Shown piece after piece: positions 1 through 64,000 of a stretch of 64,000 bases of DNA; within the stretch, counting starts at the first letter, position 1, and every line of letters starts with the position of its first letter. The notes below the pieces were generated by a model. The model had not been told where the DNA came from, did not search any database, and was given only the letters and a program-made list of their open reading frames with translations. Both the position numbers and the translations under genes were made by a program. Source of the DNA: Geothrix sp. (GTDB lineage Bacteria; Acidobacteriota; Holophagae; Holophagales; Holophagaceae); assembly GCF_030219325.1 (NCBI RefSeq), contig NZ_CP126625.1, forward strand, positions 186,001 through 250,000. The letters run 5' to 3'.

Positions 1-2
1 CC

Positions 3-1331
3 GAAGAGACCGCCCGTGCCCTGGAGGCCGGGGCCGAGGGCATCGGGCTGTTCCGCACCGAGATGCTCTTCCTCCACCGGCCGACTCCGCCCGGCGAGGA
101 GGAGCAGGTCCAGGCCTATGCCCGGGTGCTCCGGGAAGCGGCGGGGCGGCCCGTCACCCTGCGGCTGCTGGACGTGGGCGGCGACAAGCCCCTGGCCTAC
201 CTGCCCCTGCTGCCGGAGGCAAATCCCTTCCTCGGCCGTCGCGGCGTCCGCTGGTACGCCGATCAGGTGGACCTGGTGCGCACCCAGGTCCGGGCGGCCC
301 TGCGCGCGGCGGCCCACGGCCACCTGCGCCTGATGATCCCCATGGTCGCCGAGGTGGAGGAGCTGCGCTGGGTGCGCGCCCTCGTGCGGGAGGTGCGGGA
401 GGACCTCGCCGCCGAAGGCGCCACGGCGCCGGAGGTGCCCCTCGGCATCATGGTGGAGGTCCCCGCGGCCGCGCTGAACCTCGAGGCGCTGGCCCGCGAG
501 GCGGACTTCCTCTGCGTGGGCACCAACGACCTGGTGCAGTACCTGTTCGCCGCGGACCGCGGCGACGCCGGCCTGGCGAAGGCCAGCCACGAGTGGCATC
601 CGGCCACCCTGCGCCTCCTGGCGCACATCGCCCAGGGCGCGAAGGCCGCCGGGAAGCCCCTGAGCCTCTGCGGGGAGATGGCCAGCCGGACGAGGCTGCT
701 GCCACTCCTGCTGGGCCTCGGTTTCGACGAGCTCAGCGTGGCGCCCTCCGCCGTGAGGGGCATCCGGGCCGCCCTCGCCTCCCTGGATTTGCCAGCCTGC
801 CTGGACCTCACCCGGAAGGCGCTGCGGGCCGCCACCGCCCTCGAGGTCGAAGGGCTCCTGGATGGGGCCCTGGGCTCCGGCGCCGCGCCGCCCCTGCTGG
901 ATCCAGACCTGGTGGTGCTCGGGGCCGATTGCGCCACCAAGGAGGAGGCCCTCAAGCTCCTGGTGGAGCGGCTCGTCAGCGCCGGACGCACCCGGGATCC
1001 CCTGGGCCTGGAGGAAGCCATCTGGGCCCGGGAGGCCGCCTACGCCACGGGAATCGGCTTCGGCTTCGCGGTGCCCCACTGCAAGAGCCCCGCCGTGGCC
1101 GCCAACGCCATCGCCGTCCTGCGGCTGGCCGCGCCGGTGGTCTGGAGCGACGAGGCCGAGGCCAGGCTGGTCCTCCTCTTCATCACGCGGCCCGATGGCG
1201 CCGACGAGCACCTCCGGGTCTTCGCCCGGCTGGCCCGCCGCCTCATGGATGCCGACTTCCGCCAGGGGCTCCTCGACGCCCCCGGCGCCGACGCCCTGCT
1301 CGACCTGCTCCGCCCGGTCCTCTCCGACTAG
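3..1331 (+). CDS. PTS enzyme I (C-terminal part) fused to fructose/mannitol-type EIIA domain; 5' end outside window
   Basis: The reading frame enters from the left edge, so only the C-terminal part is visible. The first ~280 residues are the PEP-binding barrel of enzyme I: GIGLFRTEMLF at the very start, VGTNDLVQYLFAADR, the active-site cysteine in SLCGEM, and the DELSVAPSAV signature. The last ~145 residues form a type-2 (fructose/mannitol) EIIA domain with the phosphorylatable histidine in VPHCK. Enzyme I takes phosphate from PEP and passes it through HPr to EIIA, so this is a multi-phosphoryl-transfer protein acting in the cytoplasm. Whether an HPr domain precedes it cannot be seen. No EIIB/EIIC permease lies downstream, so a regulatory role is as likely as sugar uptake. 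The stop is TAG at 1329-1331. Confidence 0.9.
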   Translation, partial: EETARALEAGAEGIGLFRTEMLFLHRPTPPGEEEQVQAYARVLREAAGRPVTLRLLDVGGDKPLAYLPLLPEANPFLGRRGVRWYADQVDLVRTQVRAALRAAAHGHLRLMIPMVAEVEELRWVRALVREVREDLAAEGATAPEVPLGIMVEVPAAALNLEALAREADFLCVGTNDLVQYLFAADRGDAGLAKASHEWHPATLRLLAHIAQGAKAAGKPLSLCGEMASRTRLLPLLLGLGFDELSVAPSAVRGIRAALASLDLPACLDLTRKALRAATALEVEGLLDGALGSGAAPPLLDPDLVVLGADCATKEEALKLLVERLVSAGRTRDPLGLEEAIWAREAAYATGIGFGFAVPHCKSPAVAANAIAVLRLAAPVVWSDEAEARLVLLFITRPDGADEHLRVFARLARRLMDADFRQGLLDAPGADALLDLLRPVLSD

Positions 1332-1364
1332 GACCCTCCACGCCACGCTGCTTCAGGAGCCTTC

Positions 1365-4300
1365 ATGCGCTTTCTCCGCACCACCGCCCTCTCCGCCCTC
1401 GGCCTCGCCCTCGCGGCCGCGCCCCCGACTCCGCCTCAGGACCTGGCGAAGGAGCGGACCCTCTACGTGATGAACTACTCCCACCTGGATACCCAGTGGC
1501 GCTGGTCCTATCCCCTGGTGGTCCGGGAGATGCTGCGGAACACGCTGTACGACAACTTCGCGCTGATGGAACAGCACCCGGACTACGTCTTCAACTGGAG
1601 CGGCGCGGGCCGCTACCAGATGTTCCAGGAGTACTACCCCGGGGAGTACGCGCGGCTGAAGGGCTACGTGGCCAAGGGCCAGTGGTTCCCCGCCGGCTCT
1701 GCCTGGGAGGAATCGGACGTGAACGTGCCGTCCTCGGAATCCCTCCTCCGCCAGCTGCTGCTGGGGCACACCTTCTTCAAGCGGGAGTTCGGCACCGAAA
1801 GCTCCGAGTACATGCTGCCGGACTGCTTCGGCTTCCCGGCTTCGCTGCCCTCGATCCTGGCCCACTGCGGGCTGAAGGGCTTCTCCACCCAGAAGCTCAC
1901 CTGGGGTTCCGCCAACGGCGTGCCCTTCAACGTGGGCCGCTGGGAGGGCCCCGATGGCCGCTCGATCATCGCCGCCCTGAACCCGGGGAGCTACGACGCG
2001 CACATCACCACGCCCCTCACGGGGGAGGCCTGGGTGAAGCGCCTGGATGCCAACGGCCTGGCCAGCGGTTTGAAGGTGGACTACCTCTACAACGGCACCG
2101 GGGATGAGGGCGGCGCGCCCTGGAACGACTCGCTGCAGACCCTGTGGCAGGGCCTCGCGGCCAAGGGCCCGGTGAAGGTCATCGCCGGGCGGGCCGACCT
2201 GATGTTCGAGGCCATCACCGAGGCCCAGAAGGCCAAGCTGCCGGGCTACAAGGGCGACCTGCTGCTCACCCAGCACTCCGCGGGTTCCCTCACCTCGGCC
2301 GCCTTCATGAAGCGGATGAACCGGCAGGACGAGCTGCTGGCGGACGCGGCGGAAAAGGCCTCCGTGGCCGCCGACCTGCTGCAGGCCAGCCCCTATCCGG
2401 CCGCCACCCTCGAGAAGGCCTGGGGCCTCATGCTGCGCAACCAGTTCCACGACATCCTGCCGGGCACCAGCCTGCCCAAGGCCTACGAGTACGCCTGGAA
2501 CGACGGCCTCCTCGCCGCCAAGGCCTTCGAAGGCACGCTGGAAGATGCCGTGGGCGCCGTGGCCCGGGGCCTGGATACCCGCGTGGACGGTGTGCCCCTG
2601 GTGGTCTACAACGCCCTGGGCATCGCCCGGAAGGACCTGGTGGAGGCCCTGCTGCCCGCCGAGCTCGAAGGCGAAGCCCAGGTCACGGCCGTGGATGCCA
2701 ACGGAGCCGCCCTTCCCACCCAGATGACCGTGGGGGCAGACGGCCGCCGCCGCGTGCTGTTCCAGGCCAACGTGCCCAGCCTGGGCTTCGCGGTGTTCGG
2801 GCTGCGGCCCGGCAAGGCGCCTTCGGCCGGCGAGCTGAAAGTGCAGGGCCGCACGGCCGAGAACGCCCGCTACCGCGTGAAGCTCAATGAGGCCGGGGAC
2901 ATCGACAGCGTGTTCGACAAGCAGCTCAAGCGCGAGCTCCTGTCCGCGCCCGCGCGGCTGGCCTTCCAGCATGAGAAGCCCCAGCACTGGCCGGCCTGGA
3001 ACATGGACTGGAACGACCGCCAGAAGGCGCCCCGCGCCTTCGTCTCGGGCCCCGCCGCCATCCGCGTCAGCGAGGACGGCCCGGTGCGCGTGGCCCTCGA
3101 GGTGATCCGCGAAAGCGAAGGCTCGCGCTTCGTCCAGACCATCCGCCTCGCCGCCGGCGCCGCGGGGGATCGCGTGGAGGTCGCCAACCTCGTGGACTGG
3201 AAGACCTCCGAGGCCAGCCTGAAGGCCACCTTCCCCCTGGCCGCCGCCCACGCCAAGGCCACCTACAACCTGGACCTGGGCACCATCGAGCGGGGCAACA
3301 ACGATCCCAAGAAGTACGAAGTGCCCACCCACGGCTGGATGGACCTCACGGACGTCCAGGCCGGGTACGGCGTGACCCTGCTCACCGGCGCCAAGTACGG
3401 CACCGACAAGCCCGATGACCACACGCTGCGGCTCACGCTGCTCTACACGCCGGGCGTCGGCAAGGACTACCGCGAGCAGCGCTGGCAGGACTGGGGCCGC
3501 CACAGCTTCACCTACGGCCTGGCGGGCCATGCCGCCGGCTGGCAGGGCGCGCCCTGGCTGGCCCTGCGCCAGGACCAGCCCCTCGTTGCCTTCGCCGTGC
3601 CCAAGCATGAAGGCCCCCTCGGTCGCAGCTTCAGCCTGCTGCGCACCTCGTCTGCGGACGTGGCCATCCAGGCCGTCAAGCGCTCAGAGGACGGCCGTGC
3701 CATCGTGGTGCGCCTTCAGGAGCTGCGCGGCGCCGCCGCCCGCATCGACCTCCAGGCCGCCGGGGCCATCCGCAGTGCCAAGGCGTTGGATGGCTTCGAG
3801 CGGCCCCTGGCGGACCTCCAGCCCCAGAAGGGGCGGCTGGCCCTGGACTTCACGCCCTACCAGCTGCGGACCCTCGGGCTCGACCTGGAGGCTCCGGCGC
3901 GCGTGTCGGCCCCTGCCGCCCAGCCCGTGGCCATCCCCTTCGACGCGGCGGTCTTCAGCACCAACGCCGACCGCATGGATGGCGGGGCCATGGAGCCCTA
4001 CGCCAGCTATCCCTCGGAGATGATCGGGGCGACGGTGGAAGCCGGCGGCCTGCGCTTCTCCATGGGGCCCCGTGGCGATGGCCAGAAGAACGCCCTCACC
4101 TGCGCCGGGCAGACCCTCGCCCTTCCCGCGGGGACCACCCGCGTCCACCTGCTGGTGGCCGCCACCACCGAGGCCGTGAAGGCCGACTTCCGCGCCGGGG
4201 AAAAGGTCACGACGCTGGAGATCCCGCGCTGGACGGGCTTCGTGGGCTCCTGGGACAACCGCGTCTTCAAGGACGAGGTGGACGAGAAGACCTACTCGAT

Positions 4301-4598
4301 CAACAACGACCTGGAGCGCCTCGCGCCCGCCTTCCTGAACGCCGGTCGGCCCGCCTGGTGGGCCTCGCACCGCCATGCCAAGGGCCAGGATGACGTCTAC
4401 GCCTACAGCTACCTCTTCACGGTGGCCGTGGAGGTCCCCAGCGGCGCGACGAGCCTGAGGCTGCCCAGGGATCCGCGCGTGAAGGTGTTCGCGGTCACCG
4501 CCGCCACGCTGGACAACGCCGGCGTCCGGCCGCTGCAGCCCCTGTTCCCCGACCTGGTCCGGGATGCCTCTTTTGGAGCGAGGTTCGGGAAGTTCTAG
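1365..4598 (+). CDS. Secreted GH38 family alpha-mannosidase
   Basis: A 1077-residue protein with an N-terminal signal peptide (about residues 1-22, hydrophobic and alanine-rich), so periplasmic or secreted. The GH38 catalytic domain follows. The zinc ligands are H40 and D42 in SHLDTQWRW. D153 in LPDCFGF is in the position of the catalytic nucleophile. H362 lies in the family motif NQFHDILPGTS. Beta-rich C-terminal domains complete the usual ~1000-residue length. GH38 enzymes release alpha-mannose from glycans with retention of configuration. The ATG start follows 33 bases after the PTS gene with an AGGAG ribosome site. It converges on the next gene, with stops only 8 bases apart. Exact linkage specificity cannot be told. 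Confidence 0.92.
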   Translation: MRFLRTTALSALGLALAAAPPTPPQDLAKERTLYVMNYSHLDTQWRWSYPLVVREMLRNTLYDNFALMEQHPDYVFNWSGAGRYQMFQEYYPGEYARLKGYVAKGQWFPAGSAWEESDVNVPSSESLLRQLLLGHTFFKREFGTESSEYMLPDCFGFPASLPSILAHCGLKGFSTQKLTWGSANGVPFNVGRWEGPDGRSIIAALNPGSYDAHITTPLTGEAWVKRLDANGLASGLKVDYLYNGTGDEGGAPWNDSLQTLWQGLAAKGPVKVIAGRADLMFEAITEAQKAKLPGYKGDLLLTQHSAGSLTSAAFMKRMNRQDELLADAAEKASVAADLLQASPYPAATLEKAWGLMLRNQFHDILPGTSLPKAYEYAWNDGLLAAKAFEGTLEDAVGAVARGLDTRVDGVPLVVYNALGIARKDLVEALLPAELEGEAQVTAVDANGAALPTQMTVGADGRRRVLFQANVPSLGFAVFGLRPGKAPSAGELKVQGRTAENARYRVKLNEAGDIDSVFDKQLKRELLSAPARLAFQHEKPQHWPAWNMDWNDRQKAPRAFVSGPAAIRVSEDGPVRVALEVIRESEGSRFVQTIRLAAGAAGDRVEVANLVDWKTSEASLKATFPLAAAHAKATYNLDLGTIERGNNDPKKYEVPTHGWMDLTDVQAGYGVTLLTGAKYGTDKPDDHTLRLTLLYTPGVGKDYREQRWQDWGRHSFTYGLAGHAAGWQGAPWLALRQDQPLVAFAVPKHEGPLGRSFSLLRTSSADVAIQAVKRSEDGRAIVVRLQELRGAAARIDLQAAGAIRSAKALDGFERPLADLQPQKGRLALDFTPYQLRTLGLDLEAPARVSAPAAQPVAIPFDAAVFSTNADRMDGGAMEPYASYPSEMIGATVEAGGLRFSMGPRGDGQKNALTCAGQTLALPAGTTRVHLLVAATTEAVKADFRAGEKVTTLEIPRWTGFVGSWDNRVFKDEVDEKTYSINNDLERLAPAFLNAGRPAWWASHRHAKGQDDVYAYSYLFTVAVEVPSGATSLRLPRDPRVKVFAVTAATLDNAGVRPLQPLFPDLVRDASFGARFGKF

Positions 4599-4605
4599 GA
4601 GAACG

Positions 4606-5178
4606 CTAGGTCTTGGGCAGCCCGGGGACCTTCGCCGTGCCCGCCAGCCGATAGAGGCGGGGCAGGTGGGTGAGGGTCCTGGGCTCCCGGGCCAGCCCCT
4701 TCCAGGGCGTGGATCGGGCATCCCGGGCGAGGACCACGGCGATGGTCTTCTTCACCTCGACCACGAGGATCTGGTGCTGCTCGAAGCGGGGATCCCGCAT
4801 GGCCCAGACCTGGCCCGGCTCGACCTTGCGCGCCTCGGCGGGCAGCCCCTTCCAGGTGAGGAGGTCCCGGGCCTCGCGCTCCCGCGCCAGCTCCGCCTCC
4901 CGCGCCTGCTGGGCGGCCCGCTTGGCCTTGCGTCCCTCCAGCGCCTGCTGGGCCTCGTCCTGGAGCTTCTGCCGGGCCTGCCGGTGCTGCTCGCGGAAGG
5001 GCTCCTCGGCCCATTTCTGGGCGGCGCCCGGCGTGCGGAAGGGCCCCTTGATGCCCTCCACATCCTGGCGGGAGGCCCACCAGCCCTTCTTGCCCTTCCA
5101 GTAGGCGGCCTTGCGCCCCCACTGGAAGATGTCGGCCCCGGCCTGGACCCACTGCGCGACAAAGGGTGCTTTCGCCAT
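4606..5178 (-). CDS. Hypothetical protein with charged coiled-coil centre
   Basis: A 190-residue protein of no recognised family. The ATG at 5178 is chosen because a GGAGGAG ribosome site lies just upstream on the minus strand; in-frame starts further upstream have none. The N-terminus (QWGRKAAYWKGKKGWWASRQ) is aromatic and basic. Residues ~60-110 are rich in Arg, Gln, Glu and Ala and should form a long helix or coiled coil. The C-terminal ~70 residues look like a beta domain (GQVWAMRD, ILVVEVKKTIAVV). There is no signal peptide or membrane segment, so it is probably cytoplasmic. Codon use matches its neighbours. Its function is unknown. Confidence 0.75.
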   Translation of the reverse strand: MAKAPFVAQWVQAGADIFQWGRKAAYWKGKKGWWASRQDVEGIKGPFRTPGAAQKWAEEPFREQHRQARQKLQDEAQQALEGRKAKRAAQQAREAELAREREARDLLTWKGLPAEARKVEPGQVWAMRDPRFEQHQILVVEVKKTIAVVLARDARSTPWKGLAREPRTLTHLPRLYRLAGTAKVPGLPKT

Positions 5179-5349
5179 GGCCTGCTCCTCCGTGACCGGA
5201 CCGCAGGCCATTGTCCGTCCTTTCAGGGGGATAGGTCGAGGCCATCCGGTCGATGGGCTGGGAGGGCTCTTCGGGCCCCTGGAGGTTCGGGCTAGAAGTT
5301 CGGAGCAATGGGCAAACCCGGAGAACGGCCCGTCCCTAGACTTGCCTCT

Positions 5350-7092
<1,743 letters not shown>

Positions 7093-7326
7093 TGGGGCTG
7101 CGATCCCTCCCCAAGGCCGTCGACTGGTTGGGAAAGGGCCGCAAAGCGGTCTTCGCGGTGGAAGATGTCAGGCCGACCTAGGGCCCAGGCTCGCTGTGGG
7201 TGTGGTAAGGTCTCAGCCCTTCAGCCAGCCCCACCCTCCAGGTGCCACCGCCGTGTTCTCCTCCACCCAGGACCCTGCGGGAACGAAAATCCCATCACCT
7301 CCGATGTCGTTCTACGGACCCTTCCC

Positions 7327-8289
7327 ATGACCAGAATGCATGCCCCTTCCCGCACCCCGGATCCGGAAGACGACCTGACGGATCTGGCCAAGCTGACGCG
7401 CCTGTTGCTGGCCCATGCCCCCTACGACGGGACCTTCGACCTCCGGTTGCCCGGCGTCCATGTATCCAAGGCTTCCCGCACCGACAAGGAGATGCACCAC
7501 GCCGTGATGCAGCCGGCCCTGTGCATGGTGGCCCAGGGCGCCAAGCGGGTCATCCTCGGGAAGGAGATCTATGAGTACGACGCCTCGCGCATGCTGGTCT
7601 ATTCCGTGGATGTCCCCATCACCGCCCAAGTCACCCAGGGCAGCCTGGATGCGCCCTACCTTGGCCTTCGGCTGGACCTCGACCCTGCCCGCATCGCCGA
7701 CCTGACCGCCAAGGTCTACCCCTTGGGCCTGCCGAAGCGGGAAGACGGCCACGCGATCTGCGTGGATCAGGTGGATGACCACGTGATCAACGCGGTAGTG
7801 AGGCTCATGGGGCTGGCGTCCCAGCCTGGGGAAGCCGACCTGCTGGCGCCGCTGGTCATGGACGAGATCCTGATCCGGCTGTTGAAAAGTTCGCTGGGCC
7901 TGCGGCTCGCGATGATCGGCCAGGAGGAGAGCCGGATCCAGCAGGTCTCCAAGGCGGTCTCCTGGGTGCGCTCCCACTTCGACCAGCCCCTGGACGTGGA
8001 GCGGCTCGCCACCCTGGTCCACATGAGCCCGTCGTCCTTCCACCAGCACTTCAAGGCCATCACCTCCATGAGCCCCCTGCAGTACCAGAAGGCCCTGCGC
8101 CTGCAGGAGGCGAGGCGCCTCATGCTGCTGACCATGCTGGATGCGGGCACCGCCAGCCGCCGCGTGGGCTACCAGAGCCCCTCGCAGTTCGCCCGGGAGT
8201 ACGGGCGGTACTTCGGCGACGCCCCCACCCGGGACATCGCGCGGCTGCGCGAGCAGGGCGGGGTGCCGGGGCCGGTGGCGGTGGACTGA
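7327..8289 (+). CDS. AraC family transcriptional regulator with AraC_N (cupin) domain
   Basis: 320 residues from the ATG at 7327; an ATG at 7336 is also possible and neither has a strong ribosome site. Residues ~40-190 are an AraC_N-type cupin sensor (HHAVMQPALCMVAQGAKRVILG). The C-terminal ~100 residues contain two helix-turn-helix motifs: LDVERLATLVHMSPSSFHQHFK, split around the recognition helix, and AGTASRRVGYQSPSQFAREYGR. Regulators of this type often control adjacent aldehyde or quinone reductase genes, as YqhC does in E. coli, so the aldo/keto reductase and mdaB are the obvious targets. A 234-base gap separates it from mdaB and probably holds its own promoter. Confidence 0.9.
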   Translation: MTRMHAPSRTPDPEDDLTDLAKLTRLLLAHAPYDGTFDLRLPGVHVSKASRTDKEMHHAVMQPALCMVAQGAKRVILGKEIYEYDASRMLVYSVDVPITAQVTQGSLDAPYLGLRLDLDPARIADLTAKVYPLGLPKREDGHAICVDQVDDHVINAVVRLMGLASQPGEADLLAPLVMDEILIRLLKSSLGLRLAMIGQEESRIQQVSKAVSWVRSHFDQPLDVERLATLVHMSPSSFHQHFKAITSMSPLQYQKALRLQEARRLMLLTMLDAGTASRRVGYQSPSQFAREYGRYFGDAPTRDIARLREQGGVPGPVAVD

Positions 8290-8297
8290 GGGGCGGG

Positions 8298-9740
8298 TTA
8301 GGGCAGCGAGGGCAGCTCGATGCCGGCCATCTTCTGCACCATGCGCACCACCTGGCAGCTGTAGCCGAACTCGTTGTCGTACCAGACGTACAGCACGACG
8401 CGGCTGCCCTCGGCGATGGTGGCCAGGGAATCCACCACGCCCGCGTGGCGCGAGCCCACGAAGTCGCTGGAGACCACTTCGGGCGAGTTGGTGTAGTCGA
8501 TCTGGTTCTGCAGCGGCGATTCCAGGGACATGCCCCGCAGGTAGCCGTTGAGCTCGGCGGCGGTCACGGACCGGCCCAGCTCCAGGTTGAGGATGGCCAG
8601 GGACACGTTGGGGGTGGGCACGCGGATGGCGTTGCCGGTGAGCTTGCCGCCCAGCTCGGGGATGACCTTGGCCACAGCCTTGGCGGCGCCGGTCTCGGTG
8701 ATGACCATGTTCAGCGGCGCGCTGCGGCCCCGGCGCGAGGCCTTGTGGTAGTTGTCGATGAGGTTCTGGTCGTTGGTGTAGGAGTGGCAGGTCTCGATGT
8801 GGCCGTGCAGGATGCCGTAGCGGTCCTGCAGGGCCTTCAGCACCGGCACGATGGCGTTGGTGGTGCAGCTGGCCGCCGAGAAGATCTGCTCGTCGGCGGT
8901 GATCAGGTCGTGGTTCACCCCGGCCACCACGTTGGGGATGTCCCCCTTGCCCGGCGCGGTCAGGATGACCTTGGCGATGCCCGGGGCCTGCAGGTGGCGG
9001 CTCAGGCCGGCGCGGTCCCGCCACTTGCCGGTGTTGTCGATGAGGATGGCGTTGCGGATGCCGTACTGGGTGTAGTCCACGCCCTCGGGGCTGTCCGCGT
9101 AGATGATGCGGATCAGGTTGCCGTTGGCGATGATGGCGTTTTCTTCCTCGTCGATGGTGATGATGCCGTTGAAGGGGCCGTGCACCGAGTCGCGGCGCAG
9201 CAGGCTGGCCCGCTTGAGCAGGTCGTCGGCGGCGCCCTTGCGCACCACGGCGGCCTTGAGGCGGAACTTCTCGCCGCTGCCGGCCTTCTCGATGAGGATG
9301 CGGGCCAGCAGGCGGCCGATGCGGCCGAAGCCGTAGAGCACGATGTCCTGGGGCTCGTCCAGGATGGGGCTGCTGCCCGTGTGGACGCTGGCCAGCTCCC
9401 GGCGGACATACTCGTCCGCCGACAGGCCGCCGCCCTCGGTGGTGAAGTGGAAGGTCAGCTTGCCCAGGTCGATGCGCGCCGGCGCCAGGTCCAGCTTGCA
9501 GATCGCCTTGAGGAGGGGAAAGGAATCCAGCACGGACAATTCGTCATCCAGGATCTGCCGGGCGAAGCGGTGGGCCTTGAGGATGTCGATGGCCGTGCTG
9601 TTGACCAGGGAGCGCCCATAGACGCTCACCACGATGTTCTTGTCCCGGTAGAGGCTGCCGAGGATGGGCAGCATGCGCTCCGCCGTGGCCTCCTGGGCCT
9701 GCCAGTCCTTGAGGTAACTATCCTGCTTGGAGGTATTCAT
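8298..9740 (-). CDS. gap: Glyceraldehyde-3-phosphate dehydrogenase, long (GapB/Gap2-like) form
   Basis: 480 residues, clearly longer than the usual ~335. An N-terminal extension of ~125 residues precedes the NAD-binding domain (IVLYGFGRIGRLLARIL). The catalytic cysteine is in SAASCTTNAIVP, with ETCHSYTNDQN and WYDNEFGYSCQVV also present. Long GAPDHs of this type occur in Pseudomonas and Vibrio and are linked there to gluconeogenic flux. The ATG at 9740 is preferred over 9764 because a GGAG ribosome site lies between them. The gene converges with the AraC gene (stops 8 bases apart) and borders the AT-rich island on its 5' side. Confidence 0.92.
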   Translation of the reverse strand: MNTSKQDSYLKDWQAQEATAERMLPILGSLYRDKNIVVSVYGRSLVNSTAIDILKAHRFARQILDDELSVLDSFPLLKAICKLDLAPARIDLGKLTFHFTTEGGGLSADEYVRRELASVHTGSSPILDEPQDIVLYGFGRIGRLLARILIEKAGSGEKFRLKAAVVRKGAADDLLKRASLLRRDSVHGPFNGIITIDEEENAIIANGNLIRIIYADSPEGVDYTQYGIRNAILIDNTGKWRDRAGLSRHLQAPGIAKVILTAPGKGDIPNVVAGVNHDLITADEQIFSAASCTTNAIVPVLKALQDRYGILHGHIETCHSYTNDQNLIDNYHKASRRGRSAPLNMVITETGAAKAVAKVIPELGGKLTGNAIRVPTPNVSLAILNLELGRSVTAAELNGYLRGMSLESPLQNQIDYTNSPEVVSSDFVGSRHAGVVDSLATIAEGSRVVLYVWYDNEFGYSCQVVRMVQKMAGIELPSLP

Positions 9741-10196
9741 GATGGGCGATCTCCGGGTGGCCATTCAGCTGTCTGAACCGCGATTCAAGCCAAACATCCA
9801 TTTTGCCCTGGCATGGAAAGGGCCACAAGGAATGGTCTCCAAGTGGACCTCCGTCAACACCAGGGGTCCGGGGAGGACCGGCGCAATGGGAACCCTGGTG
9901 CCGGTCACAGGGCCACGGCCTCGTCATCTGTTGCCAGAGGCGGTCAGAGCGATGGGGTCAGGCCCGCGGATGAGCGTTGACGTTCGAATCGAAGATGACA
10001 AGTCCATGCGGTATGATTTTCGCGGACATTCCATTGAAAAGCAGCCATCCGTCTACCATCTACATTTGTGGAATACGCTCCTCGAATGAGAAATCGTTCG
10101 ATGGTTGTAGAACGGGTGTTGTCGTTACTCCCTTCCACACAATTTTGCCAACCTCCTTTTTGCAGAAGCTCTAGTTAGGCCTCGAGGAGTCACTCA
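9741..10196. other. Intergenic: gap promoter side and left border of AT-rich island
   Basis: About 455 bases without a convincing gene. The left half is high-G+C and should hold the gap promoter. From about 9985 the composition becomes visibly AT-richer and stays so to about 11820. Open frames here (9727-10089 +, 9977-10174 +, 9944-10138 -) have no family resemblance or good ribosome sites. GTTAGGC at 10174-10180 fits the integron core GTTRRRY and lies just before the first cassette-like gene. No matching RYYYAAC partner is evident upstream, and no integrase gene is present. Confidence 0.5.
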
Positions 10197-10772
10197 ATGG
10201 CTAACCAGTCAATTGCGGCAACCGCAACAGTGATAGCGGCCCTATTTGCAGCGGGCGTTTCATTTCTCCACCTGACGCTAACAAAGGAGCAAAAAATTTC
10301 TGATTTCAGACAGGCTTGGATCGACGCACTACGTGAAGATCTTGCCACTTTTTTTTCGGTCTCTCGAGCAATGGCCCGGGCCACAGAAGAGCAACGCCTT
10401 CCTGAAGCGCAGAAGGCAGGAATGAAATTCGCCTTCAGCGAGGATCAGGTTCGCGAGTACCGTCTCACTGTCGCCCAGACCTATTACAGAATCAAACTCC
10501 GTTTGAATTCTGGTGAGGCGGAACACATCCAACTCCTCTCTCTAATGGACCAAGCGATTGCTGCCCAGATCGCTGCAGCGAAGGGAGAATCAGATGGGAG
10601 GAATACCCTTCCTGCTATTGAATCTGCTGTGGCCTACTCAAGACCACTGCTGAAATCTGAATGGGATCGGGTTAAACGCGGTGAACCTAATTTTCGGGTA
10701 GCGAGAAACTGGATACCTCCAATTCTAGTAATACTGGCTATCGCATTCTGTTTAATTTTGCAAAATGTTTAA
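10197..10772 (+). CDS. Hypothetical membrane protein with N- and C-terminal transmembrane helices
   Basis: 191 residues. A hydrophobic helix at ~7-27 (ATATVIAALFAAGVSFLHL) is followed by TKEQKISDFRQAWIDALREDLA. This resembles a widespread family of small uncharacterised membrane proteins with the motif K(I/V)S(D/E)FRQAWID. A second helix closes the protein (PPILVILAIAFCLILQ). The central ~130 residues are helical and soluble. Upstream is GAGGAGTCACTCA before the ATG. The gene is much AT-richer than the chromosome and ends in a TAA that forms part of a candidate attC core, as expected for an integron cassette gene. The function is unknown. Confidence 0.8.
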   Translation: MANQSIAATATVIAALFAAGVSFLHLTLTKEQKISDFRQAWIDALREDLATFFSVSRAMARATEEQRLPEAQKAGMKFAFSEDQVREYRLTVAQTYYRIKLRLNSGEAEHIQLLSLMDQAIAAQIAAAKGESDGRNTLPAIESAVAYSRPLLKSEWDRVKRGEPNFRVARNWIPPILVILAIAFCLILQNV

Positions 10773-10848
10773 CGACTTTCACTCTGATTTGTCGACACCG
10801 CTTAGCTCCATGGTGCATGCGGGGTCCGGTTAGATTCACCCGTTAGGT
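10767..10848 (+). repeat. Candidate integron attC site
   Basis: GTTTAAC at 10767-10773 fits the R'' core RYYYAAC and contains the stop codon of the preceding gene. GTTAGGT at 10842-10848 fits the R' core GTTRRRY. They span 82 bases, within the normal attC range. The ends pair as TAAC:GTTA. A second short pairing (TCTGA against TTAGA) lies 9-10 bases inside, like L''/L'. Inner pairings CACC/GGTG and CCGC/GCGG could close the stem. The next gene starts 6 bases after R'. Complementarity is only partial, as is usual for attC, so this needs a structure search. Confidence 0.45.
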
Positions 10849-10854
10849 GGCCCG

Positions 10855-11370
10855 ATGCCTCATTCCAAGATTTTAAAAGCAATTCGAACCTACGCTCATG
10901 CGTACGCTGAACTTCAACACCTGCAGGACACTCACCCAAGCATTCCTGGTGGAGATCAAAAAACAGGTTGTATCGGCGAATACTACGCCTACCTCTACTT
11001 AGCCAAAATTCATGGCGTGGACAAACTGCGCTACGGCAGTCACAGCGAGAAGGGGTGGGACATTGAAATTGCAGTCGATCCCCCGGTTCGAATCCAAGTT
11101 AAAACCGTTTCGGGGTTCTCAAAAACGAGAACTATCTCGCCCATCCACAGGGGGTGGGATCAGCTTTTCATCGTGTATCTGAGTAGGGAATTGAACCCTG
11201 AAGGGTTCTGGATCATCGAAAACGCCAATATTTTTGGCAAGTCCGACCAGCTTACTGGTTTGAAGTGCTGTCACCCATCGAAGCCCTCAACGGGGTCTGC
11301 ATCACTTCCATTTGGTGAGAATCGAGTTAACAAACTACAAGAAGCAATTGAACATGCCCTAGGTGCCTGA
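10855..11370 (+). CDS. Small protein with PD-(D/E)XK nuclease-like motifs
   Basis: 171 residues with no signal or membrane segment. GEYYAYLYLAK (~42-52), then KGWDIEI (~66-72) and RIQVKTV (~79-85) follow the order E...GxD...(Q)xK of the PD-(D/E)XK restriction-endonuclease fold, with D68 and Q-V-K as putative metal-binding and catalytic positions. The length suits a single minimal nuclease domain. The call is motif-level inference, and the protein could equally be an inactive fold member. It is AT-rich, starts six bases after a candidate attC core, and belongs to the cassette-like series. Nuclease domains are common in cassettes and defence islands, but no partner gene is recognisable. Confidence 0.75.
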   Translation: MPHSKILKAIRTYAHAYAELQHLQDTHPSIPGGDQKTGCIGEYYAYLYLAKIHGVDKLRYGSHSEKGWDIEIAVDPPVRIQVKTVSGFSKTRTISPIHRGWDQLFIVYLSRELNPEGFWIIENANIFGKSDQLTGLKCCHPSKPSTGSASLPFGENRVNKLQEAIEHALGA

Positions 11371-11376
11371 CCTTCG

Positions 11377-11421
11377 TTTCAACGCAGACCCACCTGCATT
11401 GCCTTCCGCTTAAGGTTGATC
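11377..11421 (+). repeat. Divergent, short attC-like site
   Basis: TTTCAAC (11377-11383) and GTTGATC (11415-11421) each differ from the attC cores RYYYAAC/GTTRRRY at one position. They pair through TCAAC:GTTGA. GCAG/CTGC pair inside with a six-base loop. At 45 bases it is shorter than accepted attC sites. It lies between two tightly spaced cassette-like genes, 6 bases after one stop and 2 bases before the next ATG, which is the only reason to list it. Confidence 0.25.
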
Positions 11422-11423
11422 CC

Positions 11424-11654
11424 ATGATGAGCCCCAAGGACTGTGGAATCATATTGGTAATCCCCTTTGCCGTAGCCCTGCTCTACTTCCTTATCCTTTT
11501 GGTGCTCGCTTTGATTAAGCCCGAATGGGCGCAAATGGAATTAGCTCGGCCAAGACCGAAATCGCGTCCGGGGCATGGAGTAACTCGAATGATCGCTTAT
11601 ACGCTTGGGCTATGGGCCATTCATCGATTCGTGTCTTTGGGTAAGAAAAAGTAA
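11424..11654 (+). CDS. Small hypothetical membrane protein
   Basis: 76 residues. A strong transmembrane helix at about residues 8-31 (IILVIPFAVALLYFLILLVLA, split at its ends) is followed by a basic, proline-rich linker (RPRPKSRPGHG). A weakly hydrophobic second segment (MIAYTLGLWAIHRFV) and a lysine tail follow. No family is recognised. It is the third of three AT-rich small genes in the same direction with minimal spacing. After its stop, ACCTAAC at 11673-11679 fits the attC R'' core. No GTTRRRY partner is found before dinB, so the array end looks eroded. Confidence 0.65.
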   Translation: MMSPKDCGIILVIPFAVALLYFLILLVLALIKPEWAQMELARPRPKSRPGHGVTRMIAYTLGLWAIHRFVSLGKKK

Positions 11655-11830
11655 TTTGACCAACCTTGCAGCACCTAACCCTCCACTCAATTCGGGCCCG
11701 GCCTGCATCGTCTTCCACTCTCGATCAGCTTCCGACAACCTCGAGCCCGCTCACCGCCCTGTTGCAGACGTGACCACTTCGCCTTGTTCGCGCGGAATCC
11801 AATTTGTTCTGAATCCTCACCGGGCCAAGC

Positions 11831-12997
11831 CTAGGTGAGATCCATCGGATCGAAGAGCCCTGGGGGTGGAACCTCCACTGGCCTGGTGGCTCCGGAATTC
11901 GCGTGGTCGGCCTGGACCAGCGCTCCCGCCCGTACCCCCAGCAGGCGCAGCTTGCGGGTCAGGTCCACGCGCTTGAGGCAGGTGCGGGCGGCCTCGCGCA
12001 GGCGCTCGGCGTCGGCGATGGGGGCGGGCAGGGTCTGGTCCCGCGTGACGGTCTGGAAGTCCTCGAAGCGCAGCTTGATCCCGACGCTGCCGGCCAGGAC
12101 GCCCTTGCGGGCCAGGTCCTGGGCCAGCCGCTCGCAGAGGTCCAGGAGGATGCGGGACAGCGCCTCGCGGTCCTGCTTGGCGTGGAGGTCCCGCTCGAAG
12201 GTGGTCTCACGGCTGATGGACTTGGGCTCCCGCGACAGCGTGAGGGGCCGGTCGTCGCGGCCGTGGGCGGCCTCGTGCAGCCAGGCGCCGTAGCTCCGCC
12301 CGAAGTGTTCCACCAGCCCGGCGGGATCGGCCCTGGCCAGCTCCCCGATGGTGCGCAGGTGGAGGCCTTCGAGCTTGGCGGCGGCCTTGGGCCCGATGCC
12401 GTTGATGGCGCGGCAGGGCAGGGGCCAGATGCGGGCGGGCAGGTCCTCCAGGCCCAGGATCGTGAGGCCGTCGGGCTTCTCCAGCTCCGAGGCCAGCTTG
12501 GAGAGCAGCTTGTTGGGCGTGATGCCGATGGAACAGCTCAGCCCCGTGGCCTGGCGGACCGCCGCCTTGAGGCGCAGGCCCAGCTCCCGCGAGGTTCCCG
12601 GAACATCTGTCAGGTCGAGGTAGATCTCGTCGATGCCGCGGTCCTCGATGAGCGGCGCCACCTCGGCCACGGCGGCCTTGAAGGCCCGCGACACTCGCGC
12701 GTAGGCCTCGAAGTGGGCGGGCAGCAGGATGGCCTCCGGCGCCAGGGCCGCGGCCTTCATGAGGCCCATGCCGCTGTGCACGCCGAAGGCGCGGGCCTCG
12801 TAGGTGGCCGTGGTGGCCACGCCCCGGCCCGCGTAGTCCTTCAGCCTCGGGTAGGGCTGCCCCGGCACGGTTGCCACGGGCCGCCGCCCGCCCACCACCA
12901 CCGGCAGCCCCTTCAGCTCGGGATGCTCCAGCAGCTCCACCGACGCGAAGAAGGCATCCATGTCCAGGTGCGCAATGCGCCGCGGCTCACCGGACAC
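11831..12997 (-). CDS. dinB: DNA polymerase IV (Y-family translesion polymerase)
   Basis: 388 residues from a GTG at 12997, preceded by GGGGAG; no ATG lies close enough upstream. It opens with RRIAHLDMDAFFASVE, whose LDMDAFFASVE holds the first catalytic Asp. YEARAFGVHSGM (steric/nucleotide region) and EDRGIDEIYLDLT (catalytic acidic pair) follow. The helix-hairpin-helix INGIGPKAAAKLEGL and the little-finger domain (SISRETTFERDL onward) complete the family. It copies past lesions in the cytoplasm with low fidelity and is usually SOS-induced; no LexA box was recognised. It lies downstream of a methyltransferase gene (gap 88 bases) and its 3' end borders the AT-rich island. Confidence 0.92.
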   Translation of the reverse strand: MSGEPRRIAHLDMDAFFASVELLEHPELKGLPVVVGGRRPVATVPGQPYPRLKDYAGRGVATTATYEARAFGVHSGMGLMKAAALAPEAILLPAHFEAYARVSRAFKAAVAEVAPLIEDRGIDEIYLDLTDVPGTSRELGLRLKAAVRQATGLSCSIGITPNKLLSKLASELEKPDGLTILGLEDLPARIWPLPCRAINGIGPKAAAKLEGLHLRTIGELARADPAGLVEHFGRSYGAWLHEAAHGRDDRPLTLSREPKSISRETTFERDLHAKQDREALSRILLDLCERLAQDLARKGVLAGSVGIKLRFEDFQTVTRDQTLPAPIADAERLREAARTCLKRVDLTRKLRLLGVRAGALVQADHANSGATRPVEVPPPGLFDPMDLT

Positions 12998-13085
12998 CCG
13001 GGCTCCCCGGCATAACGCGAGGCCCCGCCCGTTCAGGGCGGTGGCCGGCGTGGGTGGCGTGGGCGCGGTGCACGGGTTCCCGCCT

Positions 13086-13826
13086 TCAGGTCGAGGAAGC
13101 CGGACCGCGCCCGGTCCCCGCGGTCTTTTCGCAGAGCAGGAGCTGATTCCCGGCCATGGTCCCGGTCGCTCCCGGAGCCGAAAGCAGGCTGAAACCAGCG
13201 CCCGCCAGGTCGATCCGGAGGTCGGCCAGGGGCCGCCAATGGACCGAGGGCGCCAGGTTCCACCGGCATCCCACGGCCACCCATTCGGCAAGGCGAGTCA
13301 GGATCGCCATCCCCCGGGTCTGGGAGTCCATGGCCCGGAGCAGAAGCCTGCCGCCCTCCGGGAGGTGCGCGCCGATCCTGAACAGCAGGTCGCGCTGGCG
13401 CGCCGCGGGCAGGTAGTGGAGCACGTCCAGGACCGCCACCACCGTGCAAGGGGGCCAGGGCACCTGGAACAGGTCCCCGCAGAGGATTCGCGCCCTCACG
13501 CTCCCGTTGGCCAGCCGCTGGCCAAACCGGGCCTTGGCCGGATCCCACTCGATGCCGAACGTGTCGTTGTGGAGCCCTCTGGCCTCCAGCAGCAGCCCCA
13601 GCAGGCCGATCCCACAGCCCAGGTCCAGCACCGTCTCGCCCGGTGGGATCAGCGGCAGGGCCGCAGGGTAGAGCTGGTCGGTCCGCACCTTGCTCTTCCC
13701 GTAGCCCCGGAGCCAGCGGTCCCCCGCCACGGGGATTGCCTCCAGCCTGGCCACGACCTCGTGGATCGGGTCCGGTGCGGGCAGGGCGTGGGGAGGGCCG
13801 GGTTCGGCGGCTTGGGGTGGGGGCAT
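13086..13826 (-). CDS. Class I SAM-dependent methyltransferase
   Basis: 246 residues if it starts at the ATG at 13826, which has a GGGGAGAG ribosome site seven bases upstream; longer in-frame starts at 13904 and 13997 lack one. The Rossmann core is clear: motif I VLDLGCGIGLLGLLLEA, then an acidic motif II (FGIEWDP), GDLFQVPW, and motif IV (VVAVLDVLHYLP), followed by RLLLRAMD. YPAALPLIPPGETVLDLGCG and the length suggest a small-molecule or lipid methyltransferase, but the substrate is unknown. It lies upstream of dinB in the same direction and is divergent from the exported protein gene at 13996. Confidence 0.85.
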   Translation of the reverse strand: MPPPQAAEPGPPHALPAPDPIHEVVARLEAIPVAGDRWLRGYGKSKVRTDQLYPAALPLIPPGETVLDLGCGIGLLGLLLEARGLHNDTFGIEWDPAKARFGQRLANGSVRARILCGDLFQVPWPPCTVVAVLDVLHYLPAARQRDLLFRIGAHLPEGGRLLLRAMDSQTRGMAILTRLAEWVAVGCRWNLAPSVHWRPLADLRIDLAGAGFSLLSAPGATGTMAGNQLLLCEKTAGTGRGPASST

Positions 13827-13995
13827 CCAGAGTCTCTCCCCATGGTAGACGACCCGGATGCGGGCAGCTCGGCGCCTTCGCCGGGTCTCGCTTCCCTGCT
13901 TCATGCTCAGGCCGAAAGGGGGGGTGGGCTTTGGGCCAGGTTTAGGAAAGGACGCCGCACGGAGCCCCCTATAATGAAGGCGATCGAAGGACGGC

Positions 13996-14436
13996 ATGCA
14001 GAGGTCTCTGAAACGGATTTGGCTGACCCTGGCCCTTGCGGCCAGTGGGCTCTTGTCCGTTCATGCCCTCCAGGCCGCCACCGCCGGAATGTCCTGCGAG
14101 GGCTACGTCTCGCTGGCCGCCTGCGCGCCCCTGCCGCCCCCCGACGCGCGGCTGGCCGACCGGGATCGCTCGGGGCGCGAAGCCTCGCCGGTGCCCCGGC
14201 AGGGCGCCGAAGGCACCCAGAACCAGGCCAAGACCCGCCGCGATGGCGATGGCGGCGCGCCACCCCGGGATCGCTTCGGGTACTCCACGGCCTCCCTGCC
14301 CCGTACGACCGCCCAGGTCCGGGTCCAGGCTCCGGGGCTCGCCGCGTGGTTCTGCCCGGATGCCTTCGCCCCGCAGGGATTGATGCCTGAGCAGGGGGGC
14401 CAGACGGGCCCGCCCGAGGACTGCCTCCACCGCTGA
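13996..14436 (+). CDS. Small hypothetical exported protein
   Basis: 146 residues. The N-terminus is a good signal peptide (basic MQRSLKRIW, hydrophobic LTLALAASGLLSVHA, then LQAATA). The mature part is rich in Pro, Arg, Gly and Ala with four cysteines (SCEGYVSLAACA near the start, FCPDAF and EDCLH near the end), which could form disulfides in the periplasm. GAAGGA precedes the ATG. Several minus-strand frames overlap, but none has a signal, motif or ribosome site, so the plus frame is preferred. No family is recognised. It precedes secDF by 61 bases and may be co-transcribed. Confidence 0.5.
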   Translation: MQRSLKRIWLTLALAASGLLSVHALQAATAGMSCEGYVSLAACAPLPPPDARLADRDRSGREASPVPRQGAEGTQNQAKTRRDGDGGAPPRDRFGYSTASLPRTTAQVRVQAPGLAAWFCPDAFAPQGLMPEQGGQTGPPEDCLHR

Positions 14437-14497
14437 GGAAGTCTTCCGCGCAGGCCAGAGCCTGCGACCCGTCTGTGTTCCATCTGCGGAGTCATCC

Positions 14498-17308
14498 GTG
14501 AGTCGAAGTACGTTCTCCCGCCTGGCGTGGGTGCTGGGCATCTGCCTGGCCTGCGCTGCCTTTTTCATCCCCCTCGACAAGGTCCGCCTCGGGCTGGACC
14601 TGAAGGGGGGCATCCACTACGAACTCGAGGTCCAGGGTCAGGAGGCCCTGCAGCGCGACCTCGAGGAAACCCGGGACCGGATCCTGGATCAGCTCAAAGC
14701 GAAGGGCCTGCCCCCAGTGCAGGCGGAGCTGAAGGGCCCGGAGCTGATGATCCTGGGCGCCGGCCCGTCGACCCTCGAGCCCATCCTGGCGAAGATCCCC
14801 GGCTACCGCTTCGTCCACCGGGACGGCCTGGCCATCGTCTCCCAGAAGCCCGACCACCAGCAGGCCATCAAGGCCAGCGCCAACAAGCGGGCCCTCCAGA
14901 TCATCGAAACGCGGGTCAACCAGTTCGGCGTCGTGGAACCGGAGATCACCTCGGGCGGCCCCGAGGGCAACCGCATCATCGTCGAGCTGCCCGGCGTCAC
15001 CGAGTCGGAACGGGACCGCATCAAGAGCCTGCTGTCCACGCCGGGGCGCCTGGAGCTGCGGCTCCTGGCCAAGGTGGACACGCCGTACTTCGACTCCGAA
15101 GCCGGCGCTCTGGCCCGGTATGGGGGAACCCTGCCTGCAGGCACGGAGCTGTTCCCGGAGCCGCTGACGACGCGGTCCGCGGCGGGCGGCCCGAAGGAGG
15201 CCCTGAAGGATCCGAACCACCTGCCCGTGCGGCGCTGGGTGCTGCTGGAGAGCAAGGTCCAGCTGGACGGCTCCGCCATCACCGACGCCCAGCGGGCCCA
15301 GTCGGAGCTGGGGAATCATGAGGTCAACTTCACCCTGAACACCCAGGGCGCCGAGGCCAATGCCCACGTCACGGGCGTGGCCTCGTCCGAAGGGCGCCTC
15401 TTCGCCTTCGTGCTGGATCGCAAGGTCATCAGCGTGCTCTCGGCCAAGGAGAAGATCATCGGCGGGGCCGTGCGCATCGCCGGCCAGTTCTCGGCGGAGG
15501 AAGCGGATGACCTGGCCCTGAAGCTCCGTTCCGGGGCCCTGAAGGCCAGCATGAAGATCCTGGAGGAGCGGGTCGTGGGGCCGAGCCTGGGCCAGGATTC
15601 CATCCGTCAGGGCGTGGGCGCCTCCATGGTGGGCTTCGGCGTCATCGTGGCCTTCATGGTGGTCTGGTACCGCTGGTCCGGCGTGAACGCCGTGGTGGCC
15701 CTGGTGGTGAACGTCGTCGTGATGCTGGGCCTCCTGGGCAGCTTCCGGGCCACCATCACGCTGCCGGGCATTGCCGGCTTCGCCCTCACCGTGGGCATGG
15801 CCGTGGACGCGAACATCCTCATCTTCGAGCGCATCAAGGAGGAGCTGGCCCTGGGCCAGTCCCCGGCCAGGGCCATCAGCGCGGGCTTCAACCGGGTCTT
15901 CTGGACCATCGTGGACAGCCACGTGACCCAGCTCTTCGCGGCGCTCCTGCTCTTCATCTTCGGCACAGGCCCGGTGAAGGGCTTCGCCGTCTCCCTCACC
16001 GTCGGCGTGGCGGCCTCCCTCTTCACCAGCATCTACATCAGCCGCTTCATCTACGACTGGGTGCTGGAGCGCCGACCCCGCGCCGCGAGCATCAGCATCG
16101 GCACCTTCAACCTGTTCCGGAAGACCGCCTTCGACTTCATGAAGTACAAGAAGCAGGCCCTCGCCCTGTCCTGGGGCCTCATCCTGGTTTGCATGGCGTT
16201 CATCCGCCCCTGGAACCTCGAGGGGAATCCACGGATCAAGCTGGGCATGCAGTTCGTGGGCGGCACGGACATGACGGTGCGGTTCCTGCGGGACATCGAG
16301 GCGGGCGACATCCGCACGGCGCTTCAGCGGGGCGGCTTCCCCGATGCCTCGGTGGTCTCCTACCAGCACGCCGATCCCGGCATCCGCGAGTTCTCCATCA
16401 AGGTCCGGGCGCCCAAGGGCGGCGACCCGCGCGAGACGGTGCAGCAGTCCAGGCAGATCCGCACCCTCCTGGCCGGCCTGGACACGACCGGGGGCCCCCA
16501 GAGGTCCCTGAATCTGGAGGGCGCGGAGCCCCTGGCCAACCGCCTCCTGGCGGCGGATCCCTTGGGCCTCGCCGGGGACGAGGCGGCGCGACGGGCCAGC
16601 TACGAGGCCTTCGCCACGAAGATCGTCGGCGCCCGGGACCGCCTGCCGGCGGGCCTGTACCGCAGCCTCGCGGAGCTGCCCAATGACCTGCCCACGGCCG
16701 TGAAGCGGCAGATCGAGAAGGACTATGTCCCCGGGCAGGTGGGCCTCCTGAAGGACGAGACCTTCTCGCCCTCCATTTCGGGCGAGTGGACCCGGAAGAC
16801 TCTGGCGGCCGTGGCCTGGGCCATGGGGGCCATCCTCGTCTACGTGATCTTCCGGTTCACGACGGCCTTCGCGGTGGGTGGCATCGTGGCCCTGGTCCAC
16901 GACATGCTCATGGCCCTGGCCCTCTTCGCGCTCATGGGCTACGAGTTCAACGTCCCCGTGGTCGCCAGCTTCCTGACCCTCATGGGCTATTCCATGGCCG
17001 ATACCATCGTGGTCTTCGACCGCATCCGGGAGAACAGCCACAAGCCGGAATACAAGCGGGCGAGCCTGGACCGGATCATCAACGATTCGATCAACCAGAC
17101 CCTCAGCCGGACGATCCTCACCTCCATGTCCGTCCTCTTCGTCAGCGTCTGCCTGTGGATCTGGGGCGGACCGGCGCTGCGGGACCTCGCGTTCCCGCTG
17201 GTGGTGGGCGTCCTGACCGGGACCTTCAGCTCCATCTACATCGCCAGTCCCGTCGTCGAGTGGTGGCAGCGCGTCTCCGGCCACCGGGAGGCACTGGCCC
17301 GGAGCTGA
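14498..17308 (+). CDS. secDF: SecDF fusion, protein-export membrane protein
   Basis: 936 residues joining SecD (about 1-530) and SecF (about 550-936). SecD shows TM1 and the D1 motif LGLDLKGGIHYELEV, a periplasmic P1 region, and then five helices with GFALTVGMAVDANILIFERIKEEL. SecF restarts at about residue 545 with FVGGTDMTVRF and ends with SMADTIVVFDRIRE and the last helices. The complex uses the proton gradient to help SecYEG release exported proteins. The GTG start is set by GGAG 7 bases upstream. The SecF periplasmic loop is about 200 residues where about 100 is usual. No yajC or separate secF is adjacent. Confidence 0.95.
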   Translation: MSRSTFSRLAWVLGICLACAAFFIPLDKVRLGLDLKGGIHYELEVQGQEALQRDLEETRDRILDQLKAKGLPPVQAELKGPELMILGAGPSTLEPILAKIPGYRFVHRDGLAIVSQKPDHQQAIKASANKRALQIIETRVNQFGVVEPEITSGGPEGNRIIVELPGVTESERDRIKSLLSTPGRLELRLLAKVDTPYFDSEAGALARYGGTLPAGTELFPEPLTTRSAAGGPKEALKDPNHLPVRRWVLLESKVQLDGSAITDAQRAQSELGNHEVNFTLNTQGAEANAHVTGVASSEGRLFAFVLDRKVISVLSAKEKIIGGAVRIAGQFSAEEADDLALKLRSGALKASMKILEERVVGPSLGQDSIRQGVGASMVGFGVIVAFMVVWYRWSGVNAVVALVVNVVVMLGLLGSFRATITLPGIAGFALTVGMAVDANILIFERIKEELALGQSPARAISAGFNRVFWTIVDSHVTQLFAALLLFIFGTGPVKGFAVSLTVGVAASLFTSIYISRFIYDWVLERRPRAASISIGTFNLFRKTAFDFMKYKKQALALSWGLILVCMAFIRPWNLEGNPRIKLGMQFVGGTDMTVRFLRDIEAGDIRTALQRGGFPDASVVSYQHADPGIREFSIKVRAPKGGDPRETVQQSRQIRTLLAGLDTTGGPQRSLNLEGAEPLANRLLAADPLGLAGDEAARRASYEAFATKIVGARDRLPAGLYRSLAELPNDLPTAVKRQIEKDYVPGQVGLLKDETFSPSISGEWTRKTLAAVAWAMGAILVYVIFRFTTAFAVGGIVALVHDMLMALALFALMGYEFNVPVVASFLTLMGYSMADTIVVFDRIRENSHKPEYKRASLDRIINDSINQTLSRTILTSMSVLFVSVCLWIWGGPALRDLAFPLVVGVLTGTFSSIYIASPVVEWWQRVSGHREALARS

Positions 17309-17314
17309 GCCGTG

Positions 17315-17352
17315 GCCGGGCGGGGAGGGTTCGCCTCCTCGCCCGGCGCTTT
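17315..17352 (+). terminator. Rho-independent terminator after secDF
   Basis: GCCGGGCGGGGAGG, loop GTTCG, then CCTCCTCGCCCGGC with one mismatch, followed by GCTTTTCC. It lies seven bases after the secDF stop and faces the convergent lipoprotein gene, so it may serve both strands. Confidence 0.75.
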
Positions 17353-17385
17353 TCCCATTCCGGCGAAGGGAGGGCTTCCATGGGC

Positions 17386-17985
17386 CTACTGCAAGGTCAC
17401 CGTCCCCGCCGTGATCGTGATGGGGACCGGATCGGCGCCCAGGGTGGCGGGGAGCATCACGGCGGAGCCGCTGGTGGATCGGAGGGTGGCCGCTCCGGGG
17501 GCAGTCTCCGGCACGAGGTCCAGGGCGACCGTGGCCAGCGACACGGTGCGATCAAAGGTCACGCTGGGCGTGAAGGCCCAGGTCAGGAAAGCACCCACCT
17601 GGAGGTCGCCCGAGGTTGCCTTGGCCTTGAGGACGGACCCGGCCACGACCCCGAAGGTGGGGCTCTGGGTGAGCTCGGCGTCCTTGCTGTCCACCTTCGC
17701 CCAGGTCATCTGGCCCGGTGGCGCCACGAGGTGGAAGGCCACGCCCCGCCCCGCGGTGCCTGTGGGCCCCATGAGGTCGAGCACCAGGTGGGTGGCGGTG
17801 GATTTCTCCGTGTTCAGGAGGAGCTGGTAGGTCCCGCTGGTCGGGGGTGTGTAGACGATGCGGGCCGCCCGGGGCGGCGGGGAGGGATGGGAGCCCCCGC
17901 CGCAGGCCAGGAGGAGGGCCAGGGGCAGGGCCAGGAGGAGCCGGCCGGGCATGGTGCATCCGTGTCGCAGGGGACGTTCCTTCAT
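17386..17985 (-). CDS. Putative lipoprotein, translationally coupled to the M4 peptidase
   Basis: 199 residues. MPGRLLLALPLALLLACGGGS within the N-terminus is a lipoprotein signal with the cysteine in LLAC; the start is either ATG 17985 or ATG 17952. The start at 17985 shares its A with the TGA of the upstream peptidase gene (TGATG), a sign of translational coupling. The mature part is a beta-rich domain of ~165 residues (VLDLMGPTGTAGRGVAFHL, GAFLTWAFTP) that resembles cohesin-like or fibre-like folds only in general character. The neighbouring peptidase ends in dockerin-like repeats, so a cohesin-like partner role is an attractive but unproven idea. Confidence 0.8.
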   Translation of the reverse strand: MKERPLRHGCTMPGRLLLALPLALLLACGGGSHPSPPPRAARIVYTPPTSGTYQLLLNTEKSTATHLVLDLMGPTGTAGRGVAFHLVAPPGQMTWAKVDSKDAELTQSPTFGVVAGSVLKAKATSGDLQVGAFLTWAFTPSVTFDRTVSLATVALDLVPETAPGAATLRSTSGSAVMLPATLGADPVPITITAGTVTLQ

Positions 17986-20900
17986 CAGAAATCCCTCAGG
18001 AAAAGGGCCAGGTCTTCCAGGTCGACCTGGTTGTCGAAGTTGAGATCGGCGGCCTGGTACTTGGTGATCCAATCGGGATCGTCGCTGGTCCGGCCCAGGG
18101 CCCGGATCAGCATGGCCAGGTCGAGCACGTCGCCCTGCACCCCGTCCGGCCAGAGGTCGCGGCTGGCGGGACCGACCTTGAGTTCCGCGGGCAGGCTCGT
18201 CGTGGTTCCGGAAGGGTCGCTCACCTGGACCCGCACCTGGGCTCGGCGGCTGGCAGCCAGGGAGGAGGGCACCCTGCAGGTCTCTCCGGTGCCGGCCGGG
18301 AGGTCCGTCCAGGAGGTGGCGTCGGTGCGGGACTGCCACTGGTACCGCAGGGCCCCCACGCTGCTGGCGGCCTTGACCCTGAAGGTCGCGTCCGTGCCGG
18401 TGTTGACCACCAGGGACCGGGGCTCCTCCAGGAGGGTGGGACCGGGCGCGGCCACCACGCCCGTGACGGTCAGGGCGGTGTCATCCACGTAGAACTGGCA
18501 GCCCCACTCGGTGGGGCGCTGGGCCTCGAACCCCACCAGGAGGGTCTGGCCGCGGTAGGCCGAGAGGTCGCAGGTGAAGGGCGTCCAGCCCGCGTAGGCG
18601 TCTGCCTCCAGATTGGTGATGGTGCGCAGGGTCGCCAGGGTGGTTCCACTCAGATCCCAGAGCTTGACGGACAAGGTCGCCGCCTCCTGGGCGATGGGGC
18701 GGTCGTTGACGATCAGCAGCTGGCCCGATACCTGGATGCGATCCCCTTCGGCGGGAAGGGTGACCCGCTGGGAGATGCGCTGGCCGGCGCTGGACGCGCC
18801 CCAGCCGAGGAAGCGGGCCAGGCCGACGCCGCCATGGGCCGCGGGGATGCCGTCCGCGCCACCGAAAAGCCCGATCAGGTTGTTGTTCTCGACCCAGATG
18901 GCGGCTCCGGCCTCGAAGCCCGGGTTCAGGAGGAGCTGCTGGCTGGCGTTGTCCAGCGTGACATCGACCCGATTGGAGCGGGTCATGTTGCCACTGTCGT
19001 CGAAGGCCTCCGCCACGATGCTGTGGGGGCCGTTGGCGTACTGGGTGGAATCGAGCGTGGCCGTGTAGGGAGGCGACTGCAGGCTGGCGAAGCGGGCGCC
19101 ATCGATGCGGAAGGCGACGGCCGTGATGGCGCCTCCGTCGGAAGCCGTCGCGGCAAAGGTCAGGTCCCCCGCATTCCCGCCACCGGTGAGGGTCACGGCT
19201 GGCCCGGTGAGCTCATCGCCGGTGCCCGCGGCATCGCCGACGTTGATGGCGGCGAAGGCATCCCGGATCGCCTGGAGGGTGGCCGGTTCCGAGGGGTAGA
19301 GGTCGAGGGCCGCGCGGAGGACGGATCGCCGTGCATTGGCATAGTCGCTGGCCGGGTACAGGTAGGAGGTCAGCGCCTGGTACCAGATCCGGGTGGTCTT
19401 GTCGTTGCCGAGGGCGGCGACGGCGGGGGTGCTCGACCAGTCTCCGGAGCCGCTCCCGTTGCAGAGGAGGGCGAAGGCCCGGTTCATGGGGCCGCTGCTG
19501 TAGTGGACGTTCAGGCCCGCCAGGGTTGGCGACCAGGCATCCTGGCTCCGGCCGTCCAGGCTGGGCCGGTACATCCAGCGGAGTGGGAACCCGCGGGTAT
19601 CCACCTGCTCACCCACGGTCCAATTGCCCCCCGTCGAGGGAATGCTGCTCGACTTGGCGGCGTAGCCGCCGCCCCTCGCGTAGAACTTGGTCATGGTGCC
19701 GAAAATGTCGGAATTGGATTCGTTCAGGCCCCCGCTCTCGCCCTGGTAGATGAGGCCGGCGGTGGCGGAGCACAGGCCATGGCTGATCTCGTGGCCCGTG
19801 ATGTCGAGGGCGGTGAAGGCGGTGGAGAAGGAGGTCTTGCCGTCGTTGAACCCATCCATGTAGGTCATGCAGAAGCAGCCATCGTCCCAGAAGGCGTTGG
19901 CCAGGTTCGGGCTGGGTCCGGGGACGCCGGATCCGTTGTAGTGCACCAGGGCGTAGATGGACGTGCCGAGGCCGTCGATGCCTTCCCGGCCCAGGACGTG
20001 GCGGTACATGTCCCAGGTGACCTGGGACCCGTGGGCCGCATCCACCGCGGCGGTCTGCCCGTTGGGAGACAAGGGGGACCCGGCCCAGACGAAGTTGGCG
20101 CCATCGCCCCAATCGTTGTCCGAGTCCTGGTAGATCCAGACCTCCCACGTTCCGGGCAGGCCCTTGCCCTTGTTTCCCGAGTAGACGGCATTGCCCACCT
20201 CGCCCGTGAACGGATGCGGCAGGGTTCCCCGGGAAGGATCCCGGAGCTCAAAGGATCCCGTCAGCGCCGTGACGTCCAGCGAAACGGCCCCGCTGTACTG
20301 GGAGTGGCCCGCCCCCGAAGGCGCGGTGGCCACCAGGGAATCCCACTCCCGGAGCAGGGCACCATCATGGGCGTCCACGAGGTAGTCCCGCTGGACCAGG
20401 CCGTCCTGGGCATTGTCCAGGCGGATTCGCACATGGTAGGCGAGGCGCGTCCGCAGCCATCGCTCCTGGAGGTCGTAGGCATTCAGGGGCTCCCCCGGCT
20501 GCGTGATGATGCGGCTCGTCACGGCCTCGTGTTCCGGGTAGACGACCAGTTCCACGCGGGGAGGCCTGGCGAAGGTCCCCTTCGGGCGGAGGCGCTCCTG
20601 GACCCGGGCGAGCGCTTCGGCCACGGGCAGCGTGGGCGTGGTGCTCAGGTGCAGGCCCTGGCTCAGGTGGCTGGAAGGCTTCAACCGCTGGCCATCCGGC
20701 CCGGTGTGGGTGAGCACCTGGGCACCCCAGACCCGGACGTCCCGGTAGTACTGATCGAAGCGGCCATGGGTCTGGCCCAGGGCATCCACGTGGCTGCCGC
20801 TGAGACGGAAATCATGGTCCTCGTCCAATCCCATCTGCGGCCGCTGGTCGCGGAGCTGCACCAAGGCCGTCGCGAGGGTGTCGGACCGGCGCATCTGGAT

Positions 20901-21041
20901 CGCGGCCATGCGGCCTGTGGAGGGAAGGCTGGGCGGCTCCTGCGCCGACAGGGACGCCACCTGGAAGGCCAGGACGGGGAGCAGGAGGGGCAGCCCCAGG
21001 GACGGCAGACGCATCGCGCGGCGCTCGTGGTGGAATCGCAT
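17985..21041 (-). CDS. Secreted M4 (thermolysin-family) metallopeptidase with Ig-like and dockerin-like C-terminus
   Basis: 1018 residues from the ATG at 21041 (GGAAGG upstream). A signal peptide is followed by an FTP/PepSY-type propeptide (~40-250). The catalytic domain has H417-E-I-S-H421 and the downstream third ligand Glu in GLNESNSDIFG. LNVHYSSGPMNRAF holds the second catalytic His. After ~620 come a Bacterial-Ig-like segment (VAFRIDGARFASLQSPPYTATL), a carbohydrate-binding-like domain (~700-860) and another Ig-like part. The end has two Asp-rich segments (GDVLDLAMLIRALG and ADLNFDNQVDLEDLALFL), like the paired calcium loops of dockerin type I. It is exported, probably surface-attached or released, and digests proteins with zinc. 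Confidence 0.92.
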   Translation of the reverse strand: MRFHHERRAMRLPSLGLPLLLPVLAFQVASLSAQEPPSLPSTGRMAAIQMRRSDTLATALVQLRDQRPQMGLDEDHDFRLSGSHVDALGQTHGRFDQYYRDVRVWGAQVLTHTGPDGQRLKPSSHLSQGLHLSTTPTLPVAEALARVQERLRPKGTFARPPRVELVVYPEHEAVTSRIITQPGEPLNAYDLQERWLRTRLAYHVRIRLDNAQDGLVQRDYLVDAHDGALLREWDSLVATAPSGAGHSQYSGAVSLDVTALTGSFELRDPSRGTLPHPFTGEVGNAVYSGNKGKGLPGTWEVWIYQDSDNDWGDGANFVWAGSPLSPNGQTAAVDAAHGSQVTWDMYRHVLGREGIDGLGTSIYALVHYNGSGVPGPSPNLANAFWDDGCFCMTYMDGFNDGKTSFSTAFTALDITGHEISHGLCSATAGLIYQGESGGLNESNSDIFGTMTKFYARGGGYAAKSSSIPSTGGNWTVGEQVDTRGFPLRWMYRPSLDGRSQDAWSPTLAGLNVHYSSGPMNRAFALLCNGSGSGDWSSTPAVAALGNDKTTRIWYQALTSYLYPASDYANARRSVLRAALDLYPSEPATLQAIRDAFAAINVGDAAGTGDELTGPAVTLTGGGNAGDLTFAATASDGGAITAVAFRIDGARFASLQSPPYTATLDSTQYANGPHSIVAEAFDDSGNMTRSNRVDVTLDNASQQLLLNPGFEAGAAIWVENNNLIGLFGGADGIPAAHGGVGLARFLGWGASSAGQRISQRVTLPAEGDRIQVSGQLLIVNDRPIAQEAATLSVKLWDLSGTTLATLRTITNLEADAYAGWTPFTCDLSAYRGQTLLVGFEAQRPTEWGCQFYVDDTALTVTGVVAAPGPTLLEEPRSLVVNTGTDATFRVKAASSVGALRYQWQSRTDATSWTDLPAGTGETCRVPSSLAASRRAQVRVQVSDPSGTTTSLPAELKVGPASRDLWPDGVQGDVLDLAMLIRALGRTSDDPDWITKYQAADLNFDNQVDLEDLALFLRDF

Positions 21042-21537
21042 GGTCACCCAGCCTTCCTGGTCGGTCACGGATCGATCTGCGGACGATGGTGATTCCGGAT
21101 GTGACCTTCTTCTAAACCTAGCCCGATCATTCCGCGGAATCCACCTCAATCAGGGAGAAGTGGAACCATGAAGGGAAACCGAACCGTCGAGGAGCAGATC
21201 ATCCACGCGGGCGCGGCCGACGTGCCGCAACTGGCGATTTCCCTGGTTCTCATTGAAGCCCCCACCAGGGATCGCGACCCACTCGGGCGAGGTGGTGGGA
21301 GGCCGCCGGACTGGCTGCGCACGGCGCCGATCCGAATTCGACTCCCGCTGTTTTATCTCCATTCGATAGGCCGCGCATGAGCCCCGTTCTCGGAGTGCTT
21401 CTCTGACGCCCTCCCCGAACGCCATACCAGCCGCGATGTCAGCCTCGTAGGCTGGGTCATGTCCTTGCATCAGTTGCTTCGGTTTCAAGAATAGAATGGG
21501 ACACTCCCGCGCATGCCCTCTCCCCCGGAGGTTCCCG
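21042..21537. other. Intergenic region between divergent peptidase and molybdenum hydroxylase genes
   Basis: Nearly 500 bases that should contain the two divergent promoters. A 70-codon plus-strand frame at 21168-21380 has no recognisable similarity or good ribosome site and was not accepted. A short AT-rich run near 21100-21130 (TTCTAAACCTAGCCCGATCATT) is the most promoter-like part. I see no other structured element. Confidence 0.4.
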
Positions 21538-22014
21538 ATGAACGCCACGGTCTCGTTCACGCTCAACGGCAAGCCGGTCACTGTCGCGAGTCCCCGTGAT
21601 CGCATGCTGGTTTGGGTCCTGCGGGACGAATTGGGCCTCACGGGTACTAAGGTGGGCTGCGAGGCCGGACTCTGCGGGGCCTGCACCGTGCTGGTGGACT
21701 TCGAGGCTGTGCTCTCCTGCTCCACGCCACTGGGAGACGTGGCCGGGAAGTCGGTGCTCACCATCGAAGGCCTGGCCCTGGACGGGAAGCTGAACGCGGT
21801 TCAGGAAGCCTTCCAGGAGCACCACGCCTTCCAGTGCGGCTACTGCACCTCCGGGATGATCATGGCCGCCTGGGCCTTCCTGAAGAAGAAGCCCAAAGCC
21901 ACCAGGTCCGAGATCGTCGAGGCCATGGAGGGGAACCTCTGCCGCTGCGGGGCCCACGTGAGGATCCTGGACGCGGTCGAATCGGCAGGGAAGGCCATGG
22001 GAGGTGCGCGATGA
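21538..22014 (+). CDS. iorA: [2Fe-2S] small subunit of a xanthine-oxidase-family molybdenum hydroxylase
   Basis: 158 residues from the ATG at 21538 with GGAGG upstream. The plant-type ferredoxin cluster is VGCEAGLCGACTVLVD (C-x4-C-x2-C) with a later Cys in LSCSTPLG. The second, all-helical cluster domain has QCGYCTSGM and GNLCRCG. This is the electron-transfer subunit of two-subunit enzymes such as isoquinoline 1-oxidoreductase and aldehyde oxidases. Its stop overlaps the start of the large subunit (ATGA), so both are made together. No FAD subunit gene is present, which favours the Ior/periplasmic aldehyde oxidase type over xanthine dehydrogenase. The symbol is by family resemblance. Confidence 0.9.
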   Translation: MNATVSFTLNGKPVTVASPRDRMLVWVLRDELGLTGTKVGCEAGLCGACTVLVDFEAVLSCSTPLGDVAGKSVLTIEGLALDGKLNAVQEAFQEHHAFQCGYCTSGMIMAAWAFLKKKPKATRSEIVEAMEGNLCRCGAHVRILDAVESAGKAMGGAR

Positions 22015-24107
22015 GGCGCCGGGACTTCCTCCAGGGCGTGGCTGCGGGCACGCTCACCTTCTTCTTCGCAACCCCCGCCGGAGCGGCGCCCATCGTGCCG
22101 ACCCGACCCAGCACCTACCCCGAGGACTTCAACGCCTACCTGAAGATCTCCGCCGACGGCCGTGTGAGCTGCCTGGTGGGGAAGGTGGAACTGGGGCAGG
22201 GCGCCATGACCGTACTGGCCATGCTCGTGGCCGAGGAGCTGGAGCTGGACCCGGCCCAGGTGGACATGGTCCTGGGCGATACGGACCTGTGCCCCTGGGA
22301 CATGCCCACCGGCGGCTCCCTCACCATGTGGCATACGGCCCCGGTCCTGCGGGGCGCTGCGGCGGAGGCGCGGGCCGTGCTCCTGCGCATGGCCTCCAAA
22401 GCCCTGGGCGCCCCGGTCTCGGGCCTGACCCTGAAGGACGGCGCCATCTGGGTGAAGGAAGCCCCCGCGCCCCGCATCACCTTTGGCGAGCTGGTGAAGG
22501 GCCGGAAGATGGAGCGGCACCTGGGCAAGGTCAAGCCCAAGCCCCTCTCTGACTGCACCCTGATCGGGCGGCGCGTCCCCCGGAAGGATGCCCTCGCCAA
22601 GGTCACCGGCGCCGCCAAGTACGCGGGCGACCTGCGCCTGCCCGGAACGCTCCATGCCTGCATTTTGCGTCCCCCCGCCCAGGGCCAAACTCTGGTCGCT
22701 GCGGACACGGCGGCGGCTGAGCGGGTGCCTGGCGTCCGCATCGTGCGGGACGGCACGCTCCTGGCCGTGCTCCATCCCGAGCCCGACACCGCCCGCAAGG
22801 CCCTCGCCCTCGTGAAGGGCACCTTCGAGGGGACCGAACCCGACGTGGACGATGTGCGCATCTACCAGTACCTCGTGGACAAGGCGGCGCCCGGCCAGCG
22901 CGTGGTGATCTCCCGCGGCGACATTGCTGCGGGTGAGAAACGGGCGGCCACCGTGGTGGAGGGGGAATACCGCAACGCCTACGAAAGCCACGCCACCCTC
23001 GAACCCCATACCTCCGTCGCCAAATGGGAGGCGGGCCGCATGACGGTTTGGGCCTCCACCCAGTCGCCCTTCGTCTTCCGCGATTCCGTGGCCGAGGCCC
23101 TCAAGCTGGCCCCGGACAAGGTCCATGTCATCGCCCAGTTCGTGGGGGGCGGGTTCGGCGGCAAGCTCGTGGGTCCCGATGCCGTCGAGGCCGCGCGTAT
23201 CGCCCGCCAGGTCCCCGGCGTGCCCATCCAGGTGGCCTGGAACCGGGAGGAGGATCTCTTCCTGGACGGCTACCGGCCGGCCGCCGTGGTGAAGCTCCGC
23301 TCCGGCCTGGATGCCGGGCGCGGCGCGATCACCTTCTGGGACAGCACCGTGGCCGGCGTCTCCCAGGGTGAGGCCGAGCTCTCCTACGAGATGCAGACGA
23401 ACCGGTACCAGGCTCCCACGGTCCCCGGCCTCCATCCCCTCAAGGTCGGCGCCTGGCGCGCCCCCAACGCCCACACCAATGCCTTCGCCCGGGAAAGTCA
23501 GCTGGATGCGCTGGCGGCCAAGGCTGGCCTGGATCCCGTGACCCTGCGCCGTCGCCTCATCACCGATGCCCGTCTCCTTCGCCTCCTGGACCTGGCGGTG
23601 GAGACCTTCGGCTGGGAACCTGCCCCCGGGCCCACGGGCCGAGGCATCGGACTGGCCTGCGGGGCCTGGCGCCAAGGGCTCGTGGTGGCCATTGCGCAGG
23701 TGTCCGTGGACAAGGCCACCGGGAAGGTCATGACGGAGCGGTTCCTCGAGGCCGTGGACGTGGGGCTCGTCGTGAACCCCGACGGGGCGCGCCAGCAGGT
23801 GGAGGGCGCCATCACCCAGTGCATCGGACAAGCCCTCAGCGAGGAGATCCGCTTCAAGGGTGGGCGCATCCTCGACAAGAACTTCGACACCTACCTGCTG
23901 CCCCGTTTTTCCGCCATCCCCCGCATCGAAGTCGTTTTCGCGGACAACGCCACCACGGTCACTCAGGGCATCGGCGAGCCCCCCGTGGTGCCGGTGGCCG
24001 CCGCCTTGGCCAACGCTCTGTTCGACGCCACCGGTGCGCGGGTCACCCACGTGCCGTTCACGCCCGAACGGGTTCTCGCGGCCCTGAAGCTCGTTCCTGC
24101 GAGCTAG
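22011..24107 (+). CDS. iorB: Tat-exported molybdopterin large subunit (IorB/aldehyde oxidase type)
   Basis: 698 residues from the ATG at 22011, which overlaps the small-subunit stop and follows GGGAGG. The N-terminus MRRRDFLQGVAAGTLTFFFA is a twin-arginine signal (RRDFL), so the folded cofactor-loaded enzyme goes to the periplasm. The cofactor-binding parts include VGKVELGQGAMT, the FVGGGFGGK molybdopterin loop, GAWRAPNAHTNAF and the catalytic Glu in QGIGEPPVVP. These enzymes hydroxylate aldehydes or N-heterocycles with water as oxygen source and pass electrons through the [2Fe-2S] subunit. The substrate cannot be told. No maturation chaperone (XdhC type) lies in the window. Confidence 0.9.
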   Translation: MRRRDFLQGVAAGTLTFFFATPAGAAPIVPTRPSTYPEDFNAYLKISADGRVSCLVGKVELGQGAMTVLAMLVAEELELDPAQVDMVLGDTDLCPWDMPTGGSLTMWHTAPVLRGAAAEARAVLLRMASKALGAPVSGLTLKDGAIWVKEAPAPRITFGELVKGRKMERHLGKVKPKPLSDCTLIGRRVPRKDALAKVTGAAKYAGDLRLPGTLHACILRPPAQGQTLVAADTAAAERVPGVRIVRDGTLLAVLHPEPDTARKALALVKGTFEGTEPDVDDVRIYQYLVDKAAPGQRVVISRGDIAAGEKRAATVVEGEYRNAYESHATLEPHTSVAKWEAGRMTVWASTQSPFVFRDSVAEALKLAPDKVHVIAQFVGGGFGGKLVGPDAVEAARIARQVPGVPIQVAWNREEDLFLDGYRPAAVVKLRSGLDAGRGAITFWDSTVAGVSQGEAELSYEMQTNRYQAPTVPGLHPLKVGAWRAPNAHTNAFARESQLDALAAKAGLDPVTLRRRLITDARLLRLLDLAVETFGWEPAPGPTGRGIGLACGAWRQGLVVAIAQVSVDKATGKVMTERFLEAVDVGLVVNPDGARQQVEGAITQCIGQALSEEIRFKGGRILDKNFDTYLLPRFSAIPRIEVVFADNATTVTQGIGEPPVVPVAAALANALFDATGARVTHVPFTPERVLAALKLVPAS

Positions 24108-24170
24108 CTTCATCTGGTCAAGAAACTCCGTCGGCGCTCATGGCGTGTCGCTGCTGGCCACGGCGCTGAT

Positions 24171-24203
24171 CCTCCGGGCAGGACATCAAGTCCTGCCCGG
24201 AGG
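24171..24203. repeat. Perfect 14-bp inverted repeat with 5-base loop
   Basis: CCTCCGGGCAGGAC (24171-24184), loop ATCAA, GTCCTGCCCGGAGG (24190-24203), with a further GGCGC/GCGCC pairing outside after a short bulge. It lies 64 bases after iorB and has no T-run on either side, so it is not a standard terminator. It could be a transcript-end hairpin or a REP-like palindrome. Confidence 0.8.
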
Positions 24204-24234
24204 GCGCCTACCTGGCCGCAGCGGCAATTCCACC

Positions 24235-24260
24235 AAAAAGGCCCCGCGAGGGGCCCTTTT
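24235..24260 (-). terminator. Bidirectional-looking terminator at the tmRNA 3' end
   Basis: AAAAAGGCCCC, loop GCGA, GGGGCCCTTTT. Read on the minus strand it follows the tmRNA CCA end directly with a GC stem and T-run; read on the plus strand it can stop iorB transcription. Confidence 0.85.
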
Positions 24261-24650
24261 TGGTGGAGGTGGCGGGAGTTGAACCCGCGTCCAAGACATG
24301 CCGCATGGCGGTTCATCCACAGGCTTGGTCCGTTCTTGAAACCTCCTGGCGGGGAACGGACGAGCCGCTCAGGACGTTTGCTCCCTGATCTCGGCCGTCG
24401 TCAGGGTGCGTCGCGGCGGCCTATCTGGTGCCCTGTCCGGCAGGCCGAAGCCACCCTTTCAGGGGTTTAACGAGCTTGGTACCCAGAGATCCCAAGGACT
24501 CGCTCGGAGCCTAGGTTGCCCTAGGCAGCGAGAGCCAGTTCGAAGTTATCGTTGGCAGTTTGATGTGGGCGGATTGATAAGGGGGCCATCCGTCCAACCC
24601 CCGCCTGCACCGTGCACCCGGATCACGACCTGTCGAAACCGGTCACCCCC
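24261..24650 (-). ncRNA. ssrA: Transfer-messenger RNA (tmRNA)
   Basis: The minus strand starts GGGGGTGACCGGTTTCGACA, the standard tmRNA opening, and ends CACCTCCACCA after a T-arm GCGGGTTCAACTCCCGC. The seven-base acceptor stem GGGGGTG/CACCTCC pairs with one G-U. The reading frame within (around 24525-24560) encodes the tag ANDNFELALAA followed by TAG, with the LAA-type end recognised by ClpXP. About 390 nt is a normal one-piece length. It rescues stalled ribosomes with SmpB, whose gene is not in the window. Confidence 0.96.
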
Positions 24651-24740
24651 TTGGCTTGGTGTGCTTCCCGAGTCCCCGCGAGGCCCCGCTTGAAGCGGAG
24701 GTTGAGTATGCAGGGCCGCAGCCGGATGCACAAGCCGCCG

Positions 24741-24944
24741 CTACTTTCCCTGCTGCCGCCGCGCCGTGACGGTCTCGCCTCCGATGCCCCAGTTGTCGGT
24801 GTCCACTTCGTCGATGACGACGACCGTGGTCTGGGGGTTCTTGTTCAGGATGTCCACCAGCAGCTGGGTGGCGCCCTGGATGAGCTGCGCCTTCTGCTCG
24901 GCGGTGGCGCCGTCGCGGGTGATCTTGATGTTCACGAAGGGCAT
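24741..24944 (-). CDS. 4-oxalocrotonate tautomerase family protein
   Basis: 67 residues, the usual size. It begins MPFVNIKITRDGATAEQKAQL, so Pro-2 becomes the N-terminal catalytic proline after Met removal. DEVDTDNWGIGGE is the conserved C-terminal part. These small enzymes form hexamers or dimers and catalyse keto-enol tautomerisation. No aromatic degradation genes are nearby, so the substrate is unknown. It follows the Mpg gene by 12 bases in the same operon, with GAGGAG before the ATG. It lies 90 bases upstream of the tmRNA 5' end. Confidence 0.92.
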   Translation of the reverse strand: MPFVNIKITRDGATAEQKAQLIQGATQLLVDILNKNPQTTVVVIDEVDTDNWGIGGETVTARRQQGK

Positions 24945-24956
24945 GGGCGCTCCTCT

Positions 24957-25541
24957 TCAACCCTCCCAGGGTGCCAGCTCCCGCTTCTTCAGGACGGCGG
25001 AACTGCCGCCATCGGCGAAGCGCCAGGGGCGGGCCTGATCCTCCGGGGTCGCGAAGCCGATGCCCAGGCGCGGGCCCGCGAGGATCGAGGCGGGGGCAGC
25101 TCCGGGACGCAGCTCCAGTCCGCCCAGGGTCCGCAGGTCGTGGCCGTCGAAGGTCTTGTCCAGGCCCAGGGCCTGGGCCACCTTGCCGGGTCCGGCGCAG
25201 AGCAGGGGCGTGGCCTTGGCCGCATTCCGGCGAGCCAGCACGGTGTCCATGCCCGTCACCACCTCGGCGCCCCGGATGAGTACGGCGGAGGCGTCCCCCT
25301 CGGGTCCCGTCACCACGTTCAGCATCCAGTGCATGCCGTAGCAGAAGTAGAGGTAGGCCCGGCCCGGTGGACCCCACATGGGCGCGTTGCGGGCCGTGCG
25401 ACCGTGGCGGGCGTGGCTGGCGCTGTCCCCGGACCCGCCGTAGGCCTCGACTTCGGTAATGCGCAGAGTAACTTCGCCCCGCACCAACAGCTGGCCCAGA
25501 AGGGCGCGGGCCGCGACGGGAGCGGGGCCCTGGAGCTTCAT
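24957..25541 (-). CDS. mpg: DNA-3-methyladenine glycosylase (AAG/MPG family)
   Basis: 194 residues, typical length. Family motifs: RALLGQLLVRG, the catalytic Glu in RITEVEAYGG, SHARHGRTARNAPMWG and YLYFCYGMHWMLNVVTGP. It removes alkylated purines (3-methyladenine, hypoxanthine) to start base-excision repair in the cytoplasm. Its ATG overlaps the stop of the upstream YcxB-like gene (ATGA), and a tautomerase gene follows 12 bases after its stop. The minus-strand operon is therefore YcxB-like, mpg, tautomerase. Confidence 0.93.
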   Translation of the reverse strand: MKLQGPAPVAARALLGQLLVRGEVTLRITEVEAYGGSGDSASHARHGRTARNAPMWGPPGRAYLYFCYGMHWMLNVVTGPEGDASAVLIRGAEVVTGMDTVLARRNAAKATPLLCAGPGKVAQALGLDKTFDGHDLRTLGGLELRPGAAPASILAGPRLGIGFATPEDQARPWRFADGGSSAVLKKRELAPWEG

Positions 25542-26017
25542 CCCCGGAACAGCTTCCGCTCACGGAGGAAGGCCGCCAGCTCGGTCACGGCGGCCTCGTC
25601 CAGGGCCCGCTCCGGCACGAGCACGGCCTGGGAGCGGCTGATGCGGAAGATCCAGAAGCCGCTGTGGCGCTGGATCTCCGCGAAGGAGGCCCAGGGCAGG
25701 CCGCCCTCGCTGGTCTCGGTGCGCAGGGTGAGGCCCTCGTCGTCCAGGGTCACTTGCATGGGGGGATAGGCCTGGGCGCCGCGGCGCAGGCGGGCCCAGC
25801 GCAGGACCGCCTCGGGCAGCACGAGGAAGAGCAGGCCGTTGACGAGCATGATCAGGGGCAGGCCGCGGTGGTCCTGCGTGGCCTGGAGGGTGGTGTACCC
25901 CATGAGCACCATCAGGGCGCCCGAACCCACGGAGAGGCCGTACCAGAGGCGCTTGAAGGCCCGGGTGCCCCGCAGGGCCTCGTCGGGGGTCAGGGAGTAG
26001 TGGGCGGTGATGTGCAT
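25538..26017 (-). CDS. YcxB-like membrane protein
   Basis: 159 residues from ATG 26017. MHITAHYSLTPDEALRGTRAF is followed by two transmembrane helices (SVGSGALMVLMGYTTLQ and LPLIMLVNGLLFLVLPEAV). A C-terminal beta domain (VTLDDEGLTLRTETSEGGLPWASFAEIQR) follows. This order matches the YcxB/PH-like small membrane protein group whose function is not known. First gene of the three-gene operon with mpg and the tautomerase; its stop overlaps the mpg start. A longer ATG at 26071 would add residues without a ribosome site. Confidence 0.75.
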   Translation of the reverse strand: MHITAHYSLTPDEALRGTRAFKRLWYGLSVGSGALMVLMGYTTLQATQDHRGLPLIMLVNGLLFLVLPEAVLRWARLRRGAQAYPPMQVTLDDEGLTLRTETSEGGLPWASFAEIQRHSGFWIFRISRSQAVLVPERALDEAAVTELAAFLRERKLFRG

Positions 26018-26077
26018 GGAGGATCCGGCTGAGCTCGGGCCGCGTGCGCGGCCCGAGTGAAGGAAAAGCATTTCACG

Positions 26078-26104
26078 AAAAGGGCCCGCGTCGCGGGCCC
26101 TTTT
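26078..26104. terminator. Strong symmetrical terminator
   Basis: AAAAGGGCCCGCG, then TCGCGGGCCCTTTT, a perfect GC hairpin with A- and T-runs on both sides. It ends the lipoprotein gene transcript (minus strand, stop at 26142). A second hairpin, CTCGGGCCGC-GTGC-GCGGCCCGAG, lies at 26034-26057 in the same gap. Confidence 0.85.
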
Positions 26105-26141
26105 CCACTCGGAGCGCGCAGCGGTCCGGGCCGTCTGCGGA

Positions 26142-26753
26142 TCAGTCCTGCTTCAGGCTCTTGGGGTTGATCTCGTAGCGCATGAGGGTGACGCCGAAGG
26201 TGCCATCGGGCTTCTTGAGGCAGCTGACCGTCATGACCTTCTTGCCATCGAAGCCCAGCGCCATGTCCTTCACGACGGTCTGGGAGCCGAACTGGCGGGC
26301 GGCGGTGTTGTCGGTGATGCCCATGTGGCGCATCTTGCCCCAGGACTTGGCGGTGAGGCCCTTGGTGAGGCGGTAGATGCCGGCGTTGAAAGCCAGGCGG
26401 GCGTCCTTCACGGCGTAGTCATCCACCTGGCTGCCCGGCAGCGCGTCGAGCTTGGCGGCGAGGTGCTCGATGCCGAGGCCCTTGAGCTCTTCGGGGGTCA
26501 GCGTGAGGCCCAGGGCCTTGGCGTCCACGTGCAGCTGGCGGGCCGAGGGGAACACCACGTCGGGGGTGATGGGGGCGATGAGGGCCACGTGCTTGTAGTC
26601 CTTGCGCACGGCCACGTACTGCAGGTGGTAGAGGATGTCCGCGGGTTCCTTGGCGGCCTCGGGCGCCGCAGTGGGGATCTCGTCGCCGCCGCAGCTGATG
26701 AAGGCGGGCACGAGGAGCAGGCTGGCGAGGGAGAGCATCAGGGATCGGCGCAT
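26142..26753 (-). CDS. Putative lipoprotein of unknown function
   Basis: 203 residues from ATG 26753, preceded by GGAGG. MRRSLMLSLASLLLVPAFISCGG is a lipoprotein-type signal with the cysteine at ~21. The mature part is a single soluble domain (LQYVAVRKDYKHVALIAPI, LDALPGSQVDDYAVKDARLAFNAG, split here) without recognised motifs. It is probably anchored in the periplasm. It is divergent from rlmH with only 84 bases between starts, so both promoters are packed there. It ends 38 bases before a strong terminator. Confidence 0.8.
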   Translation of the reverse strand: MRRSLMLSLASLLLVPAFISCGGDEIPTAAPEAAKEPADILYHLQYVAVRKDYKHVALIAPITPDVVFPSARQLHVDAKALGLTLTPEELKGLGIEHLAAKLDALPGSQVDDYAVKDARLAFNAGIYRLTKGLTAKSWGKMRHMGITDNTAARQFGSQTVVKDMALGFDGKKVMTVSCLKKPDGTFGVTLMRYEINPKSLKQD

Positions 26754-26837
26754 GGGGAAACCTCCGGAAGGGGCTGGATGTAAGGATGTTGGAGCCTTCC
26801 CGCTGCGCTGCCAAGGGAAATTCATCACAATAGGATC

Positions 26838-27296
26838 ATGTATCCAATTTCAGTCCTCGCCTTCGGCCGTCTCCGCCTCGAACCCTGCCAGAAGCTCCAG
26901 GAGCATTACCTCGGCATGCTCAGGACCTATGCCCGGATGGAGGTGGTGGAGCTGCCCGAGGGCAAGGGGGATCCGGTCCGGCAGCTGAAGGAGGAGGCCG
27001 AGCGGCTGCGTCCGAAGCTGGCGGCGGTGAAGTGCCCCGTTCTGCTGACGCCGGAGGGGAAGCTGCGGGACAGCGAGGGCCTTGCCCACTGGCTGGTGGA
27101 GCGCATGAACCGCGGCGAGAGCCTGGCCTTCGCCCTGGGGAGCAGCCATGGCTTCGACCCGGCCCTGAAAAAGGAGGTCCCGGAGCAGATGAGCCTGTCG
27201 CCCATGACCTTCCCCCACGAGCTCAGCCGCGTGATGTTCCTGGAGCAGCTGTACCGGGCCTTCACCATCCTGCGGGGCAAGGAGTACCACAAATAA
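26838..27296 (+). CDS. rlmH: 23S rRNA (pseudouridine1915-N3)-methyltransferase
   Basis: 152 residues, the expected size. The SPOUT-family end is diagnostic: LSPMTFPHELSRVMFLEQLYRAF and the closing GKEYHK, plus a glycine-containing SAM loop (LAFALGSSHGFDPAL). It methylates pseudouridine 1915 in helix 69 of assembled ribosomes. It stands alone between a divergent lipoprotein gene and the DinG-like helicase. Confidence 0.93.
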   Translation: MYPISVLAFGRLRLEPCQKLQEHYLGMLRTYARMEVVELPEGKGDPVRQLKEEAERLRPKLAAVKCPVLLTPEGKLRDSEGLAHWLVERMNRGESLAFALGSSHGFDPALKKEVPEQMSLSPMTFPHELSRVMFLEQLYRAFTILRGKEYHK

Positions 27297-27304
27297 TTCC
27301 AACC

Positions 27305-27395
27305 GCGAATGGCGCGAATCGCCCTTCGGGCGCGCGAAAAATGCCAAGAATACGAAAAGTGGGAGTTTCTATCCGCGCCCATTCGCGCCATTCGC
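27305..27395. repeat. 15-bp perfect inverted repeat between rlmH and helicase gene
   Basis: GCGAATGGCGCGAAT (27305-27319) and ATTCGCGCCATTCGC (27381-27395) are exact reverse complements 61 bases apart. A small hairpin CGCCC-TTC-GGGCG lies inside the left arm at 27320-27332. The sequence looks like a dispersed intergenic repeat rather than a simple terminator. Confidence 0.75.
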
Positions 27396-27450
27396 CGTTC
27401 CTGTTTTTTGGGAATTCGCCCTTTTTCCGCCTTTGCTCCACACTGGTCGG

Positions 27451-29502
27451 ATGGCGCACCCCATGGATCGCTACTTCGCCCCACCGGAGGGACGGATCTT
27501 CGCCTGCTTCCCGGGGGCGGAGGACCGGCCCGGGCAGCGGCGCATGGCGGAGCTGGTGCACAACGCCGTCCTGGAGGGCGCAGCCCAGTTCCAGCACTGG
27601 CGGGACCGGGGCAGCGAACCGGAAGCGAAGCCCGAGGCCGTGATCCAGGCCGTGGAGGCGGGTACGGGCACGGGCAAGAGCCTGGGCTACCTGGTGCCGG
27701 CCCTGGCGGCGGGGCGGCATCCCATCCTGGTGGCCACCCGCACCAAGCAGCTCCAGCGGCAGCTACTGGAGGAGGACGTGCCCCGGGCCGCGGGCATCCT
27801 GGGCCAGCCCATCAAGGCCGTGCTGGCCAAGGGCCGGGCCAACTACCTCTGCCGCACGGCCTGGGAGGCCGTGTCCCAGGATCCGCACCTGGAGTTCACC
27901 CGCGCCGACCAACAGCTCTGGCTGGCCCTCCAGCGCTGGACCCTGGAGACCCAGGACGGCGACCGCGAAGGCCTGGGCCGCTTCGGCGAGGGCGAGTCGC
28001 CGCTCTGGGACAAGGTCAATGCCCGGGCCGAGCGCTGCACGGGGCGCCAGTGCCCCCGCTTCGAGGACTGCTACCTGACGAAGCTGCGGGCCGAGGTGGC
28101 CGAGGCCGACCTCATCATCGTGAACCACGCCCTGCTGCTGGCGGACCGCGTGCTGCGCGAATCCGCCTTCGGTCAGGTGCTGCCGGACGCGCCGGTGCTC
28201 ATCCTCGACGAGGCCCACGACCTGGAGGAGCAGCTCACCGAGAGCTGTGCCGAAGCCTGGTCCAGCCGCGCCATGAACCTGCTCTTCACCGATCTGCGGG
28301 ACGCGGCCCGGAACCAGGGCGCCGGTCTGGCCGGCCTGCTGGAGGCCTGGGACCGGGCCTGGACCGACGTGCTGTCCTGGGTGCCCATCGAAGGCGGCGT
28401 GCTGCCCCTGCTGTCACCCGGTCCCGAGATGCGGGCCCTGGCCGACGCCGTGGGCGCCTGGGTGGAGGCGGGCCATCCCCTGTGGGTGGAGGCGCGTCGC
28501 CTTGGCGCGGCCGATCCCGAGAATCCCCTGTGGATGCGGCTCGCCGAGCGGGTGGGCACGGCCTTCTCGCGCATGGAGCAGATCTTCGCCCAGCCCGACG
28601 GCTGGGTCTCCACGGTGAACCGCGAGGGTGCCCACCTCGTCCACTTCAAGTCGAACCCGGTGGACGTGCGGCCCTTCTTCCACCAGCACGTGCGGCGCGG
28701 CTTCGAGACCGTGGTGCTCACCAGTGCCACCCTGCGCGATGGTCGTGGCTTCAACGGCCTGGGCCTGCGCCTGGGCTTCACGAAGCCCGAGGTCGAGGCG
28801 GCGGAGAACGTGGAGAGTCCCTTCGACTTCGAGGCCCAGGGCCTGCTCTTCGTGCCGCCGGACCTGCCGGAGCGCCGCCCCGGCGCGGGCGGCGGCGTGG
28901 GGGATCCGGCCTGGGTGGAAGCCTCGCTCGAGGCCATGGAGCGCATGCTGCGGGCCAGCCGGGGCCGGGCCCTGGTGCTCTTCACCAGCCGCAAGATGCT
29001 GGCGGCCTTCCGCCCGCGCCTGGAAGCCGCGCTGCCCGAGCTCACCTTCTTCGTGCAGGGCGATGGCCTCTCGCGCACCCAGCTGCTGGACCGCTTCCGT
29101 GCCACGCCCGCCGCGGCCCTGCTGGGCCTGGCCAGCTTCTGGCAGGGCGTGGACCTGCCCGGTGATGCGCTGAGCCTGGTCATCGTCTCCGCGCTGCCCT
29201 TCGCGCCGCCGGACGACCCCGTGCTGCAGGCCCGCATCCGCGAGGCGGACGCCCAGCGCGAAGGCCTGGGCTTCATCGGCATCCAGGTGCCGCAGATGAC
29301 GCTGAAGCTCAAGCAGGGCATCGGCCGCCTCATCCGCACCCGCTCGGATCGCGGCGTGGTGGCCGTGCTGGACCCCCGCCTCATGCTGCCCAGCGAGGAC
29401 CGCCTGGGGAAGCGCTACGCCGCCCAGGTGCGCGCGGCCCTGCCGCCCTTCCCGGTGACCCGGGACTGGGAGCGGGTGGAGGCCTTCCTGCAGAGCCTCT
29501 GA
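27451..29502 (+). CDS. dinG: ATP-dependent DNA helicase, DinG/XPD family
   Basis: 683 residues from ATG 27451 (27463 also possible). Walker A is EAGTGTGKS at ~70-77, Walker B the DEAH box (LILDEAHDLEEQ). Four cysteines between them (NYLCRT, RCTGRQCPRFEDCY) fit the [4Fe-4S] domain of XPD/DinG helicases. TSATLRDG, GLASFWQGVDLPG and QGIGRLIRT are motifs IV-VI of superfamily 2. These 5'-3' helicases unwind R-loops, forks and G-quadruplexes. It lacks the exonuclease domain of Gram-positive DinG. The symbol is at family level; YoaA is the close alternative. Confidence 0.9.
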   Translation: MAHPMDRYFAPPEGRIFACFPGAEDRPGQRRMAELVHNAVLEGAAQFQHWRDRGSEPEAKPEAVIQAVEAGTGTGKSLGYLVPALAAGRHPILVATRTKQLQRQLLEEDVPRAAGILGQPIKAVLAKGRANYLCRTAWEAVSQDPHLEFTRADQQLWLALQRWTLETQDGDREGLGRFGEGESPLWDKVNARAERCTGRQCPRFEDCYLTKLRAEVAEADLIIVNHALLLADRVLRESAFGQVLPDAPVLILDEAHDLEEQLTESCAEAWSSRAMNLLFTDLRDAARNQGAGLAGLLEAWDRAWTDVLSWVPIEGGVLPLLSPGPEMRALADAVGAWVEAGHPLWVEARRLGAADPENPLWMRLAERVGTAFSRMEQIFAQPDGWVSTVNREGAHLVHFKSNPVDVRPFFHQHVRRGFETVVLTSATLRDGRGFNGLGLRLGFTKPEVEAAENVESPFDFEAQGLLFVPPDLPERRPGAGGGVGDPAWVEASLEAMERMLRASRGRALVLFTSRKMLAAFRPRLEAALPELTFFVQGDGLSRTQLLDRFRATPAAALLGLASFWQGVDLPGDALSLVIVSALPFAPPDDPVLQARIREADAQREGLGFIGIQVPQMTLKLKQGIGRLIRTRSDRGVVAVLDPRLMLPSEDRLGKRYAAQVRAALPPFPVTRDWERVEAFLQSL

Positions 29503-29508
29503 CGACAC

Positions 29509-29533
29509 GAAGGGCCCGCATGGCGGGCCCTTC
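29509..29533. terminator. Bidirectional terminator between convergent genes
   Basis: GAAGGGCCCGC, loop ATG, GCGGGCCCTTC, seven bases after the helicase stop and 12 bases from the minus-strand M56 gene end. The core AAGGGCCCGC is shared with the terminator at 26078. Confidence 0.75.
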
Positions 29534-29545
29534 GGTATCACGGAA

Positions 29546-31819
29546 TCAGCGGGCGGGTGGCGCTGGCGGTGCCGGTGGGGCTGGCGCAGGTGGTGCGGGC
29601 GGAGCCGGAGGCGCGGCCGGTGGTGGCGGTGGGGCATCCGGAGCCGGCGGCGGCGGGGGTGGCGGTACCGGGGGCAGGGCCGATCGGGGCGTGGCTGAAG
29701 GCCGTGGGGTCCTGGGGGGCCTGGGGGCTTTCGGCGTGGCCGTCACCTGCCTCTGCAACTGGTCGAGGCGCGTCTGCAGGGACTTCATGGCCGACTGGAG
29801 GGCCTGGATCTCCGCCTGGGCATCCAGCTCGCCCTTCGCGACGCGGGTCTGGAAGCGGAACTCGGGGATGTGGATGGGCGGAATGTGGATGTCCTGCTCG
29901 ATGAAATCCTCACCCTCCGGTCCGGTGAAGGTCCAGGCCTGGGCCTCCTTGGGACCGCCCTTGCGGAACACCTTCAGGTGCTTCTCGATCTCCTCGCCAT
30001 CGGGCCCGGCGATCACGATGGTCTCGCCGTCGCCGCCCTTGCGGACGACCTTCCGGCGCGTCTCGACCACGTCCTTGCCATCCACCTTCTTGCGGATCAC
30101 CACGGTGCCGGGGCCCGCGTCCTCGGTGAGCACCTCGATGCGGGGCTCGTGGTCCCCGCCCTCGCCCTTGCGGCGGCGGACCTCGACCCGGATCTCCTTC
30201 TTCATCTCCTCCCTGGCCTTGTCCAGTTCGGCCCGGGCGCGGTCCATCTCGGCCTGGACGCGGGCCCGCTCCTCGGGGCCCATGGTCTTGGCGTGCTCCG
30301 CCAGCTCCTTGGCGTGCAGCTCCATGTCCCGCTGGTGCCGCTCCATCTCGTTCTGGTGCTGCTCCAGGTCCTTCATGTGCCTGGTCTGGATCTCGATCAC
30401 GCGCTCGCGGTGGCCTTCGGCGAGGGCCCGTGCCTTCTCACCCTCGGCGCGGTCCAGCTCGACCTGCACCTTCATGCGCCGGGCCTGGCTGCGGCCGGCC
30501 TGGGCCTTCTGGGCCTCCGTGGCGATGCCCCGCAGCCACTCGCGGCCCTCCTTGTCGAGGGCGACCTCCTTGCCGTCCACAGTGTAGGTGGCCTTGTCCT
30601 TGGTGGCGGCATAGCTGCGGGTCTTCCCGTCTTTCTTCTCCTCGGCGCGGAAGCTGCCGTCGCCCGCCACGGTGACGGGCTCGGGGGCCTCGCCGTTGAG
30701 CTTGACGTCGCCCTTCATGCGCACGTCCAGCTGCCGCTGGTCGTCCACGGTCTTGATGCGCGTGGTCTTGTCAGCCTTGGGGGTGCCTTCCGGGGCCTTG
30801 TCCTGGAGGGCGACGCCCGCGGCGCCGAGGAGGGAGGCGGCCAGCACGGCCAGCGCCGTGGCCCGGGCGCCGGTGGTGATGGGCAGGGCGGGGTAGAGCA
30901 GGTGGCGGACGCGTTGCATGAGGGAGCCTCCGTTGGCGGCCAGGGCCAGGTGGGTGGGGGAGGGCGGGGCGGTCGCGCGCAGGGCCTCGAGGTCGGTGAG
31001 GGCGCGGGCCAGGATCAGGGGATCGCCGCAGAGCTCGGCGGCCACGTCGTCGCAGCAGAGCTCGCGCTCGGCGCGGATGCGGGCGGACAGCCACCAGACG
31101 GCGGGATGGTAGAAGAGCAGCACTTCCACCAGGGACTGGAGCAGGTTCACCAGGAAGTCGCCCCGGCGGATGTGGGCCAGCTCATGGGCGAGGATGGCCT
31201 CCAGCTGGATCGGCGACAGGCCGGCCAGGGCGCAGGCGGGCAGCAGGATCACGGGGCGCAGCCAGCCCAGGGCCGTGGGCACCTCCACCGCCGCCGACTG
31301 CAGGAGGCGCACGGTGCGGGAGAGCTTCAGCTCGCGGCAGAGCCTTGAGAGCACCAGGTGCCACTCGGAGGGCACCGGGCTGGCGCTGCGGCGGCGCAGG
31401 CGCTGCACGCGGACCCAGCTGCCGAGGAAGCGGGCGGACAGCAGCAGCACGCCCGCGGCCCAGCCGGCCAGCAGCCAGGGGAGGGCGGGATCCAGCGCGG
31501 CCTTCATCCGCTGGGCGAGGGGGACCGCCGCCGGGAGGGAGGACGGCGCGGCGGCTTCCACCGCCACGCTCAGCTGGGCGAGGGGCGCGGCTGACGCCTG
31601 GCGCTGGAGCAGCAGGGCCGTGGCCGTGGGAGCGGCCACCATGAGCAGCAGGAAGGCGCAGGCCAGGCCGTAGCGGGCCCTGGCGCTGGCGCCGCGCAGC
31701 AGCACGAGACCCAGCCAGGCCGCCAGGCCCAGGGCCGCGCCCTGCCAGAGGAAGTGGATCAGGGTCCAGCCCAGGATCTGGGCCCAGGGCTGGCCCACGA
31801 GCGACAGGAGCGTGGTCAT
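29546..31819 (-). CDS. BlaR1-like M56 membrane metallopeptidase with coiled-coil and proline-rich tail
   Basis: 757 residues from ATG 31819, overlapping the blaI-like stop (ATGA). The first ~330 residues are the M56 domain: several transmembrane helices, the zinc motif H212-E-L-A-H216 and ERELCCDDVAAEL with the third ligand. A final helix is at ~318-335. There is no penicillin-binding domain as in true BlaR1. Instead a periplasmic region holds a charged helical stretch (~440-560, repeated EMERHQRDMELHAKELAEHAK-like heptads, split here). The last ~45 residues are almost only Pro and Ala. It probably senses an envelope signal and cleaves or inactivates the BlaI-like repressor. Confidence 0.88.
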   Translation of the reverse strand: MTTLLSLVGQPWAQILGWTLIHFLWQGAALGLAAWLGLVLLRGASARARYGLACAFLLLMVAAPTATALLLQRQASAAPLAQLSVAVEAAAPSSLPAAVPLAQRMKAALDPALPWLLAGWAAGVLLLSARFLGSWVRVQRLRRRSASPVPSEWHLVLSRLCRELKLSRTVRLLQSAAVEVPTALGWLRPVILLPACALAGLSPIQLEAILAHELAHIRRGDFLVNLLQSLVEVLLFYHPAVWWLSARIRAERELCCDDVAAELCGDPLILARALTDLEALRATAPPSPTHLALAANGGSLMQRVRHLLYPALPITTGARATALAVLAASLLGAAGVALQDKAPEGTPKADKTTRIKTVDDQRQLDVRMKGDVKLNGEAPEPVTVAGDGSFRAEEKKDGKTRSYAATKDKATYTVDGKEVALDKEGREWLRGIATEAQKAQAGRSQARRMKVQVELDRAEGEKARALAEGHRERVIEIQTRHMKDLEQHQNEMERHQRDMELHAKELAEHAKTMGPEERARVQAEMDRARAELDKAREEMKKEIRVEVRRRKGEGGDHEPRIEVLTEDAGPGTVVIRKKVDGKDVVETRRKVVRKGGDGETIVIAGPDGEEIEKHLKVFRKGGPKEAQAWTFTGPEGEDFIEQDIHIPPIHIPEFRFQTRVAKGELDAQAEIQALQSAMKSLQTRLDQLQRQVTATPKAPRPPRTPRPSATPRSALPPVPPPPPPPAPDAPPPPPAAPPAPPAPPAPAPPAPPAPPAR

Positions 31820-32214
31820 CGCTTCCCTCCTTCCGCCAGGTCGAGCATCTTCCGGATCGCGGCGAGTTCCTCGTGGCTGGCCTTCCGGGTGGCCAGGGCC
31901 TGCATGACCAGGCTGGTGGAGGAGCCGCCGAAGGCCTTGTCCAGCAGGTCGTCCAGCAGGGTCTGCTGGGTCTGCGTCTGGGTCTGGGTGGTCGAGAAGG
32001 TATGCACCCGGTCCGTGATGTCCCGCTGCACCAGGCCTTTCTCGTTCATGATCTGGAGCATCTTCAGGACCGTGGTGTAGCCCAGGTCCTTTTCCGCCGA
32101 AAGCACCTCGAAGACCTGCCGCACGGTGCTGGGGCCCCGCTCCCAGAGCACCCGCAGGATGGCGAGCTCGGCGTCGGTGGGACGGGTGGCAGGCTGCATG
32201 GGATGGGTCTCCAA
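31816..32214 (-). CDS. BlaI/MecI/CopY family transcriptional repressor
   Basis: 132 residues, the family length. The winged helix is PTDAELAILRVLWERGPSTV followed by LGYTTVLKMLQIMNEKGLV. The C-terminal half is the dimer region (TLLDDLLDKAFGGSSTSLV), where proteolysis inactivates such repressors. ATG at 32214 or 32199. It overlaps the M56 peptidase start by four bases, the classical blaI-blaR1 arrangement. No beta-lactamase or copper exporter is adjacent, so targets other than its own promoter are unknown. Confidence 0.92.
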   Translation of the reverse strand: METHPMQPATRPTDAELAILRVLWERGPSTVRQVFEVLSAEKDLGYTTVLKMLQIMNEKGLVQRDITDRVHTFSTTQTQTQTQQTLLDDLLDKAFGGSSTSLVMQALATRKASHEELAAIRKMLDLAEGGKR

Positions 32215-32233
32215 CAGGGGAATGCCGAAAAGA

Positions 32234-32270
32234 TACGACAGGTTTCGTAGTCGTCAACGAAAATCTTCGT
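32234..32270. promoter_or_regulatory. Candidate BlaI-type operators
   Basis: Two dyads stand just upstream of the blaI-like gene: TACGA-caggtt-TCGTA (32234-32249) and ACGAA-AATC-TTCGT (32257-32270). They share the half-site ACGA and are spaced about two helical turns centre to centre. Autorepression is usual in this family. The assignment is by position and symmetry only. Confidence 0.5.
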
Positions 32271-32409
32271 AATCGGTTTAGCCCGGCCGTGACGATTCAT
32301 CCCAAGTGCTTTTTATTCAATCCAAACAGGTGGGTGCCCGGGGGCAACCGGTCCACCGCCAGGGGGCGGAGGCCCGGGGTGTTCCCACTCAGATGAATGG
32401 AGCCGGGCC

Positions 32410-33867
32410 TCAACCCACCAGCCGCGAGAGCAGCTCGTCCAGGGACACGCTGACGATGGTGGAGGCGTGGTCGCTCATGGCGTAGGGCAGGATCAGCTCG
32501 CGGCCATGGATCATGGATCCGCAGGTGTAGACCACGTTGGGAACGTAGCCTTCCCGGCCATCGCCTTCCGGTGCCACCAGGGGCTCGGAGAGCCGCCCCA
32601 GCACCTTCGTCGGGTCGTCGAGATCCAGCAGGGCGGCGCCGATGCAGTACTTGCGCATGGGGCCGACGCCGTGGGTGAGCACCAGCCAGCCGGCCTCGGT
32701 CTCGATGGGCGAGCCGCAATTGCCGATCTTCACGGACTCCCAGATCTCCGCCGGGTGCAGGATGACCTTCGGGTCGCTCCAGTAGTGGGGATTGTCCGAG
32801 AACATCAGGAAGAGGTTCTCGTCGTCCTGGCGGGAGAGCATGGCGTAGTTGCCGTGGATGCGCCGGGGGAAGAAGGCCATGCCCTTGTTCTGGACGGCGG
32901 AGCCGTTGAGGGTGAGGACCCGGAAGTGGAGGAAGTCCCGGGTCTCGATGAGCTGCGGCAGGATGGCGTGCCCGTTGTAGGCCGTGTAGGTGGCGTAGTA
33001 GGTCACGGTGCCATCGTCATCGGTGAAGCGGACGAAGCGGGCGTCCTCGATGCCGTTGCTCTCGTTGGGCGACACCGGGAAGATGACGCGCTCGCTCATG
33101 GCCAGCTCGGGGGGGAAGTGCATCTCGTAGTTGGAGTCGGCGAGCCACTGGATGCAGCTGAGGGTGTTGGTGAGGCCCTGGGTGACCGGCTGGGTCTCCC
33201 GCCGGATGCGCAGGACGCTCCGGAACAGCTCGCTGCGCGTGAAGCCGTCGCCCAGCGGCTCCATCACGGCCGCGGAGGCCCCGTTGTCGAAGCCCATCTC
33301 GTGCAGCTTCACCACGAAGGGAACCTTCATGTAGCTGGGGTCGGGGTCGAGCACGGGCATGCTGACGAAGCGGGAGATGGGATCCAGGCAGATGTCGCCT
33401 TCGGGGCTGATGAGACCCGTGCGGAACTCCACGGAGGAGATGTGCCCCTCCCCGGTGGCGCGGAGGCTCATGATGAACCGCAGGGCACCGTCGGCCACGC
33501 CCTCCTGATCCGGGTGCGGGACGATGGAGGGATTGAAGAGGGCCGCGGATTCCAGGGCGTACTCGCCCGAGAAGAGGGCCCCGATGAGGAGCGTGCGTTC
33601 CCTCGACAGGGGCCGGTGCGTGAAGAGGTGGGGGACCACCTTGTCGAAGCTGGCCAGCAGGGCGGTCTCGATGTCCAGGTGCCGGGCCTCGAAGTCCTTC
33701 AGTACCGCGGCCAGGTCCCGCCGGGTCTCCGCTTCGCTCAGGGCCAGGGCGCGGCCGATGATGGTGGTGATGCGCTGGATGCCGCCGGGGATGAAGGGAC
33801 GCAGGATGACCCGGGCGCTTTTCGGAACCAGGCTGATGTCATGGTGGCGGAGACGGATGGGGCGCAT
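32410..33867 (-). CDS. GH130 family glycoside phosphorylase/hydrolase
   Basis: 485 residues from ATG 33867, whose A is shared with the TGA of the glycosyltransferase gene (TGATG coupling). The five-bladed propeller shows the GH130 acid motif in SNGIEDARFVRF, followed by YYATYTAYNG. FFPRRIHGNYAMLSRQD and GPMRKYCIGAALLDLDDP are typical too. GH130 members mostly phosphorolyse beta-1,4- or beta-1,2-mannosides. No signal peptide, so cytoplasmic. The pairing with a glycosyltransferase suggests synthesis or turnover of an internal mannoside or storage or surface glycan. Confidence 0.87.
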   Translation of the reverse strand: MRPIRLRHHDISLVPKSARVILRPFIPGGIQRITTIIGRALALSEAETRRDLAAVLKDFEARHLDIETALLASFDKVVPHLFTHRPLSRERTLLIGALFSGEYALESAALFNPSIVPHPDQEGVADGALRFIMSLRATGEGHISSVEFRTGLISPEGDICLDPISRFVSMPVLDPDPSYMKVPFVVKLHEMGFDNGASAAVMEPLGDGFTRSELFRSVLRIRRETQPVTQGLTNTLSCIQWLADSNYEMHFPPELAMSERVIFPVSPNESNGIEDARFVRFTDDDGTVTYYATYTAYNGHAILPQLIETRDFLHFRVLTLNGSAVQNKGMAFFPRRIHGNYAMLSRQDDENLFLMFSDNPHYWSDPKVILHPAEIWESVKIGNCGSPIETEAGWLVLTHGVGPMRKYCIGAALLDLDDPTKVLGRLSEPLVAPEGDGREGYVPNVVYTCGSMIHGRELILPYAMSDHASTIVSVSLDELLSRLVG

Positions 33868-36149
33868 CAGGAGAACCGCAGAGGGGGTGCGATGGGGTGC
33901 TCCGCGAAGGTCATCTCGGCAAGGGAGAGGTGGAAGGCCAGGGTGGATTCCGCGCCCTGGTTCTCGCTGACCCGGTCCTCGTGGAGGCCGTCGCTGCAGC
34001 CGCCGCTGCTGGAGTCGTAGAGGGGCACGCCCAGGTCGTTGCGGCCCAGGAACCACTCGAAGGCCCGCTTGGCTTCGTGGGACCAGGCGTCATCCCGGGT
34101 CGCCCGGAAGGCCTCGAGGCAGGCGGAGACCATGGCCTGCGCCTCCACCGGCTGCTGGTCGAAGTCGGCCCGGGCGCCGTCCCGCGCGTAGAAACCGTTG
34201 CTGCCGATGGGCCGGAAGTGGCCGGCCTGGGTCCGCTGCAGGGAGGCGAGCCAGCGGAGGGACTGCAGGCCGATGTCGAGGGCCTCGGGGTGGGGCATCC
34301 GCTGGCCGCCCAGCAGGAGGGCCTGGCAGAGCCGGGCGTTGTCGTACGAGGCGATGGGTTCGAACCAGGGCCAGTCCGGGGTGGCGCAGGCCTTCCAGAG
34401 GGTCACGAGCCGCTCGGTCAGGCTGCTGCAGGCCGCCAGCACCTGCGGGTGGCCGGGATGGCGCCCCAGGAACTCGTGGATGCCCAGCAAGGTGAAGGCC
34501 CAGGCCCGGGGGGACGAGAATCCTTCCACCGCCGGGAGGCCGCGCTCGAACAGCTGGGCGGCGAGGCGCCGGTGCCCCTCGTTGCGGGAGCGCCCCGCGC
34601 AGGTGCCCAGCGCCCAGAGTGCGCGGGCGTGGCTGTCCTCGCTGCCGGCCTCCTCGAGCCACTGCCGCCCGTGGCTCATGAAGTTGCGGAAGCGGTGGCT
34701 CTCCTGGTTCAGCGCCGCGGAGAGGAAGGCCAGGTAGCTGGTGGCCTGGCGGTCCAGCAGCTCTTCCGGAGGCCGGCCGCCCAGCTCCTCCAGGAGGATG
34801 CAGAGGATCAGGGCGCGGGCGTTGTCGTCAGTGCAGTAGCCTTCGTGGAAGTTCGGGACGTTGAAGATGGCGTGCTGGAAGATGCCGGTGCCGTCGCTCA
34901 TGCGCACGAGGTGATCCAGCCGGAGGGGCGGCAGGTCGTAGGGGCGGCTGGCCAGGGTCCACTGGGCGAAGGCCTTGCGGGGAGCGGCCTTGCGGTCCGC
35001 CCCGGCTCGCTGGAAGGACTCGAGGTAGCGCTGCGCCACCGCCGGCCAGATCATCCCGCGGCCCATCTGGTAGGCCGTTTCGCGTGTGCGTTCCAGGAGC
35101 TTCGGGTCGTCGAGGTAGGCGCAGACGCCCTCCGCGATGGCCTGTGGATCCCGGAAGGGCACCAGGATGCCGCGCCCGTCGGCCAGCAATTCCTGCGCGT
35201 GCCAGTAGGGCGTGGACACCACGGCCTTGCCGGCGCCGAAGACGTAGGCCAACGTGCCCGAGGTGATCTGGGCCTCGTTGAGGTAGGGCGTGAGGTAGAT
35301 GTCCGTGGCGCCGATGAATTCCTTGAGATCCTCCAGCGAGACGAAGCGGTTGTAGAAGATCACGTGCTCCTTGACCCCGCGGGCCTCGGCCAGCCGCTCC
35401 AGGCCCAGGCGGTAGCTTTCGCCGTCGCGGGCGACGAGGTGGGGGTGCGTGGCGCCCAGGACGAGGTAGACCACGTTCGGGTGGCGCTTGACGATGGCGG
35501 GCAGGGCCTCGATGACGGTTTCGATGCCCTTGCCGGGGCCCAGCAGGCCGAAGGTGAGCAGGACCATGCGGCCCTCCACACCCAGCTCGGCCTTGTAGAA
35601 GCTGGAGTCGATGAAGGGCAGGTCGGGGATGCCGTGGGGGATGAGATCCACCTTGGCGTCCGGGATCCCGTACGCATCGCGCAGGATCTCCGCGCCCTTC
35701 TGGGCCATCACCACCAGGCGGTCGCTGCGGCGCGCCAGCTCCTCCATGACCTTCAGCTGGGCCGGGTTCGGATCCCGCAGCACCGTGTGCAGCGTGGTCA
35801 CCACCGGCATCCGGACTTCCTTCAGCAGGGCCAGCAGGTGGCTGCCGGCCGGCCCGCCGTAGATGCCGAACTCATGCTGCACGCAGAGAACGTCCACCTT
35901 GTTGAAGTTCAGGAAATCCGCAGCCCGGCGATAGGAGTCCACATCCTTCTCGTCCAGTTCGAAGCGCACGCGCTCCGGGTACTCATAGGCATCCAGGCGA
36001 TCGTTCACGGCCCCGGCGAAGCACTGGGAGGCGGGGGCCGCTTCGGCCACGGCTTCGCACAGATCATGGGTGAAGGTGGCGATGCCGCAGAGGCGGGGAA
36101 GGAACCCGCCGAGAAAGGCGATGCGCCCCAGTGCCGTGCTGTCGGACAT
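33867..36149 (-). CDS. GT4-like glycosyltransferase fused to an alpha/alpha-barrel domain
   Basis: 760 residues from ATG 36149, preceded by GGGAG. Residues 1-~370 form a GT-B glycosyltransferase: LGGFLPRLCGIATFTHDL near the start, GLLGPGKGIETVIEALP, and the nucleotide-sugar site region TPYWHAQELLADGRGILVPF. Residues ~400-760 contain an all-helical barrel with Trp/His-rich repeats (GYCTDDNARALI, SEDSHARALWALG, WPWFEPIASYDNARL), like the (alpha/alpha)6 domains of glycoside-processing enzymes. No signal peptide, so cytoplasmic. It likely builds or modifies a mannosyl-type oligosaccharide together with the coupled GH130 enzyme. The role of the C-terminal barrel is unknown. Confidence 0.88.
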   Translation of the reverse strand: MSDSTALGRIAFLGGFLPRLCGIATFTHDLCEAVAEAAPASQCFAGAVNDRLDAYEYPERVRFELDEKDVDSYRRAADFLNFNKVDVLCVQHEFGIYGGPAGSHLLALLKEVRMPVVTTLHTVLRDPNPAQLKVMEELARRSDRLVVMAQKGAEILRDAYGIPDAKVDLIPHGIPDLPFIDSSFYKAELGVEGRMVLLTFGLLGPGKGIETVIEALPAIVKRHPNVVYLVLGATHPHLVARDGESYRLGLERLAEARGVKEHVIFYNRFVSLEDLKEFIGATDIYLTPYLNEAQITSGTLAYVFGAGKAVVSTPYWHAQELLADGRGILVPFRDPQAIAEGVCAYLDDPKLLERTRETAYQMGRGMIWPAVAQRYLESFQRAGADRKAAPRKAFAQWTLASRPYDLPPLRLDHLVRMSDGTGIFQHAIFNVPNFHEGYCTDDNARALILCILLEELGGRPPEELLDRQATSYLAFLSAALNQESHRFRNFMSHGRQWLEEAGSEDSHARALWALGTCAGRSRNEGHRRLAAQLFERGLPAVEGFSSPRAWAFTLLGIHEFLGRHPGHPQVLAACSSLTERLVTLWKACATPDWPWFEPIASYDNARLCQALLLGGQRMPHPEALDIGLQSLRWLASLQRTQAGHFRPIGSNGFYARDGARADFDQQPVEAQAMVSACLEAFRATRDDAWSHEAKRAFEWFLGRNDLGVPLYDSSSGGCSDGLHEDRVSENQGAESTLAFHLSLAEMTFAEHPIAPPLRFS

Positions 36150-36399
36150 GTCCACTCCCGGGTGGTTACCAGGCTGGAAGCGCCATGACCTGGACTGGAA
36201 CGGCTCGCCTGATCGCCCAGGCCACCCACCAGGCTGATCCTGCGCCCGAAGGCGCAGGACGCCAAATGAATTCGGAGGCCAGGAGACAACCGGATCCTCG
36301 AGGTCCCCCACGGGATCCTGCCGAGGAAGGAACGATGCGTGTCCATGTGGATTGCGTTCCATGTGCTCACCCCTCTCACGGGCCTGGCACCCACACCGC

Positions 36400-37644
36400 T
36401 CACGGGGTGATCCCGGGGTGCAGGTCCTGGTTCCTCCGATCCACGGAGATCTCGACGGCGATGGCCGCCGCCTGTTCCGCCGCCACCCCCTCGGTCCGGC
36501 GCTCGTACTCCTCCTCCTGGAGGTCGTCCCGGGCGCGCAGGAGCGTGTCGGCGGCCTGTTCCTGCTCCCCGGGCAGGTCCACCCGGAGCTCCTCGATGAG
36601 CATCATGACCGTCGCGGCCACCGGGAGCGCGAGGAGCGCCCCGAGCAGTCCCATCAGCGTCCCGCCGGCCATGAGGGCGAAGAACACCACCGAGGACGGG
36701 AGGCGCAGCGCGTGGCCGTAGATTGTCGGAATGAGGATGCGGCTTTCGAATTCCTGGTAGGCCAGCATCGCCACGAGGACGATGGCTCCGGCGGTGGGGC
36801 TGTGGCTGAGGGCGGCCAGGCCCGCGGGTGCGATCGAGAGAACGGCGCCGACGTAGGGCAGGATGTCGGCGGCGGCGGCGAAGACCGCCAGCGCCATGGC
36901 GTTCTCGACGCCGCAGGCGGTGAGCAGGATGAAGGTGAAGGCGCCGATGAGAAGGCAGGTGATCAGCTGCCCCCGGATGTAGGCGCCGACGATGGTCTCC
37001 AGGTTCAGGATGACCCGCGTGAGCCGGATGTGGTGGCTGCGGGGAACGAGGGCGAAGAGCCCGCCGCGCAGCCGGTCCCGGTCGATCATCATGTAGAGCG
37101 CGAGGAAGAGGGCGCTCAGCCCGTAGGCGGCGACCTGGAAGATGCGGAGGGAGTAGGCGAAGGCCGTGGGCCCGACGGTGTTCCCCGGAGCGCCGTAGCT
37201 GAGGTTCCGCAGCCATTCGGCGAAGGGCGCGCTCAGGTGGTAGTGGGCCAGGCGGTCGGCCAGGGCCGCCCGGAAGGCGGGTTCCCGTTCGAAGAGGGCG
37301 GCCCCCTGCGCCACCATGGACGGGACGGTGAGTGCCACGGCGAGTGTGGCCAGGGTGATGACGCCCGTGAAGACGATCGCGATGCCGAAGCCACGCCGGA
37401 TCCTCCGTTCCTCCAGCCAGAGGACCGTGGGGCTCAGCGTCCCCAGGATGAACAGGGCCACCACCAGCACGAGGATGACGGGCCAGAGGCGGATCAGCAG
37501 CCACAGGGAGAGCAGGATGAGGGCCAGGCTGATGAAGGTGGATGGCGCCACCACGAACCGCACGGTCCTGGGGCCCGGGTCCGCGGGCCGCGGGCCATCC
37601 GCAGGGAGACCGGGGGGAGCGGCGGGAGACCCGAAGAGATTCAT
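36400..37644 (-). CDS. AI-2E family (YdiK/PerM-like) membrane permease
   Basis: 414 residues with about eight transmembrane helices. The family pattern is clear: an N-terminal helix pair (FISLALILLSLWLLIRLWP, LVLVVALFILGTLSP), a long soluble loop, then YMMIDRDRLRGGLFALVP. It continues with AYIRGQLITCLLIGAF, ILPYVGAVLSIAPAGLAAL and FESRILIPTIYGHALRLPSSVV. Members move small solutes or act as Na+/H+ antiporters; the AI-2 link holds for few. The acidic, coiled C-terminal ~60 residues are cytoplasmic. It stands upstream of, and separate from, the glycosyltransferase operon (250-base gap). Confidence 0.9.
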   Translation of the reverse strand: MNLFGSPAAPPGLPADGPRPADPGPRTVRFVVAPSTFISLALILLSLWLLIRLWPVILVLVVALFILGTLSPTVLWLEERRIRRGFGIAIVFTGVITLATLAVALTVPSMVAQGAALFEREPAFRAALADRLAHYHLSAPFAEWLRNLSYGAPGNTVGPTAFAYSLRIFQVAAYGLSALFLALYMMIDRDRLRGGLFALVPRSHHIRLTRVILNLETIVGAYIRGQLITCLLIGAFTFILLTACGVENAMALAVFAAAADILPYVGAVLSIAPAGLAALSHSPTAGAIVLVAMLAYQEFESRILIPTIYGHALRLPSSVVFFALMAGGTLMGLLGALLALPVAATVMMLIEELRVDLPGEQEQAADTLLRARDDLQEEEYERRTEGVAAEQAAAIAVEISVDRRNQDLHPGITP

Positions 37645-38196
37645 GGCGGCTCCAGGGAGGACGGCGGATGGTTCAGTGAGTCAGCGGCACGCCTGGCACG
37701 GCTTCGCCGCGCCCATCAAGCCAAGAGCAGCATCCGTTCCAGGAACCCGGGTGGTGCTAAGGGCCCACGGGTCACCGCTTCCATGAGGGGGAGCGCCCTC
37801 ATCCGGGTGGTCGCCCCCCGGGCATCCATCAAAATGGCGTGGGAGTCCCCTCAATTCGAAGGAACTGCCCCACCCAGGCCATGAGCTTCGGGGCCCTCCC
37901 CACCACCGGGCCTCGCCCAGCTGGAAAGTTCCCAGGGTCTCCCTCCGTATTGAAGGCATCGACCCATCATCCTGATGGGGGCTCCGCGGAAGGCAGGGCG
38001 ATTGATTGAATCCAAGATGTTGATTCAAAAGCCATTGGAGATCTGGCGCGGGACATGCTGATGCCAGTCCAAGGTTCACTTCCAAGGTGAGGCGGAGCCC
38101 GGGGGAAGCGAGCGCCTTCCCACCTCCGGGCGTGTCCCCCCTCCTGCCTCGCGGGGTGAATGACTTGCGCATCAACCCCACTCCATGGAGTCAGAC
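37645..38196. other. Long intergenic region between divergent genes
   Basis: About 550 bases with no credible gene; the 166-codon minus-strand frame at 37681-38181 has no ribosome site or recognisable family. A dyad TTGAATC-9-GATTCAA lies at 38006-38028, with TTGATT direct repeats around it, in a locally AT-richer patch. This is the likeliest operator or promoter region for the small envelope genes to the right. Confidence 0.4.
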
Positions 38197-38490
38197 ATGA
38201 ACGGCAAAGCTCTCGTTCCAGTCCTCTCGATCCTTCTGCTCTCGGCCTGCGTGGTGGCCCCCAACCACCGGGGCGGCCTGGACATCATTCCCATCCTGCC
38301 GACCATCGTGGAAGTCGATTCGGACAACTACTACGCCCACGGCGGCTACCACTATTTCCACACCAATGACCGCTGGTACTACGCGTCCACGCGGGACGGC
38401 GAACGCAGGGAACTGCCCCGCTCCCACTGGCCGCAGGAGACCCGCCATCGCGATGAAGGCCATCACCGCGACGAGGACAATCGCCGGTAG
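38197..38490 (+). CDS. Small putative lipoprotein
   Basis: 97 residues from ATG 38197 with GGAG upstream. MNGKALVPVLSILLLSACVVAP is a lipoprotein signal with the cysteine at 19. The mature part has a Tyr-rich motif (DNYYAHGGYHYFHTNDRWYYAS) and a His/Arg/Asp-rich tail (RHRDEGHHRDEDNRR) that could bind metals. Similar small proteins with a Y-rich xYYxxxG core are common in envelope stress contexts, but I cannot name a family. It starts a run of small envelope genes leading to the Omp85-like protein. Confidence 0.75.
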   Translation: MNGKALVPVLSILLLSACVVAPNHRGGLDIIPILPTIVEVDSDNYYAHGGYHYFHTNDRWYYASTRDGERRELPRSHWPQETRHRDEGHHRDEDNRR

Positions 38491-38580
38491 TCCCGCTTGA
38501 TGCCTGGATGGGTCGGCCCGCTTGACGCGATTCCCCGCGGCGCAGGCGGGCGGCCGTCCACTTTGACGAAGTGAGAGCCC

Positions 38581-38802
38581 GTGAAACCCACTGCCATTTT
38601 CGCCATCGTCCTGATCGCCGCGGGCATCGCCGCCATCGTCTATCAGGGGTTCACCTACACGACCCGGGAGAAGGTCGTGGATCTCGGCCCCGTCCACGTG
38701 CAGGCGGACCGGACCAGGTCCGTGCCCCTGCCGCCCCTGGTGGGAGCCATCGCCATCATGGGTGGCGTCCTGCTCCTGGCGGTGCGTCGCCGGCCCGATT
38801 GA
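38581..38802 (+). CDS. Small two-helix membrane protein (DUF3185-like)
   Basis: 73 residues from a GTG at 38581. Two transmembrane segments (AIFAIVLIAAGIAAIVYQGF and PLVGAIAIMGGVLLLAV) flank a periplasmic loop (TTREKVVDLGPVHVQADRT). The layout resembles DUF3185-type proteins found near stress-response genes; the family call is tentative. It is followed 48 bases later by a DUF3309 gene. Confidence 0.7.
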   Translation: MKPTAIFAIVLIAAGIAAIVYQGFTYTTREKVVDLGPVHVQADRTRSVPLPPLVGAIAIMGGVLLLAVRRRPD

Positions 38803-38850
38803 GCCTGCCCTGGCCAGGGATGCCTGAACCCATCGACAAGGAGAGAACCC

Positions 38851-39006
38851 ATGCTCGGAACCATTCTGATCGTCCTCGTGATCCTGATGCTGGTCGGTGC
38901 GATGCCGCGCTGGCCCCACAGCCGGGACTGGGGCTACTACCCGAGTGGTGGCCTGGGACTGGTGCTGCTCGTGCTGGTCATCCTGCTGCTGCTGGGCCGA
39001 CTCTAG
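38851..39006 (+). CDS. DUF3309 small membrane protein
   Basis: 51 residues, ATG 38851 with AAGGAGA upstream. MLGTILIVLVILMLVGAMP, a short WPHSRDWGYYPSGG turn and LGLVLLVLVILLLLGRL give the typical DUF3309 hairpin of two helices around a W/Y/G-rich loop. The function is unknown; these occur widely in proteobacteria and related phyla. Its stop TAG forms part of the ribosome site of the next gene. Confidence 0.85.
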   Translation: MLGTILIVLVILMLVGAMPRWPHSRDWGYYPSGGLGLVLLVLVILLLLGRL

Positions 39007-39014
39007 GAGCCACC

Positions 39015-40652
39015 TTGAACGGCCTTCGAAGGCTTGGAGCCTGTCTCGCCATGACCCTGGTGAGCCTTGCCGTACCCCTTCGGGCCGCCGCCCGGCCGGC
39101 CAAGCCATGGAGTGCCCTGGAGGCCCGCAAGGCCACCATCGGCAAGATCGACGTGGAGATCGGCGACGTCTTCGACCTCGCCAAACCGGAGGAGGACATC
39201 TGGGTCGGCCGGTTGGCCAACCACCTGCATGCCTCCACCCGGGAGACGGTCATCCGGCGGGTGCTCCTCTTCGCGGAGGGCGAGCCCGTTCGCGAGCGCC
39301 GGATCCGCGAGACCGAGCGCCTGCTCCGCGCCCTCCCCTTCGTGAAGCAGGCCCGGATCGATCCCGTGGTCCAGCCGGATGGCAGCGTGGTGGCCGTGGT
39401 GAAGGTCCGGGATGCCTGGACGACCCAGCTGAACGTGGGCTACACCCATGTCGGCGGTCAACACGCCATGAACCTCGGCCTGGACGAGAAGAACTTCCTC
39501 GGTTCGGGCAAGAGCGTGACCTACGATCTGTCGAAGGACCACGAGCGCAGCACCTGGGGCCTGGCCTATGGAGATCCCCAGCTCTTCGGGAGCCGGTGGA
39601 CGCTCGCGGCGCACACCCAGTACCTCACCGATGGGTTCGTGCGCAGCATCCACCTGGAACGCCCCTTCTACGCCCTGGACACGCCGTGGTCCACCGGGTT
39701 GGCCCTGTCGCAGAGCCACTCCAGCCTCTACCTCTACGACCAGGGCCTCCAGGTGTTCCAGGCCCCCTTCGTCCAGAACGAGGTCCGCCTGTCCGGCGCC
39801 TGGCTGGTGCATGAATCAGAGAACCGGGTCTGGCGGGCCGGCCTGCTCCTGAAACGCCAGGACACCAGCTATGGCCTCATCACCCAGACGAACCCCCTGG
39901 GCACCCTGCCAGCGCCAGTCCTGACCGATCGGCGGCTCCGTGGCGCCGGGGTGACCCTGGCCACCCAGGAGGACGCCTTCGAGGAATTCGAGAACCTGTC
40001 GGGCATGGACAGCCCCGAGGACTACAACCTGGCCTGGACGGGCGATCTGGAACTGGGGAACTACAGCCGCGCCTGCGGGTCCACCATGAATGCCCCCTTC
40101 TTCAAGGTCCAGGTGGCCAAGGGCTGGTCCTCCTCCAGTGAGAACCTCACCCTCCTGACGGCCTCCTGGGATGGCCGGGGGCCCGCCACCGGCCTGGAAG
40201 ACAGCCGCCTGGCCCTCGCCCTGGTGAGGTACCACAAGCTGACCGAGCACCAGATCCTGGCTGGCCTCGTGGCCGTGGACAGGGCCCGGCGCCCGGACCC
40301 CGAACACTGGTACTACCTGGGTGGGGACCAGGGCATGCGCGGCTTCCCCAACCAGCTGCATCCCGGGGACGCCCGCTGGCTGGCTTCTTTCGACTACCGG
40401 CTGCTGACGGAACAGCGCTGGTGGGGTCTCGTGCGGCTGGGGTACAGCGCCTTCGTGGACCTGGGCTCTGTCCGCCGGATCGATGGACAAGGGTGGTCCC
40501 GCACCTACTCCGACGTGGGGATCGGGCTCCGGCTGGGGAACCTCAAGAGCTCCGTGGGCCGCGTGATCCTGCTGAGCGTGGCCGTGCCCCTGAACCGCGA
40601 ACCCTACCAGGCCCGCTGGCAGTTCACCGTCGGCAACGCCATGCGGTTCTGA
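39015..40652 (+). CDS. Omp85/BamA-type outer-membrane protein
   Basis: 545 residues from a TTG at 39015, set by AGGAG directly upstream; there is no ATG in a sensible place. Signal peptide ~1-25. Residues ~40-125 form one or two POTRA domains (REPVRERRIRETERLLRALPFVKQARIDP-type text, split here; VVAVVKVRDAW). The rest is a surface-antigen barrel ending in aromatic F (NAMRF). GGDQGMRGFPNQ carries the RGF motif that marks Omp85 loop 6. It is shorter than BamA and not next to skp or lpx genes, so a TamA-like or accessory role is likelier. It is the last gene of the small-envelope cluster. Confidence 0.85.
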   Translation: MNGLRRLGACLAMTLVSLAVPLRAAARPAKPWSALEARKATIGKIDVEIGDVFDLAKPEEDIWVGRLANHLHASTRETVIRRVLLFAEGEPVRERRIRETERLLRALPFVKQARIDPVVQPDGSVVAVVKVRDAWTTQLNVGYTHVGGQHAMNLGLDEKNFLGSGKSVTYDLSKDHERSTWGLAYGDPQLFGSRWTLAAHTQYLTDGFVRSIHLERPFYALDTPWSTGLALSQSHSSLYLYDQGLQVFQAPFVQNEVRLSGAWLVHESENRVWRAGLLLKRQDTSYGLITQTNPLGTLPAPVLTDRRLRGAGVTLATQEDAFEEFENLSGMDSPEDYNLAWTGDLELGNYSRACGSTMNAPFFKVQVAKGWSSSSENLTLLTASWDGRGPATGLEDSRLALALVRYHKLTEHQILAGLVAVDRARRPDPEHWYYLGGDQGMRGFPNQLHPGDARWLASFDYRLLTEQRWWGLVRLGYSAFVDLGSVRRIDGQGWSRTYSDVGIGLRLGNLKSSVGRVILLSVAVPLNREPYQARWQFTVGNAMRF

Positions 40653-41117
40653 TCCCGACCGGGTGATGGGAGGGCCCAGCCCGCCGGGGCAAGGCCTTCG
40701 AATTGAAGGAAGGTCGCTCCAGAATGATGGACCGATTCCTGGGCATCGGCGGCGGCAGTGAACTTAATTGCCTTTGAGTAAGCTCTTTATGGTTCGGAAC
40801 GGAACGTGCTGCATCTCCTCCGGGAGGATCTCACACCGGAAGGGCGCAGCCTCCATGCCGAGGCTCAGCTTCTCACCCCCGGCCATCGACGCCGCAAGCC
40901 CGATTCCACCCAGAGGTCCACCGGCGTTCTCTTCCCGAGAATGCCAACTTCACTTTCAGCGAAACGATGTGTCCTGCGACACACACTGCAGATACATCCA
41001 CCCCTATTTCCGCGGCGACGGGATTCCATGCGGGATGGGCGTATAAGTAGTCGAGGTGCTGCTTGCATCTTCGGCCTCGCGATCCGCACGTTTTTCGCGG
41101 TTTCCCAGAGGTTGGCC
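40653..41117. other. Intergenic region upstream of the hybrid sensor kinase
   Basis: About 465 bases with no convincing gene. The kinase frame stays open back to 40806, but its upstream part has low-complexity, out-of-family translation. A dyad TGTGTC-CTGC-GACACA lies at 40968-40983 and an AT-richer patch at 40755-40800 (AACTTAATTGCCTTTGAG); either may mark the promoter of the kinase operon. Confidence 0.35.
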
Positions 41118-44100
41118 GTGCCCAAGATTGTCCTCTCTCCCGCCCTTGCGCCGCCTACCCTGGAGGGGGGAGAGGACCTTTCCCGAACCCGCCCGGGGGG
41201 CCTGAAAGCCTCGTCCCGGACCTACGCCACCCTGGCCATGGCGATCCTCCTGGCCGCCCTCCTGATCATCCCGTCCTTCTGGGTGTTCATCCAGGTCAAG
41301 GGGGCCGCCAAGGCTCGCAGGCATGCCTACGAGGTCATCGTCCAGGCGCAGACCCTGCTGACGGCCCTGAGCGATGCCGAAACCAGCCAGCGCGGCTTCG
41401 TGCTGACCGGAGACGAGGCCTTTCTGAGCCCCCATGCAGCCGCTCGAGACGGTGTTCACCGGCAGCTGGACGAGCTTGGCTTGCTTGCCCGAACGGGTGC
41501 GGCCCGCGCCCACCTCGCGGCGCTGAAGCCCCTGGTGGATGCGAAGCTGGCCGAGCTGTCCAGGGTCATCGAGTTGCGCCGCGCCCACCAGGTGAAGGCG
41601 GCGGTGGCGGTCGTGGCGGAAGGCCAGGGCAGGCGCCTGATGGATGCCATCCGGGTCGAAATGGGCGGGTTCCTCCTGATCGAGGATGGCGAGGTGGCGA
41701 AATACGAGGCGGCGCTCCAGTCGAACCTGGCGGCCCTGTTCGTCATCCTGGCCGTGGTCGGCGCCTTCGCCCTGCTCGTGGCCTTCTTCTTCGTCTATGC
41801 CATGCACCGCCAGACGCGGCAGAGGATCAGGGACCTGGTCCATGCGGAGACGCAACACCTGCTTGGCATCCAGGAGGGTACCAACGACCAGCTCCAGCGG
41901 GTCAACGCCATCCTTCAGGCGAGCGAGGAACAGCTTGCGGTCACGCTCAATTCCATCGGGGACGCGGTCATCGCCACCGATGCGGAGGCCCGCGTGAGGA
42001 TTCTCAATCCCGTCGCCGAGCAACTCACCGGCTGGACCCTGGCCGAAGCCAAGGGTCGCCCCCTGGATGACATCTTCCGCATCATCAACCAGGAAAGCCG
42101 CCTGCCCGCGGTGGCTCCGGTCATGGAGACCCTGGCCCGGGGGACGATCCAGGGCCTGGCCAACCACACCCTGCTCATCGGGCGGGACGGTACTGAGCGG
42201 GCCATCGCCGACAGCTGCGCGCCGATCCGCGACCGGGTTGGGCAGGTGGTGGGCGCCGTCCTGGTGTTCCGCAACGTCACCGATGAGTACGCCTCGCAGC
42301 AGGCCCTGCACGACAGCAATGCCATGATCCAGACCATCCTAGGCACCGTGGTGGATGGCATCATCACCATCCATGCCCGGAACGGGGTCATCCAGACCGT
42401 CAACCCGGCCGCGGAGCGGATGTTCGGGTACGCCGCGACCGACCTCATCGGCCAGAGCTTCGGCCGGTTGATCCCCGAGCTCGGGCAGGTCCAGCTCGAC
42501 GGGGCACTGGATCTCTTCCAGGCCAGCGAAGAGGCCCGCGCCCTGGGCTTCGGCCGGGAGGTCGAGGGCCAGCGCAAGGATGGCCAGGTCTTCCCTCTGG
42601 AGATGGCGGTCGGCGAGATGTGGCTGGGCGGCCAGCGCTACTTCACGGGCATCCTCCGGGACATCAGCGCCCGCAAGCAGGTGGAGGCGGCCCTGCTGAA
42701 GGCCGGGGCGCTCCAGAACGCGATCTTCAACAGCGCCAACTTCTCGAGCATCGCCACGGATGCGAAGGGCGTCATCCAGATCTTCAACGTCGGCGCGGAG
42801 CGCATGCTGGGCTACGCGGCGGAAGACGTCCTGAACAAGATCACCCCGGCCGACATCTCGGATCCCGAGGAGCTCATCGAGCGGGCCAGGGCCCTGAGCC
42901 AGGAGCTGGACACCCCGATCACGCCGGGCTTCGAGGCGCTGGTGTTCAAGGCCTCCCGGGGCATCGAGGACATCTATGAGCTGACCTACACCCGGAAGGA
43001 CGGCAGCCGCCTGCCGGCGCTGGTATCGGTGACGGCCCTGCGGGATGCGCAGGGATCCATCATCGGGTACCTGCTCATCGGCACCGACAACACGGCCCGG
43101 ATCCAGATCGAGGCCGAGCGGACCCTGCTGGACGAGGCCCTGCAGGCCAAGAACGCGGAACTGATGAGCGCCCGGATTATCGCCGACAAGGCCAACCTCG
43201 CCAAGTCCGAGTTCCTCTCCAGCATGAGCCACGAGCTGCGCTCGCCCCTCAATGCCATCCTGGGCTTCGCCCAGTTGATGGACTCGGCCTCCCCGGCCGC
43301 GAGCCCGTCGCAGAAGGCCAGCATCGACCGCATTCTCCATGCGGGCTGGTACCTGCTGGAGCTGATCAATGAGATCCTGGATCTGGCGGTCATCGAGTCC
43401 GGCAAGCTCTCCATTTCCGAAGAGCCGGTCTCGCTGGCGGAAGTCATGTTCGATTGCCGGTCCATCATCGAACCCCAGAGCCAGAAGCGCGGCATCAAGC
43501 TGACCTTCCCGGCCTTCGACGCGCCCATCTTCGTGAGGGCCGACCGGGTCCGCCTCAAGCAGGTCCTCATCAACCTCCTGTCCAATGCCATCAAGTACAA
43601 CCGGCCCGGGGGGACGGTGGTGGTGGCCTGCACCTCCACCGTCCAGGGGCGCGTCCGCATCAGCGTCCGGGATACCGGGCAGGGCCTGGCGCCCGACCAG
43701 GTCCGGCAGCTCTTCCAGCCCTTCAACCGCCTCGGCCAGGAACGAAGCGCCGAGGAGGGCACGGGCATCGGCCTGGTGATGAGCAAACTGCTGGTGGAGC
43801 TCATGGGCGGCGCCATCGGCGTGGACAGCAAGGTCGGCACCGGAAGCGTGTTCTGGTACGACCTCAATGCATCCGCGGCCCCTGCAGCTCCCGGTCTTGA
43901 TGACAGCTTCATGGACAAGGCGACGGCGCCGGATGCGGACGTCGGGTCACCCCGCACGGTGCTGTACGTGGAGGACAATCCGGCCAACCTGGAGCTGGTG
44001 TCCCAACTCATCGGACGGCGCCCCGACCTGCGGATGCTCGGCGCGGTGGATGCGATGCAGGGCCTCCAGATGGCCCGCGACCACCAGCCGGACGTCATTC

Positions 44101-44345
44101 TCATGGACATCAACCTTCCCGGGCTCAGTGGCATCGAGGCGCTGGCCCTCCTGCGGAAGGACCCTCTGACCCTCCATGTCCCGGTGGTCGCCATCAGCGC
44201 CAACGCCATGGTGGGTGACATCAAGAAGGGCCTGGAAGCCGGCTTCTTCCGCTATCTCACCAAGCCCATCAACGTCGTCGAGTTCATGGACACGCTGGAT
44301 GTGGCCCTGGAGTTCGCACGGCTGGCATCCATCGAAGGCAAGTAA
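41118..44345 (+). CDS. Hybrid sensor histidine kinase (CHASE3-PAS-PAS-PAS-HisKA-HATPase-REC)
   Basis: 1075 residues from a GTG at 41118 (AGAGG upstream); an ATG at 41028 is possible. Two transmembrane helices (~38-60 and ~203-228) enclose a CHASE3 sensor (SDAETSQRGFVLTGDEAFL). Three PAS domains follow (~265-390, 400-520, 530-660; NSIGDAVIATDAEARV, ERMFGYAATDLIG, ERMLGYAAEDVL). The phospho-acceptor is H705 in MSHELRSPLNAIL; the ATPase has NLLSNAIKYN and GTGIGLVMSK. A receiver follows with D997 in LMDINLPG. It senses an envelope or cytoplasmic signal and passes phosphate inward. A REC-cyclase protein follows 15 bases later. Confidence 0.93.
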   Translation: MPKIVLSPALAPPTLEGGEDLSRTRPGGLKASSRTYATLAMAILLAALLIIPSFWVFIQVKGAAKARRHAYEVIVQAQTLLTALSDAETSQRGFVLTGDEAFLSPHAAARDGVHRQLDELGLLARTGAARAHLAALKPLVDAKLAELSRVIELRRAHQVKAAVAVVAEGQGRRLMDAIRVEMGGFLLIEDGEVAKYEAALQSNLAALFVILAVVGAFALLVAFFFVYAMHRQTRQRIRDLVHAETQHLLGIQEGTNDQLQRVNAILQASEEQLAVTLNSIGDAVIATDAEARVRILNPVAEQLTGWTLAEAKGRPLDDIFRIINQESRLPAVAPVMETLARGTIQGLANHTLLIGRDGTERAIADSCAPIRDRVGQVVGAVLVFRNVTDEYASQQALHDSNAMIQTILGTVVDGIITIHARNGVIQTVNPAAERMFGYAATDLIGQSFGRLIPELGQVQLDGALDLFQASEEARALGFGREVEGQRKDGQVFPLEMAVGEMWLGGQRYFTGILRDISARKQVEAALLKAGALQNAIFNSANFSSIATDAKGVIQIFNVGAERMLGYAAEDVLNKITPADISDPEELIERARALSQELDTPITPGFEALVFKASRGIEDIYELTYTRKDGSRLPALVSVTALRDAQGSIIGYLLIGTDNTARIQIEAERTLLDEALQAKNAELMSARIIADKANLAKSEFLSSMSHELRSPLNAILGFAQLMDSASPAASPSQKASIDRILHAGWYLLELINEILDLAVIESGKLSISEEPVSLAEVMFDCRSIIEPQSQKRGIKLTFPAFDAPIFVRADRVRLKQVLINLLSNAIKYNRPGGTVVVACTSTVQGRVRISVRDTGQGLAPDQVRQLFQPFNRLGQERSAEEGTGIGLVMSKLLVELMGGAIGVDSKVGTGSVFWYDLNASAAPAAPGLDDSFMDKATAPDADVGSPRTVLYVEDNPANLELVSQLIGRRPDLRMLGAVDAMQGLQMARDHQPDVILMDINLPGLSGIEALALLRKDPLTLHVPVVAISANAMVGDIKKGLEAGFFRYLTKPINVVEFMDTLDVALEFARLASIEGK

Positions 44346-44360
44346 GGAGCTGCGGTACAC

Positions 44361-45272
44361 ATGATCAGTGCAACGGACATCCTCCAGGGCAGGATCCTCA
44401 TCGTCGACGATCAGGAGGCCAACGTGCGCCTGCTTGAGCAGATGCTGCGGGAGGCCCACTACACCTCCATTGCCTCGACCATGGACCCGGGCCAGGTCTG
44501 CGAACTCCACCTGATCAACCACTACGACCTGATCCTGCTGGACCTCCAGATGCCGGGCATGGACGGCTTCCAGGTCATGGAGAACCTCAAGGAGATCGAA
44601 AAGGGCGGCTATCTCCCGGTCCTCGTCATCACCGCCCAGCCGGACCACAAACTGCGGGCGCTGAAGGCCGGGGCCAAGGATTTCGTCAGCAAGCCCTTCG
44701 ACCTGGCGGAGGTGCTGCTCCGGGTCCACAACATGCTCGAAGTCCGCCTGCTCCACCAGGAGACCAAGAAGCTCTACGACCGCATCCTGGCCGAGCAGAA
44801 AGTGTCTGAGCGCCTCCTGCTCAACGTACTGCCCGGCTCTTTGGCGGAACGGTTGCAGGCACGGCCCGAGGCGAAGACGAGCGTCTTCACGGAGCTCGTG
44901 ACTGAAAGCTATGCGGAAGTGTCGGTCCTGTTCGCCGACATCCTGGCCTTCACCAAGTTTACGGAGGGGGCGAGCGCCGAAGTCCTGGTCGGCGTGCTGG
45001 ACGAGATCTCCCATCGCTTCGTGGACGGCTTCCACAATCCGGTGATGGACCGGACCCGGACCATCGGCAACGCCTACCTGGCGGCCATCGGCCTGACCGA
45101 CGCGGTGGCCGAACGCACGATCCAGGCCTCACGGAAGGCGCTGGACATCATCGAGGCCGTGGACCGCTTCAACGAGCACAGCCGGTACAAGCTGAACCTG
45201 CGCATCGGCATGGATGTCGGTGCCGAAGTCTCCAGCATCGTCCACAAACGGAAGATTACCTACGACCTGTGA
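44361..45272 (+). CDS. Response regulator receiver fused to a truncated, degenerate class III cyclase domain
   Basis: 303 residues. Residues 10-130 are a receiver with D61 in LLDLQMPG and the switch Lys in FVSKPFD. A helical signalling linker (~135-185) leads into a class III nucleotidyl cyclase: LFADILAFTKF (first metal Asp D193) and TIGNAYLA. The second metal-binding Asp is replaced by Asn at 237. The frame stops at TYDL, exactly before the conserved WGDTVN-ASR segment. In-frame text after the TGA still reads GPGPVTSASRIQS, so the W codon TGG has probably become TGA. Cyclase activity is therefore unlikely. It forms a pair with the hybrid kinase (AAGGAG before the ATG). Confidence 0.88.
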   Translation: MISATDILQGRILIVDDQEANVRLLEQMLREAHYTSIASTMDPGQVCELHLINHYDLILLDLQMPGMDGFQVMENLKEIEKGGYLPVLVITAQPDHKLRALKAGAKDFVSKPFDLAEVLLRVHNMLEVRLLHQETKKLYDRILAEQKVSERLLLNVLPGSLAERLQARPEAKTSVFTELVTESYAEVSVLFADILAFTKFTEGASAEVLVGVLDEISHRFVDGFHNPVMDRTRTIGNAYLAAIGLTDAVAERTIQASRKALDIIEAVDRFNEHSRYKLNLRIGMDVGAEVSSIVHKRKITYDL

Positions 45273-45338
45273 GGGCCCGGGCCAGTGACTTCCGCCTCCA
45301 GGATCCAGTCGAGGTGGGCATGGCCCTTGTCTGCGTTC

Positions 45339-47054
45339 CTAGTGGATGACCCAATCGCTCTTCTGGATCAGGTTTGGTGAAGGGCCGGAGGCGAGCTGCA
45401 TGATGAAGCAGCCCTTGGAGGCGTAGCGCTGACCGGGGCCGAAGCTGAGGCGGAAGAAATCCGGAAGGGACTGGTCCCCTTGAAGGCTGATGCGGTCCAG
45501 GAGGTTCTCCCGGTGGATGTTGCGGTCCATGTCCAGCAGGGCCTGGCGGAAGACTTGGATCATCGAGTAGGTCCGGGTGGAAATCCGGGTTTCTGGGTTC
45601 CCCTTCTCTATCCCCGTCAGCAGGGAATCGGCGAGCTTGGACACCTTCGGTTCATAGGCGGGGTCGCGGTAGGGGTAGGTGAGGTAGGTATAGGCCCGGG
45701 CCCGTTCCGGCAGGCTGTAGAGCTTCGGGCCGAGCTGCCGGGAGGACATGAACACGAGCTCGGGACGGCCTGGCCGGTCCGCCAGGCCATCGAGGGCCGG
45801 GAAGGCGCCGGCGCCGGTCCACAGCATCACCGTGGTGAAGGTCTCCAGCTGGAGAAGGGATTCGAGAAGGCCCCGGTTCAGGGTTTCGCCCTTCACCAGG
45901 CGGATTTGTCTTGCCTCGCCCTGGCCCAGCTCCTGCCAGGTTTCCTGGAACCCGGCGGCCAGCGCCCGGCCCTCGGCCCCATCATGAACGACCTGAAGGA
46001 CCCGCTGGACCTGCCCCCTGGAGGTCAGGCCCCGGAGGAAGCGGGCGGCGGCCTGACCCTCCTGGTAGTACCCCTTTGAGAAGTACTGGGTATACCAGTC
46101 AGAGTCGGACACCACTGGGAAATCCGTGATGGGGAATAGGCAGGGGAGCCGGTGGGATTCGCAGAAGGCATGGATGGGCTTCCAGTCCTGATAGGAAAGC
46201 CCGCCGAGCAGGGCGAAGACCGGTTCCTTCGCCAGGTAGGCCTCCAGCTGTCGGGGCCAGGAATCCGGCGAGCCCTTCAAGCGCCACACGGAAAGCGACA
46301 GGTGGCGATAGCTGCCTCCTGGATCGATGCCGCCGACGCCCCGGTCCATGCGGTTGTGGAAACCAGTCGGGATCTGGTTGTGCCGGGTCACATAGTTGTT
46401 CATGGGCACAAGCATGGCCTGCTGATCCTCCCGACTGACCTCGGCCGTGATCACCGTGGCCAGATGGATGGTTCTGGCATCCACGCCCGGGGGCGCTTCG
46501 GTACTGAGGGTCCGCAGGTAGTGGATCAGGGTGGCCATGTCCTCCTCTGCCAGGTCGTAGCGGGGCATGACCTGGCGCAGGGTGCGCCCGGCGGGATCGA
46601 GTCCCGAACGGAGGGCGCGGGCGAGGGTCTCGTCGGTATAGGCGGGCCGCACCGGGGGTGTCCGGAATTTCAGGCGCTTGCGCTCCTCCGGGCTCAGGTT
46701 GGGGAACTTCACGAACCTGGGCTGGAAGAGCCGGGCACCGCTGATGGCGAGGGTAGGGATGCCGCCCTCCCAGGAGCCGAACCCGCTGCGCAGGTGGCAG
46801 CTCACGCAGGTGAAGGCCGTGCCGGATACCGGCACGTCCCCGTTAACCAGGGCCTGCATCGGTTCCCCCGAAGGAAGCAGGCCCTCGCGGTACATGCGCT
46901 CACCCAGGGCCTCCCGGGACGGGGCGGCCGACGCAGCCCTCGCATCCCGCCTTGGCGGGGCCGCCACGGCCGCACTGGATGAGACCAGCAGGAAGAGGGC
47001 CAGGGCCTGGAACAAGGTCCGGAGTGGGGAGATTTCCTCGATTCGCTGGATCAT
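45339..47054 (-). CDS. Periplasmic monohaem cytochrome c fused to a type-1 periplasmic binding protein
   Basis: 571 residues from ATG 47054, overlapping the SCO gene stop (ATGA). A signal peptide (~1-32) is followed by a cytochrome c domain with the haem motif C83-V-S-C86-H87 and a candidate axial Met in LRQVMPRYD. Residues ~195-570 resemble the branched-chain amino-acid/amide-binding (Peripla_BP_6) fold: LATVITAEVSREDQQAM, FALLGGLSYQDWKPI, GQAAARFLRGL and QVVHDGAEGRALAAGFQETW. There is no permease or ATPase nearby. It lies at the end of a multicopper oxidase-SCO operon, pointing to a redox or metal-linked task. The pairing of domains is unusual. Confidence 0.88.
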   Translation of the reverse strand: MIQRIEEISPLRTLFQALALFLLVSSSAAVAAPPRRDARAASAAPSREALGERMYREGLLPSGEPMQALVNGDVPVSGTAFTCVSCHLRSGFGSWEGGIPTLAISGARLFQPRFVKFPNLSPEERKRLKFRTPPVRPAYTDETLARALRSGLDPAGRTLRQVMPRYDLAEEDMATLIHYLRTLSTEAPPGVDARTIHLATVITAEVSREDQQAMLVPMNNYVTRHNQIPTGFHNRMDRGVGGIDPGGSYRHLSLSVWRLKGSPDSWPRQLEAYLAKEPVFALLGGLSYQDWKPIHAFCESHRLPCLFPITDFPVVSDSDWYTQYFSKGYYQEGQAAARFLRGLTSRGQVQRVLQVVHDGAEGRALAAGFQETWQELGQGEARQIRLVKGETLNRGLLESLLQLETFTTVMLWTGAGAFPALDGLADRPGRPELVFMSSRQLGPKLYSLPERARAYTYLTYPYRDPAYEPKVSKLADSLLTGIEKGNPETRISTRTYSMIQVFRQALLDMDRNIHRENLLDRISLQGDQSLPDFFRLSFGPGQRYASKGCFIMQLASGPSPNLIQKSDWVIH

Positions 47055-47629
47055 AGGATGCCCTCCTTGCGGCACTCGGCGACAAACTCCGTGGAGCTCA
47101 TCAGGCCGAAAATTCGAGTCCACTTGCCTGTTCTGGGCACGCGGATGAAGGTCAGGGGGTAGTGGGCCATCTTGTTGGGGATGTAGGCGTTGAAGGCCCG
47201 CATCACCTTGTCGATGTCTTCGCGTCGGCCGGTGAGGAACTGCCAGCCGGGCCTGGACCGGTAGCGTTTCAGATAGTCCCTCATCACTTTGGGAGTGTCG
47301 TGCTCGGGATCGATGGAGATGGACACCAGGTGCAGAGGGGCCGCCCCGGGTGGCCGCTTCAACTGAAGATTCGCGTAACCCGCCGAAAGCACCGGGCAGA
47401 TGGTGGTACAGGTCCCGAAGATGAAATCCACGATGACGGGTTCGCGGGATTCGAGCATGGCCTTGAGGGACACGCCCATTCCGTCCTGGTCAACCAGGGT
47501 GACATCCGGAACGGAGTAGCTTTCGGTGGAGCGGGTGTAGGGCGCCGGTGTCTGGGCCGCCAATCCGGTCGCGGACAGGGCCCCCAGGGAAAAGACGAGT
47601 GCGGGGATGGTCCGTGTGCGGTGGTTCAT
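47051..47629 (-). CDS. SCO1/SenC family copper-binding protein
   Basis: 192 residues from ATG 47629 (GAGGGA upstream). The signal peptide ends near ALSATGLAAQ. The thioredoxin-like fold has the copper motif C74-T-T-I-C78 and the distal His (~156, AHYPLTF), plus VSISIDPEHDTPKVM. SCO proteins deliver copper to the CuA site of cytochrome oxidase or act as thiol-redox proteins in the periplasm. Here it is placed between a multicopper oxidase and a cytochrome fusion, so loading the oxidase is the likely job. The gap to the oxidase is 117 bases and the following gene overlaps by four. Confidence 0.92.
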   Translation of the reverse strand: MNHRTRTIPALVFSLGALSATGLAAQTPAPYTRSTESYSVPDVTLVDQDGMGVSLKAMLESREPVIVDFIFGTCTTICPVLSAGYANLQLKRPPGAAPLHLVSISIDPEHDTPKVMRDYLKRYRSRPGWQFLTGRREDIDKVMRAFNAYIPNKMAHYPLTFIRVPRTGKWTRIFGLMSSTEFVAECRKEGIL

Positions 47630-47746
47630 GCCGAAGTCCCTCAGCTGAATCGTGCGGTTCTGGGTGTCCATCCGGTGCCCCGGGCTAGCCCCCGGCTCCA
47701 TGACGGGGAATCGTGGACGACGATCCCCCGCCATGGGCGTGGGAGA

Positions 47747-49954
47747 CTACTTCACGACCAGGGGCCGCATCATGTCGTGCTCTTCGTGCTCGAGGATGTG
47801 GCAGTGCCACACATATTCGGCGCCACCGGTCCGGGGGCTGGGCGGCACCACGAAGGGCAGATTCCTTGGCAGATCGAACTTCATGATCACGGTGGTGACC
47901 TCGCCGGGGTGCATCTTGATGGTCTCCTTCCAGCCGATCTCCGTGGTCTCGGGGCCACGGGCCGGACCCGTGTAGATCATGCTGGCTGCCTGACCGACGG
48001 GGGCCGCGAGGTAGGCGGTGGTATCGAAGGGCTGCCGCGAGAGGATCTGGATGTTCACGAGGTGGATGTGGATCGGGTGAGTATCCGCCGTCAGGTTGGC
48101 GATCTGCCAGACTTCCGTCGCCCCGGCTTTGACCGTCTCGGTGGTCGGGTCCGCGTAGGCCCGGGTGAAATCACCGACCTGCACTGGCGCGACGTTGGTT
48201 CCGAGCATCTGGACCAGGCGGCCGTCGGCGTCGAACGTCTCGTTCAGGGTGAGCTGCCGAACGGTGACGCCGCGACGGATCGGTATCGGCAGCGGAGCTG
48301 CCGGCGTGGTGTTCCAGCTCAGGAAGGGGATGGGCGTGGTCGAGACAGGACCGGCCAGGGGCTGATCCATCTTCGCGTCCGGAAAGCCCGCCAGCTGCAT
48401 CGCGGGCGAGATCCGCAGGGGCTTGTCCCTGGGAATCGCGGGGCTGTCCGCCTTGACTTCGAACCGCAGCAGGGTCTGGGTATCCCCATCCCCGGCCGCA
48501 TTCGGGAAGTCGTTGTCAATGGACCCACCTGGATAGGGCCCCGGCGAGTCGTTCCACATGATGTATTTCTTCCCGCCGTTGCCGTGGAAATCCACCAGGA
48601 CATCCAGGCGTTCACCGGGAGCCATGATGAGGCTTCCTCCGGGGTTGGCCGGGTCGACGGCGCGGTTGCCGAGGGAGTCCGCGACCGTGTTGAGAGGAAC
48701 GCCCGAGGGGACATTCACCGCATGGGCCAGGAAGCCGCCCTCGGTGCCGATCACGGTCCAGTTGGGGCCGGGCCGGGTGAAGTCTGGCCGGCCTGCGCCG
48801 TTATCCTCGTAGAGCTGGAGGTTGAGGAAGCGGGCCTGGCAGGCGTTGAGGATGCGCAGGCGATAACGCCGGGGGTCCACCGTCGCCTTGGGGTAGGGCG
48901 CTCCGTTGACCAGCATCGTGTCGCCGAACATCTCCGGCACGATCGAAACCGGGGGTGGCGCGCCAGGACCGAGCTCCCACTTGCTGCTGTTGTAGACATA
49001 GGGGTAGTAGAGGTCCCCGGGTCCCACGGCACTCCCCGGGAAGGCGGGATCCGGGTGGGCAGCGGTCTGGAAGATCTTGTCCTGGAAGACGATGGGAAGT
49101 TCGCGTCCCCCCTTCTCGATGAACTGCGGCAGCCCGAAATCCCGCACCAGCGAGGCTTCGAACGCGTCGCGCAGGATGTAGGCCGAGGCGATGCCGGCAT
49201 AGGCATTCGGGCGCGTGATCCCGACCGAGTGATCGTGGTACCACATCAGGCGGGCGCTCTGATCATTCGGGTAGTAGTACTCCGCCTCATTGGCGGGGAC
49301 CACCTCTCCGGGCCTGAGCACCTGGTTGTTGATGAAACTCGTGCCCTTCCCGCCTTGCGGATCCCAGTTGTTGAAGGGCCCGCCATCGCTGATCCAGGGG
49401 ATGAATCCCCCGTGGAGGTGGGTGCTGGTGCGGTTCACCGCCCCCTGGGCACCCATGAGGGTCGCGTCGACGGGGAGGATGTGGGCATTGGGCAGGTTGT
49501 TGTGGAAGGTCAGCTGGGCCGGGTGCCCTCGCTGCGCGACGATGATGCCGCCCAGGTGCTTCTGAACGGGGATCCCCGTCACGCCTAGGGCGGTGCGCGG
49601 GTTGTAGCCCCAGAGGGTGGTGGGCCCGCCCAGGTCGGGATGCAGGGTGTCGGTGAATTCATTGATGTCGATGCTGTAGTGGTCGGCGACCTGCCCGTTC
49701 GGGAAAGTCCGCGTGCCGTCAGGCACCGCCACGGGGATCGCGCCGGGTCCGACGCCCCGGAGCTCCTGGGTGAAGTGGGTCAGGGGCGGTGTCACCACCC
49801 CCTGGGGCACGAGGACCCCCAGCGGCTTCGGCGGAGCCTGGGCGGTGGCGGACTGGCCGCAGACGAGAGCAGCTACCACCAGGCCGAGGAAGGGCCTCCC
49901 CGTCCGCCGCAGAAGCGCAGATGTTCTTGGTGCAGAGCCAGTACGAACACGCAT
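47747..49954 (-). CDS. Periplasmic multicopper oxidase
   Basis: 735 residues. The signal peptide (~1-38) is of Sec type with Gln-rich end SATAQA. All four copper clusters are visible: STHLHGGF, WYHDHSVG, HPIHIHLV and WHCHILEHEEHDMM. The last contains the Cys that links T1 to the trinuclear centre, with a Met as axial T1 ligand. The three-cupredoxin layout and the WYHDHSxGITRxNxYAG text are like CotA or bilirubin oxidase. It would oxidise phenols, metal ions (Cu, Mn, Fe) or similar and reduce oxygen to water. It heads the oxidase-SCO-cytochrome fusion operon; AAGGTGAT precedes the ATG. Confidence 0.93.
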   Translation of the reverse strand: MRVRTGSAPRTSALLRRTGRPFLGLVVAALVCGQSATAQAPPKPLGVLVPQGVVTPPLTHFTQELRGVGPGAIPVAVPDGTRTFPNGQVADHYSIDINEFTDTLHPDLGGPTTLWGYNPRTALGVTGIPVQKHLGGIIVAQRGHPAQLTFHNNLPNAHILPVDATLMGAQGAVNRTSTHLHGGFIPWISDGGPFNNWDPQGGKGTSFINNQVLRPGEVVPANEAEYYYPNDQSARLMWYHDHSVGITRPNAYAGIASAYILRDAFEASLVRDFGLPQFIEKGGRELPIVFQDKIFQTAAHPDPAFPGSAVGPGDLYYPYVYNSSKWELGPGAPPPVSIVPEMFGDTMLVNGAPYPKATVDPRRYRLRILNACQARFLNLQLYEDNGAGRPDFTRPGPNWTVIGTEGGFLAHAVNVPSGVPLNTVADSLGNRAVDPANPGGSLIMAPGERLDVLVDFHGNGGKKYIMWNDSPGPYPGGSIDNDFPNAAGDGDTQTLLRFEVKADSPAIPRDKPLRISPAMQLAGFPDAKMDQPLAGPVSTTPIPFLSWNTTPAAPLPIPIRRGVTVRQLTLNETFDADGRLVQMLGTNVAPVQVGDFTRAYADPTTETVKAGATEVWQIANLTADTHPIHIHLVNIQILSRQPFDTTAYLAAPVGQAASMIYTGPARGPETTEIGWKETIKMHPGEVTTVIMKFDLPRNLPFVVPPSPRTGGAEYVWHCHILEHEEHDMMRPLVVK

Positions 49955-50101
49955 AGATCACCTTTGGAAGAGCCGCGCGGATGCGCGTCGGGGTAGAGAA
50001 GGTCCTACAGCGGGGGGGGCTGCAGGGGTGGCCCCAGAAGTCATCTCCTGGGGTTGTGGATGGGGGTGGGGTGGTATCCGTGGTTGGTTGGGGTTGTTTG
50101 T

Positions 50102-50452
50102 TCAGGTGATGACCAGTCGATTCCAGCTGAAGGAAGCCACTGGCCGTGGTTTGGCGATATGCCGGTGGTGTTCGGCCTCGCAGAACCGGATGCGCCAGGC
50201 CTCCTGGGCCTGTTCCCGGGTACGGCTCCAGGCGGTGCGGCACCGGGCATCGTGATCCAGGAGCTCCAAGGTGGCTCCATTGAGAGCGGCCTGCAGGGCG
50301 GTGTAGTCGAAGCGGTCACGTTCCGCTCGCAGCGGGTCGACGCCGAAATGGGCCGGGAGGCCGCCGAGGAGACTCCGGAGGAACCAGGTCAGGCGTGATT
50401 CGGCATGCGGAAGCTCGTCGATCTTTGGCTTTGGTGAGGGCAGCCGGGTCAT
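50102..50452 (-). CDS. Hypothetical protein coupled to stress-protein gene
   Basis: 116 residues from ATG 50452, which overlaps the stop of the upstream gene (ATGA). No family is recognised. The N-terminus has a helix RLTWFLRSLLGGLPAHFGVD; the middle and end are charged and Trp/Arg/His rich (TREQAQEAWRIRFCEAEHHRHIAKPR). No signal peptide is seen. Coupling suggests that it works with the YflT-like protein. A gap of ~145 bases with GT-rich sequence separates it from the oxidase gene. Confidence 0.65.
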   Translation of the reverse strand: MTRLPSPKPKIDELPHAESRLTWFLRSLLGGLPAHFGVDPLRAERDRFDYTALQAALNGATLELLDHDARCRTAWSRTREQAQEAWRIRFCEAEHHRHIAKPRPVASFSWNRLVIT

Positions 50453-50991
50453 GATCCGCCTCCCACGTCGCACAGGACGCCCGGATGGATGGCGTAGTGG
50501 GTCGCCCCCGAGGTCACGAGGATGGCCCGGGCGACCGACACGTCGAAGGGTGCGCCGTGCGTGATGACGAGGCACTTGTCGGCCGTGATGGCGGCCTCGT
50601 ACTGCAGGCTGCAGTTCCTGGGGAAGCCGAGGCTGAGGAACGCGCTGCCCAGGACGCCGAGATCACTCACCACCAGTCCGCTGTCCAGGGCTCCGACGAG
50701 CCAGTACACCAGGGGGCCGAAGGCGGTGAGGGTGCCCAGGCCCGGAATGAGGAAGGAAGCGGAGCCGAACACCAGACGACGGGTCCCGCCCCAGAAGCCG
50801 GCCTGGCTGTCCCAGACCTCGATGCTGTCGTCCGCATCGCCATGGCTGGCGAGGGGTCCTCCGGTTTCCACATCCCGGCAGACGATGGATAGCCGCTTCA
50901 TGTCGAAACCGGCGATGTGGAGCGTCCGGATGCTCGATTCCGCCTCCCGCCGGGAGTTGAAGATGCCCACCGCTGCATTCTGCTCGGCCAC
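50449..50991 (-). CDS. General stress protein, YflT/GSP17M-like, with glycine-rich membrane hairpin
   Basis: 180 residues from GTG 50991, chosen for the perfect AAAGGAGGAG six bases upstream. The N-terminal ~45 residues (GIFNSRREAESSIRTLHIAGFDMKRLSIV-type text, split here) match the heat-induced stress protein YflT domain. A Gly/Pro-rich hydrophobic hairpin follows at ~85-120 (SASFLIPGLGTLTAFGPLVYW). A C-terminal soluble part (AAITADKCLVITHG) completes it. The layout is common in small bacterial stress proteins of unknown mechanism. Confidence 0.78.
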   Translation of the reverse strand: MAEQNAAVGIFNSRREAESSIRTLHIAGFDMKRLSIVCRDVETGGPLASHGDADDSIEVWDSQAGFWGGTRRLVFGSASFLIPGLGTLTAFGPLVYWLVGALDSGLVVSDLGVLGSAFLSLGFPRNCSLQYEAAITADKCLVITHGAPFDVSVARAILVTSGATHYAIHPGVLCDVGGGS

Positions 50992-51109
50992 GGCGCTCCT
51001 CCTTTCCTGGTGACGGTGGGTCGGTTGGACGGCAGGCCGGAGCCTTCGCCGCTCTGGGACGCAGAGGTTGCCCTCCCTCCAGAAGGCCAGGAGCATCGCC
51101 CCTGTGCCG

Positions 51110-51355
51110 TCAGGCTGGCCGAACATCAGAGGACTCGGAGGCAGGGCTGTCCGGTTGAAGGGAGTACTCCTGGGGAACGCCCAGGGAAGTCAGCGCATCG
51201 TCGGAGAGCTTGCAGTGGTTTCCGAGGGCATGGCTGAGCAGGGTTCTCCAGTCCCATGAGAGCTCGCTGCCTCCCGGGACGGATGCAGGCGGGGGCTGGG
51301 GAACCAGGATCGGAACCAGGAACTCACCAGGGCGTGGGGGGACGGACCCGACCAT
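51110..51355 (-). CDS. Small hypothetical protein, second of a tight pair
   Basis: 81 residues if read from ATG 51355, one base after the stop of the upstream small gene; ATG 51373 is an alternative. The first half is Pro-rich (PPRPGEFLVPILVPQPPP). The second half is a helical WDWRTLLSHALGNHCKLSDDA segment ending in acidic/Ser residues. No family is recognised. Codon third positions are G/C-rich as in neighbours, and the start-stop packing is operon-like. That is the reason to accept it as probable rather than certain. Confidence 0.4.
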   Translation of the reverse strand: MVGSVPPRPGEFLVPILVPQPPPASVPGGSELSWDWRTLLSHALGNHCKLSDDALTSLGVPQEYSLQPDSPASESSDVRPA

Positions 51356-51356
51356 G

Positions 51357-51683
51357 TCAGGACTTCCGGCCATTTCCGGAGCTCGGCTTCCCGGTCACCG
51401 GTGGCGCCGCGGTGGGTTTGGCCGCAGGATCCTGCTTCTCCCTGGCATTGCGCCGGGGGGGCTCTGCATCTTCCCTCGGGTCGCCGTCAGAGGAATGCGA
51501 CTGGCCGCGGCTGCGCATGAAGAACGCTGCATCCCGCATGGGCTCCCTATCGAGCTCGGCCTCGGCCGTCGGATGGAAGCCGATCCTCAACCGATTGGCT
51601 TCCCGTGGCAGCGGGACCAGGGAGCTGATCCCCTTGAGCAGGGCGATGGGTGGAGCCGGCAACCGACTGGATTTCATGGACAC
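51357..51683 (-). CDS. Small hypothetical protein, first of a tight pair
   Basis: 108 residues from GTG 51683 (GAGG upstream); ATG 51677 is also possible. The N-terminal two thirds look folded (PIALLKGISSLVPLPREANR, LRIGFHPTAEAELDREPMRD). The tail is charged, Pro/Ala/Lys-rich and probably disordered. No signal peptide or recognised family. It is preceded by ~370 bases without a gene, including an AT-rich promoter-like block. Confidence 0.45.
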   Translation of the reverse strand: MSMKSSRLPAPPIALLKGISSLVPLPREANRLRIGFHPTAEAELDREPMRDAAFFMRSRGQSHSSDGDPREDAEPPRRNAREKQDPAAKPTAAPPVTGKPSSGNGRKS

Positions 51684-52054
51684 GATGAACCTCGGTGGGG
51701 AATTGACTCGGTGATCCGATGGGCTTTCGGCACGGGAATGACAGGGCAGACCAAAGAAACCCCCTCGGGAATCGATGGGTAGGAGGAGCGGGTGGGCGGG
51801 CTGGAGGAGGGGCGGGGAAGGGAGATCCCTTCTGGTCTCGATCAGGCGATCGAAGCCGGGATCTCGGGAATCGAGGATTTCGCGGTCTGCCCAATTGTTA
51901 GCAATTTATGAACCAATTATAAAAATTGAAATAAAACAAGTTGAAATATAGAAAAATAAAACGGCTCTGCATTACCGTTCAATTCGAAAGCATCCACTTC
52001 AATTTGAACGATATTGATGGAGCAAATCTAAAATGATGGAAGTCGGGGCCCCGC
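51684..52054. promoter_or_regulatory. AT-rich divergent promoter region of the first V4R activator
   Basis: Bases ~51895-52015 are strikingly AT-rich compared with everything nearby. The inverted repeat GTTCAATTCGAA (51977-51988) and TTCAATTTGAAC (51998-52009) sits 46 bases before the activator start and could be an autoregulatory operator. No good -24/-12 match was found here, so the activator gene itself probably uses a housekeeping promoter. Confidence 0.45.
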
Positions 52055-53704
52055 ATGCGTGCCAAAGAGCTCGACCACAAGGAGGTGCTGGACCTGGATC
52101 CGGATCGGGGCCTGATCCATTTTGCGGGCCGGCGGGCGCTGATCCTTGATGCCGAGGCGTTGGGAGTGCTCAGAAAGTACCTGGTCGAGAATTTCGGCCT
52201 GTCGGCCGCCCGGACCCTGCTCACCCAGTTCGGATTCGCCCATGGCTGGCGGGTCGCCGAGGCCGTACGCTCCGGGTTCACGATGGATAGCGAGGATGAC
52301 TGGCTGCTTGCGGCCACCCGGATCCATGCGCTCGGCGGGCACTTCCATGTGGAATCGGCGTGCAAGGACCCCCTCGTCCAGGAGGGGATCCGCATCGTTT
52401 CCTCGTATGAGGCGGAGCAGCACATCCTCCATTTCGGCCGTTCCGATGCCCCGACCTGTTGGACCATCAGCGGCATTCTGAGTGGCTACCTCTCCCGGAT
52501 CGCCGGCGAGGACATCTTCGTCCTCGAAGACCGCTGTACTGGGAGGAACGACAGCTGCTGCCATCTCACCGGGAAGACCCGGGAGGCCTGGGGCGATGAC
52601 CGGGCGAACGAGCTCGGTTTCTTCGAATCGGAGCGGATCCACGACTGCCTCGATGTCTCACTCCAGCGGGTCACGGACACTTTGAAGGCGGCCGAGGGAA
52701 AGTTGAAATCCCACCGCCAGCTGCTGGAAAAGGCGGTCCCCAGCTTCGACGATCCGCTGGGCCTCGTCGCCAAGAGCGAGGCGATGCGCCAGGTCCTGGA
52801 CTGGGCGCGGCGCCTGGCCCGGGTCGATGCCACCGTCCTCATCACCGGCGAAAGCGGCGCCGGCAAGGAGCGGATCGCGCGGTTCATCCATAACGAGTCC
52901 ACGCGGGCGGCGGGGCCCTTCGTGGCCGTCAACTGCGGCGCCATCACCGAGACCCTGCTCGAAAGCGAGCTCTTCGGACACGTGCGGGGGTCCTTCACCG
53001 GCGCGACGCATGACCGGGCCGGTCTGTTCGAGGCGGCCCACCAGGGCACCCTGCTGATGGACGAGATCGGGGAGATCTCGCCAGGCATGCAGATCAAGCT
53101 CCTGCGGGCGATCCAGGAACGGGAGATCCGCCGTGTCGGCGAGAACCGGAGCCGACGGGTGGACGTCCGCATCCTCGCCGCCACCAACCGCGACCTTGCC
53201 GCCAGTGTGTCGGAAGGTTCCTTCCGGCAGGATCTCTACTACCGCCTGAAGGTGGTCGAGCTGAACGTGCCGCCCCTCCGCGAGCGCCGGGAGGACATCC
53301 TGCCCCTCGCCCGGCAATTCCTCGCGGCCTCGGCCCTGCGGATGAAGCGCCAGGTGTCGGGCCTGGCCTCGGGTGCGGCGAGCCACCTGCTGAACTACCC
53401 CTGGCCGGGCAATGTGCGCGAGCTCGAGAACACCATGGAGCGGGCTGTCGCTCTCGCCCGGGGGAGCCGCGTGGAGTCCCAGGACCTGCCCGTGGAGGTC
53501 TGCCTGGCGATCCCCCGACCCCATGCCACCACTGGCACGGTGCTGCCGCTGGAGGCGGTCGAGAAGGACCACATCCTCGCCGTGCTGAAGTTGAACGGCG
53601 GGAACCAGGCCCGTACCGCCGAGCAGCTCAAGATCTCCCCCGTGACGCTGTACCGCAGGCTCAAGAGCTACGGCATGCTTGGCCGGGAAGCCAAGAACCG
53701 GTAG
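52055..53704 (+). CDS. Sigma54-dependent activator with XylR_N-V4R sensor domains (copy 1)
   Basis: 549 residues. Residues ~10-105 resemble the XylR N-terminal domain ([25 protein letters not shown]). Residues ~120-185 are a V4R ligand-binding domain with Cys-rich end (EDRCTGRNDSCCHLTG). The AAA+ domain (~235-400) has Walker A GESGAGKE, Walker B LLMDEIGEI and the sigma54 loop GSFTGA, where the common form is GAFTGA. The Fis-type HTH is at the end (GGNQARTAEQLKISPVTLYRRLK). Such proteins bind a small ligand, then open sigma54 promoters. It points toward the DUF3494 lipoprotein gene 300 bases downstream. A close paralogue lies at 58149-59810. Confidence 0.93.
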   Translation: MRAKELDHKEVLDLDPDRGLIHFAGRRALILDAEALGVLRKYLVENFGLSAARTLLTQFGFAHGWRVAEAVRSGFTMDSEDDWLLAATRIHALGGHFHVESACKDPLVQEGIRIVSSYEAEQHILHFGRSDAPTCWTISGILSGYLSRIAGEDIFVLEDRCTGRNDSCCHLTGKTREAWGDDRANELGFFESERIHDCLDVSLQRVTDTLKAAEGKLKSHRQLLEKAVPSFDDPLGLVAKSEAMRQVLDWARRLARVDATVLITGESGAGKERIARFIHNESTRAAGPFVAVNCGAITETLLESELFGHVRGSFTGATHDRAGLFEAAHQGTLLMDEIGEISPGMQIKLLRAIQEREIRRVGENRSRRVDVRILAATNRDLAASVSEGSFRQDLYYRLKVVELNVPPLRERREDILPLARQFLAASALRMKRQVSGLASGAASHLLNYPWPGNVRELENTMERAVALARGSRVESQDLPVEVCLAIPRPHATTGTVLPLEAVEKDHILAVLKLNGGNQARTAEQLKISPVTLYRRLKSYGMLGREAKNR

Positions 53705-53822
53705 AACGGCCGTCGGCCACGACCCAGTCCTGGTGGCAGGTGATCGGTCCCTGCCGCTAAGCCCGAGCCGAAACCGGGGTTCCCGGCGGCAAGACGTCCA
53801 TCCGCACCCATCAAACTGGAAA

Positions 53823-53867
53823 TGAATGCCATCACATTGATGGGCATTCAAAATCGATGGGCATTCA
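53823..53867. promoter_or_regulatory. Repeated dyad, candidate enhancer for a sigma54 activator
   Basis: TGAATGCCATCA (53823-53834) faces TTGATGGGCATTCA (53837-53850) as an inverted repeat with one base difference. GATGGGCATTCA is repeated directly at 53856-53867. A degenerate half (CCCATCAA) lies at about 53808. Three good copies of one 12-base half-site about 40 bases upstream of a -24/-12 promoter look like an activator-binding cluster. Confidence 0.6.
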
Positions 53868-53907
53868 CAACGACTGGAAATAAAAGATTAATGACAACTT
53901 AAAGAAG

Positions 53908-53922
53908 TGGAACGAATGCTGC
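53908..53922 (+). promoter_or_regulatory. Sigma54 (-24/-12) promoter
   Basis: TGGAACGAATGCTGC matches TGGCACG-N4-TTGC at 9 of the 11 fixed positions, including GG and GC with the required 12-base spacing. Transcription would begin about 12 bases on, near 53934, leaving a ~70-base leader before the DUF3494 lipoprotein gene. Confidence 0.65.
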
Positions 53923-54003
53923 CCTTCTAGGTCTGGAATGCTCCATCGCTGGTGAGTGGCGTTTTTAAAAGAATTTCCGACCTACTCACGCAAGGAATCC
54001 ACC

Positions 54004-56451
54004 GTGACATCCATTTGGAAGTCCTCCCTCTATCGACCAGGCGCAGCCCTGCTGGTCCTCCTCTCTTTGGCAGCCTGTGGCGCAGCCGCCCCAGGGGCCA
54101 AGACCAAGCAGGCGATCTCCACCTCGACCACCCCGGCGCTGCCCGTGAGCCTGGGCTCGGCCAAGCAGTTCGTCATCCTCGCCAAGACCGGGATCTCGAC
54201 CGTGCCGACCTCGGCCATCACGGGCGACATCGGCGTCAGCCCCATCGCGGCGACCGCCATCACGGGGTTCGGCCTGATCGCGGACGCCTCGAACGGCTTT
54301 TCGACCTCCTCCCAGGTGACCGGACGGGTCTACGCGGCCGATTACGCGGCTCCCACCCCAACCTACATGACCACGGCCGTCAGCGACATGCAGCTGGCCT
54401 TCACGGATGCCGCTGGGCGCGCAGCCGATGTCACGGAGCTGGGTGCCGGCAACCTCGGCGGATTGACCCTCAGCCCAGGCGTCTACAAGTGGGGCACAGG
54501 CGTCCTCATCCCGACAGACCTGACCTTGAATGGCAGTGCGACCGATGTCTGGATCTTCGAAATCGCCCAGGACCTGAACCTCAGCAACGGCACGAAGGTC
54601 ATCCTGTCCGGTGGCGCCCTGCCCGAGAACATCTTCTGGCAAGTGAGCGGCGCGGCCCACCTCGGCACGACGGCCCACCTCGAAGGCGTGGTGTTGAGCC
54701 AGACCGCGGTGACCCTGGCGACCGGCGCCTCGATCAACGGCCGGATCCTCGCGCAGACCGCGGTCACCCTGGATGCCAGCACCGTGGCGGCGGGCGCGAG
54801 TCCAGTAGCTCCCATGGTCCTTGCCAATACGCCCCTCAATGGAGCCACCGGCGTCCTCCTCAGTGAGAAGATCGGCGCTACCTTCAGCACCGGGATGGAT
54901 CCCGCCACGCTGACCTCCGCCACCTTCACGCTGGTCGCCGGCGCAGGTGCGGTTCCGGTTTCTGGGACGGTCAGCTACGCCAATTCGACGGCGGTATTCC
55001 AGCCGATGGCCGTGCTCACGCCCAATGAAACCTACACGGCGACGATCACCACCGGGGCCAGGAACGGCGCTGGCGTGGCCCTGGCAGCCAACCGGGCCTG
55101 GAGCTTCACCACCGGCGCGGGCAACACGACGGTCCCGCACATCCTTGCCAACTCCCCCCTCGACGGCGCCACGGGCGTCACGCTTTCGGGCACCGCCAGC
55201 GCCACCTTCAGCGAGGCGATGGATCCCGCCACCCTCACCGCCAGCACCTTCACCCTGACCTCCGGAGCTGGGGCCCTTCCGGTCCCGGGCACCGTGTCCT
55301 ACGCCAATTCAACGGCCGTGTTCGTGCCGTCCGCTCCGCTTGCGGCCGGCAGCACCTATGCCGCGACCATCAACACCGGAGCCCGGAGCGCCTACGGCGT
55401 GACCCTCGCCGCGGGTCGCACCTGGAGCTTCACCACGGTCAGCAACGTCCCCACCACTCCGACCGTCCTGTCCAGCGTCCCCCTCGATGGGGCCACCAAT
55501 GTTCTCGTCAACGAGAACGCCAGCGCCACCTTCAGTGAAGCCATGGATCCCACGACCCTGACTTCGCTCACCTTCACCCTGACCTCCGGCATGGGTTCCA
55601 TGGCGGTGCCGGTCCAGGGCACGGTCAGCTACACGAACATGACCGCGACCTTCCTGCCGTCGACGCCGCTGGCGAACAATGGCATGTATACCGCGATGAT
55701 CAGCACCGGGGCCAAGAGCGCCTCCGGGATGGCCCTCGCCGCCAACCGCGCCTGGAGCTTCACCTGCAGTCCCATGTCAATCGGCCGGTCGGTGAACCTT
55801 GGAACCGCCGGCAACTACGTGATTCTGGCCAAGACCGGGATCTCCACCGTGCCTGATTCCGTGATCACCGGAGACATCGCCGTCAGTCCCATCGCCTCCG
55901 CCGCCATCACGGGCTTCTCCCTGACTGCGGATGCCTCGAATGTGTTCTCGACCTCCCTGCAGGTCACCGGGAAGGTCTACGCGGCCGAGTATGCCGCGCC
56001 CACTCCCGCCAGCCTGACCACCGCCGTCGGCGACATGCAGACCGCCTTCACGGATGCCGCCGGCCGCACCGCCGACGTCACCGAACTGGGCGCCGGCAAC
56101 ATCGGTGGCATGACCCTGGCCCCGGGTGTCTACAAGTGGAGCAGTGGCGTCCTGATCCCCACGGATCTGACGCTCACCGGCAGCGCGACGGACATCTGGA
56201 TCTTCGAAATCGCCCAGACCCTGACCATGGGCAGTGCCACCAAGATCATCCTGGCCGGCGGCGCGCTTCCCAAGAACATCTTCTGGCAGGTGAGCGGTGC
56301 GGTGGTGCTCGGCACCACCTCCCACATGGAAGGAATCGTCCTGGCCCAGACAGGCATCACCCTGGCGACCGGCGCCTCGATCAACGGTCGGCTGCTCGCG
56401 CAAACGGCAGTCACCCTCGACCACGGCACCGTGACCCAGCCGGCGCTCTAG
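54004..56451 (+). CDS. Ice-binding-like (DUF3494) lipoprotein with two DUF3494 domains and three SbsA-type Ig-like domains
   Basis: 815 residues from GTG 54004 (AAGGA upstream). The signal ends in SLAAC, a lipobox, so the protein is membrane-anchored, likely at the surface. DUF3494 domain 1 is at ~48-262 (FVILAKTGISTVP, TGDIGVSP, GVYKWGTGVLIP, NIFWQVSGAAHLG). Three Big_5 Ig-like domains follow at ~269-588, each with ATFS.AMDPATLT. DUF3494 domain 2 is at ~594-815 and is nearly a copy of the first. DUF3494 proteins bind ice in cold-adapted organisms, and others serve as adhesins or have no known role. The order head-Ig3-head is unusual. A sigma54 promoter lies upstream. Confidence 0.93.
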   Translation: MTSIWKSSLYRPGAALLVLLSLAACGAAAPGAKTKQAISTSTTPALPVSLGSAKQFVILAKTGISTVPTSAITGDIGVSPIAATAITGFGLIADASNGFSTSSQVTGRVYAADYAAPTPTYMTTAVSDMQLAFTDAAGRAADVTELGAGNLGGLTLSPGVYKWGTGVLIPTDLTLNGSATDVWIFEIAQDLNLSNGTKVILSGGALPENIFWQVSGAAHLGTTAHLEGVVLSQTAVTLATGASINGRILAQTAVTLDASTVAAGASPVAPMVLANTPLNGATGVLLSEKIGATFSTGMDPATLTSATFTLVAGAGAVPVSGTVSYANSTAVFQPMAVLTPNETYTATITTGARNGAGVALAANRAWSFTTGAGNTTVPHILANSPLDGATGVTLSGTASATFSEAMDPATLTASTFTLTSGAGALPVPGTVSYANSTAVFVPSAPLAAGSTYAATINTGARSAYGVTLAAGRTWSFTTVSNVPTTPTVLSSVPLDGATNVLVNENASATFSEAMDPTTLTSLTFTLTSGMGSMAVPVQGTVSYTNMTATFLPSTPLANNGMYTAMISTGAKSASGMALAANRAWSFTCSPMSIGRSVNLGTAGNYVILAKTGISTVPDSVITGDIAVSPIASAAITGFSLTADASNVFSTSLQVTGKVYAAEYAAPTPASLTTAVGDMQTAFTDAAGRTADVTELGAGNIGGMTLAPGVYKWSSGVLIPTDLTLTGSATDIWIFEIAQTLTMGSATKIILAGGALPKNIFWQVSGAVVLGTTSHMEGIVLAQTGITLATGASINGRLLAQTAVTLDHGTVTQPAL

Positions 56452-56851
56452 TCGCCCATCCCTTCAGCCGATCGATGGGTTCCTCCCTCTAAGAGGCATG
56501 AACGGAAATCCAGAATCGGCTGAAGGGTTCCCACCCGCCAGGATGCCCTGCGAAGGCGACCAGACCTTCCAGCCCAGCGAACCTGCGCAAGCACAAGCGC
56601 GCACCTCGTCCAGGGACTGGAGATCGACCCGAACCGAAGCCGCCTGGCGGGTGCGGACACGCAGCCCGCTGCTGCCACCCAGTGAACGGCCCCTGAACCA
56701 CGAATCACCTGGCAGGGGGGCACAGCCCCCGTCTGCCCGCCATTCCACCCGCTGATTCGAAGGAGGCAGAGAAGTGCTGGCGCCCTAACCCTGAAATCTG
56801 CAAGCAATCCTCAACAACCGCAATCAACATCCGATTTTGGAGATCATCACC
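56452..56851. other. Intergenic region with 13-bp inverted repeat
   Basis: CCCTTCAGCCGAT (56460-56472) and ATCGGCTGAAGGG (56515-56527) are exact reverse complements 42 bases apart. CCTC-TAA-GAGG pairs inside the loop. This hairpin begins nine bases after the stop of the large DUF3494 gene and may end or process its transcript. The rest of the ~400 bases holds no convincing gene and no good sigma54 site. The next gene could depend on readthrough or a sigma70 promoter. Confidence 0.55.
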
Positions 56852-57763
56852 ATGTTTACTTCACCTCGAACCAAGCTCATCTCAATGCTCATTCTCGGCG
56901 GCATGACCAGTGCGATTCCCGCCTTCGGACATGCCCTTCATGACGATCGCCACGAGGGCCGGAAGCATCGGCATCCCGTGGTCGCGCCTCCTCCTGTGAC
57001 TCCTGCAGGAGTGCCCTACTCCGCCATTCTGGGGTCCGCATCCCCCTTCGGCGTCTTCGGTGGCGGCGCCGGGGTGACCAACTCGGGCATCTTCACGGTC
57101 ATCAACGGGGATCTCGGCACCACCGGCATCACCACCATGATCACAGGCTTCCATGATGGCAATGCCGTCTACACGGAAACCCCCCTGAACATCGGCGCCG
57201 TCAATGGCACGGTTTTCACCGCCACCGCCCCTGACGGTTCCGTGCCCAGCGTGATCGCCTCCGCCGCGGCCCTGGACGCCCTGAAAGCCTATGATGCGCT
57301 GTCTCCTGCGGCGCTTCCCGGTGGCATCGATGTCGCCACCCTGGGCGGCGGCGCCGGCGAGCTGGGCAACCGCACGCTCGGACCTGGCATCTACAAATCC
57401 GCGGCCGCGTCCTTTGCCATTCAGGGGGGTGACCTCACCCTCGATGGCCGCAACGATCCCAATGCCATCTTCGTCTTCCAGATGGCCAGCACCCTCCTCG
57501 TCGGTGGTCCTGGCGCCGCCTTCCCCCAGAGCGTCATCCTCATCAATGGCGCCCAGGCCAAGAATGTCTTCTGGCAGGTGGGCAGCGCCGCCACCATCAA
57601 TGCAGCAGGCGGGGGCCACATGGTCGGCACCATCATCTCGTCGGCGGCCACGACGTTCTCCACCGCCGGCAACGTGACCGTGGTGACCCTTGAGGGCCGA
57701 GTGCTGGCCTTGAACGCCTCCGTCACGATGGTCAATACGCACGTCAACCTGCCCGCGCTTTAA
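56852..57763 (+). CDS. Secreted single-domain DUF3494 (ice-binding-like) protein
   Basis: 303 residues from ATG 56852 (GGAG upstream). Signal peptide ~1-27 (LISMLILGGMTSAIPAFGHA) without a lipobox, so probably secreted. A His/Arg/Asp-rich linker (ALHDDRHEGRKHRHP) follows. One DUF3494 beta-solenoid (~53-303) completes it: FTVINGDLGTTG, LGPGIYKSAAA, LDGRNDPNAIFVFQM, NVFWQVGSAATI, and the family end NLPAL. It lies in the same direction after the double-domain lipoprotein and is likely part of the same surface system. Whether it binds ice or another crystalline or polymer surface is unknown. Confidence 0.92.
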   Translation: MFTSPRTKLISMLILGGMTSAIPAFGHALHDDRHEGRKHRHPVVAPPPVTPAGVPYSAILGSASPFGVFGGGAGVTNSGIFTVINGDLGTTGITTMITGFHDGNAVYTETPLNIGAVNGTVFTATAPDGSVPSVIASAAALDALKAYDALSPAALPGGIDVATLGGGAGELGNRTLGPGIYKSAAASFAIQGGDLTLDGRNDPNAIFVFQMASTLLVGGPGAAFPQSVILINGAQAKNVFWQVGSAATINAAGGGHMVGTIISSAATTFSTAGNVTVVTLEGRVLALNASVTMVNTHVNLPAL

Positions 57764-57795
57764 GGCTCAGGGCCCTGTCGTCATTGGATAGGCAC

Positions 57796-57836
57796 GGGAG
57801 GAGATGGACTGGGTTTCCAGTCCGTCTCCTCCCTTT
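57796..57836 (+). terminator. Strong hairpin terminator after the secreted DUF3494 gene
   Basis: GGGAGGAGATGGACTGG, loop GTTT, CCAGTCCGTCTCCTCCC with one mismatch, followed by TTT. Stem of 17 positions with one mismatch. The T-run is short, so it may also act as an attenuator before the small gene at 57866. Confidence 0.65.
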
Positions 57837-57865
57837 CACACATCATTGCCCGAGAAGGATCATCC

Positions 57866-58066
57866 ATGAATTCCACCGGAAAGCTCATCCAGGTTTCGAC
57901 CCAGGAAACCGCCCAGAAGACCTACCAGGATGGACTCCAGGCCATGTGGGAGGCGCGCTGGCGCGTGCTGGGGGCCGATGGCGAGGCCGACTGGGCCCAG
58001 CGTCACGGATCCCATCCCTCGGCTGTCTGCCCGCTCGTGGCTGTTGAGGATCCTCGCAAGGGTTAA
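57866..58066 (+). CDS. Small hypothetical protein between DUF3494 gene and activator
   Basis: 66 residues, ATG with AAGGA upstream. MNSTGKLIQVSTQETAQKTYQDG leads to a helical LQAMWEARWRVLGADGEADWAQR, then a short tail. No signal, no recognised family. It is the only plausible frame between the terminator-like hairpin at 57796 and the end of the convergent activator gene at 58149. The opposite strand here has no better candidate. Confidence 0.4.
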   Translation: MNSTGKLIQVSTQETAQKTYQDGLQAMWEARWRVLGADGEADWAQRHGSHPSAVCPLVAVEDPRKG

Positions 58067-58148
58067 TCTGCTGTGCTCTCCGAGGAGCCCCGCTCCATCC
58101 ACGGAATCACCGGAACCAGGACGGTCCCGGGTCAAGTCCTTCCGTTGG

Positions 58149-59810
<1,662 letters not shown>

Positions 59811-59905
59811 CGGTGGCCTTCATCCTTCGGACTGAAGGAGTGGGTCGTTCATCTTGATCGAATATACCACCAGGCTCCAGTAGTTGATGATATTTAAAAT
59901 TTGAT

Positions 59906-59919
59906 TTAACAGATGTTAA
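59906..59919. promoter_or_regulatory. Small dyad in the divergent promoter region
   Basis: TTAAC-AGAT-GTTAA in an AT-rich stretch between the second activator and the operon at 59970, five bases upstream of the -24/-12 element. It could be a regulator or integration-host-factor-like site. It does not resemble the GATGGGCATTCA repeats of the other promoter. Confidence 0.35.
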
Positions 59920-59923
59920 GAAA

Positions 59924-59938
59924 TGGCTTGGTTCGTGC
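59924..59938 (+). promoter_or_regulatory. Sigma54 (-24/-12) promoter, divergent to second activator
   Basis: TGGCTTGGTTCGTGC fits TGGCACG-N4-TTGC at 8 of 11 fixed positions, with GG and GC at the correct 12-base spacing. It would start transcription near 59950, about 20 bases before the TTG start at 59970. Confidence 0.55.
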
Positions 59939-59969
59939 GGAGGAGAACTTCAGTAAGAGGAGTTCCCCC

Positions 59970-60275
59970 TTGAGTTCTCGAATTGAAACGATCCGCCGCG
60001 TCATGTACGCCCTGGCCATGCTGACCGGCGTGGCTATGGTGGCCTCGCAGTTCGCCTGCAAGCAGCCGCGGTCCATCCCCTCGACTGCCGAGCTCCGCTC
60101 GGTGGACAGGCTGCCCTTGTCTCCGCAGGAAACGATGAAGGTCGTGCAGCCCGATATGGTCAGCCCCCTCAGCTGGTGGGTTCGATCCCAGCGCACCGCC
60201 AAGGCGGCGGCCACGGCCGCTTCGGAACTCGCCCCATCGAAGACCTCCGGCGCCGCCAGCCAGGCTCTGCCCTGA
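59970..60275 (+). CDS. Small exported or membrane-anchored hypothetical protein
   Basis: 101 residues from TTG 59970, set by AAGAGGAG seven bases upstream; an ATG at 60003 would remove the basic N-terminus. SSRIETIRRVMYALAMLTGV and the following MVASQFAC form a signal anchor or signal peptide. The FAC cysteine lacks a good lipobox. The remainder is short, Ser/Ala-rich and without a recognised domain. First gene of the operon with a DUF3494 lipoprotein, OmpA-like and BON proteins, behind a sigma54 promoter. Confidence 0.6.
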   Translation: MSSRIETIRRVMYALAMLTGVAMVASQFACKQPRSIPSTAELRSVDRLPLSPQETMKVVQPDMVSPLSWWVRSQRTAKAAATAASELAPSKTSGAASQALP

Positions 60276-60335
60276 CGAAGCGGGCAGGTCTTCCAACCAT
60301 CCACAACCACCCCCCTCAACCTCAAGGAGTTCTCC

Positions 60336-61817
60336 ATGAATCATTCCACACGTGAAATCCAACGGCTGGCGGTCCCCATGGGCTGCCTGCTGCTCATCCT
60401 CGCAGCCGGATGCCGGGGGCGTGACCCGATCCTGGGTGGCAGTGGCGTCGTGTCGGGCACAGCCCCGGACACGATCCGGCCCCGGGTGACGCTCACCCAG
60501 CCGGCCACGACAAATCCCGGCCCCACGGTGGTGGCGCCTTCCAACTCGGCCATCACGGCCACCTTCTCCGAAGCCATGGCATCCGCCTCGCTGTCCGGCG
60601 CCTCCTTCACGGTGACGAGCGGAGGACCTGGCGCGAACCCGGTCGGTACCGTGACCTACCTGGCCGGCAGCCGGACGGCGGTCTTCACGCCGGCGGCCGC
60701 GCTGGCGATCGGTACGACCTACACCGCCACCGTGACCATGGCCGCCACGGATCAGGCTGGCAATCAGCTGGCTGGCAATCAGGCGGCCCTGCCGGCCGCC
60801 AGCAACTTCATGTGGACCTTCGTCGCATCGGCACCCGACCTGGTGGCGCCGACCGTGATTCTCACCAGCCCGGCCCACCTGGCCACCGGTGTGGCGATCA
60901 ACAGCAGCATCAACGCCACCTTCAGCAAGCCGATGGACCTGTCGAGCCTCACGACCACGACCTTCACCCTTCAGCCCAGCGGACCGCCCCTCGGCAATTC
61001 GATCCTGGGTGTGGTCACTTATGATGCGCTGAGCCGCATTGCGACGCTCAGCCCCTCCGGTCCCCTGACGGCCAGCACGCAGTACACCGCCACGATCACC
61101 GGCGCCAAGGACCTGTCCGGCAACGCCCTGGTGGCCGGGCTCGCCCCGAACCCCTGGACCTTCACCACGGGCACCAATGTGGCAGCCGCTGGCGTGGCCC
61201 TCGGTTCGGCCGGCGTCAACGGCATCATGGCCACCTCCGCCATCACGAACACCGGTGCCGGCACCATGGTCAACGGCAACGTCTCCCTGGAACCCGGCAC
61301 ATCGAACGGACTGCTGCCGGTGCAGGTGAACGGCCAGATCCACATCAATGACACCGTGTCCCACCAGGCGGCCATCGACCTGCTCGTGGCCTACAACTTC
61401 GCCAAGAACCTGCCTCCTGGCACCACCGTCACCGCGGGTGCCGACCTGGCGGCCGTGTATCCCCTGGGCATTCCTCCCGGAACCTACACCTCGGGCAGCA
61501 CCATCCTCGTCTCGACGCCCCTGATCATGGATGCCGGTGGCAACGCCAACGCTGTATGGGTGTTCCAGATCGGTTCATCGCTGACCACCTCCGCCAACAT
61601 CAGCCTCGTGAACGGGGCCCAGGCCAAGAACATCTTCTGGGTTCCCACCCTGGACGCGACCATCGGCGTCGGCTCGACCTTCTTCGGAACCATCGTGACG
61701 GGTCGGGATGCCACGGCGAAGACGGGTGCCGTGATCAATGGCCGGATCCTGGCTGGCGCGACCCTCGCCGGCACCATCGCCCTCGACACCAATACCGTCA
61801 ACGTTCCTGCCCTTTAG
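60336..61817 (+). CDS. DUF3494 (ice-binding-like) lipoprotein with two SbsA-type Ig-like domains
   Basis: 493 residues, ATG with AAGGAG upstream. The signal ends in LAAGC (lipobox). Two Big_5 Ig-like domains at ~49-280 (ITATFSEAMASASL, INATFSKPMDLSSL) are followed by a DUF3494 domain at ~282-493 (ALGSAGVNGIMATSAI, IPPGTYTSGSTILV, AVWVFQIGSSL, NIFWVPTLDATIG, end NVPAL). The order is reversed relative to the lipoprotein at 54004, where DUF3494 comes first. Surface anchoring with Ig spacers suggests an adhesin-like presentation of the DUF3494 head. It is co-directional with genes at 59970, 61856 and 63403. Confidence 0.92.
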   Translation: MNHSTREIQRLAVPMGCLLLILAAGCRGRDPILGGSGVVSGTAPDTIRPRVTLTQPATTNPGPTVVAPSNSAITATFSEAMASASLSGASFTVTSGGPGANPVGTVTYLAGSRTAVFTPAAALAIGTTYTATVTMAATDQAGNQLAGNQAALPAASNFMWTFVASAPDLVAPTVILTSPAHLATGVAINSSINATFSKPMDLSSLTTTTFTLQPSGPPLGNSILGVVTYDALSRIATLSPSGPLTASTQYTATITGAKDLSGNALVAGLAPNPWTFTTGTNVAAAGVALGSAGVNGIMATSAITNTGAGTMVNGNVSLEPGTSNGLLPVQVNGQIHINDTVSHQAAIDLLVAYNFAKNLPPGTTVTAGADLAAVYPLGIPPGTYTSGSTILVSTPLIMDAGGNANAVWVFQIGSSLTTSANISLVNGAQAKNIFWVPTLDATIGVGSTFFGTIVTGRDATAKTGAVINGRILAGATLAGTIALDTNTVNVPAL

Positions 61818-61855
61818 CATCCTGAGCCCCGCTCACCCACCCATTGGAGAACCCC

Positions 61856-63349
61856 ATGAAGGCATCAAGACTCACAGGAATGCTCGGCCTGGTGGCGCTC
61901 GCGCTAATCGCCAGCCCCCGCGCCATGGCCCAGGACTCGGGCTGGTACATCGGACTCAACGTCGGGAAGTCCAAGGCGAAGATCGATGACGCGAAGATCA
62001 CCAGCGGCATCGTGGGCTCCGGCTTCACCGTCACCACGCTGAACGACCAGAACAGCAGCACCGGCTACAAGGTCTTTGGCGGCTACTCGTTCAACAAGTA
62101 CTTCGCCTTTGAGAGCGGCTACTTCGACCTGGGCAAGTTCGGCTACGACGCCACCACCCTGCCCGCGGGCGCCCTGAACGGCGAGATCAAGGTCAAGGGC
62201 TTCAACTTCGACGCTGTCCTGAGTCTCCCCCTCACCGAGAAGTTCTCGGTGTTCGGCCGGATCGGCGTGGATCGGGCCAAGACCAGCGGCACGTTCTCGG
62301 GAACGGGCTCTGTGACCGTGGCGACACCGAATCCCAGTGAGCAGGCGACCAACGTCAAGTACGGCGGCGGCCTGCAGTACGACTTCACTCCCACCATCGG
62401 CATGCGTGCCGAGCTGGAGCGCTACCGCATCAACGACGCCGTCGGCGGCAAGGGCGACATCGACCTGGCCTCCATTGGCCTCCTCGTGCGCTTCGGACGG
62501 ACCAGGCCGACGCCCGTCGCCTATACGCCCGCGCCTGAGCCGGTGGCCCCCGCTCCGGAACCCTACCTGGCGCCCCTCCCCGTGGTCGTACCGGCTGTCG
62601 CCCGAACCGAGCAGTACTGCACCATCCTCGACCTGACCTTCGAGATTGATCGTGGCGCCATCGAGCGCGACGACCTGGAACGGCTCGCCGTGGTGGGGAC
62701 CTTCCTCACCAAGTACCCCGGCACCACCGCCGTGATCGAAGGCCACACCGACAATGTCGGCACCGAGGAACACAACCTGGCCCTTTCCAAGCAGCGGGCC
62801 GAGAGCGTGGTGACCTACCTGGTGGACACCGTCCACGTGGACCGCAGCCGCCTTTCGGCCGTGGGCTACGGGTACGCCCGCCCCATCGGGGACAACGCCA
62901 CCGAGGAAGGCAAGCGCCAGAACCGCCGCATCAATGCCGTCGTCTCCTGCGTGACCGACATCGAGGGCCTGAAGGTCAAGCCCGCCCGGATCACCATGGC
63001 CCTGGAGATCGAGTTCGACCTGCTGAAGGACGACGTCAAGCCCGAGCATCGCGAGGAGCTCCGCAAGGTGGCCAATTTCCTGAAGGCCAATCCCGCCGTC
63101 ACCGCGACGGTGGAAGGCCACGCCGGCAAGGTCAAGACCACCGATGCCTCTGCCATGGCCATCTCCAAGCGCCGCGCCGAGAACGTCGTCACCTACCTGG
63201 TGGACAACTTCGGCATCGAGCGTTCACGGCTGACCGCGGAAGGCTTCGGCAAGACGCGCCGCTTCGCCTACAGCACCACCCTGGAGGGGCAACAGGAGAA
63301 CCGCCGCGTGAACATCATCATCAGCTACCCCGGCACCACGAAGATCTAG
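61856..63349 (+). CDS. OmpA-family outer-membrane protein with two tandem OmpA C-terminal domains
   Basis: 497 residues from ATG 61856 (GGAG upstream). Signal peptide ~1-25 ends at AMAQ. Residues ~26-215 form an eight-stranded barrel (WYIGLNVGKSKAK, YKVFGGYSFNKYFAFESGYFD). A Pro/Ala-rich hinge (~218-248) follows. OmpA domain 1 (~255-365) has EGHTDNVGTEEHN and LSKQRAESVV, with the diaminopimelate-binding Asp and Arg. Domain 2 (~375-495) has EGHAGKVKTTDAS and ISKRRAENVV, so the Arg is kept but the Asp is lost. It links the outer membrane to peptidoglycan and is the third gene of its operon. Confidence 0.92.
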   Translation: MKASRLTGMLGLVALALIASPRAMAQDSGWYIGLNVGKSKAKIDDAKITSGIVGSGFTVTTLNDQNSSTGYKVFGGYSFNKYFAFESGYFDLGKFGYDATTLPAGALNGEIKVKGFNFDAVLSLPLTEKFSVFGRIGVDRAKTSGTFSGTGSVTVATPNPSEQATNVKYGGGLQYDFTPTIGMRAELERYRINDAVGGKGDIDLASIGLLVRFGRTRPTPVAYTPAPEPVAPAPEPYLAPLPVVVPAVARTEQYCTILDLTFEIDRGAIERDDLERLAVVGTFLTKYPGTTAVIEGHTDNVGTEEHNLALSKQRAESVVTYLVDTVHVDRSRLSAVGYGYARPIGDNATEEGKRQNRRINAVVSCVTDIEGLKVKPARITMALEIEFDLLKDDVKPEHREELRKVANFLKANPAVTATVEGHAGKVKTTDASAMAISKRRAENVVTYLVDNFGIERSRLTAEGFGKTRRFAYSTTLEGQQENRRVNIIISYPGTTKI

Positions 63350-63402
63350 GAAACACCAGCACTTCAACCCCATTCGCCCTTCGGGCAGAAAGTGAACTCA
63401 CC

Positions 63403-64000
63403 ATGCGCAATTTCAGGCTCTCCCCCGCCACCGCCATCACGGCCTATGCCGCCATGATCATGGTGACCGGCGTGTCGCTCCAAGCCTCGGATGCCGACCA
63501 CAAGATCGAGCATGCCGCCAAGACCAGCTACAACTTCAAGACCTATCTCAAGGACGACAACATCAAGGTGGATTCGGCCGATGGCGTGGTCACCCTGACG
63601 GGTACCGTGGCCCGCGAGTACCACAAGTTCCTGGCCCAGGAGACCGTGGTCGGCTTGCCGGGCGTGAAGCGCGTGGACAACCAGCTGGGGGTCGTGGGCG
63701 AGCAGCCCGCCGAGCACTCCGATGGCTGGATCACCATGAAGGTGAAGACCGTGCTGGCCTTCCACAAGCATGTCAGCGCCACGGGCACGGAAGTGAACAC
63801 ACAGAACGGGGTGGTCACCCTCACGGGCAAGGCCGACACCCTGGGTGAGAAGCAGCTGACCGGGGAGTACGCCAAGGACGTGGAGGGCGTCACCGAGGTC
63901 CGCAACGACCTGGTGATCGCCAAGTCCAACCGGCGCACCATGGGCGACAAGGTGGACGATACCTCCATCACGGCCCAGGTGAAGTCGACCCTGCTGTTCC
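63403..64000 (+). CDS. BON-domain periplasmic protein, 3' end outside window
   Basis: 199 codons are visible and the frame is open at the right edge. A signal peptide (~1-30; AYAAMIMVTGVSLQA) is followed by BON domains: DNIKVDSADGVVTLTGTVAR, split here, with VVGLPGVKRVDNQL for the first. GTEVNTQNGVVTLTGKADT with DVEGVTEVRNDL forms the second, and a third starts at the edge (ITAQVKSTLLF). BON domains bind phospholipid membranes, as in OsmY, and protect the envelope under stress. It follows the OmpA-like gene by 53 bases and is likely the fourth gene of the sigma54-controlled operon. Confidence 0.9.
   Translation, partial: MRNFRLSPATAITAYAAMIMVTGVSLQASDADHKIEHAAKTSYNFKTYLKDDNIKVDSADGVVTLTGTVAREYHKFLAQETVVGLPGVKRVDNQLGVVGEQPAEHSDGWITMKVKTVLAFHKHVSATGTEVNTQNGVVTLTGKADTLGEKQLTGEYAKDVEGVTEVRNDLVIAKSNRRTMGDKVDDTSITAQVKSTLLF

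Follow-up and report, generated by a model that had tools for sequence, protein, structure and literature searches.

The chromosome of this Geothrix strain is a single contig of 3.73 Mb, and the window, the whole stretch of 64,000 nucleotides that was analysed, corresponds to C1:186001-250000; positions given without a contig or locus name are those of the window. Between a GAPDH-type gene and the gene for DNA polymerase IV (dinB) lie three small genes and three sequences related to integron attC sites (Table 1). The first-pass annotation had described this region, at 10174-11680, as three AT-rich genes in one direction packed between core-like motifs. The genes indeed have a G+C content of 48-49%, compared with 65% (9001-10000) and 73% (12001-13000) in the flanking kilobases, and all three are still open reading frames. 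The low G+C sets in at about 10000, ahead of the array's left edge. That edge, the GTTAGGC core noted ahead of gene 1, was present as annotated, while the right limit had to be moved outwards because the third attC continues to 11796.

Table 1. Positions of the cassette array, its neighbours and the attI motifs found elsewhere on the chromosome
Feature	Position	Strand	Description
GAPDH-type gene	8298-9764	-	left neighbour of array
Array left edge	10174-10180	+	core GTTAGGC, taken as start of cassette 1
Gene 1	10197-10772	+	ORF of 191 aa; helical, hydrophobic at N- and C-ends
attC remnant 1	10767-10848	+	R'' GTTTAAC, R' GTTAGGT; right half present (10792-10847), left arm mostly lost
Gene 2	10855-11370	+	ORF of 171 aa
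attC remnant 2	11365-11410	+	left half only; R'' GCCTGAC (11365-11371) with gene 2 stop TGA
Gene 3	11424-11654	+	ORF of 76 aa; looks like small membrane protein
attC remnant 3	11673-11796	+	full length; R'' ACCTAAC (11673-11679), R' decayed to GCGCGGA
DNA polymerase IV gene (dinB)	from 11831	-	right neighbour of array
attI motifs, own genome	C1:714083, 1970074, 2165220, 2604829; edges of L020 and L023		left edges of six other clusters

Sequence and folding of the attC remnants

The sites were compared with the consensus of the genome's own attC family and with a covariance model, R1, made from an alignment of 56 of the 81 sites of that family, none of them from the window. The search with an attC model that had been recommended for the locus gave a strong match at remnant 3 (59.5 bits, E 8.8e-15, 11673-11796) and weak ones at remnants 1 and 2. 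Remnant 3, which begins with the ACCTAAC annotated after gene 3, also agrees with the consensus at 76% over 118 positions (11674-11790). Remnant 1 is the GTTTAAC...GTTAGGT pair annotated between genes 1 and 2; it measures 82 bases, as reported, against about 124 in the genome's family, and the gene 1 stop codon (TAA, 10770-10772) was correctly placed inside its R''. It agrees with the consensus at 75% over 56 bases (10792-10847), found only in a search at word size 5, and with R1 at 18.8 bits (E 0.003, 10800-10848). Between genes 2 and 3 a divergent core pair had been proposed; GCCTGAC is there and opens a left-half attC that agrees with consensus positions 1-47 at 79% (E 5e-5), while the right arm is missing and an R' is not recognisable. 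The R1 score of remnant 2 was 14.6 bits (E 0.045, 11365-11463), no better than that of 7659-7754, outside the array.

Bare RYYYAAC..GTTRRRY pairs, 45-160 bases apart, occur four times per strand in the 64 kb; core pairs are thus not rare by chance and the motifs alone are no evidence, whereas likeness to the genome's own attC family is. Only remnant 1 has both an R'' of the form RYYYAAC and an R' of the form GTTRRRY (10767 and 10842). Raw consensus scores on the + strand were 58 for remnant 3, 26 for remnant 1 and 25 for remnant 2, and the maximum in 1000 second-order Markov shuffles of 10100-11850 was 19. On these comparisons remnant 3 is the only convincing model match, and remnants 1 and 2 are assigned, as putative attC derivatives, by sequence similarity.

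All three sites are damaged. The integron integrase needs the folded bottom strand of attC, and the bottom-strand hairpin that had been expected of the sites failed to stand out from shuffled sequence at any of them: 45 and 34 of 200 shuffles folded as well as remnant 1 (two cuts), 17 of 200 as well as remnant 2 and 138 of 200 as well as remnant 3, and none of the three formed an attC hairpin with paired R and L boxes. A live site folded for comparison (L019 8613-8736) gave -24.6 kcal/mol for the bottom strand versus -19.7 for the top, with an R-box helix and an imperfect stem. Remnant 3 retains 11 of 21 model pairs and the 56 model sites retain 17-21 (42 of them all 21), a comparison that leans towards those sites because the 21 pairs were derived from them. 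Without a bottom-strand hairpin at any of them, the sites are taken as decayed; the array has thus probably been retired and its genes have become locked.

CALINs, clusters of attC sites lacking an integron integrase, are called by IntegronFinder 2 in its default setting from at least two attC sites found by covariance model (PMC9024848). With R1 the window yields one clear site, one weak site (E 0.003) and one that scores at the level of noise (E 0.045). The locus resembles the CALINs of IntegronFinder in its attC-derived sites between small same-strand genes and in having no adjacent integrase, and differs from them in having sites decayed to the point where one alone is a clear covariance match, as judged with the own-genome model R1 rather than with that of the program (PMC9024848).

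Distribution and predicted functions of the three genes

In the nearest relative found, the metagenome-assembled genome (MAG) MS_R2_30, both flanking genes are present in the same order and genes 1-3 are absent between them, so that the three genes are not found at this locus in all relatives. The syntenic interval holds a 309-aa CAAX-protease-like gene instead; R1 has no match there at E<=0.01, and the best match to the consensus looks like chance (E 0.07). With this interval occupied by another gene, no empty insertion site was found, and a second candidate (G012) was rejected because its two flanking genes are in swapped order. If insertion was site-specific, an empty GAPDH-dinB site would join ...GCAGAAGCTCTAG to CGCGGAATCC....

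The distribution of the genes was followed in 47 same-genus genomes, own included. Gene 1 was found in its own genome and, as a 38% homologue, in G038, where it takes the first cassette position behind an attI-like site and has a 146.1-bit attC after it; further homologues (34.7%) lie on Azospirillum plasmids. Its predicted structure (mean pLDDT 73.2) had no match in the PDB at E<=0.001, its sequence gave five chance-level PDB matches only, and PHROGs returned one weak family of unknown function. A sub-cut-off Pfam match to SLATT_1 (E 0.006) was dropped, as it is missing in the homologue.

Gene 2 has no Pfam match. Among the same-genus genomes it was found in its own and, as one weak match (34%), in G046, and among 395 other genomes of the phylum there was one weak match. 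The G046 relative matches Pfam PDDEXK_5 at 17.6 bits, below the cut-off of 26.1; together with the shared KGWD...QVKT stretch, this suggests that gene 2 is perhaps PD-(D/E)XK nuclease-like. Its AlphaFold2 (AF2) model was too poor for a structure search (mean pLDDT 43.5), its sequence had no match in the PDB, and it was not found in viral contigs. The closest sequence found for it, 57.7% over 94%, belongs to an ORF without annotation on a megaplasmid of Vibrio sp. THAF190c (NZ_CP045339.1), whose record is almost bare of annotation in this region; gene 2 thus crosses phyla. A direct-repeat search, run without a Vibrio attC model, found no attC-like repeat series around this ORF. Nearby are two pairs of direct repeats that reach 40 bases or more (193 and 64 bases, 88%); the 193-base copies (L160 5346-5538 and 7252-7444) flank this ORF together with its neighbour. 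A likeness of gene 2 to cassette L018_15 was weak and antisense and was dropped.

Gene 3 had no match in the 46 other same-genus genomes or in plasmids, and none of genes 1-3 occurs in another array of their own genome. PADLOC matched none of the three; NCBIfam gave nothing for gene 2 and only far sub-cut-off matches for genes 1 and 3. Rfam had no match at the locus, the one match in the window being the tmRNA.

The integron system of the chromosome

As a query, the window locus had 45 further matches in its own genome, 40 on remnant 3 and five on remnants 1 and 2. Eight other clusters, taken from the genome outside the window, are built on one attC family of about 124 bases running from GCCTAAC to GTTAGGC; together they hold 81 sites, partial ones included, and 79 intervals interpreted as cassettes, which have a G+C content of 51%. 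R1 matched (E<=0.001) in 46 of the 47 same-genus genomes, so that the family is genus-wide. The same arrays also contain a second attC form that differs in its centre, CCGCAAGCGGCC (L017 10552-10677, L018 6944-7070), and L022 5842-5953 looks similar.

The integron integrase profile TIGR02249, which also matches below cut-off in 14 of 14 control genomes, had eight matches in the genome. One is above the cut-off (463 versus 265 bits; C1:714363-715301), about 0.5 Mb from the window array, and none of the eight lies in the window, which bears out the annotated lack of an integrase there. The best named relative (93%) is in the MAG Holophagaceae MS_R2_30; for Geothrix species the figure is about 76-81%. 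Two same-genus genomes share their match coordinates with named Geothrix genomes (G008 with G. fermentans, G007 with G. oryzisoli), which points to a Geothrix host. The suggestion that an integrase and further cassettes be sought in the same genome was thus borne out, and the chromosome outside the window carries a large integron system that is probably active. Past the far end of array L018 lies a tyrosine recombinase gene (G000 C1:1982776-1983573). Its two TIGR02249 matches (95.7 and 64.4 bits) are both below cut-off and leave out profile positions 182-236. G043 has a comparable pair at C4:632937-633734, and at G055 C1:774208-775153 an integron integrase appears as two sub-cut-off matches with a stop inside one.

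Six of these eight clusters (L017, L018, L019, L020, L021 and L023) have the motif CGTC(C/T)AAT...GTTAGG at their left edge; it is absent from the left edges of L022 and L024. A 19-base form is exact at four of the six edges and has no match within three mismatches elsewhere in the genome, where the reversed pattern, as a control, gave one match. At 18 of 27 named integrase loci (L044-L070) it is found some 143-506 bases ahead of the point where the integrase match starts, on the opposite strand (distances by subtraction, at the 18 loci looked at), and because of this position before integrase genes it was taken as attI. The forward motif occurred 15 times in 369 kb of same-genus loci and the reversed motif not at all; four forward occurrences in the integrase loci of other organisms (L071-L121, 650 kb) show that the motif is not unique to Geothrix. 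The six clusters headed by attI have 21, 20, 22, 4, 8 and 2 sites, and the two without have 2 each.

Only one of the six attI-headed arrays, L017, adjoins the genome's single integrase. Six cassettes recur in different arrays (L017, L018, L019 and L021) at 99.8-100% identity; four of these are common to L017 and L019, where their order differs, and one cassette is duplicated within L018. Upstream of its attI, L019 has sequence like the start region of the integrase gene beside L017, with no integrase there; judged by this likeness, it is perhaps what is left of a duplicated integron after the loss of intI.

Three further genomes were considered, with arrays picked among the matches listed plus the gene 1 match, and the counts are of arrays looked at rather than of whole genomes. 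G002 has four attI-headed arrays (L154-L157) and G038 three (L144, L162 and L163), each with one integrase above cut-off. G053 has two integrases above cut-off and the attI motif only at the array beside one of them (719039); the motif is missing from the two arrays at 1195-1207 kb and 2677-2687 kb, and the locus of the second integrase has neither attC nor attI motif. We lean slightly towards a distributed integron, in which one integrase would serve several attI docking sites and carry cassettes from one to another in trans; the window locus would then be a retired node with locked genes. The results from G053 and the occurrence of the motif in other organisms run against this reading.

In Xanthomonas, as in Geothrix, cassette clusters are scattered over the chromosome at a distance from the integrase; these dispersed CALINs of Xanthomonas are said to be mobilisable in trans (PMC12444791). 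Six of the eight Geothrix clusters are headed by attI, a feature that the available text of that study does not mention for the dispersed Xanthomonas arrays. In the open-licence literature no report was found of several attI-headed arrays served by one integrase. IntegronFinder does not detect attI outside class 1 integrons (PMC9024848), so the several-attI pattern may exist elsewhere unnoticed.

Origin and fate of the window array

The stretch 10174-11796 is very probably a remnant of a cassette array of the host's own integron system, with attC sites that have since decayed; it was probably assembled in trans by the remote integrase. Three cassettes, each a gene with its 3' attC, would have been brought together here by the one integrase of the chromosome. 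The sites would then have decayed: site 1 would have kept little of its left arm, the right arm of site 2 would have gone, and site 3 would have lost its R' core and nearly half of its stem pairs; with the bottom-strand fold gone, the cassettes would stay put while their frames remain open, along with any benefit that the genes may bring. A cassette origin is favoured by the low G+C, as in the other cassettes of the genome, and by the gene 1 homologue that is a cassette in G038; against it stand the weak R1 scores of remnants 1 and 2, the detection of remnant 1 at word size 5 only, the lack of any exchange seen with the live arrays, the lack of an empty site, and the Vibrio relative of gene 2 with no attC-like series around it. 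The annotated CALIN candidate holds as an integrase-less cassette array, with its R1 match and its integrase elsewhere, and is not supported in respect of functional attC sites. It is very probably a real CALIN, decayed, and of a kind already known: CALINs have been proposed to be degraded integrons (PMC9024848) and are described from archaea (PMC9668308), and chromosomal attC sites of the same phylum, the Acidobacteria, have been modelled, so that integrons are known in it (PMC8352920).

That the three are ordinary horizontally acquired genes with core-like motifs around them by chance is very improbable. Bare core pairs do occur at chance frequency, and the Vibrio relative of gene 2 sits outside any visible cassette array, but the 59.5-bit match at 11673-11796 contradicts such an origin, as do the shuffle test and the cassette location of the gene 1 homologue. 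It is also improbable, though less so, that the sites still function and the array is a live CALIN: both core motifs are kept in site 1, and attC sequences in general vary widely, yet no bottom strand folds better than shuffles at the 5% level (17-138 of 200 as good) and site 3 has only 11 of its 21 pairs.

Two candidate origins were weighed for the array. The cassettes may have been inserted at a secondary chromosomal target, like attG (described with the attC core consensus in PMC12901181), rather than at attI, a possibility to which we give limited credence. The left edge, G|TTAGGC, has no attI before it, nor an attC, the best R1 score there being 1.6 bits (10147-10180), and the consensus alignment of remnant 3 ends at position 118, a G that directly precedes the crossover. 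Simple decay of R' would account for that end equally well, however, and R1 aligns the site through to 124; the joined target, CTAG|CGCGGA, misfits the 5'-GNT-3' motif given for secondary sites (PMC10127599), and an empty site was not seen. We are similarly doubtful about the other origin, in which an array once headed by attI would have lost this site along with some of its cassettes. Six of the eight other clusters are headed by attI, and the low G+C from near 10000, ahead of the left edge, suggests that something may be missing; against this, a profile built from the six own-genome attI sites found no match at the left edge, and CGTC(C/T)AAT...GTTRRG is absent from the window with up to five substitutions allowed.

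Whichever way the decayed cassette array arrived, the locus is a small example of such an array at the end of its life, with three differently damaged attC sites and genes that are still open. Its setting matters more than the locus itself: six attI-headed arrays, a single integrase, and near-identical cassettes across arrays. If the distributed arrangement is true, multiplication of attI, besides loss of the integrase, would explain many of the arrays that programs label as CALINs.
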